Shown: positions 1 through 35,647, counted from the stretch's first letter. The stretch is DNA of 35,647 nucleotides from Alcaligenaceae bacterium (GCA_029267315.1 JAJUJD010000013.1:1-35647); one strand, 5' to 3'. The notes: generated from the sequence alone by a model not told the origin. Program-made: numbers and translations.

Positions 1-64
1 GTAGTAAGAAGACCACCAGGTTGGCGAACATGATGGGCGCCAGATTGGAAACAATGAACTCCAT
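1..64 (-). CDS. dctM: TRAP transporter large permease (DctM), N-terminus only, cut by window edge
   Basis: Minus-strand ATG at 64 reads MEFIVSNLAPIMFANLVVFLL; lies directly downstream of dctQ, as expected for TRAP operons. Confidence 0.7.
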   Translation of the reverse strand, partial: MEFIVSNLAPIMFANLVVFLL

Positions 65-66
65 GA

Positions 67-690
67 TCAACGCCCTTCTACCGATCCGTTACTGGCCGCG
101 CGCTCGCGCGCTTCCTGCTGGCGTTGAATTTCTTCGGCCAGTTCTTCTTCAGGACTCTTGATTTGAGCCACGCGCAACGGGTTCTCGGCTTTCCCGGCCA
201 AATAGGCGATGCACTGGATCAGACGCGACACACCACTGAGGATGAGCAGCCCAAACCCTATGGGTATGAGCAACTTCGCCGGCCAGCGGATCAGGCCTCC
301 CGTATTGGACGACAACTCCTGCAAACGCCACGACTCGTAAAAATAGGGAATGGATAGCCAGAACACCAGCACTGCAGCGGGCAACAAGAAAAATAGAATG
401 CCGAATACTTCAATGATTGCCTGCAGCCTAGGAGGGAACTTGGCAGCCAATGCATCCACTCGCACATGCTCATTGCGCAGATACGTGTACCCCGATGCAA
501 GCAGGAAGATTGCACCGAACAAATACCATTGCAGTTCGAGCCAGGCGTTTGAGCTCAAATGGAATGCCTTGCGGCTCACCGCATTGGCGGCACTCACGAT
601 TACTACGATGAGCGTGAGCCACAATACCGATCGCCCAACACGCGCATTAAGCCCGTCGATAAGGCGCGATATCGCCAGTAGGAAATTCAT
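67..690 (-). CDS. dctQ: TRAP transporter small permease (DctQ-like)
   Basis: ORF 67..714, likely start at internal Met (MNFLLAISRLIDGLNARVGRSVLWLTLIVVIVSAANAVSRKAF...); four TM segments, DctQ-style WLELQWYLFGAIFLLASGYTYLRNEHVRVD. Confidence 0.88.
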   Translation of the reverse strand: MNFLLAISRLIDGLNARVGRSVLWLTLIVVIVSAANAVSRKAFHLSSNAWLELQWYLFGAIFLLASGYTYLRNEHVRVDALAAKFPPRLQAIIEVFGILFFLLPAAVLVFWLSIPYFYESWRLQELSSNTGGLIRWPAKLLIPIGFGLLILSGVSRLIQCIAYLAGKAENPLRVAQIKSPEEELAEEIQRQQEARERAASNGSVEGR

Positions 691-815
691 TTCTGACCCT
701 TGTCGTGGATGCAAAACCCGCCGATTTTAACGTAACGAGTCGTCTCATGCGCTTGGTGAGAGTCCCGATGCCAAAGTAGCCGAAGCCGGGAGCTGTTATC
801 CCTGGTAAGGACGAT

Positions 816-1640
816 TCAGGCAGAGCGGCCGAAAACAGGCGCGTCAATTCCCAGATGGCTCAGGAGGGATTGCGCTTCAGGAACCGAAGGCAGTTCAAAT
901 TCGGCCGGGTAGTCCGCCCTGGCCAAGTACAAGCCTGCCGGCGAGAACGTTGCGGCGCTCTTGCGGCGGTCGCCTTGGGCAAGTAGGTCGGATACCCACT
1001 CCGCCGGGTACTTGCCCCTGCCTACTTCCACCAATGCCCCCATCAGGTTGCGAACCATGTGGTGGAGAAAGGCGTTGGCACGAAACGTGAATAAAAAGAA
1101 ATCGCCTTGCTTGAAGATTTCCAGCCGTTCCAGCGTTCGGATGGGGCTGGCAGCCTGACATTCTGAAGAGCGGAAGGCGCTGAAATCGTGTTGCCCCAGC
1201 AGCAGGTGGGCTGCCGCACGCATGGGCTCCAACTCCAACGGATAATGCGTCCAGCCCACTTTTCCATGCAATATAGGGCTGGCTACGCGGTTTGACCGCA
1301 GCAGGTAAATGTAGCTGCGCGCCTGCGCAGAAAAACGCGCATGAAAACCATCGCCCACTCGGCATGCCCACTGCACTCGTATGGATGCAGGCAGCAAAGC
1401 GTTAAGCCCCCTGACCCAAGACTCCATCCGCCGTTCTACAGGCGTGTCAAGATGGACAACCTGCTCAAGCGCATGAACGCCGGTATCAGTACGGCCTGCG
1501 CAAATAGTATCCACCTTGCGGACCAGAAAAGACTCTAGCGCCGCTTCGAGTTTGTCCTGCACAGTACACCCGCCGGGCTGAGTTTGCCAACCCTGCCAGG
1601 GAGCACCGTCGTAGGACAAGCCAAGCGCAATGCGCGTCAT
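816..1640 (-). CDS. truA: tRNA pseudouridine(38-40) synthase TruA
   Basis: [35 protein letters not shown] and catalytic [19 protein letters not shown] motif. Confidence 0.96.
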
Positions 1641-1643
1641 GCT

Positions 1644-3731
1644 TCAGGAACGACGCCTTCCGCCGTCAGGCGGATTATTCAAATCCAAATCGATTTCGCG
1701 CAGCTTCTCCTGCAGCATGGAATCGCTAATCGGGCTGTCAGTTTCAAAGGTGTCCTCGCGGGCAGAGCTGGCGCGACGCAGCAGCCATACTACGAGCAGC
1801 ACCAGGAGTGCAATACCACCACCAATCGCCCAGAGCATGTTTTTCTCCCACCAGGATTTGCCCCCTGCCTGTGAGGCCATGGGCGCAGGACCAGACGTAT
1901 CGGCTTGGCCAGGTGAAACACCTGCACCGCCCTGTCGTGACGCCGTAGTCGCTGACGACGAGGGGGCGGCGCCTGCAGAAGCGCCTGACCCAGTTGACTG
2001 AGAAGACGTGGCTCCTGATTGCGTCGCAGTTCGAGCTTCAGAGCCCGAAGCCCCGGCGGAACTGTCACCGGTTTGTGCCGAGCCTTGTTTATCCGCAGCG
2101 CCCGGTGCACCGGCTCCTGATGCAGAGCCCGAAGCGTCTGATGCAGAACCGGATGCCCGACCATTAGCGCTTGTTCCTGGGCCTACAGACTCGGTCGCAG
2201 AGCCGGGAGCGTCTGCTGCACTCCCCGTTTCAGTGCCCGCGCCGTTCACCGCCGCATCCGGGTCGACCAGATTAATCACTTCCTTGAGAACTTCAGTCAC
2301 GCTGCGCGCGCCTTCCAGGGCTGCTTCAGCCGCCACATGCCCCTGTTTCTGAAGGGCTTCGTTCAAGTGACGCACATTGTCTTCGAGCTCAACGATGCGC
2401 TTCTTGGATGCTTCGATGCCCTTTTGCTGCGCAGCGGCGTCATCAGGGTCGATGAGGGCGCCATCGGCGGATACGACTGTGCCTCCAGAGGAAGCCTCTG
2501 AACCGAACGGCACACGTGTTCCCTGATCGCTGGAGAGCGCATGAGGCCCCTGATGCAGGACCGCATCAGAAGCGATGTGCCCATTTGATGCCAGGAGACT
2601 CACCGGTGCTGAGCTCACTGCTGAGGCATTGGGCTCAGCACCGTTCGCCACATTTGAACCAGCTGCCGCTGTGCGGCCGCTTCCGGTGGCGCCGGAAATA
2701 CCAGCTGTTGGCGATGCGCCGGGGACACGGGTACCAGACAAGCGCAGGATATCGCTTCCTTGCGTATCTGCAGACGCGGAGGAGGACTCGGGAAGAGCGC
2801 GCGTTTCTTCCTGCACGGCACCTTCCGCTGCCGCCGCAACCGTCGAGGCGGCCACGACGTCGGCGCTCCCCGCGCGCTGACCATATCGCGCGAACGCCTG
2901 TACGTGTTGCATGAAGATGCGTCTGGCCTCGCGATCAGACAAGGCAGTCAGCACATCCATGTCGGGCATGGTCAACGTGGACCCGGCCCTCACAAGATTG
3001 ACGTTATCGTGAATGAATGCTTGCGGGTTACTGCGCTGCAGGGCGATCATCATTTGATAAACCGTCACACCCTGGACAGCGTTGCGACTGGCAACGGCGA
3101 ACATGTTGTCGCCAGGGCGTACGATGATCTGCCGGCCGGCAACACTCGAGTCAGTGCGGTCGGGCAAGGCCCCTTTGTTGTCTATGACTCGCCCAGTACC
3201 CCCGCTGCTGCTCACCGCGCGCTGAATGGCCCGGGAGTCGGCGTGAGCAATAAGGCTGACCTGATATCGTTGCTGGCCCGAGACGCTGCGCACATCGATT
3301 AGAACGTCGACGACGGACTGCTGCGCTGCAAGCGGCGAGCGAAGTTGAATCAGTTTGGCGTCTGGTCTGAAACCGTCCAGCAACACCAGCCTCATGGAAT
3401 CCAGTGGAACCGGCGGCGTCATGCCGGCCGCGCGCCAGGCTTCGGCGGGGGCCGGCGTTGCACGGATACTGTCAATTTCCTGCTGAGTTAGATCGGTAAC
3501 CGGGATTTCCAACAGCAGGGGCTGTCCCGGCGCAGATACTATGCGCGAATGCCCGAAATTGGCTGCATTAGCAGTAGATATGCAGATGGACGCCGTAAAC
3601 AGCGAGGCCAGAAGAAACGGGACAAGCGGCCGTATTTTTCTGTGTCGCTCAGACCGGGCCCCGTGAATCGGCCCATGGCAGGCATGAGAGGCCGGAGCAA
3701 CCGGACCGGAACCACGACGCGACATCTGCAT
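1644..3731 (-). CDS. fimV: FimV/HubP-like polar landmark protein with LysM domain and Ser/Ala/Gly-rich linker
   Basis: Signal/TM, FimV-type N-terminus (GHSRIVSAPGQPLLLEIPVTDLTQQEIDSIRA), LysM-like region (IIVRPGDNMFAVASRNAV...), one TM near the C-terminus and a short tail; located between asd and truA. Start likely at 3731 or 3725. Confidence 0.82.
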   Translation of the reverse strand: MQMSRRGSGPVAPASHACHGPIHGARSERHRKIRPLVPFLLASLFTASICISTANAANFGHSRIVSAPGQPLLLEIPVTDLTQQEIDSIRATPAPAEAWRAAGMTPPVPLDSMRLVLLDGFRPDAKLIQLRSPLAAQQSVVDVLIDVRSVSGQQRYQVSLIAHADSRAIQRAVSSSGGTGRVIDNKGALPDRTDSSVAGRQIIVRPGDNMFAVASRNAVQGVTVYQMMIALQRSNPQAFIHDNVNLVRAGSTLTMPDMDVLTALSDREARRIFMQHVQAFARYGQRAGSADVVAASTVAAAAEGAVQEETRALPESSSASADTQGSDILRLSGTRVPGASPTAGISGATGSGRTAAAGSNVANGAEPNASAVSSAPVSLLASNGHIASDAVLHQGPHALSSDQGTRVPFGSEASSGGTVVSADGALIDPDDAAAQQKGIEASKKRIVELEDNVRHLNEALQKQGHVAAEAALEGARSVTEVLKEVINLVDPDAAVNGAGTETGSAADAPGSATESVGPGTSANGRASGSASDASGSASGAGAPGAADKQGSAQTGDSSAGASGSEARTATQSGATSSQSTGSGASAGAAPSSSATTASRQGGAGVSPGQADTSGPAPMASQAGGKSWWEKNMLWAIGGGIALLVLLVVWLLRRASSAREDTFETDSPISDSMLQEKLREIDLDLNNPPDGGRRRS

Positions 3732-3735
3732 ATTC

Positions 3736-4866
3736 TTATAGTTCACCCAATGCGATACGTAACATGCGGCGCAGCGGTTCGGCGGCACCCCAGAGAAGCT
3801 GGTCGCCAACAGTGAACGCGCTGAGATACTCGGGCCCCATGGACATCTTGCGCATGCGCCCCACGGGAATGTCGAGCGTACCGGTGACTGCGACGGGCGT
3901 CAAATCGCGCATGGAGGCTTCGCGAGTGTTGGGTATTACCTTCGCCCATTCTGTGCCTTGTCGCACGATATCTTCGATCTCGTCCAGAGGCACATCGCGC
4001 TTCAGCTTGATGGTAAGCGCCTGGCTATGACAGCGCATGGCACCGATGCGTACACACAGGCCATCGATAGGTACGGGCTTGCTGCCAGAGGCTTCAGAGC
4101 GGCCGAGGATCTTATTGGTCTCCACACCGCCTTTCCACTCTTCGCGCGACACCCCATTTTGTAGATCGGAATCGATCCAAGGAATAAGGTTGCCGCCGAG
4201 AGGTACACCGAAATGTTCGGTCGGCAGTGATGAGTCCTTTTGTGTTGCCAATACACCACGGTCGATATCCAGAATTGCCGAGGCAGGGTCATCCAGCAAT
4301 GGCTTGACAGCACCATTGAGCAGGCCGAACTGGGTGAGGAGCTCGCGCATATGCTGGGCTCCACCACCGGATGCAGCCTGATATGTCATGGATGTCATCC
4401 ACTCGACGAGGTCGTGACGGAACAGACCGGCAAGGCCCATCAGCATGCAGCTGACGGTGCAGTTGCCACCGACAAATTCCTTCACCCCGCGGGCCAGAGC
4501 CGCATCGATGACGTCACGGTTGACGGGATCCAGCACAATGACGGAGCTGTCAGCCATGCGCAGCGTGCTGGCGGCATCAATCCAGATGCCGTTCCAGCCT
4601 GCGGCACGTAGCTTGGGGTAGACCTCGGTGGTATACCCGCCACCTTGTGCTGTCACGATGATGGGAAGTTTGGCGAGCGCGTCGATGTCGTAGGCGTCCT
4701 GCAGAGGACCTGCTCCGTCCGCCCACTCGGGCGCGGCGCCCCCCGCATTGCTGGTCGAGAAAAACACCGGCTGGAAATAGGAAAAATCGTTCTCGTCGCG
4801 CATGCGTTGCATGAGGACGGACCCGACCATGCCCCGCCAGCCGACCAGACCCACTACTTGGTTCAT
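3736..4866 (-). CDS. asd: Aspartate-semialdehyde dehydrogenase
   Basis: [39 protein letters not shown] active-site Cys region. Confidence 0.96.
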
Positions 4867-4888
4867 AATGCTGTCGCCTGAAAAGAAA

Positions 4889-4919
4889 ATAAAATCCGAA
4901 GGTTAAGCCTTCATTTTAT
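4889..4919 (-). terminator. Candidate intrinsic terminator between leuB and asd
   Basis: Minus strand: GAAGG-CTTAA-CCTTC stem flanked by ATAAAAT/ATTTTAT arms, followed by U-rich ATTTTATTTTCTTTT. Confidence 0.6.
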
Positions 4920-5992
4920 GACAATGCCTTCAGAACGGCGTCACCCATTTGCTTTGTGCCGACCAATTCTGTCCCTTCTTCGTAAATATCGGCGGTGCGC
5001 AGCCCCTGCTCCAGGACTTTCTGAACCGCGTTTTCAACCCGTAGCGCGTGATCGGGCAGATCGAGCGAGTAACGCAACAGCATCGCAGCCGACAAAATGG
5101 TGGCCAGCGGATTCGCCTTGTCCTGGCCCGCAATATCTGGAGCAGACCCGTGGCTGGGCTCGTAAAGCCCCTGGTTTGACGCGTTCAGTGAAGCAGAAGG
5201 CAGCATACCGATGGAACCTGTCAGCATTGCCGCTTCATCTGAGAGGATGTCGCCAAACAAGTTCCCGGTGACGATGACATCGAAGGCCTTCGGTTCGCGT
5301 ACCAGCTGCATGGCGGCGTTATCAACATACATGTGCGAGAGCTGCACATTGGGATATTCGCGCGCCACATCGATGACAATGTCACGCCAGAACTGGGATG
5401 TTTCCAGCACATTGGCCTTGTCCACGCTGCACAGACGACCCTGACGTTTGGCGGCTGCCTGGAACGCCACATGGGCGATGCGGCGCACTTCCGATTCGGC
5501 GTAGTGCATCGTATCGAAGCCTTGACGCTCACCCTTGAAAGGGCCATCTTCGACTTCGCGCACACCACGTGGCTGACCAAAATAGATGTCACCGGTGAGT
5601 TCGCGCACGATAAGGATATCCAGACCTGCAACGATTTCCGGTTTTAGCGAAGAGGCATTGGCCAGCTGGGGGTACAGGATAGCAGGTCGCAAATTGGCAA
5701 ACAGGCCCAAGGCCTTGCGCAGGCCCAGGATGGCCTGCTCGGGCCGTAACGCACGCTCCAGCTTGTCGTATTTCCAGTCACCCACCGCGCCGAACAGAAT
5801 GGCGTCAGATTCCTGTGCGAGCTTAAGGGTTCCGGGAGGAAGCGGGTGGCCGTGCAAGTCGTACGCGGCGCCGCCCACTGGCGCGGTCTTCATTTCCAGA
5901 TCCAGGCCCAAGGCACCCAATACACGGGCGGCTTGTTCGGTGATTTCCGTTCCGATTCCATCACCCGGGAGGATGGCGATTTTCTTAGTCAT
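4916..5992 (-). CDS. leuB: 3-isopropylmalate dehydrogenase
   Basis: [44 protein letters not shown] signature. Confidence 0.97.
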
Positions 5993-6013
5993 GATGTCCT
6001 GACGAATATATGT

Positions 6014-6037
6014 AAAAAAGGCCGGAGTCACCCGGCC
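6014..6037 (-). terminator. Candidate intrinsic terminator/attenuator between leuD and leuB
   Basis: Minus strand: GGCCGG-GTGACT-CCGGCC followed immediately by TTTTTT. Confidence 0.72.
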
Positions 6038-6088
6038 CGAATCTCAAAGGGCCCGTCGCCGTCAGGTTGCATGGCGGCGACGGTGATC

Positions 6089-6739
6089 TCAAGCCTGTGC
6101 CTGGCCGGCCAGCCAGGGGAAGCGGCTCAGCCGTTGTGCTTCGAATTCGCGGATTTTGTCAGCTTTCTCAAGCGTGAGGCCGATGTCATCCAGCCCATTC
6201 AACAGACAATGCTTGCGGAACGGCTCCACTTCGAAAGAAAGTTCGGCGCCGTCGGGCTTCACCACGACTTGGCGTTGCAGGTCGATTTCCAACTCATAAC
6301 CGGGCGTGCTTTCCACTTCCTCGAACAGGGCGGCTACCTGTGATTCAGGAAGAATAATGGGCAACAGACCATTCTTGAAGCTGTTGTTAAAGAATATATC
6401 GGCATACGAGGGCGCAATAATCGCGCGGAACCCGAACTGCAGGAGCGCCCAAGGCGCGTGTTCACGGCTCGAGCCGCAGCCGAAGTTCTCGCGCGCCAGG
6501 AGGATGGAGGCACCCTGGTAGCGCGGCTGGTTCAGCACAAAATCGGGGTTCAACGGACGCTCGCTGTTGTCCATGCCCGGTTCACCGTGGTCCAGATAGC
6601 GGAGCTCGTCGAAAAGATTGGGCCCGAATCCAGTGCGTTTGATGGATTTCAGGAACTGCTTGGGGATGATGAGGTCCGTGTCGACATTGGCACGGTCCAG
6701 CGGGGCGGCGATCCCTTTGTGCGTGGTGAAAGCTTGCAT
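6089..6739 (-). CDS. leuD: 3-isopropylmalate dehydratase small subunit
   Basis: [54 protein letters not shown]. Confidence 0.97.
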
Positions 6740-6748
6740 GGTGATTTC

Positions 6749-8152
6749 CTATCCGAATGTGCGAACGTCGACAAAATGGCCGGCCACTGCGGCCGCGGCA
6801 GCCATGGCCGGACTCACAAGATGGGTACGACCGCCCTGCCCCTGACGACCTTCGAAGTTGCGGTTCGATGTCGAGGCGCAGCGCTCGCCGGGGTTAAGAC
6901 GGTCAGCATTCATGGCCAGGCACATGGAACAGCCTGGTTCGCGCCATTCAAACCCCGCTTCCAGGAAGACAGTATGCAAGCCTTCCTGTTCCGCCTGCTG
7001 CTTCACGAGGCCGGAACCTGGCACGACCATGGCCTGCTTCACATTCGCGGCGACCTTCCGGCCTTTCACCACCTCTGCCGCTGAGCGGAGGTCTTCAATA
7101 CGGGAGTTGGTACAGGAGCCGATAAAGACCTTGTCAATCGTGATATCGCTGATCGGCATGTTGGCTTCGAGACCCATGTATTCCAGCGCGCGAAGCATGC
7201 CGTTGCGACGTACTTCGTCGGTCTCACGCGCAGGGTCCGGTACGCGGTCTTCAATGGTCAACACCATTTCAGGCGAAGTGCCCCACGTAACCTGTGGAGC
7301 AATGTCGGCAGCATTAATCTCGACAACTTTGTCGAACTGCGCACCCTCATCAGAGTGCAAAGTCTTCCAATACTCCACTGCCTGATCCCAAGCTTGCCCG
7401 GTCGGTGCATAGGGACGCCCGCGAAAGTATTCGATGGTCTTTTCATCGACAGCAACCATACCGGAGCGCGCGCCCGCCTCGATCGCCATATTGCAAACCG
7501 TCATGCGGCCTTCAACAGAGAGTTCACGGATGGTGCTGCCGCCGAATTCGATGGCGTAGCCGGTGCCGCCAGCGGTGCCAATGCGACCGATGATGTGCAG
7601 CACGATGTCTTTGGCTGTGCACCCACGGGGCAGCTCACCTTCAACTTTGATCAGCATGCTCTTGTTTTTCTTCATGAGCAGAGTCTGAGTCGCGAGTACG
7701 TGTTCAACTTCCGAAGTACCAATGCCAAAGGCAAGCGCGCCCACGGCTCCGTGCGTACTGGTATGCGAGTCACCGCAGACCACTGTCATCCCCGGTAAGG
7801 TAGCACCTTGCTCCGGCCCGATGACGTGCACGATGCCCTGACGCAGATCGTTCATGCTGAACAGTGTGATGCCATGCTTTTCGCAGTTTTCGTCGAGCGT
7901 TTCCACCTGCAGGCGCGACACGGGGTCGTCGATGCCGGCAGCACGATTTTCAGTGGGCACATTGTGATCCGCCACCGCCAGATTGGCGCTGATACGCCAC
8001 GGCTTGCGGCCGGCCATCGCAAGGCCCTCAAAGGCTTGCGGGCTGGTAACTTCGTGCACGAGATGGCGGTCGATATACAGCAGACAGGTGCCGTCTTCTT
8101 CCTGGTGCACCACGTGGGCAGACCAGAGCTTGTCATACAGGGTTTGTGGCAT
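6749..8152 (-). CDS. leuC: 3-isopropylmalate dehydratase large subunit
   Basis: [68 protein letters not shown]. Confidence 0.97.
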
Positions 8153-8225
8153 TTTCTCGATCCTGGAGTCGGAACTTAACTGAACAATCCTGGGGCGCGG
8201 GGCTCCCGTTTGGATGATTCAGTCC

Positions 8226-8293
8226 ATTATGCCACTCTGACAAGCTCGTACAAGATGAGCCATTATCCTAGTATCGGTACTGACAGGATAATG
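8226..8293 (-). promoter_or_regulatory. Candidate leuC promoter with an upstream inverted-repeat operator
   Basis: Minus-strand CATAAT (-10-like, 8226-8231), 16 nt from TTGTAC (weak -35-like, 8248-8253); perfect 9-bp inverted repeat CATTATCCT-N15-AGGATAATG at 8261-8293 just upstream. Confidence 0.4.
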
Positions 8294-8348
8294 GTGTCCG
8301 CACGTGCAATCTTGGGGCGGCATGACGCCGCCCTCGTTCGTTTGCGCT

Positions 8349-9185
8349 CTAGCGACGCGCGGCCTCGTAAAGCGGCATCACCTTTTCCGCATTGCGCTGC
8401 AGTTCAGCACTGCGTGTGGCAGCCGATGGGTGAGTGGACAGAAATTCCGGCGGTGCGCTACTGCCACCCAGAGCCGCCATCTTTTGCCAGAGCGTCACCG
8501 CAGCGCGCGGATCATACCCCGCTCGGGCCGCGAGTTCGACACCAATCAGATCCGCCTCCGATTCATGAGTACGACTATTCGGAAGCGTAAACATGACATT
8601 CGTTAACGCGGAACCGAGATCATTTACACCCTGCACGCCCGTAACGGCCGTCAGAATCGATAACCCGACTTGTGTAGCCATTTGCTGCGAGATCTGTTCA
8701 CGGGAATGCTCGCGCAGCGCGTGCGCCATCTCATGGCCCAGCACCGCGGCCAGCTCGTCATCAGTGGGCTTGATACGGTCGATGAGGCCGGTGTAAATCG
8801 CCATTTTTCCGCCGGGCATGCACCAAGCATTGACGTCATCAGAACTGACCACATGGATTTCCCAAGGCCAACTGCTTGCGTCGGAGCGGAAGGCGCCGAC
8901 TTGAGCAATCAGACGATTGGTGATTGTTCGAACGCGCTGCACCTGGGCCGCGTTCGCATCCAGCGCACCCGCGGAACGCGCCTTGGACATCATTTCCGAA
9001 TACTGCTGGTCTGCTGCCTGCTGCAATTGTTCAGCAGGCACCGACGAGGCGATGAACTGCTTGCGATCGACCCCCACCGTGCCACTTCCAGTGGTCTGTA
9101 CGCTCGCACAACCTGTCGCAGCGAGCAGGGCAGCTACGCCAGCCCACTGGACGAATCGCTTTCCCAATCCTTTGGCGTTGTTCAT
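8349..9185 (-). CDS. M48-family zinc metallopeptidase, lipoprotein
   Basis: Lipobox LLAATGC; zinc motif VLGHEMAHALREHS; second-helix ESEADLIGVELAARAGYDP. Confidence 0.93.
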   Translation of the reverse strand: MNNAKGLGKRFVQWAGVAALLAATGCASVQTTGSGTVGVDRKQFIASSVPAEQLQQAADQQYSEMMSKARSAGALDANAAQVQRVRTITNRLIAQVGAFRSDASSWPWEIHVVSSDDVNAWCMPGGKMAIYTGLIDRIKPTDDELAAVLGHEMAHALREHSREQISQQMATQVGLSILTAVTGVQGVNDLGSALTNVMFTLPNSRTHESEADLIGVELAARAGYDPRAAVTLWQKMAALGGSSAPPEFLSTHPSAATRSAELQRNAEKVMPLYEAARR

Positions 9186-9215
9186 GTCAGTTCCTTGCTA
9201 TGGAAAGGAGGAATT

Positions 9216-10277
9216 TCAGGCTCCACGCTGGGCGCGCTGGCGCATCGCGTGATCCATCAGGATAATGGCGAGCAGTGCCTCGGCGATGGGCGTGGCACGT
9301 ATGCCCACGCAGGGATCGTGCCTGCCGAAAGTCTGCACTGTAGTTGGGTCTCCCTCTACCGTCACTGACCGGCGTTCCACACGTATGCTGGAAGTCGGTT
9401 TGATGGCCAGCGAAACGGTAATGGGCTGCCCAGTGGAGATGCCTCCCAGGATGCCGCCCGCATGGTTACTTAGGAAACCCTCGGGAGTAATTTCGTCCCC
9501 ATGCTCCGAGCCGCGTTGCTCAATACTGGCGAATCCCGCGCCAACGGACACGCCCTTGACGGCGTTCAAACCCATCATGGCATGGGCAATGTCAGCGTCG
9601 AGACGGTCGTAAATCGGTTCGCCCCACCCTGCCGGAAGGTTCTCGGCCACTACTTCAATGCGTGCACCAATTGAGTCTCCATCACGACGTAGAGCATCCA
9701 TGAACGCTTCCAGTTCTGGAACTATTTCGGCATTCGGAGCGAAGAAAGGGTTGTTGCTCACTTCATCCCATGAAACGAAGGGAATGCGAATAGGCCCGAG
9801 CTGGCTCATATAGCCGCGAATGACTATGCCGAACTCCTGCGCTAACCATTTCTTGGCGATCGCGCCTGCTGCCACTGTCGGAGCCGTGAGACGGGCTGAA
9901 GAGCGGCCGCCGCCACGTGGGTCCCGCACACCGTATTTCTTCCAATAGGAATAATCGGCATGGCCGGGTCGAAATGTCTGCAGGATATTGCCGTAATCCT
10001 TGCTACGCTGATCAGTATTCCGAATCAGCAAGCCGATAGGTGTGCCAGTCGTGACTCCCTCATATATACCCGAGAGAATCTCCACCTGGTCGGCTTCCTG
10101 CCGTTGCGTGACGTGGCGCGACGTACCCGGCCGGCGCCGGTCCAGCTCTGCCTGAATGTCGGCGGCCTCCAGAGGCAGGCCCGGTGGGCAGCCGTCAACC
10201 ACCGCGCCGATGGCCGGGCCGTGAGATTCGCCGAAGTTGGTGACACAGAAAAGCTTGCCTAAAGTGTTGCCGGACAT
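9216..10277 (-). CDS. aroC: Chorismate synthase
   Basis: [61 protein letters not shown]; start taken at internal Met (10277). Confidence 0.97.
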
Positions 10278-10369
10278 GTTGGAGTGCAGAAAGATTGATG
10301 GAGGGCGGGAGGATTGAAGGTTGAAGGTGATTGTATCCGCGGTACCCGCCCGCATGCATGCGCCCTAAT

Positions 10370-11893
10370 TCAGGAAGAACAGCTGACCTCCAGGCGTTCT
10401 GCCCATTCGGGCGCCGCCTGAGCGTAGTATTCGAATCCAGGCCGTTCCGTGAACGGGTCGCGCAACAAGGTAAGCAGGGTTTCGATTTCACCTACGTCTC
10501 CCTTGCTCGCCGCCTCAATCGCCTCTTGTGCCAGGTGGTTGCGCAGGATGTAAAGCGGATTGGTACGCAGCATTGACGCGCGCCGCTCTGCTTCTGGCTG
10601 ATCGTCAGCTTGGAGACGGCGTTCATAGCGCTGCAACCAGTCACGCGCCGGTTCCGGATTGCTGAACAGCTCAAGAAACGGTTGAGGCTCAGTCAATACA
10701 TTGGCGAGCCGTCGGAAAGCAAGAGTGAAATCCGCACGCTGCTCGTGAAGAAGGCGCCACCAGCTGTCGAGCAGGTCTTCATCTTCTTTCAGCCAGGTTT
10801 CGAAACCGAATTTGCGGCGCAGGTTGTCGTGGTACGCCTTCAGAAAATCATTCTCGTAGGAAGACAGCGCTTCGCGCAAGGCTTCCTCTTCCAGGCCCAA
10901 GCCTAGAAACACGCCACCTAAACGATACAGGTTCCAGTGGGCGACGGCCGGCTGCACATTCCAGGCGTACCGACCATGTGTATCGCTATGGTTGCAAATG
11001 TGGTTGGCCTGAAAGCCATCCATAAAGCCGTATGGGCCGTAATCCATAGTGAGGCCCAGGATGGACATGTTGTCGGTATTCATTACCCCATGACAAAAAC
11101 CGGCTGTCTGCCAGTCAGCCACCATGCGTGCCGTACGTGCGGTGACTTCCCGTAGCATGCGCAAGACTGGCTGATTCTCATTTTGTTCCCCAGCCTCACC
11201 TGCGCGGGCCATGGGAAAAAAGCGGTTAATGACGTAATCGGTCAGAATGCGAAGCTGCTCAGGTTTGCCTGCCCAATGTTCGAAACTGCCGAAACGCACG
11301 AAACTGGGCGCCACCCGGGCCACAATGGCCGCGGTTTCAACTGTTTCGCGGTATACCGGGTCATTGGATACCACGATCGCCAAGGCGCGTGTGGTGGGAA
11401 TGCCTAGGCCGGCCATCGCTTCACTTGCCAGATATTCCCTGACTGAAGAGCGCAACACGGCACGGCCGTCTCCCATGCGCGAATATGGCGTCCTACCCGA
11501 CCCCTTCAACTGCAGTTCCTGCGGCCCCTCAGGGGTAAGGATCTCTCCCAGTAAATGGGCTCGCCCGTCACCCAATTGCCCAGCCCAGATGCCGAACTGA
11601 TGGCCACTATAGACCGCGGCCAAGGTGCGCCCTCCCGGCAACGGCTTCTGGCCGGATACCACCTGCAGAAAGTCGGGGCTGCTCAGGACAGAAGCGTCTA
11701 TACCGAGTAGAGCCGCCAACTCAATGTTGGCATGCAATAGTTGCGGGTTATTCAGTGGCTGGGGCTGCAAAAAGGTGTAGAACTCCCGCGGTAGGTCCGC
11801 AAAGGAATTTTCAACGCGCAGTCGTTCGAGAGAAGTGACAAGCTGACCAGTATTGACTGGGCCAGTGGGGTATGTACTGGAATCCATATTCAT
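10370..11893 (-). CDS. selO: Protein adenylyltransferase SelO (YdiU)
   Basis: YSGHQFGIWAGQLGDGRAHLLGEI, GSGRTPYSRMGDGRAVLRSSVREYLASEAMAGLGIPTTRAL; C-terminal EVSCSS. Confidence 0.95.
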   Translation of the reverse strand: MNMDSSTYPTGPVNTGQLVTSLERLRVENSFADLPREFYTFLQPQPLNNPQLLHANIELAALLGIDASVLSSPDFLQVVSGQKPLPGGRTLAAVYSGHQFGIWAGQLGDGRAHLLGEILTPEGPQELQLKGSGRTPYSRMGDGRAVLRSSVREYLASEAMAGLGIPTTRALAIVVSNDPVYRETVETAAIVARVAPSFVRFGSFEHWAGKPEQLRILTDYVINRFFPMARAGEAGEQNENQPVLRMLREVTARTARMVADWQTAGFCHGVMNTDNMSILGLTMDYGPYGFMDGFQANHICNHSDTHGRYAWNVQPAVAHWNLYRLGGVFLGLGLEEEALREALSSYENDFLKAYHDNLRRKFGFETWLKEDEDLLDSWWRLLHEQRADFTLAFRRLANVLTEPQPFLELFSNPEPARDWLQRYERRLQADDQPEAERRASMLRTNPLYILRNHLAQEAIEAASKGDVGEIETLLTLLRDPFTERPGFEYYAQAAPEWAERLEVSCSS

Positions 11894-12282
11894 TGCTGCC
11901 TAATCGGTCGCTTGGGTGCCCGCTGCTTGGCCGCTTTCTTGGCAGGCCGGCAATACAGGATGGCCGATACGTAGAACAGCAAAGACAAGGCAATTTCCAG
12001 GCCCGCGAGCCAGGCAGAAACCGGATTGAGATCCGACCACGCTCGCATTACACCTTCCATAAAATAAAGGAGAATGAACATCGAGGCCCACTGCATGGTG
12101 TACAGGCTCCCTTTGAGAACCCCCCGCAGCGGCAGCAGCAGCGGCAGCGCTTTAAGCGCCATCCATGATCCACCCGGAAAAATGGGCGCCAAGCGTAGCT
12201 CCCAGGCCAGGCACAATATTATTAGGCCAAACAGGGAACCGACCGCTGTCCAGCGCCAGATAGAATTAGGGGATGTTGTCAT
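11890..12282 (-). CDS. DUF2069-like small membrane protein
   Basis: Start ATG 12282 (MTTSPNSIWRWTAVGSLFGLIILCLAWELRLAPIFPGGSWMALKALPLLLPLRGVLKGSLYTMQWASMFILLYFMEG); four predicted TM segments. Confidence 0.82.
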   Translation of the reverse strand: MTTSPNSIWRWTAVGSLFGLIILCLAWELRLAPIFPGGSWMALKALPLLLPLRGVLKGSLYTMQWASMFILLYFMEGVMRAWSDLNPVSAWLAGLEIALSLLFYVSAILYCRPAKKAAKQRAPKRPIRQQ

Positions 12283-12322
12283 GCTGGTATTATCACCCGA
12301 AAGAACATGAGGCTGACAGGCC

Positions 12323-13675
12323 ATGGAACGGCTGACGGAAACCGAACCCAGCGCGTCTGACAAGGGAGAACAGGCGGATAGTGACCGCGGCACTTGGGCG
12401 ACTGCCCTGGCCGTGCTGCGATATGCCGGGCGGCGCGCGCGTGAAAAAAAACTCGCTCGGGTAGCGTCTAGCCTCACTTACACCACTGTGTTGAGCCTGG
12501 TGCCCATGTTGGCAGTTGTCCTGTCCCTCTTCACGGCCTTCCCCCTATTTGCTGAGTTCCGCTACGCGCTAGAGAACTTCTTCTCAACGAACGTGATGCC
12601 CGAAGTAGTCTCTGACACCGTCATGAGCTACCTCAACGAATTCGCTGCGAAGGCATCTGGCCTCACGACGATCGGCGCCCTCTTCCTGGTCGTGACATCA
12701 GTCATGCTGTTTCGCACCATTGACGACGCATTCAACGATATCTGGCAGGTTGAAACGAGGCGGCCGTTGCGGCAACGCATATTGGTCTATTGGGCTTTGC
12801 TATCGCTGGGTCCGATTCTGGTGGGGGCAAGCCTGTGGGCAGTGTCCATGCTGGCACGCGAGTCCATGGGACTTATCCGCGACCTGCCGGCCATCGGTAC
12901 ATTCACCTTATCAATCATTCCACTGCTGCTTACAGGCTGCGGTTATTCCGCCCTGTTCTTTACCGTGCCCAACCGGCCGGTGCGCTGGAGGGATGCCCTC
13001 ATTGGCGGCTTCAGTACGGCCCTCGTGCTGGAAACGCTAAGGGTGGGCATTGCTTATTATCTGACTCGCTTCCCTTCTTACACGATTATCTACGGTGCTT
13101 TTGCCACCATTCCAATTTTCCTGCTATGGGTTTATCTCTCGTGGTTGGTGATACTGCTTGGAGCAACTATCACGGCACTTCTGCCGGCCCTGCGCCAGCG
13201 CCGTTGGGAGCAACAACATTTCACGGGTGCCGCCTTCGTTGATGGCATACGCGTACTGCATCTGCTATGGCATGCCTGGAAGGGCCCGACTCCCGGCTAT
13301 AGCATTGGCGACCTGTGCCGACGGCTGAATCTGCATCAAGACGAACTCGATAAAGTGCTGCACACTCTGAAAGCCCTGGGTTATGTCGTAAATACCGAGA
13401 ACGACGGAACGGAAGCCTGGGTGCTGGCCTGTGATCCCAGTCGCACTTCACTGCAGCCACTTATCGATGCCTGGCTGCTGGATACTTCACAACCCGGGCT
13501 TGTGAACGAACCTTTGCTACTTGGGGCAATTTCGCAATCGATTAAAGGCCAGGCCGTACATTTGGACACGCTGTTCGAACCTGAGGCCCCCTACCAGAAC
13601 CCCCCCGCATGGGGCACAATGTCCAAAGAAATCCCAATGGAGACACCGGGAGACCATTATGTTGAAAGTAAGTGA
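12323..13675 (+). CDS. YihY/virulence factor BrkB family inner-membrane protein with C-terminal cytoplasmic domain
   Basis: RVASSLTYTTVLSLVPMLAVVLSLFTAFPLF; YGAFATIPIFLLWVYLSWLVILLGATITALLP. Confidence 0.93.
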   Translation: MERLTETEPSASDKGEQADSDRGTWATALAVLRYAGRRAREKKLARVASSLTYTTVLSLVPMLAVVLSLFTAFPLFAEFRYALENFFSTNVMPEVVSDTVMSYLNEFAAKASGLTTIGALFLVVTSVMLFRTIDDAFNDIWQVETRRPLRQRILVYWALLSLGPILVGASLWAVSMLARESMGLIRDLPAIGTFTLSIIPLLLTGCGYSALFFTVPNRPVRWRDALIGGFSTALVLETLRVGIAYYLTRFPSYTIIYGAFATIPIFLLWVYLSWLVILLGATITALLPALRQRRWEQQHFTGAAFVDGIRVLHLLWHAWKGPTPGYSIGDLCRRLNLHQDELDKVLHTLKALGYVVNTENDGTEAWVLACDPSRTSLQPLIDAWLLDTSQPGLVNEPLLLGAISQSIKGQAVHLDTLFEPEAPYQNPPAWGTMSKEIPMETPGDHYVESK

Positions 13676-14111
13676 AATCCTGCGCGTGAAGGGCAACACC
13701 CTCTTTACCGCCACGCCTGATACGTCCATCCAGGACGCCATCGATTGCATGTCTGAGCAGGACATTGGCTCCCTGGTGATAATGGAACACGGCCAGCTCG
13801 CGGGCATGCTGACCTTTCGCGAGATCATCCGTTACCTGCATACGTCCGGCGGCTCAGTTGGCAACTACACGGTGCGTAGCATCATGGACGATGCCCCGGT
13901 CAGCGTGTCACCCAATACGGGTTTTGAGGAAGTCCAGCGCCTCATGCTGGAGAAACACGCCCGGTATATCCCCGTAATGGACGGCCCCACCTTGTTGGGC
14001 GTCATTTCCTTCTACGACATGGCCGCCGCCATAGTCGCCGCTCAGGCCTTCGAGAATACGATGTTGAAGGCCTACATCCGCGACTGGCCGGGCGACCAGG
14101 CGAGTGTCTGA
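13659..14111 (+). CDS. CBS-domain pair protein
   Basis: MLKVSEILRVKGNTLFTATPDTSIQDAIDCMSEQDIGSLVIMEHGQLAGMLTFREI...; two CBS repeats; ATG at 13659 inside the end of yihY. Confidence 0.9.
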   Translation: MLKVSEILRVKGNTLFTATPDTSIQDAIDCMSEQDIGSLVIMEHGQLAGMLTFREIIRYLHTSGGSVGNYTVRSIMDDAPVSVSPNTGFEEVQRLMLEKHARYIPVMDGPTLLGVISFYDMAAAIVAAQAFENTMLKAYIRDWPGDQASV

Positions 14112-14121
14112 CAGCAAGCAG

Positions 14122-14152
14122 ATCGGGCTCCTTGCGGAGCCCGATTTTTTTT
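14122..14152 (+). terminator. Rho-independent terminator after the CBS-protein gene
   Basis: ATCGGGCTCC-TTGC-GGAGCCCGAT perfect 10-bp stem followed by a T8 run. Confidence 0.95.
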
Positions 14153-14186
14153 GCTGCGATGAACCTATAGGGCTGCCTGTGCGACC

Positions 14187-15206
14187 TCAGCCCAGCTGCG
14201 CCCACGCCTGCGCAAGAAGTTCAGGCTTATTTTCTGCCAATGCCTTGGGGTCAGACAGCATTCTTCGCCAGCGACGTGCTCCAGGTCTGCCCGTTTGCCA
14301 TCCCAACATCGATTTGATCACGTGCCGCAATGCAACCCCCGCCTGAACCTGCTCTGCCGCATACTCCATCATCGCTTCCAAAACGGTGTGATCGTTCACG
14401 CGCTGCTCGACATGGCCGAGGCGAACAGATAGATCTGCCAGAATGTCGGGGGTGTGCCAGGCGGCCCGGCCCAGCATCACACCATGGAAGGTCTCTAGAG
14501 CTTCCTCGCATTGGCCAATACTTGCCAGGCCTCCATTAAGCACGAAGACGGAATCGGAGAAATCCACCGCCAGCCGGGCTGCCATGTCGTAGCGCAGTGG
14601 CGGAATTTCGCGGTTGTCCTTAGGGCTCAGGCCCTTTAGCACTGCATTGCGTGCGTGCACAATGAATACGCGGCACCCCGTTTCGTGAATACGGCCTACG
14701 AAGTCCCGCACAAAGGAATAGGAATCGTCATAATCTAGCCCCAGGCGATGTTTCACCGTGACCGGCACGCTCACGGCATCCTGCATGGCTTTGATGCAGT
14801 CGGCGACCAAGCCAGGTTCAGCCATCAGGCATGCACCGAACGCGCCTTTCTGCACCCGTTCCGACGGGCAGCCGCAATTCAGATTGATTTCGTCATAACC
14901 CCATTGTTCTCCCAGTTTGGCCGCTTTGGCCAAGTCCAGTGGCTCACTGCCGCCCAGCTGCAAGGCTACCGGGTGTTCGCTTACATGGAAATCCAGATGA
15001 CGCGGAACATTGCCGTGGAGCAATGCACCGGTCGTAATCATTTCGGTATACAGACGTGCTTGCGGTGCCAGCAAACGATGAAAATAGCGACAATGACGGT
15101 CCGTCACGTCGATCATGGGAGCGACACACAGTTCCCATGCTCTGGAGTCGAGCGCGGCGCCCTGCAGGGAAAGCCCAGGAGTTTCGGCATGGGTGAGGGA
15201 GTTCAT
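14187..15206 (-). CDS. dusA: tRNA-dihydrouridine(20/20a) synthase DusA
   Basis: CVAPMIDVTDRHCRYFHRLLAPQARLYTEMITTGALLHG; INLNCGCPSERVQKGAFGACLM; start at internal Met (15206). Confidence 0.95.
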   Translation of the reverse strand: MNSLTHAETPGLSLQGAALDSRAWELCVAPMIDVTDRHCRYFHRLLAPQARLYTEMITTGALLHGNVPRHLDFHVSEHPVALQLGGSEPLDLAKAAKLGEQWGYDEINLNCGCPSERVQKGAFGACLMAEPGLVADCIKAMQDAVSVPVTVKHRLGLDYDDSYSFVRDFVGRIHETGCRVFIVHARNAVLKGLSPKDNREIPPLRYDMAARLAVDFSDSVFVLNGGLASIGQCEEALETFHGVMLGRAAWHTPDILADLSVRLGHVEQRVNDHTVLEAMMEYAAEQVQAGVALRHVIKSMLGWQTGRPGARRWRRMLSDPKALAENKPELLAQAWAQLG

Positions 15207-15324
15207 TTGGGGCAGTTGCGATGCAAAAATGGGGCTAAAACCCCCTATTTTCGCACGACCTGGCAAGCTGGACTAAAATTCGACGGCCTGTAAACCGGCG
15301 CCCAATAAGGAGTCACTCTCACCC

Positions 15325-16293
15325 ATGGCTGTTTTCACCACCGTCAGCGACGACGACGCCCGCGAATTGCTGCAACGTTATACGCTTGGAGAGCTCGTCT
15401 CCCTGCGTGGCATCACGGCAGGTATTGAAAATACCAACTACTTCCTAAACACCACTCGCGGGGAGTACGTTTTAACAATCTTCGAGGTGCTGACAGCCCA
15501 GCAGCTGCCGTTCTACATCGAGCTGATGACGCATCTTGCCGAGCGAGGAGTGCCTGTTCCGCACCCGCAAGCCATGCGTGATGGTACACGTCTCACGACG
15601 CTGCATGGGAAGCCATGCACCATCGTAACCAGGTTGTCAGGCGGCTATGAGCCCGACCCCAGCCCTGCCCATTGTGCCCAGGCCGGCCAAACCCTCGCCC
15701 GCATGCACCTTGCGGCCCGAGGTTTTTCCATTCATCAGCCCAACCTGCGCGGGCTGCCTTGGTGGCAGGCCACCGCGCCCCGCGTCCTACCATTCCTGGA
15801 AGCGGAACAAGCACAGATGTTGACCGATACCCTGGATGAACAGGTGCGCTTCGCTGAAACGAATTCCTATAAAGCCTTGCCCACCGGCCCGGCACATTGC
15901 GACCTTTTTCGCGATAACGTTCTGTTCGACGGCACCTATGAAAGCCCACGGATGGGCGGCATCATTGACTTCTATTTTGCCGGCTGGGACACCTGGATTT
16001 TTGATGTGGCGGTTTGTGCCAATGACTGGTGCATCGAGCGTGAAACAGGTGCTTTTATCGAAGATCGCCTCAACGCGTTCTTACAGGCCTATTCGGCAGT
16101 AAGGCCTTTCACGCCGGAAGAGCGAGATGCCTGGCCACGCATGCTGCAGGCCGGTGCCCTACGATTCTGGATTTCACGCCTTTACGATTATTTCCTGCCA
16201 CGCCCGGCCCAGACGCTCAAACCGCATGACCCGCGTCATTTCGAACGCATTTTGCGTTTGCGCCGTCAGGTTCCTGCGCCGGCTCTGCCCTGA
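15325..16293 (+). CDS. thrB: Homoserine kinase (ThrB type II, APH-like fold)
   Basis: MAVFTTVSDDDARELLQRYTLGELVSLRGITAGIENTNYFLNTTRGEYVLTIFE; HCDLFRDNVLFDG. Confidence 0.95.
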   Translation: MAVFTTVSDDDARELLQRYTLGELVSLRGITAGIENTNYFLNTTRGEYVLTIFEVLTAQQLPFYIELMTHLAERGVPVPHPQAMRDGTRLTTLHGKPCTIVTRLSGGYEPDPSPAHCAQAGQTLARMHLAARGFSIHQPNLRGLPWWQATAPRVLPFLEAEQAQMLTDTLDEQVRFAETNSYKALPTGPAHCDLFRDNVLFDGTYESPRMGGIIDFYFAGWDTWIFDVAVCANDWCIERETGAFIEDRLNAFLQAYSAVRPFTPEERDAWPRMLQAGALRFWISRLYDYFLPRPAQTLKPHDPRHFERILRLRRQVPAPALP

Positions 16294-16300
16294 TCCCGAC

Positions 16301-17053
16301 ATGCAAGCTGCCATTCTTCCCATCCACGCTGGCTGGTTCTGGATACACCAAGGGTATCGAATCTGCATGAAGCAGCCCCTGGCCATGTTCTTTTGGAGCA
16401 TGACACTGGGGCTGCTCATTACCTTTAGCTATCTGATTCCGATTTTCGGTCAGATGGCCCTCATCATTGCCACGCCCAGCTTCACCTTCATCACCCTTGC
16501 CGCTTGCCAGCGGATCGATTCCGGCGAAGCCATGCAATTAGGCATGTGGACACTGCCCTTGCGTGACCGCAACGTGCGCAAGCGGCTATTGTTGCTTGGC
16601 CTGGCCTACCTGCTGTGTTGTCTGGCCGGCGGAGTACTGGCCACCCTCCCCTATCTCGACGCGCTGACGACGGCATTGGAAGGCGCCACAGAGATCGACG
16701 ACATTGCTCTGCTGCGGGCTATGCAGGGGCCCATGCTGACATTCGGTGTGCTCTATGTGCTGATTTCCATGTTCTTTTGGCATGCGCCGGCGCTGATCGG
16801 CTGGCACGGCATCCCCATGAAGCAAGCGCTTTTCTTTTCCATGGTGGCTTGCTGGCGTAACAAATGGGCCTTCTTGCTTTACGGCCTGAGCTGGGTGGCC
16901 ATCTTCTTCGCCGTGCAGATGGCGGCCACCTTGCTCATGGTGCTTGGCTTGTCACCGGACATGGTTCAACTGCTGATGACGCCCGTGAATATCGCAGTGG
17001 CAGCGGTGCTCTACGCGAGCTTTTACCCCGCCTACGTCAGCGTATTTCGTTAA
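16301..17053 (+). CDS. BPSS1780-like multi-pass membrane protein of unknown function
   Basis: Likely start ATG 16301 (MQAAILPIHAGWFWIHQGYRICMKQPLAMFFWSMTLGLLITFSYLIPIFGQ), 7 nt after thrB stop; several TM helices. Confidence 0.8.
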   Translation: MQAAILPIHAGWFWIHQGYRICMKQPLAMFFWSMTLGLLITFSYLIPIFGQMALIIATPSFTFITLAACQRIDSGEAMQLGMWTLPLRDRNVRKRLLLLGLAYLLCCLAGGVLATLPYLDALTTALEGATEIDDIALLRAMQGPMLTFGVLYVLISMFFWHAPALIGWHGIPMKQALFFSMVACWRNKWAFLLYGLSWVAIFFAVQMAATLLMVLGLSPDMVQLLMTPVNIAVAAVLYASFYPAYVSVFR

Positions 17054-17847
17054 GGCTGCGTAGCGGTGCTCTGGAAACTGGGCTTGCGCTTTTCGAGGAA
17101 GGCCTGAGCCCCTTCCCGGAATTCCGGGCCCCCTGCACCCTGCATGAATGCAGCGCGTTCTGCGTCCAGCTGTTCAGCCAAGGAGCGCAGACTCGCCGTT
17201 CGCAATAAGGCCTTACTTCGGCCGAAGGCGTGAGTAGCACCTTCGGCCAGACGTTTGGTCATTGCCTCCACGCGCTCGTCGAATTCCTCTGCAGGCACCA
17301 CCCAGTTAACCAAGCCCAAGCCCAGCGCCTGCTGAGCATCCACCGCATCGGACAGCAAAGTGATTTCCATCGCCTTGCGCAAGCCCACAGTGCGTGCAAG
17401 ATGCCAGGTACCAGAGCCGTCCGGACTCGCTCCTATGCGGGTATACGCCATCTGGAACACCGTAGTATCGGCGGCCAGAGCAAGATCGGCTGCCAGTGCC
17501 ACACTCATGCCAGCACCCGCAACCGGGCCATGCAAAGCCGCCAGCACAGGAATGGGCAGTTGCGTCATTTGCAGCATAGCTTCATGCAGCGGGTCCAGCA
17601 GCAAGGGCGCGTTGTTCAGTGGATCTTCAACCATTGCCGCCACATCGCCTCCCGCCATGAAACCGCGGCCTGCCCCACGCACGACTAAAACACGCAACGA
17701 TTCGTCAGCCGCCACGCGTGCGACGGCATCACGAAACGCCAGGGCCATCTGTTCGTTCAACGCGTTGAGCGCTGCCGGACGACAAAACGTGATCTGCGCG
17801 ACGGCATTTCTAACCTCGAATAACAGCGGTTGTTGTTCACTGTTCAT
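17050..17847 (-). CDS. Enoyl-CoA hydratase/isomerase (crotonase superfamily, PaaG-like)
   Basis: AALNALNEQMALAFRDAV; RGAGRGFMAGGDVAAM; HGPVAGAGMSVALAADLALAADTTVFQMAYTRIGASPDGSGTW. Confidence 0.92.
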   Translation of the reverse strand: MNSEQQPLLFEVRNAVAQITFCRPAALNALNEQMALAFRDAVARVAADESLRVLVVRGAGRGFMAGGDVAAMVEDPLNNAPLLLDPLHEAMLQMTQLPIPVLAALHGPVAGAGMSVALAADLALAADTTVFQMAYTRIGASPDGSGTWHLARTVGLRKAMEITLLSDAVDAQQALGLGLVNWVVPAEEFDERVEAMTKRLAEGATHAFGRSKALLRTASLRSLAEQLDAERAAFMQGAGGPEFREGAQAFLEKRKPSFQSTATQP

Positions 17848-18476
17848 TTGCTCTCCTGCATTCTTTTAACCAACAGGGGGAATGCCGCCTGCAACATCGC
17901 TTCAATAAATTCCTCAGCTGGAATTCGGCCGTCCGGTTTGTACCATCTGACCATATGGTTCATTCCGCCCAGAACAAACTTGCGCAACACGACGGGGTCC
18001 CCATCCATTAAACCGGCGTGCACCACCTCAGAGATGGCACGATGCCACAGGGCTTCATAAGTGTCGGCAAGAAGGCGCGCATGCGAACGCGCATCGCTGG
18101 AAAGGCTACGCCAGTCAAAAATGATAGCGTGCATGGCATTCCCGCCGACGCCATAGATGAGACTGTTCATATGTAGCCGGAACAGGGCGATGAGCCGTTC
18201 AGCGGGGTCACCCTCGCCATCCAGAACAAGCTGGCTTTCATCAATTACTTCCTGAATACCGCCTGCCATCACGGCCAGCAAAATTTCTTCCTTATTGCGG
18301 AAGTGATGAAAGATACTGCTCGACTGCAGCCCAACAGCAGCAGCCAGTTCACGCACCGTCGTACGCTCATAGCCCAGCTCGCGGAAGAGCCGCCCAGCTG
18401 CGAGCACCAATTCCTGCCGGCGTCCATCCTCACCCACTCGATGAAGCACGGACTGTGCGGATCGTTGTGGAATCAT
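17844..18476 (-). CDS. TetR/AcrR-family transcriptional regulator
   Basis: N-terminal HTH: RQELVLAAGRLFRELGYERTTVRELAAAVGLQSSSIFHHFRNKEEILLAVM. Confidence 0.94.
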   Translation of the reverse strand: MIPQRSAQSVLHRVGEDGRRQELVLAAGRLFRELGYERTTVRELAAAVGLQSSSIFHHFRNKEEILLAVMAGGIQEVIDESQLVLDGEGDPAERLIALFRLHMNSLIYGVGGNAMHAIIFDWRSLSSDARSHARLLADTYEALWHRAISEVVHAGLMDGDPVVLRKFVLGGMNHMVRWYKPDGRIPAEEFIEAMLQAAFPLLVKRMQESK

Positions 18477-20308
18477 GCGTACAGAGCCTCGATCTCGCTT
18501 CCATACATCTTATAGATGCTGGCTCTCCTCACCTTCATGGTGGCCGTTACCTCCCCGTCGTCGTGATCCAGTTCTTTGGTCAACAGGTGGAAGCGGCGTA
18601 TGCGCGCCACGTCGGCCAATTGAGAGTTGGCTTTCCCCACCTCTGCTTCGACCAACTCTCGCACCTTCGGATTCTCAGCCAGCGAACGGAAATGGGTGAA
18701 GGCAATGCCTCGTGATTCAGCCCATTTCGAAACCGTCTCGAAGTCGATTTGGATCAATGCGGATACAAACTTGCGGCGGTCGGCCACGACAATGCATTCC
18801 TTGATGTAGGGGCTGTCTTTAACCGCGTTCTCAATTTCCGAAGGTGTGAGGTTCTTGCCTCCGGCCGTAATCATCACATCCTTGAGTCGATCAACGATGT
18901 ACACAGTCTCGCCTTCCTGGCGCACCACGTCACCTGTGTGCAACCATCCGTCCTGAATGACTTCGCTAGTCTGTTCAGGGCTCTTGTAGTACCCGGCAAA
19001 AACCATCTCACCCCTCAGCAACAGTTCCCCTGTTTCCGAGACGGCGCACGTGGCCCCCGTAGTGGGCGTGCCTACAGACCCCCATCGAATATCGTTCAAT
19101 GGCTGCCCCAAGATCATGCCGGTGGATTCCGTCAGGCCGTAAACCTCGATGAGGGGCACGCCCAACGTTCGGAAATAGCGGATCACATTGGGTGAAATGG
19201 GCGCCGCCCCGGTCAGGGCTACGCGCGCATGCCGCAAACCGATGAAGTTCAGCAGTGCACGCAGTATCAGCCAGTACCAGAAACGGTAGATCAGGCGTTC
19301 GCGCAAGCTACGCTCACCGGCATGTTTATGGGCGAACGGTCCGCACGCAGCCAGAGCATGGCGATAAAGAGCCTGCATGGGCGCATGACTTTCCTGCATT
19401 TTGATGGTGATGGCCGCGTGCAGCTTTTCCCAGATGCGAGGCACACCCAAAAAGAGTGTCGGCGCAACTTCGCGCAGATCTTCCTGCACCGTGCGCAGCG
19501 ACTCCCCAAAATTAATCTGACTGCCTAGGTAAATGGGCACAAATGTGGTGAGCATCTGCTCGGCCACATGGCACAGCGGCAGATAGGAAAGGTGTTTGGA
19601 ATCGGCTTCCAGCTGCAGCCTGTCCACAATGCCGGGCACAATGGCCCGCATATTGCGGTAGGAAATCATGGCGCCCTTGGGCTTTCCCGTCGAGCCCGAG
19701 GTGTAAATCATCAGGCCAATATCATCTAGTTGTTGCCGTGCAAGCACATCATGAATCAAGCTCGCTGCCGCCTGAGCATGTTGCCGCCCTAGCGCTTCGA
19801 GTTCAGTGAAGCTGTGAATACGGTCGCGAAGCGACGCCGGATAGTTCCGGAACCCCTTGGTCTCCATCACGACGATGTGCCGCAGTGCGGGTAGCGCTGG
19901 CAAAGAATCGATGACCTTTTCCGCCTGTTCCTGATCTTCACAGAAAACCAGTTCAACGTCGGCATGCCCCAGCACATAGCTCACTTCCGGCGCGGGGCTG
20001 GTGGGGTAGACGCCCACCGCCACCGCAGCCACTGCCCCGGCTCCCATTTGAGCCAACACCCACTCCAGCCGGTTCTCCGAAATAATGCCAACGTGGCCGG
20101 CTTCGGCTAAGCCCAACGCCCGCATGCCGAGGCCCACATGACAGGCGCGCTGCCAATAATCCTCCCAGGTATAGGGGTTCCAGATGCCGAAATCCTTTTG
20201 CCGGATAGCCACGGCTTTGGGCGTGCGGGCGGCACGCGCGCGCAGCATTTGCGGCAAAGTCAGTTCCTCAGGCTGAAATGAAGGACGTCCCATCCATGCC
20301 TCCTTCAA
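18473..20308 (-). CDS. AMP-dependent (long-chain-type) acyl-CoA synthetase/ligase
   Basis: IGLMIYTSGSTGKPKGAMISYRNM; VYGLTESTGMILGQP; GWLHTGDVVRQEGETVYIVDRLKDVMITAGGKNLTPSEIEN. Start may be 20293 (MGRPSFQPEELTL). Confidence 0.93.
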   Translation of the reverse strand: MKEAWMGRPSFQPEELTLPQMLRARAARTPKAVAIRQKDFGIWNPYTWEDYWQRACHVGLGMRALGLAEAGHVGIISENRLEWVLAQMGAGAVAAVAVGVYPTSPAPEVSYVLGHADVELVFCEDQEQAEKVIDSLPALPALRHIVVMETKGFRNYPASLRDRIHSFTELEALGRQHAQAAASLIHDVLARQQLDDIGLMIYTSGSTGKPKGAMISYRNMRAIVPGIVDRLQLEADSKHLSYLPLCHVAEQMLTTFVPIYLGSQINFGESLRTVQEDLREVAPTLFLGVPRIWEKLHAAITIKMQESHAPMQALYRHALAACGPFAHKHAGERSLRERLIYRFWYWLILRALLNFIGLRHARVALTGAAPISPNVIRYFRTLGVPLIEVYGLTESTGMILGQPLNDIRWGSVGTPTTGATCAVSETGELLLRGEMVFAGYYKSPEQTSEVIQDGWLHTGDVVRQEGETVYIVDRLKDVMITAGGKNLTPSEIENAVKDSPYIKECIVVADRRKFVSALIQIDFETVSKWAESRGIAFTHFRSLAENPKVRELVEAEVGKANSQLADVARIRRFHLLTKELDHDDGEVTATMKVRRASIYKMYGSEIEALYA

Positions 20309-21102
20309 GACAACCAGCGCTTGCGGCGCTTGTAATGCTTGACGTCTCGGAAACTGCGACGTTCCCCCCCACCCCCCATTCCCAGATAAAACTCGCGCAC
20401 ATCCGGGTCTCTGGCAAGTTTTTCTGCCGAGCCATCGATCACGACCTTCCCCATTTCCATGATGTAGCCGTAGTCAGCAATGGCCAGGGCAACCGACGCG
20501 TTTTGCTCCACCAACAGCATGGCAGTTCCTTGTTCAGCATTGATGCGCGCGATGATGCTGAAGATGCTCTCAACCAGCACAGGGGACAGTCCTAGAGACG
20601 GCTCATCCAACAGCATCAGTCTGGGCCGAGCAATCAGAGCCCGGCCAATCGCCAGCATTTGTTGCTCACCGCCCGAGAGGTAGCCGGCCAGACCACGCCG
20701 GCGCTCGTGGAGCCGCGGGAAATAGTCGTAGACGAGGTCGAAATCTGCACGCTGCGCCTGACGCCCCTCCAGCGCATAGGTAGCAGCCACCAGGTTTTCC
20801 TCCACGGTGAGATCCTCGAACACCCGGCGCCCTTCCATGACATGACTCATGCCCTTGCGCACCAACGTCTGCGGCGCCACGGCGGCAACGTCCTGGCCAT
20901 CGAAGTCGATGCGGCCGCTGACCAGTGCTCCATCTTCCAGTTCGAGCAGACGGGAAATCGCCTTCAATGTGGTCGACTTGCCTGCTCCGTTGCTGCCCAG
21001 CAGGGCGACCACCTGGCCGGCTGGCACGCTCAGGGACAGGCCGCGCAATACCTGCACTACCTTGTTGTAGACGACCTCAATGTTATTGAGTGCGAGGATC
21101 AT
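20305..21102 (-). CDS. livF: Branched-chain-amino-acid-type ABC transporter ATP-binding protein (LivF family)
   Basis: Walker A LLGSNGAGKSTTLKAIS; signature YLSGGEQQMLAIGRAL; C-terminal KHYKRRKRWLS. Confidence 0.93.
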   Translation of the reverse strand: MILALNNIEVVYNKVVQVLRGLSLSVPAGQVVALLGSNGAGKSTTLKAISRLLELEDGALVSGRIDFDGQDVAAVAPQTLVRKGMSHVMEGRRVFEDLTVEENLVAATYALEGRQAQRADFDLVYDYFPRLHERRRGLAGYLSGGEQQMLAIGRALIARPRLMLLDEPSLGLSPVLVESIFSIIARINAEQGTAMLLVEQNASVALAIADYGYIMEMGKVVIDGSAEKLARDPDVREFYLGMGGGGERRSFRDVKHYKRRKRWLS

Positions 21103-21113
21103 GACCGCCTGCC

Positions 21114-22301
21114 TCAGTCCAGGATGATCCAGTCTGAAGCCGGCACCATCTTCTTGCTGGCGTAATCTGCACGGTAGATACGGCCAACTGGAACGGAATT
21201 TCCCTTGATGGAAATAGGTACCCCAATGATGCCGCCAGTGTCGAAATCCTTGATGGACTGAAGCGCAGCCTTCATGTTGGTGGAGGTCAGATCCTTGCCT
21301 TCATCCAAAGTGCGCTTCACGGCCTCGGTCATCAACATTGCGGCTAGAAAGCCCTGCATATAGGCCGTGCTCTGATACTCCGGGCGCATGGCGCGGATTT
21401 TCTCCAGCATGGGCGCTTTTTCCTCGTCATAGTAATAACGGAAAGGCATCACCCCCATGAAGCCGTCGGCGTTCTCGCCCATCTGCATGACCGTGGAGTT
21501 ATCCATGGTCCAGAAAGTGCCCATGTAGCGGCTCTTAAGCCCCATCTGCCGACCTTGCGCCACAAATTCCGGAATGGGCGCCAGCACATAGCCGTGGAAG
21601 ATGGTGTAGTCGGGCCGCGCGCGCCGCAGTTTCAACACTTCCGTGGAGACATCCACACTACCCGGCGGCGTCATGATTTCCGCACCTACTTTCAAGCCCA
21701 GTTCTTCCGCCCGCTTTCGCGACGTTTCGATGGGGTCACGGCCGAATTCCGTATCTGAATAGACAAAGGCCACTGTTGCGCCCGGCTTCTCCTGTGCAAT
21801 GTACTTGAGCAGTATGCCGAACATTTCCGTGTAATCAGGCCCCACCAGGAATTGGGATGGGAATTTCTCTGGATTATTGATTTCCGTGGCGAATGAAGCA
21901 CCCGTCATCAGGATGTCGCCCTTGCGCTCCAGTTCCGGATTAATCGTTTTGGAAAAACCGGTAGAGTCTCCGTAATACAGATTCACCTTGTTCTGGCTGG
22001 TGATCTTCTTGAAGGCGGCTACCGACACGTCCACCTTGTAACCCGTGTCTTCCGGCACATAGACCACCTTACGGCCATTGATGCCACCTTGTTCGTTCAG
22101 CATTTTCACGTAGTCACCTATGCCGGCATGAATGCCGACCCCGGCAAAGGCGAACACCCCACTCATGGGAATGGAGCCGCCTATGACTATGTCTTCGCCC
22201 TGGGCTTGAGCGGCGGGTGACATGGCCATACCCAGCGAAAGCCCCAGAGGGGCTGCCCAGCGCCTCATCAAGTTGGTTAAACCTGTATAGCGGTGACTCA
22301 T
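21114..22301 (-). CDS. ABC transporter periplasmic substrate-binding protein (LivK-like)
   Basis: Signal peptide ending AAQAQG; DIVIGGSIPMSGVFAFAGVGIHAGIGDYVKMLNEQGGINGRKV. Confidence 0.93.
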   Translation of the reverse strand: MSHRYTGLTNLMRRWAAPLGLSLGMAMSPAAQAQGEDIVIGGSIPMSGVFAFAGVGIHAGIGDYVKMLNEQGGINGRKVVYVPEDTGYKVDVSVAAFKKITSQNKVNLYYGDSTGFSKTINPELERKGDILMTGASFATEINNPEKFPSQFLVGPDYTEMFGILLKYIAQEKPGATVAFVYSDTEFGRDPIETSRKRAEELGLKVGAEIMTPPGSVDVSTEVLKLRRARPDYTIFHGYVLAPIPEFVAQGRQMGLKSRYMGTFWTMDNSTVMQMGENADGFMGVMPFRYYYDEEKAPMLEKIRAMRPEYQSTAYMQGFLAAMLMTEAVKRTLDEGKDLTSTNMKAALQSIKDFDTGGIIGVPISIKGNSVPVGRIYRADYASKKMVPASDWIILD

Positions 22302-22334
22302 GCGTTTCTCCTGAAGTGGATGGCCTGACTCCGT

Positions 22335-23372
22335 TCAATTGCGGAAAGGCCAGAGGTGGAAGAAGCGCCGTATGCGTCGCCATACTTCGGCGAGGCCATG
22401 CGGTTCAAAAATGAGAAAACCAACAATCAACAGCCCGAACACAATGGTGCGAACCGGGGACACGTATTGAAGGGTATCGCCGCTGACAGGCAGCATGCTC
22501 ACCGCAATACGCAGCACCTCCGGCACCATGGTCATGAAAATAGCGCCAAGAATGCCGCCCAGAATGGTTCCCATGCCGCCTACGATGATGGCAGCCAGAA
22601 AAAAGATCGACATAATGAGTGGGAAGCTCTCCGGCGTGACCACCCGAAAGAAGTAAGCCCACATGCCGCCGGCCACACCTGCGTAAAAAGACGACAGTCC
22701 GAAGGACAAAAGCTTGTAGCGCAGTAGCGGAATGCCCAGTACCTCGGCAGAAATATCGCGATCACGAATGGCTATGAAGGCGCGGCCAATGCGGGTACGG
22801 AACAGATTGGCAGCCCCCAGCACCATGAGCACCGTGGTGGGCACGATCAGCCAATAAATGCGGAAGGATGTGTCCAATGGGATACCTACGAACTGGGCGG
22901 GCGGAACGGTCATGCCACCGGTTCCGCCGGTGAAGCCGGAATTGACAAACAGAAAGTGCGCAAGGAAAGAGGCCGCGATGGTGACGATGGCTAAATACAA
23001 GCCCTTCACGCGCAAGGAGGGAATGCCCACCACAATGCCGCCGACCATGGCGACCACGCCCCCCATGAGCAGATTCAGAAAAAAGAAGGCGCCGACGTAC
23101 TGTTCCATGACGGCCACTGTGTACGCCCCCAAGCCCATGAAGGCAGCCTGCCCCAGGCTGACCAGGCCCGTGTAGCCGGTCAAAATGTTGAGACCGGTCG
23201 CGCTGGCCACATTGATGGCCACCAGGCAAGCCAGGTAGAGCCAATAATCATTCGCCATGAAGGGGTAAAGAATGAGGGCGAGCGCAAGGATGCACACCCA
23301 TACGCGCTGTGTGCGGGAGTCGAACAGGGCTTCGTCCTGGCGATAGCTTTCCTTGGCGGTTGCAATACGCAT
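22335..23372 (-). CDS. livM: Branched-chain-amino-acid-type ABC transporter permease (LivM family)
   Basis: NVASATGLNILTGYTGLVSLGQAAFMGLGAYTVA; FIAIRDRDISAEVLGIPLLRYKLLSFGLSSFYAGVAGGMWA. Confidence 0.94.
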   Translation of the reverse strand: MRIATAKESYRQDEALFDSRTQRVWVCILALALILYPFMANDYWLYLACLVAINVASATGLNILTGYTGLVSLGQAAFMGLGAYTVAVMEQYVGAFFFLNLLMGGVVAMVGGIVVGIPSLRVKGLYLAIVTIAASFLAHFLFVNSGFTGGTGGMTVPPAQFVGIPLDTSFRIYWLIVPTTVLMVLGAANLFRTRIGRAFIAIRDRDISAEVLGIPLLRYKLLSFGLSSFYAGVAGGMWAYFFRVVTPESFPLIMSIFFLAAIIVGGMGTILGGILGAIFMTMVPEVLRIAVSMLPVSGDTLQYVSPVRTIVFGLLIVGFLIFEPHGLAEVWRRIRRFFHLWPFRN

Positions 23373-23374
23373 GT

Positions 23375-24256
23375 TCAGAGCCTCTCAATCTCGCGTGTGC
23401 CGAACAACCCATAGGGCCGCACCATCAATACGGCGACCAGCACCAGGAAAGTAACGAGCAGCTTGAATTCGCCGCCAAGAAAGGCGCCTGCAAGGGCCTC
23501 CAGTACGCCAATCAGCAGGCCGGCCAGCAGAGCCCCCAATACGCTGTCGAGCCCGCCCACAATGACCACCACCAGCACCGACAGGCCGAAAACACCCATC
23601 GAGGAAGACACACCGCCAATCGCGCCCACTGCTATGCCCGCAATGGCAGCCAGTGCCGCAGCCACCACCCAGGCTATGGAGAACACTCGGGGAACATTAA
23701 TGCCCATGGCGTAGGCCGCAGCTTGGTCGGTCGCTGTTGCGCGCAAGGCCACCCCGCCGCGCCACCAGCGGAATACGACGAGGCTGACGGCGACCAGCAC
23801 CACTGCCACCAGAAAGCTGTAGAAAATCTTCGGAGAAACGAATGCTTCGCCGATGAAAATGGGTTCGTTGGGTATGAATTCAGGCAGCCGGCGCTGGTCG
23901 GCGGACCAGATTAACTCGACAACGCCCACCATAATGGAACCCAACCCTACGGTCACCATGAACACCGAAATGGGAGATTCGCCCAACATGGGGCGTATCG
24001 CCAGGCGCTCAACCACTCCACCTAGTACTGCACACACGGCAATAGCCGCCACGATCGCCACGGGTATGGGCCACTGCATGCCGGCCGCAAAGGCAAAGAA
24101 AGCATAAGCGCCCAGCATGAGCATTTCTCCGATGGCGAGATTCACCACCTGGGTTGCCTTGTAGATAATGACAAAGGCCAAGCCTGCCAATGCATACAAA
24201 CCACCCGCTCCGATACCAGCGAGAACCACTTCGAATAGAAAGAGCCAGTCCATCAA
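23375..24256 (-). CDS. livH: Branched-chain-amino-acid-type ABC transporter permease (LivH family)
   Basis: GAGGLYALAGLAFVIIYKATQVVNLAIGEMLMLGAYAFF; multi-TM; LivH-type ALRATATDQAAAYAMGINVPRVFSIAWVVAAALAAIAG. Confidence 0.94.
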   Translation of the reverse strand: MMDWLFLFEVVLAGIGAGGLYALAGLAFVIIYKATQVVNLAIGEMLMLGAYAFFAFAAGMQWPIPVAIVAAIAVCAVLGGVVERLAIRPMLGESPISVFMVTVGLGSIMVGVVELIWSADQRRLPEFIPNEPIFIGEAFVSPKIFYSFLVAVVLVAVSLVVFRWWRGGVALRATATDQAAAYAMGINVPRVFSIAWVVAAALAAIAGIAVGAIGGVSSSMGVFGLSVLVVVIVGGLDSVLGALLAGLLIGVLEALAGAFLGGEFKLLVTFLVLVAVLMVRPYGLFGTREIERL

Positions 24257-25116
24257 GCCACCTCGCCCAAGGAGTTGATGGCCGGCCGTCCTGCCCGCAA
24301 GCGTTCGCGCAACTCGGTGACATCGCCCGAGCCCAGGTAGGCGCGCACCACTTCGGGGTTGGACTGCACGTCCTGGGGCTTGCCTTGAGCGATTACCTGT
24401 CCGAAGTTGAGCACCACAACATGGTCGGACAAATCCATCACCAGACCCATGTCGTGCTCAACCATGAGAACGGTCACGCCCCATTCCGCATTCACATCCA
24501 GGATGAAACGGGCCATATCCTCCGTCTCTTCCCGGTTCATACCGGCCACAGGTTCATCCAGCATCAATATCTTGGGCTGCATGGCCAGCGCACGAGCCAT
24601 TTCCACGCGCTTTTGCAAGCCATAAGACAAAGAGGCCACCGATGCGTGCCGAATATGGTCTATTTCCAGAAAATCGATGATGCGAGCCTCGATGTCGGCC
24701 CGCAGCTCCATTTCCTCGCGACGCGCCGTCCCCATATAAAAAAGGCTTTGCAGGATGTTGGTCTTAAGCTGACAGTGGCGCCCCAGCTTGATGTTGTCCA
24801 GTACGGACATGCCCCGGAAAAGCGCAATATTCTGGAAGCTGCGGGCCAGACCCAATCGTGCGCGCTGTGGCGCGGGCAAGCGGGTGATATCACGCCCTTC
24901 GAACTCAACCGTGCCGGCGACCGGCCGATAGAAGCCCGAAATGGTATTGAACAAGGATGTCTTGCCGGCGCCGTTGGGCCCAATCACTGTAGTGATTGAG
25001 CCTGGCTGCACGTTAAAGCCCACTCCATTGAGGGCCTTCACACCGCCGAATGCCAGCGTCAGGCCGTCGACTCGCAGGACAGGATCCACTGTCGTCACGC
25101 ATGCCTCCCCAACCAT
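24253..25116 (-). CDS. livG: Branched-chain-amino-acid-type ABC transporter ATP-binding protein (LivG family)
   Basis: LRVDGLTLAFGGVKALNGVGFNVQPGSITTVIGPNGAGKTSLFNTISGFYRP; SLSYGLQKRVEMARALAMQPKILMLDEPVAGMN. ORF extends to 25182; start at 25116 avoids overlapping the upstream gene. Confidence 0.93.
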   Translation of the reverse strand: MVGEACVTTVDPVLRVDGLTLAFGGVKALNGVGFNVQPGSITTVIGPNGAGKTSLFNTISGFYRPVAGTVEFEGRDITRLPAPQRARLGLARSFQNIALFRGMSVLDNIKLGRHCQLKTNILQSLFYMGTARREEMELRADIEARIIDFLEIDHIRHASVASLSYGLQKRVEMARALAMQPKILMLDEPVAGMNREETEDMARFILDVNAEWGVTVLMVEHDMGLVMDLSDHVVVLNFGQVIAQGKPQDVQSNPEVVRAYLGSGDVTELRERLRAGRPAINSLGEVA

Positions 25117-25135
25117 CTGTTTATAGTTTTCTGGG

Positions 25136-25606
25136 TTACAGCCGAGTGCCCTTGCCTCCCGAACGAGCGCTCGGTTGAACAATGGACGACTGAGCGCGGG
25201 CCGACAAGCGCGGAAATACCCTCAGCTGCAACGCAGCATGGATGTGCTGCAGATAGTCCGGGCGCCGATCGCAATAACCCGCCGGCAACTCCACCACCGA
25301 TGACGCGCGGCGTTCGTAGGCTATGCGGTTCGGCATCAGGCGCGTCCGCAGTCCACAAACCTTCATGTCCGAACTCAGAAAGACGACATCAATAGGCCGG
25401 TGCAGAAAAAACGTGTGGATGGCGCGACATGGGGTGATAAGCAGGCCCTCTTCTGGACCAAGGTAGGTCAGACGATGGAGCCCAAGCAAGCGAGAGAAGA
25501 ACGTCGGCGCAATGTGCAAGTTGAGCGCTGGCGTGTCGCGAACGCTTGTCATTGGAGGAAGAGTGGCTGTCATCAGGGAGTATCGATGGCTTGATGAGGT
25601 AGTCAT
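25136..25606 (-). CDS. DUF192-family protein at the end of the Tad cluster
   Basis: FFSRLLGLHRLTYLGPEEGLLITPCRAIHTFFLHRPIDVVFLSSDMKVCGLRTRLMPNRIA...VVELPAGYCDR; start overlaps tadC stop (ATGA). Confidence 0.82.
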   Translation of the reverse strand: MTTSSSHRYSLMTATLPPMTSVRDTPALNLHIAPTFFSRLLGLHRLTYLGPEEGLLITPCRAIHTFFLHRPIDVVFLSSDMKVCGLRTRLMPNRIAYERRASSVVELPAGYCDRRPDYLQHIHAALQLRVFPRLSARAQSSIVQPSARSGGKGTRL

Positions 25607-26472
25607 TCGAGCAGCTCAAGAAACTGTATGGCCAACGGGAAAGCAATGATCAGAAATGAACAGGGAAATATGCAGAAAACCAAGGGAAACATCAGCTTGA
25701 CCGGTGCCTCCAGCGCTTGCTTTTCTGCCCGAAGAAAGCTGTCGCTGCGCCATTGATCGGCATGCGCCCGCAACACGGGTCCAAGACTCATTCCCGACAT
25801 CTCAGCTTGCAATACAGCGGCTACAAATTGCTGAACTTGCGCCAGGTCACAGCGTTGGGCCCAGCTTCCCAAGGCATCCTGGCGCGAGGCCCCCGCTCTG
25901 ATATCAGCCAGAAGATGCCGGATCTCTTCCCTCAATGGACCATCCGGACCTTTTTCAGCCACTTGTCGAAGCGCACTCTGTAGATTGAGGCCAGCCTCCA
26001 CGCACAAAGTCACCATGTCCAAGAGGAAAGGGAATACCCTGAGCATGGCTCTCTGACGCCGCATTGCCTGGCGTCGCAGAAAATCGACCGGCCACCAGGC
26101 AGCACTGGCGGCGGTAAAAGCGGCAATCATGGCCACTGCAGGAACCGGCAGCTGCTGTGCGAGCGCCAGAACCACCAGGCCCGCCGTTGCCATGGCCAAC
26201 ACGCACTGCAAGGCAAAAAAGTGTTGAGGTGATTCAAAGGAGTCTGTGCCCGCCTGCTGCAAAAAGCGTGCAAGGCGATGTCGAAGGTTCCAACTCATAA
26301 AACGGCTGGCTACCGGAACGAGGGCCTCAACCCATGGCCAAACAAGTGAGAACGCCAGTGGTTGCCGTGGGCGGCGGGACACATTAAACCGTGTCAATGG
26401 GGAGCCCAGCCATAGGAGCAAGAGGCAAAGGCAGAGTGCAGCCATAAGGACGCTAACGCCCAACCACATCAT
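25603..26472 (-). CDS. tadC: Tad pilus inner-membrane platform protein TadC (T2SSF domain)
   Basis: Start taken at internal ATG 26472 (TAATG overlap with tadB); LRVFPFLLDMVTLCVEAGLNLQSALRQVAEKGPDGPLREEIRHLLADIRAGASRQDALGSWAQRCDLAQVQQFVAAVLQAEMSGMSLGPVLRAHAD. Confidence 0.92.
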   Translation of the reverse strand: MMWLGVSVLMAALCLCLLLLWLGSPLTRFNVSRRPRQPLAFSLVWPWVEALVPVASRFMSWNLRHRLARFLQQAGTDSFESPQHFFALQCVLAMATAGLVVLALAQQLPVPAVAMIAAFTAASAAWWPVDFLRRQAMRRQRAMLRVFPFLLDMVTLCVEAGLNLQSALRQVAEKGPDGPLREEIRHLLADIRAGASRQDALGSWAQRCDLAQVQQFVAAVLQAEMSGMSLGPVLRAHADQWRSDSFLRAEKQALEAPVKLMFPLVFCIFPCSFLIIAFPLAIQFLELLE

Positions 26473-27320
26473 TACACCTCTATCTTCACGATTCTTCGCA
26501 CCAAGCTGATACCGATGAATTCGAGCGTGAAAACCACTCCCAAAACCAGCCACCCGCCCGGGGTTGTCCATAGCGCCCGCATCGTAATGGGGTCTAGCAT
26601 GTTTAACGCTACGATGAGCAGCGCGGGCAGGCTACCCATGATCCACGCCTGCATACGACCCTGAGATGTCAGGGCACGGATTTTCTCAATCAGTTGCAGT
26701 CGTCCGCGAAGGGTGCGAGAGATTTGTTCAAGGGTGTCCGCCAGGCTGCCACCCGTGTCTCCGGCTACTTTTATCGCCGCAACAACCAGCGCAATGGACT
26801 CATTCGGAATGCGCCTGTTCAGAGCATCCAGCGCTTCAGCCAAACTCACGCCCATGCGCTGTTGCTGAAGTAGTAGGCCCAACTCCTGGGACAGCGGCCT
26901 GCGAGTATGCAGACATACCTGTTGCAGACCTTTTTGCAGCCCGGCGCCGGAGCGCAAAGTACCCGCCAGCGCCAGTAGGAGATCTGGTAATTGTTCCTCG
27001 ATCTGGCGATTGCGTCGGTGACGCGCCCATTGCAGCAAACAGCGAGGTAATAGCAGTGTGGCCAGCCCGGCCGCTGCTGCTATTACCAAGCTTTCTGAAA
27101 CCAGCAATGTCAGTCCGGCAGCAGCGAAGGCTAGCGAGACATTAGCACCCCACAACTGGGCCGGATCCAAAAACACGAAGAAGTCTGCAAGGTTGCTGAC
27201 AGCATCCTGCTGAAAGGTGACCCGGTACCTTCCGTATTCTCGTTGCAGCAATTGCATGCCTAGCCACGCGGCTGTTGTGGCCACCACGCCTGTGGCCAGC
27301 ATAAGGATCACGACCGCCAT
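26472..27320 (-). CDS. tadB: Tad pilus inner-membrane platform protein TadB (T2SSF domain)
   Basis: EEQLPDLLLALAGTLRSGAGLQKGLQQVCLHTRRPLSQELGLLLQQQRMGVSLAEALDALNRRIPNESIALVVAAIKVAGDTGGSLADTLEQISRTLRGR; start at internal ATG 27320. Confidence 0.93.
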   Translation of the reverse strand: MAVVILMLATGVVATTAAWLGMQLLQREYGRYRVTFQQDAVSNLADFFVFLDPAQLWGANVSLAFAAAGLTLLVSESLVIAAAAGLATLLLPRCLLQWARHRRNRQIEEQLPDLLLALAGTLRSGAGLQKGLQQVCLHTRRPLSQELGLLLQQQRMGVSLAEALDALNRRIPNESIALVVAAIKVAGDTGGSLADTLEQISRTLRGRLQLIEKIRALTSQGRMQAWIMGSLPALLIVALNMLDPITMRALWTTPGGWLVLGVVFTLEFIGISLVRRIVKIEV

Positions 27321-29122
27321 AAGCTCTCCATACCCGTGTGAGCCAGCGCACTTACCTGACACATCCATTCAGAGGGGACCAGTCGAGGATTTTCTGAAAA
27401 GCATTCTGGCTGAACCCCGCAGCCTTCAAAACGAGGATCCGGCTCCCCCCGATAAACGAAAAGATCCTGCGTCTGTATACGCCCGGCCTCTATACCGGTC
27501 ACTTCCACTATGGCGACGACCAAGCGCCGCCCGTCGGATAGCCGGGCTTGCTGAACGATGATGTCTACTGCCGCGGCAATATGTTCACGGATGGCGGAGA
27601 GTGGCAGATCCATGCCCGCCATGAGGACCATGGTTTCCAAGCGGGACAGCGCATCCCGCGGTGAATTGGCGTGCAAAGTAGTGAGAGACCCCTCATGGCC
27701 AGTGTTCATTGCCGCCAGCATGTCGAAAGCTTCAGCACCACGACATTCTCCGACGATGATGCGGTCGGGCCTCATGCGCAGCGCATTTCGTACAAGGTCA
27801 CGAATTTCTATTCTGCCTTTACCTTCTGCATTGGGCGGCCTGGCTTCCAGCGCGACAAGATGTTCGTGACTCAGCTTCAGTTCCGCTGCATCCTCGATCG
27901 TGATCAGGCGCTCCCCTTCTGGAATGCAGTTCGAAAGAATATTGAGGAGGGTCGTTTTGCCGGACCCTGTCCCCCCCGACACGAGTATGCTCTTACGCGA
28001 TTCCACACAGACGCTGAGAAATTGCGCCATGTAAGTATCAAGACTACCCGCCGCAAGAAGGTCGGCCATGGTAAGGCGGCGTTGCGGAAACTTGCGGATG
28101 GTCAGGCACGGACCGCGCAGGGCAATGGGCGGAATTACTGCATTTACTCGCGATCCATCCTTGAGCCGGGCGTCCACCATGGGAGACGACTCGTCCACGC
28201 GTCTTCCAAGCGGCGCAACGATACGATCAATGACAGCGCGAACGGCTTGATCGCTACTGAAACTGCGTGGGAGACGGTGCAGCTTGCCCGACTGCTCGAC
28301 AAATACCTCATCATGGGCGTTCACCATGATTTCACTTATTGAAGGGTCTGACAGCAGCGGTTCGAGGAGGCCCAGCCCCACCGCCTCATCTACGATTTCT
28401 CTAAGTAATTGTTCCTTGTCGGCGTTGGAGGGCAGCTCCATGTCATCGGCCAAGATGCGAGTCAATGCCTCCGCCGCTTCTTGACGCAGGACATCATCGC
28501 TGAGTGTCAGGATATCTCGGCGCCGCAAATCCAATGTCTCGAGCAGAGCCTTATGCAGGCGCCGGCGGTGGTGAATCTCCTCGTTGTGCTCCGAGCCGCT
28601 GTGCGAGTGTTGTCGTAGACGCGTACCTTGCTGTTGCGAAGTAAATTTTTCGGAGGCGTCCGGCAAATCCTCGGATCCCAGTGTTTCGTAAACCTCTGAA
28701 CCTGGCTTGGAATTGCTTGCGACTATGGCGCTGCAGGCGGCCATGTGTACTAATTCTGATACGTCGCCAGATCTTGCTTCACCATCACGTTGGGTCGGAC
28801 TTCCTGGGACCGAAGACGATGGAGTCCCGGGTTCGGGTAAGTTCAGTACGCGCATCCGACATGGACCAATGACGATTTCATCGTCAACGAGCAGCGGCCC
28901 GTACTGAGCGACCCGTTGTCCATTTACATGGCTTCCTGACAGCCCGCCCAGATCTTCGAGAAACAAGGATGACCCTCTCAGTTGGATTCGAGCGTGATGC
29001 TTTGCCACACGCCATGATCGCAGAGTCAAGGTGCAATCCTCTGCTCGTCCGATAGTGATCGGAAGTGCAAACCGCCTGCACTCGGTTCGCCCATCCTCGT
29101 AAGCCAATTCCATTGTCAACAT
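27308..29122 (-). CDS. cpaF: CpaF/TadA-family secretion ATPase with N-terminal FHA domain
   Basis: FHA-like N-terminus ([29 protein letters not shown]...[12 protein letters not shown]), then CpaF domain with Walker [21 protein letters not shown] and [46 protein letters not shown] extends to 29188. Confidence 0.94.
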
Positions 29123-29188
29123 TCGTGTTCCCTCTGACGATGTCTCCTTGCGGTTTCGTGCTGAACTCCCATTCCAACCCCGTCTCAT

Positions 29189-30556
29189 TCATTTGTTCTT
29201 GGGGCTCCATTGACCCCCCTCCCCCTTCCATGGCTGCCACATCGGCGTTGCGGCATTGGGCAAAGGTTTTTGCGGTGCTCCCATGTTCGATTTGATAAGC
29301 AGGGGTTTGTGTGGGAAGCCCTCTTCCAGCAGCGCCCTACCGTCAATGACTCTTTTCTGCAGATCCGGATGATCTGGAGCCGCTACGATCGGGGTGACGA
29401 AAACAGCGAGCTCCGTATCGTTTCTCTGCTTCCTCACTGAGCGAAACAGACTTCCGAGTAGTGGCAGTGCGCCCAGACCCGGAACGCTGTCAATGTTGCG
29501 GGCGTTTTCGCGAGACAAGAACCCAGCTAGTACGAGCGTCTGACCAGAGCGCGCGTTGAATTCTGTGGAGGCCCTACGCGTCTTCAAGGCCGGCCCGTTT
29601 TCTACTGAGAGCGCGTGGTCCACGGAACTTACCTCAACTTCAATCCGGGAACGGACGATGCCATTGCGCTCAACCTTGGGCGTGATGCGCAAGGACACGC
29701 CGTAGGGTTTGAACGCAGTATTGGTAGTACCGTTGGCGTCCGTCGTGGAATATGGCACTTCTCCCCCCGCCAGAAACTCCGCCGTTGAACCGCTGCGCGC
29801 TATGAGCTGGGGCTGCGCCAAGACAATGGCCTGCCCCGCCTGCTGCAGTGCATGCAATTGGGCTGGCCATAGGACGCTTGCACCCAAGTAGCCGGCGGCG
29901 ACTCCAGTCGGAAAGTTGGCGGGTACGACGTTTTCTCCGGGACGCTCAACGATACGACGGCTTCCACTGTCCCACGCAAGGGCGGCATTGATGCCCCCGC
30001 TTGCCGGCGACTGCCACCTTATGCCCAGTTCTTGAATGAGGGACCGTGGTACCTCGAGAACTTGGACATCGAGCATGACCATGCTGTCCCATCCAACCCT
30101 CCCGGTGAAATTCAGTATTTGCGGATAGCGTTGCGCCAGTGCTTCGACACGTAGCAAGTCGTCATCTGACAGCCCGTCCCCCTCCACCAAAAGCTTGTCG
30201 CCTACAGCAGTGAGCGCGACACCAGGGATACGACCCAGTACTTCGCGCAGTTCCTGTTCTATACGCCGGGCGCCTTCGGGGGCCACTTCGACGTCAAACC
30301 GGCGCCTTTTCCCGTCTGCCGACCAAATCTGCAGCACACTGGAGCCCTCATTTCTGGCAAACACAATGACTTCTTTTTCTTCCGTGGTCACGGCATTTAT
30401 GACATGTCCATCGCCGACCGCCACCCTGGCCACGTCAGTGGCGGAGAGCACGCGCACTTCCCCCACCTGCATGTGGAGCACTGTTTCACACCAGGCGGTG
30501 CCCGACTGCATGAAACAGACAAAGAGGACGAGGCGACAGTAGCGGCGGACGCTCAT
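29189..30556 (-). CDS. cpaC: Tad pilus outer-membrane secretin CpaC/RcpA
   Basis: HMQVGEVRVLSATDVARVAVGDGHVINAV (N-domain) and secretin core VLAQPQLIARSGSTAEFLAGGEVPY...VSLRITPKVERNGIVRSRIEVEVSSVD...LGALPLLGSLFRS. Confidence 0.95.
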   Translation of the reverse strand: MSVRRYCRLVLFVCFMQSGTAWCETVLHMQVGEVRVLSATDVARVAVGDGHVINAVTTEEKEVIVFARNEGSSVLQIWSADGKRRRFDVEVAPEGARRIEQELREVLGRIPGVALTAVGDKLLVEGDGLSDDDLLRVEALAQRYPQILNFTGRVGWDSMVMLDVQVLEVPRSLIQELGIRWQSPASGGINAALAWDSGSRRIVERPGENVVPANFPTGVAAGYLGASVLWPAQLHALQQAGQAIVLAQPQLIARSGSTAEFLAGGEVPYSTTDANGTTNTAFKPYGVSLRITPKVERNGIVRSRIEVEVSSVDHALSVENGPALKTRRASTEFNARSGQTLVLAGFLSRENARNIDSVPGLGALPLLGSLFRSVRKQRNDTELAVFVTPIVAAPDHPDLQKRVIDGRALLEEGFPHKPLLIKSNMGAPQKPLPNAATPMWQPWKGEGGQWSPKNK

Positions 30557-30559
30557 GGC

Positions 30560-31552
30560 TCACTCCATGCCGTCCACTGAAATCAGATCTGATGTGAGCA
30601 TGTCGCGATCCGCAATGCGTTGCTGCAGCCAGGCACTGGCAAGCGTCTGAGTATCAGGCAGGTCGAACAGCCCCGAGGGGTTCCTTACGACGGTCGCTTC
30701 CGGTATAAGCCGGGGCACTTTGCGCGGCTGCTGATTTCCATACAGCACGGGAGCCCTTGAAGCAGATCGGACGGGAGGAGGATTCGCCACACCCAGCAGA
30801 CTCGCCAAGTCGCCCCGCACGGCTTTCCTGGTGGGAAGACTGTCGGTCGGGTTGCGCAATACTGCTGTAAGCGTACCGGCTTGGCGAGCGGCGACCAGCT
30901 TGACTGCGTCTTCGGGAGAAGTATCGAGAGTCACGGTCGAGTACCCTCCTCCGGCGGTAACATTTTGCTCATTGATAGAGAGGGTCTGTGTCCCTGTGGC
31001 GAGCACCAGCACCCCTTGCAGTAAGGGGGCGGTTATTCTGCGCCGCTGATAATCGAAGGACACATAGAGATCGATCAGATCGCCCGGTTTCAGCAAGCCG
31101 GAAACCGAATTGATCGCATCAACCGGCATGGTAATGGCCCGTCGCCCTTCACCCAGTTGGGCAGAAAATGCCACATTCACCGTCTCTTGCGCGTGCGCTG
31201 GCACAATGAGATCTCCCGCCTTTAATCCGTGGCGCAGCACCAACCCTATTAGCGCCTCATGGCGACCGGGGGCCAGACTGTCACTGGGTACCAAGTGCAC
31301 CGGAAATTCCCGGGTGGCGAGATGCTCGACAGTGAGCCGTATACCGGGCGGCAGATCGTGGGCCGCTACAACTCGCGACACCATCGGAATACGTGACTGT
31401 GCCTCCAAGCGTTCAACATGACCCTGTATGTGCTGGCGGGCGGCCCAGGCAGCCACGAATCCGGCAAGGATGGCCAGTCCCAGTACAAGCACTGAGCGAG
31501 ACGCTCGACCCTGGTTTCTGAAACTTGGAATCAGTCGCTTCAGCCAGTTCAT
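30560..31552 (-). CDS. cpaB: Tad pilus assembly protein CpaB/RcpC (SAF domain)
   Basis: VVAAHDLPPGIRLTVEHLATREFPVHLVPSDSLAPGRHEALIGLVLRHGLKAGDLI; AITMPVDAINSVSGLLKPGDLIDLYVSFDY. Confidence 0.93.
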   Translation of the reverse strand: MNWLKRLIPSFRNQGRASRSVLVLGLAILAGFVAAWAARQHIQGHVERLEAQSRIPMVSRVVAAHDLPPGIRLTVEHLATREFPVHLVPSDSLAPGRHEALIGLVLRHGLKAGDLIVPAHAQETVNVAFSAQLGEGRRAITMPVDAINSVSGLLKPGDLIDLYVSFDYQRRRITAPLLQGVLVLATGTQTLSINEQNVTAGGGYSTVTLDTSPEDAVKLVAARQAGTLTAVLRNPTDSLPTRKAVRGDLASLLGVANPPPVRSASRAPVLYGNQQPRKVPRLIPEATVVRNPSGLFDLPDTQTLASAWLQQRIADRDMLTSDLISVDGME

Positions 31553-31553
31553 G

Positions 31554-32111
31554 TCAGTGCCCCGGGAGAGTTAGCACAACGCCCAAGCTGCCGGTTTCCG
31601 CAGGCGGAATGATGATGCGACCATCTGCCACTTCGCTTACTGACCCGTTCGGCGCTTCAAGTCCATTCGTCAATTCAAGTATCCCGGTCGGACCAAAATC
31701 GAAAATACGTTCTGGACCCTGGCCCAGCCTGGGAGCGGGGTTCGGGCTACCGGAGCTTCGGGTGGTATTGAGTGTCGAAACATAACCTTGGGCCCCGCCG
31801 GCACTGCCATGAATTTCGGCGAGCAGATGTTCCCCTTCACGCATGCCCGACATCAGCACGCGCCCGTCTCCTACAAGAAACCGCCTTAATTCTTTGTATT
31901 GGCGGGCCAACTCACGCACCGCGGCCTCTGGTGTCAGAGAAGTTGAGAAAGGTCGCACCGACAATTGTTGACCATTCAAACGCAGCTGCCAGGAATCACT
32001 CCATTCGATAATGTCTGCACGCGCTCCCATGCTTGCCGCCCCAAGGACAAGCCCTGCGAAGAGTGACCGCCAGACGGTGCGAACTGTCAGCAGCAAAACC
32101 AAACCGTGCAT
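31554..32111 (-). CDS. Hypothetical exported protein within the Tad operon
   Basis: 185-aa ORF with N-terminal hydrophobic export segment (VWRSLFAGLVLGAASMGARADIIEW); stop 1 nt from cpaB start; no family recognised. Confidence 0.78.
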   Translation of the reverse strand: MHGLVLLLTVRTVWRSLFAGLVLGAASMGARADIIEWSDSWQLRLNGQQLSVRPFSTSLTPEAAVRELARQYKELRRFLVGDGRVLMSGMREGEHLLAEIHGSAGGAQGYVSTLNTTRSSGSPNPAPRLGQGPERIFDFGPTGILELTNGLEAPNGSVSEVADGRIIIPPAETGSLGVVLTLPGH

Positions 32112-32130
32112 TCCCCCTCCTCATCCATAT

Positions 32131-32898
32131 TTATTCAACGATCAGGTATTCGGGCAGCATTCCTGTCCAGCGCGTCAACCAGTCAAACTCGGGGGCTGCC
32201 CTGCTCCATCCCGCGTCAACAGCCGCTGCCCTGCTGACTACAACGGCTCCCGCCTTGGCAGACTGCGCTTGAGCCTCTGACCATGCGTACGAGGAAGCGG
32301 CAGTGATCGCTTGCGTCTGGGTGTCGGATTCGGCATTGCCAGCGCCCGTCAGAATGGACGTGCTGCGCTGAATGCTGGGATAACTACCGTCGAAGGCATC
32401 GAGGCCGAGCAGGCCGTCTTCCCCTGCGACTCCACGCTTACGGAGGTCGTTGCGGAATTGAACGCTCAGCCGGGCACGCAGCACGCCGGTATCCTCAAGG
32501 CCCCATCCCCGCCGGAGTTCCGAGACATTCGGCTGTAGCCCGCCGGGCTGCGCAAAAGCAGTCAGCGTGTCGGAGCGCTGAATGTTCAGGGTCAGATCTG
32601 CGCTTGGATCAACCGCGGCCTTGGCCCGCCGGTCCAACCAACCATGTGCAGCACCCCTGAAGTAGCTGCGCACCATGGCAGCAGGCTCTGCGGCCTGTTC
32701 CGCGCGTGCAGCGACAAATGCTGCATGACGACTGGCGTGTGTCGCCGACAAGGCAATGTCCTGCAGGTGTGCAAGCCAAGGTATGGCCACCCACATGCTC
32801 GCCAAGACCAACATCAGCACGAGCGTCTCGACAATGGCTTGGCCCTTCTGAATCACAACATGCATAACCCATGTTGCAGAGTATCTGGCCGCGAACAT
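32131..32898 (-). CDS. TadE-like pseudopilin/pilus assembly protein
   Basis: ATG 32898 overlaps upstream stop (TGATG); class-III-like N-terminus KGQAIVETLVLMLVLASMWVAIPW. Confidence 0.78.
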   Translation of the reverse strand: MFAARYSATWVMHVVIQKGQAIVETLVLMLVLASMWVAIPWLAHLQDIALSATHASRHAAFVAARAEQAAEPAAMVRSYFRGAAHGWLDRRAKAAVDPSADLTLNIQRSDTLTAFAQPGGLQPNVSELRRGWGLEDTGVLRARLSVQFRNDLRKRGVAGEDGLLGLDAFDGSYPSIQRSTSILTGAGNAESDTQTQAITAASSYAWSEAQAQSAKAGAVVVSRAAAVDAGWSRAAPEFDWLTRWTGMLPEYLIVE

Positions 32899-34238
32899 CA
32901 CTTTTCCCCCTCGGCACTGGGTTTCCTTAGACGCGCGTGCCAATAGGGGTGGAAGGTGCTGGAGAGTTCTCTCAGCCCGTCCATACGATCATGAGGCCGG
33001 CGGAAATATGTTTCCGCGCCGCTGCGCGAATGCAATGTCAGGCCATCGCTCCCTTGCCGTTGCAGGGAGACGGTGAAATGCGCCGTGCTGGCTCGCCCTG
33101 AGGAAGACAGATCATGAAATACGGGAAGGCCCCCGCCTTCCCAGCGTTGTTTATCCCTGTATGCCCAGGAATTCGCCAGGGGGTTGCCGCCGCTATTGGC
33201 TATATCCCATCGCGTCGATTCGCGTACCCAGCGCCAGAAATCCTGCTCGGCAAAATTGTCAGGTGAGTCCTCTACGTACTCAAGATCCAGTAAATTCGAT
33301 TCTCGAGGCGGAATCCAACCCCAGCCCATGGGATATTCCCGGTAATAGCAGCCGATCCAGCGATTGGAACGGAGGGCATGGTAGGACTGCGTGTCGGTCG
33401 ACTGCCAGACCCCTTGCTCGCTCAACACTGTGCTTCCACGACGACGCAATTCATGACGCAATGTTGGACAGCGCGCACTGACCGGAAACAGACTGCGCCT
33501 CATGTAGTCGCGCGGCTCGAGGAATTCGTAAAGCTCAGCCAGCCCCCTGATGAAAGGCTGAAGCATTCGATTGCCGAAATAGGCCGACAGATAACTCGCC
33601 GCATTGTCATCGAAGACGTCCAGCCTGAACTCCGTATCACCGGAATAGTTGGACCGCACAACTTCCTGCATTGCCGCGTCACGTGATTCGGCGAAACGGT
33701 TCGCCACTTGAGACGCAGCCGAGGCCAGGACTGAGCGGTTCAACTCGTCGTGCCGGGCATACGCAGCGGCTAGAGGCCCTTGTTCCCTTGCCATATACTC
33801 CAGGCCACTAGCCTGGAGCGCAGCCAGATAAGCCGCTGCGTGTTCTGCCCCAAAGTGCATGGCAATCACATAGGCTGGTGGATTGGATAGCGATGCACGC
33901 TGTGCCTCCATGCCGGCGAAATGGGCCAGTGACCCGAGTGCTACCAGATGTGCCATGGCTATTTGATGCGCCACCTGAGCCCTATTGATATAAGCAAGCA
34001 TGTTGAGTGCGCGCGCCTGCACCAGCGCTCCGCTGTAAGCTGCGGCGTCAAGCACGTGGTCTTGTCGGGTCTTTTGGGCCAGTACTTTGCCGGCCTCGAA
34101 GTAATGGACCAGGGCCGTGGCCACGGCCCCAGCCAAAAGCAGGCCAAAAACCATCACCTGACCGTGCTGGCGGTCGCGAGCTTGTAGGCGACGGGGCGAT
34201 AGTGTGCTTTGCCTGTTCGCTTGTATGACCATAGACAT
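32898..34238 (-). CDS. TadG-like pilus assembly protein (large)
   Basis: RQHGQVMVFGLLLAGAVATALVHYFEAGKVLAQKTRQDHVLDAAAYSGALVQARALNMLAYINRAQ; single N-terminal TM and large extracytoplasmic region; start overlaps upstream stop (TGATG). Confidence 0.78.
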   Translation of the reverse strand: MSMVIQANRQSTLSPRRLQARDRQHGQVMVFGLLLAGAVATALVHYFEAGKVLAQKTRQDHVLDAAAYSGALVQARALNMLAYINRAQVAHQIAMAHLVALGSLAHFAGMEAQRASLSNPPAYVIAMHFGAEHAAAYLAALQASGLEYMAREQGPLAAAYARHDELNRSVLASAASQVANRFAESRDAAMQEVVRSNYSGDTEFRLDVFDDNAASYLSAYFGNRMLQPFIRGLAELYEFLEPRDYMRRSLFPVSARCPTLRHELRRRGSTVLSEQGVWQSTDTQSYHALRSNRWIGCYYREYPMGWGWIPPRESNLLDLEYVEDSPDNFAEQDFWRWVRESTRWDIANSGGNPLANSWAYRDKQRWEGGGLPVFHDLSSSGRASTAHFTVSLQRQGSDGLTLHSRSGAETYFRRPHDRMDGLRELSSTFHPYWHARLRKPSAEGEK

Positions 34239-34504
34239 CACTGGCCGGCAGCCGCATTGCCGGTAAACGACTTCAAGGTCCGTGCAGCCGTCTGCCCTGC
34301 GGCCGCTTCAGCCGCTGCTTGCGCCATGGCGGACTGCTCGGAACCGTCTTCACCGGCGAGCTCTCGCGCCATAGCGGCTGTCTGAGAACGCACCACCTGG
34401 CCAAACAACTGATAAACGGCAATGGCCGCCACAGCGACCAGCGCCACCACGATGATGTATTCGGTCATCCCCTGACCGGACTGCTTTCTGTCTTTGCGCA
34501 CCAT
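34238..34504 (-). CDS. flp: Flp-like class III pilin/prepilin
   Basis: MVRKDRKQSGQGMTEYIIVVALVAVAAIAVYQLFGQVV: G|QGMTEY processing motif with E5/Y6 and hydrophobic helix; strong SD (GGAGGAG) upstream of ATG. Confidence 0.82.
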   Translation of the reverse strand: MVRKDRKQSGQGMTEYIIVVALVAVAAIAVYQLFGQVVRSQTAAMARELAGEDGSEQSAMAQAAAEAAAGQTAARTLKSFTGNAAAGQ

Positions 34505-34652
34505 CTCTGCTCCTCCATTTGAGCAGCAGTGTGCCGTCCCAACAGGACCCCGCCAATTCGCGAATGCCGAGACGGACGAAATGGTCGCCCGAGCTTTAAA
34601 CTGAAGATCACCCGATGCAAAAAGCGTGAAGTAACGCTAGGCCCGCGCACTT

Positions 34653-35303
34653 ATGACTTCGCTCAATCTCTTCTCCGATGAAGAATCTCGTCAGCCCATA
34701 CCCTTGGGCCCGCAGGCGGTACTCTTGCGTGGTTACGCCCTACCCCTTCTATCTGAGGCCCTTACCGCTCTGAACTTGGTGACTTCGGCCTCTCCCTTTC
34801 GCCACATGCTCACGCCCGGAGGGCGGAAAATGTCAGTCGCGGTGACCAATTGCGGCAGTCTGGGTTGGGTGTCCGACAGCCGTGGTTACCGCTATGCACG
34901 TATTGATCCGCTTACAAATGCGCCATGGCCCGCCATGCCATATAGTTTTCTGCGGCTGGCTCGCACTGCCGCTGAAACCGCCGGGTTCTCTGGATTCGCG
35001 CCGGATGCCTGCCTTATCAACCGCTATCTGCCCGGCGCACGGTTGAGCCTGCATCAGGATCAGGATGAACGCGATTTCAGCGCACCCATTGTGTCGGTGT
35101 CGTTGGGCATGAGCGCCACATTTCTCTTTGGTGGCTTGAAGCGCAACGAGCCGGCCCGCCGAGCTCTGTTGCAACATGGTGACGTCGTCGTGTGGGGAGG
35201 CGCTGATCGGCTCCGTTATCACGGAATCCTTCCGATTAAGGGGCCTGGTCACCCTGAGCTCGGGGAACAGCGTATAAACTTCACGTTTCGCAAGGCAGGC
35301 TGA
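34653..35303 (+). CDS. alkB: DNA oxidative demethylase AlkB
   Basis: 2OG-Fe(II) core: CLINRYLPGARLSLHQDQDERDFSAPIVSVSLGMSATFLFGG...DVVVWGGADRLRYHGI...RINFTFRKAG. Confidence 0.95.
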   Translation: MTSLNLFSDEESRQPIPLGPQAVLLRGYALPLLSEALTALNLVTSASPFRHMLTPGGRKMSVAVTNCGSLGWVSDSRGYRYARIDPLTNAPWPAMPYSFLRLARTAAETAGFSGFAPDACLINRYLPGARLSLHQDQDERDFSAPIVSVSLGMSATFLFGGLKRNEPARRALLQHGDVVVWGGADRLRYHGILPIKGPGHPELGEQRINFTFRKAG

Positions 35304-35345
35304 ACTTGAACTGCCGCTGCTCCACGCTACAGAGGGAAGTGGATC

Positions 35346-35647
35346 TTGTCTTACACAACGCTGTTCTTGATTGTTCTGGCCGCGTTCATACATGCCACCT
35401 GGAATCTGCTCGCTAAACGCGCCGCTCATGCCGGCCCGGCTTTTGTCTTCTACTACAGTGGCATTTCTTGCCTGACTTATCTTCCCTGGGCGCTGTGGCT
35501 CGTGCTGGAAGGCAATTTCACTTTCAGTGTGGCCATTGTGCTCTGTCTTGTAGCCAGCGGCCTTCTTCACCTGGTCTACAGTCTGTTTCTACAACGTGGA
35601 TACCAGGTCGCAGATTTGTCGGTGGTCTACCCCATCGCTCGCGGCAC
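35346..35647 (+). CDS. EamA/DMT-family transporter, N-terminus only, cut by window edge
   Basis: TTG start at 35346 after AGAGGGAAG; LSYTTLFLIVLAAFIHATWNLLAKRAAHAGPAFVFYYSGISCLTYLPWALW...QVADLSVVYPIARG. Confidence 0.8.
   Translation, partial: MSYTTLFLIVLAAFIHATWNLLAKRAAHAGPAFVFYYSGISCLTYLPWALWLVLEGNFTFSVAIVLCLVASGLLHLVYSLFLQRGYQVADLSVVYPIARG

Follow-up and report, generated by a model that had tools for sequence, protein, structure and literature searches.

The stretch of DNA analyzed here (the window) is 35,647 nucleotides long and originates from an Alcaligenaceae bacterium. Between positions 25136 and 34504, the minus strand encodes flp, tadG-like, tadE-like, X, cpaB, cpaC, FHA-cpaF, tadB, tadC and DUF192, in this order. 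All ten genes touch or overlap, and the packed arrangement that had been proposed in the original prediction is made up of real open reading frames. The neighbors of the locus are liv transport genes and a gene for a 2OG-Fe(II) oxygenase. At some distance, a protein with a FimV N-terminal domain is encoded at 1644-3809 (minus strand), flanked by a semialdehyde dehydrogenase gene and truA.

The motor gene (27308..29188, like all ten genes on the minus strand) encodes a hexameric CpaF-type ATPase of class III with an N-terminal FHA domain. The product matched PF00437 with 6e-64, PF00498 with 1e-13 and TIGR03819 with 3.9e-103, the latter slightly below the cutoff of the family. Judged by its homologs, the true start is probably the Met at codon 23. 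Next to the ATPase gene are two contiguous genes for the inner membrane platform, tadB (26472..27368) and tadC (25603..26571), both with PF00482 (T2SSF; 2.7e-16 and 1.3e-18, respectively); the first ATG of tadC is probably upstream of the true start. The cpaC/rcpA gene (29189..30556) encodes an outer membrane secretin (PF00263, 2e-41) with a pilus N-domain (PF13629, 1e-13), and cpaB/rcpC (30560..31552) encodes an SAF and RcpC domain protein that aligns secretin and platform (Pfam RcpC/CpaB, 5e-24; TIGR03177, 147.6 bits with a cutoff of 71). The last gene (25136..25606) encodes a DUF192 protein (PF02643, 1.8e-11).

Pfam gave no convincing match of its own for the window copies of flp, tadG-like, tadE-like and the 185-amino-acid protein X, and these genes were therefore identified by their position, by prepilin motifs and by homologs. 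The major pilin Flp (34238..34504, 88 amino acids) has the motif SG/QGMTEY (E5, Y6), and the leading position of its gene is conserved in 35 of 38 loci of the clade described below. The tadG-like gene (32898..34241, 447 amino acids) encodes a large minor (tip) pilin that lacks Glu5; 22 of 26 homologs match the Pfam family Tad (PF13400), but the window copy does not. Its AF2 model (pLDDT, 89; pTM, 0.83) has one long N-terminal helix and an alpha/beta head, for which a fold search yielded no confident PDB match. The tadE-like gene (32131..32943) encodes a minor pilin of up to 270 amino acids with the motif KG/QAIVETL; the listed TTG start is probably upstream of the true start. All three pilin-like proteins of the locus have a prepilin motif; the third of these motifs reads HG/QVMVFG. 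Taken together, the features of a Tad (type IVc) system are present: CpaF with TadB and TadC, an Flp with a G/xxxxEY site, CpaB/RcpC and a Tad secretin.

Domain searches and reading of the open frames in the operon revealed no TadZ, no prepilin peptidase and no TPR/TadD gene from flp to livG, as had been predicted. The assembly of the genome has 3.10 Mb in 248 contigs and is 85.6% complete. A search with the FHA-CpaF found only distant secretion ATPases elsewhere in this genome, one of which is GspE, and RcpC/CpaB is present only once. Thus, no second Tad locus is present in the 85.6%-complete assembly, and the ten genes do not turn out to be a decayed copy of a canonical locus. Indeed, in a comparison of FHA-CpaF loci drawn from the bacterial order of the window and from named genomes, the ten-gene order was found again in about 38 loci from several families of Beta- and Gammaproteobacteria, including Neopusillimonas, Eoetvoesiella, Castellaniella, Rugamonas, Quisquiliibacterium, Acidithiobacillus and Pseudomonas; DUF192 was detected in 33 of the 38. 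Within the family of the window, 107 of 121 sampled genomes have an FHA-type CpaF, as judged by score. Intact and widely shared, the locus represents a variant of the known Tad machine that is built on an FHA-fused CpaF. Of the divergent sub-type that had been suspected, the distinctness stands, since the order is kept in about 38 loci and not decayed, but calling the locus unusual is not supported: within its family, this is the common type of Tad locus, and the FHA-CpaF has been published as class III (PMC12019362).

TadZ and the FHA domain exclude each other. Among 101 CpaF loci, TadZ was present in none of the 48 with a detectable FHA domain but in 49 of the 53 without. Four loci have neither: L047, L128 (on a short contig), L115 and L125. 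In L047, a frame-split FHA locus, the FHA domain only seems to be lost: the frame is broken, and a second cpaF piece is just upstream in another frame. L115 and L125, from Bdellovibrionota, are Tad-like loci without a CpaF FHA domain and without a detected TadZ; therefore, TadZ can be dispensable without FHA as well. At the level of genomes, a search with PF16968 (TadZ_N) was silent in all control genomes. In its stead, TadZ sequences of canonical loci were aligned; searching with this alignment recovered TadZ in 13 of the 14 genomes that carry a canonical locus. TadZ adjoins the canonical cpaF in 7 of 8 genomes that have both types of locus and is present in 6/6 canonical-only genomes. With the same alignment, no full-length TadZ was found in the 14 genomes that have only the FHA locus, that of the window included, and the 13 relatives among them, which are 91 to 100% complete, gave only partial ParA or receiver matches. 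Receiver domain matches in FHA loci did not qualify as TadZ, being on the opposite strand or apart from the operon. Since TadZ is missing from the (incomplete) genome of the window and from 13 relatives with only the FHA locus, we regard the locus as a Tad sub-type rather than as a canonical Tad locus.

Does the FHA domain substitute for TadZ, as the original prediction had it? The complete mutual exclusion (48 to 0) fits, but the substitution is unproven because the switch happened only a few times. The CpaF tree shows four changes of state for FHA and three for TadZ; one independent pair of these lies on well-supported branches. Repeated independent swaps could not be demonstrated. Moreover, a single clade of all FHA-CpaFs was not rejected (p-AU = 0.66). 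With so few changes and one clade not rejected, the exclusion may be plain inheritance from one event. In a 2026 map of the Caulobacter machine, CpaE/TadZ was called ubiquitous and CpaE was described as a ring around CpaF (PMC13170226); since CpaE rings CpaF there, a six-fold FHA could fill its place. A sub-type without TadZ contradicts the view of CpaE/TadZ as a universal Tad part and is a natural case in which to study the role of TadZ.

In canonical FHA domains, a conserved Ser contacts the phosphate. The FHA domain of the window CpaF (residues 44-108; 28865..29059) has kept GR, H and NG, but this Ser is replaced by Ala. Of 37 FHA domains in the clade, 33 no longer have this Ser (Ala or Gly in 32, Gln in one), and the Arg is changed to Lys or Ser in 17 of the 37, whereas all 11 FHA-CpaFs outside the clade retain the Ser. 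Also, no Hanks-type kinase above the cutoff was found in the genome of the window and in several complete relatives, with many in other families. The altered residues and the missing kinases suggest binding that may be independent of phosphate. Ser/Thr kinase-like genes were seen near the FHA-tad operon in L053 (17488-18828, minus strand) and L071 (216-1721, minus strand) by motif match; for L053, Pkinase matched at the same place as well.

A dedicated TadV/CpaA peptidase was not found in the window locus. Each of the 13 FHA-only relatives has exactly one A24 peptidase, which is of the PilD type, and no TadV-like one; an additional, short A24 peptidase is present in most genomes that carry a canonical locus. 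Two A24 peptidases are encoded in the genome of the window, one beside gspG (GspG, 8e-47) and one beside coaE. The idea that the locus borrows its peptidase from elsewhere is well supported by the gene content of the FHA-only relatives, and the pilins are most likely cut by a general PilD-type peptidase encoded elsewhere.

The ten-gene locus is not the whole system: of the TadE/F/G-type minor pilins of the genome, two are encoded in the locus and one is encoded on another contig. Loci of other families have a TadE-like gene downstream of tadC/DUF192 in 23 cases, but none of the 13 loci in the branch of the window has it. The only Pfam TadE gene in the genome of the window is an orphan on contig C31 (7873-8991, plus strand; L137) that encodes 372 amino acids and is located beside an hslO-like gene. 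Corresponding orphans away from the tad locus are present in three other genomes (G098, G138 and G176). With the orphans left out, the profile for the downstream TadE family still matched all four of them with 1e-37 to about 4e-41, and the best match of the orphan profile was in turn the downstream TadE family. By these reciprocal matches, the C31 orphan (3.8e-41) is the ortholog of the TadE gene that follows DUF192 in the 23 loci. Among the 121 genomes of the family, 103 have both FHA-CpaF and the orphan, 4 have FHA-CpaF alone, 3 have the orphan alone and 11 have neither (Fisher, 3.5e-10, a value that ignores kinship). Furthermore, the orphan is lacking in 4/4 genomes of one genus that have only a canonical CpaF. 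The C31 orphan is therefore likely the third tip pilin of this Tad system, a part that is overlooked by locus-based annotation.

Most loci of other families have a second flp gene between X and cpaB. The small Flp-like pilin (in L045-L054, L056, L062, L065, L067, L068, L071, L072 and L074) has the motif GQ[SA]xxEY and often ends with S-x-A-x-SLP; its position recalls the adapter pilins of the Kil system. It was not found in 11 genomes of the window's family, that of the window included, with 5/5 controls positive.

A hint to the function of DUF192 at the end of Tad operons comes from gene fusions. In four loci (L049, 12265-13518; L050, 1-963; L060, 12858-15254; L062, 12074-14683), DUF192 and the TadE-like pilin share a single open frame in which DUF192 is N-terminal and no ATG separates the two domains, which indicates a task shared with the tip prepilin. 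A probable role of DUF192 is that of a cytoplasmic chaperone or extended leader for the detached TadE-like prepilin. DUF192 was mentioned once before at the 3' end of Tad operons, in Bulleidia (PMC12786226), and we found it in Tad loci of other phyla as well. Protein X (31554..32111) is found only in FHA loci. By eye, it has the look of a secreted protein with a signal peptide-like N terminus. In an alignment of the family, most relatives have two alpha/beta repeats, as in the AF2 model of X from L058 (pLDDT, 85), of which the window copy keeps only the first. No Pfam family and no confident PDB match in a fold search were found; a match to the MucB fold was discarded (TM of only 0.13), and no lipobox was seen that would mark X as a TadD-like pilotin.

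We consider it likely that the system is a complete pilus machine, belonging to the FHA sub-type of Tad (type IVc) systems, and that its product is an adhesive surface pilus. In such a machine, Flp, the TadE-like and TadG-like proteins and the remote TadE-like protein from C31 would be cut as prepilins by the PilD-type peptidase. CpaF would power extension and retraction via TadB and TadC, and the fiber would exit through CpaC, which CpaB would keep in alignment. Docking or positioning, the task of the CpaE/TadZ ring in other Tad machines, would most likely fall to the six FHA domains of the CpaF hexamer, perhaps independently of phosphothreonine, and cytoplasmic DUF192 would handle the prepilin from C31. 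The product would be an adhesive, retractable Flp pilus. More speculative, and in our view rather doubtful as a whole, is that throughout the large beta/gammaproteobacterial clade the CpaE/TadZ ring has given way to the motor's own six FHA domains, which no longer read phosphothreonine, with DUF192 as the dedicated cytoplasmic partner or leader of the tip prepilin. For a secretory device, which had also been suggested, there is no direct support.

The pilus could also be part of a contact-dependent killing device that is formed at contacts with other bacteria and helps to deliver toxin, as in Myxococcus. The Kil system shares the FHA-fused CpaF, has scattered genes, lacks TadD and does not require its peptidase KilA for the main pilin (PMC8460266, PMC12075869), and the FHA-CpaFs of Myxococcota may join those of the window in one clade. 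A complete FHA-type tad operon on a Moraxella bovis plasmid (NZ_CP087831.1, 3411-18424; L141) has an RHS repeat-associated gene directly after it, an arrangement that would fit a killing role. This operon includes X, a second small pilin, DUF192 and TadE and has a DUF2235 gene on its other side. However, no toxin, needleless type III secretion system (T3SS) or extra FHA gene was seen adjoining the window locus, a rough motif scan found no RHS-like open frames in the other loci, a supported branch separates the clade from Myxococcota in the free tree, and the Kil authors confined Kil-like systems to predatory deltaproteobacteria. We regard a killing device as improbable. Still somewhat less probable is an ordinary split Tad system whose TadZ is on a missing contig or too diverged: the genome is only 85.6% complete and the silence of PF16968 is uninformative, but the TadZ alignment, positive in 13 of 14 canonical-locus genomes, gave only partial matches in the 13 nearly or fully complete relatives. 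That the locus is incomplete and probably inactive, like a cluster in Kerstersia gyiorum that was published as truncated, is very improbable, since, despite the lack of TadZ, TadV and TadD, all core genes are intact, flp is present and first, the order is kept across families and FHA-CpaF is widespread in the family.

The FHA sub-type can be compared with four known systems. Like canonical Tad loci (Aggregatibacter; Caulobacter cpa), the window locus encodes Flp, CpaB, CpaC, CpaF, TadB, TadC and TadE/G; unlike these, it has no TadZ, TadV or TadD within the locus, FHA, X and DUF192 are added, and tadG and tadE precede cpaB. The second tad cluster of K. gyiorum (tadE-orf-rcpCA-tadABC) likewise has no tadZ, tadV or tadD, but no flp was noted, FHA was not reported and the cluster was put down as truncated and likely null (PMC6461280). 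The conserved order and the spread of the sub-type would argue against this reading and may explain loci put down as truncated in Alcaligenaceae. Kil of Myxococcus xanthus resembles the window system in the FHA-fused ATPase, in the absence of TadD (in the window, within the operon), in TadEFG-like tip pilins encoded partly elsewhere and in the proposed sharing of a peptidase (PMC8460266, PMC12075869). Kil differs in having two clusters, many extra FHA genes, its own peptidase KilA and a function together with a T3SS; the window system is one ten-gene operon plus one remote pilin, and neither extra FHA proteins nor a KilA-type peptidase was found in the locus. Closest in the motor is class III of CpaF (FHA-IDR-CpaF; Nat Commun 2025), mostly from betaproteobacteria, which shares with the window protein the N-terminal FHA domain and the linker before the ATPase (PMC12019362). 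That study dealt with the architecture of the ATPase, and its main text mentions neither CpaE nor TadZ and, hence, not their absence (PMC12019362). The class III FHA-CpaF was thus already known; new are the mutual exclusion of FHA-CpaF and TadZ, the lack of TadZ and TadV along with a single PilD-type peptidase in the FHA-only relatives, the detached third pilin, the fusion of DUF192 to a pilin and the loss of the phosphate-contacting Ser in the FHA domain.
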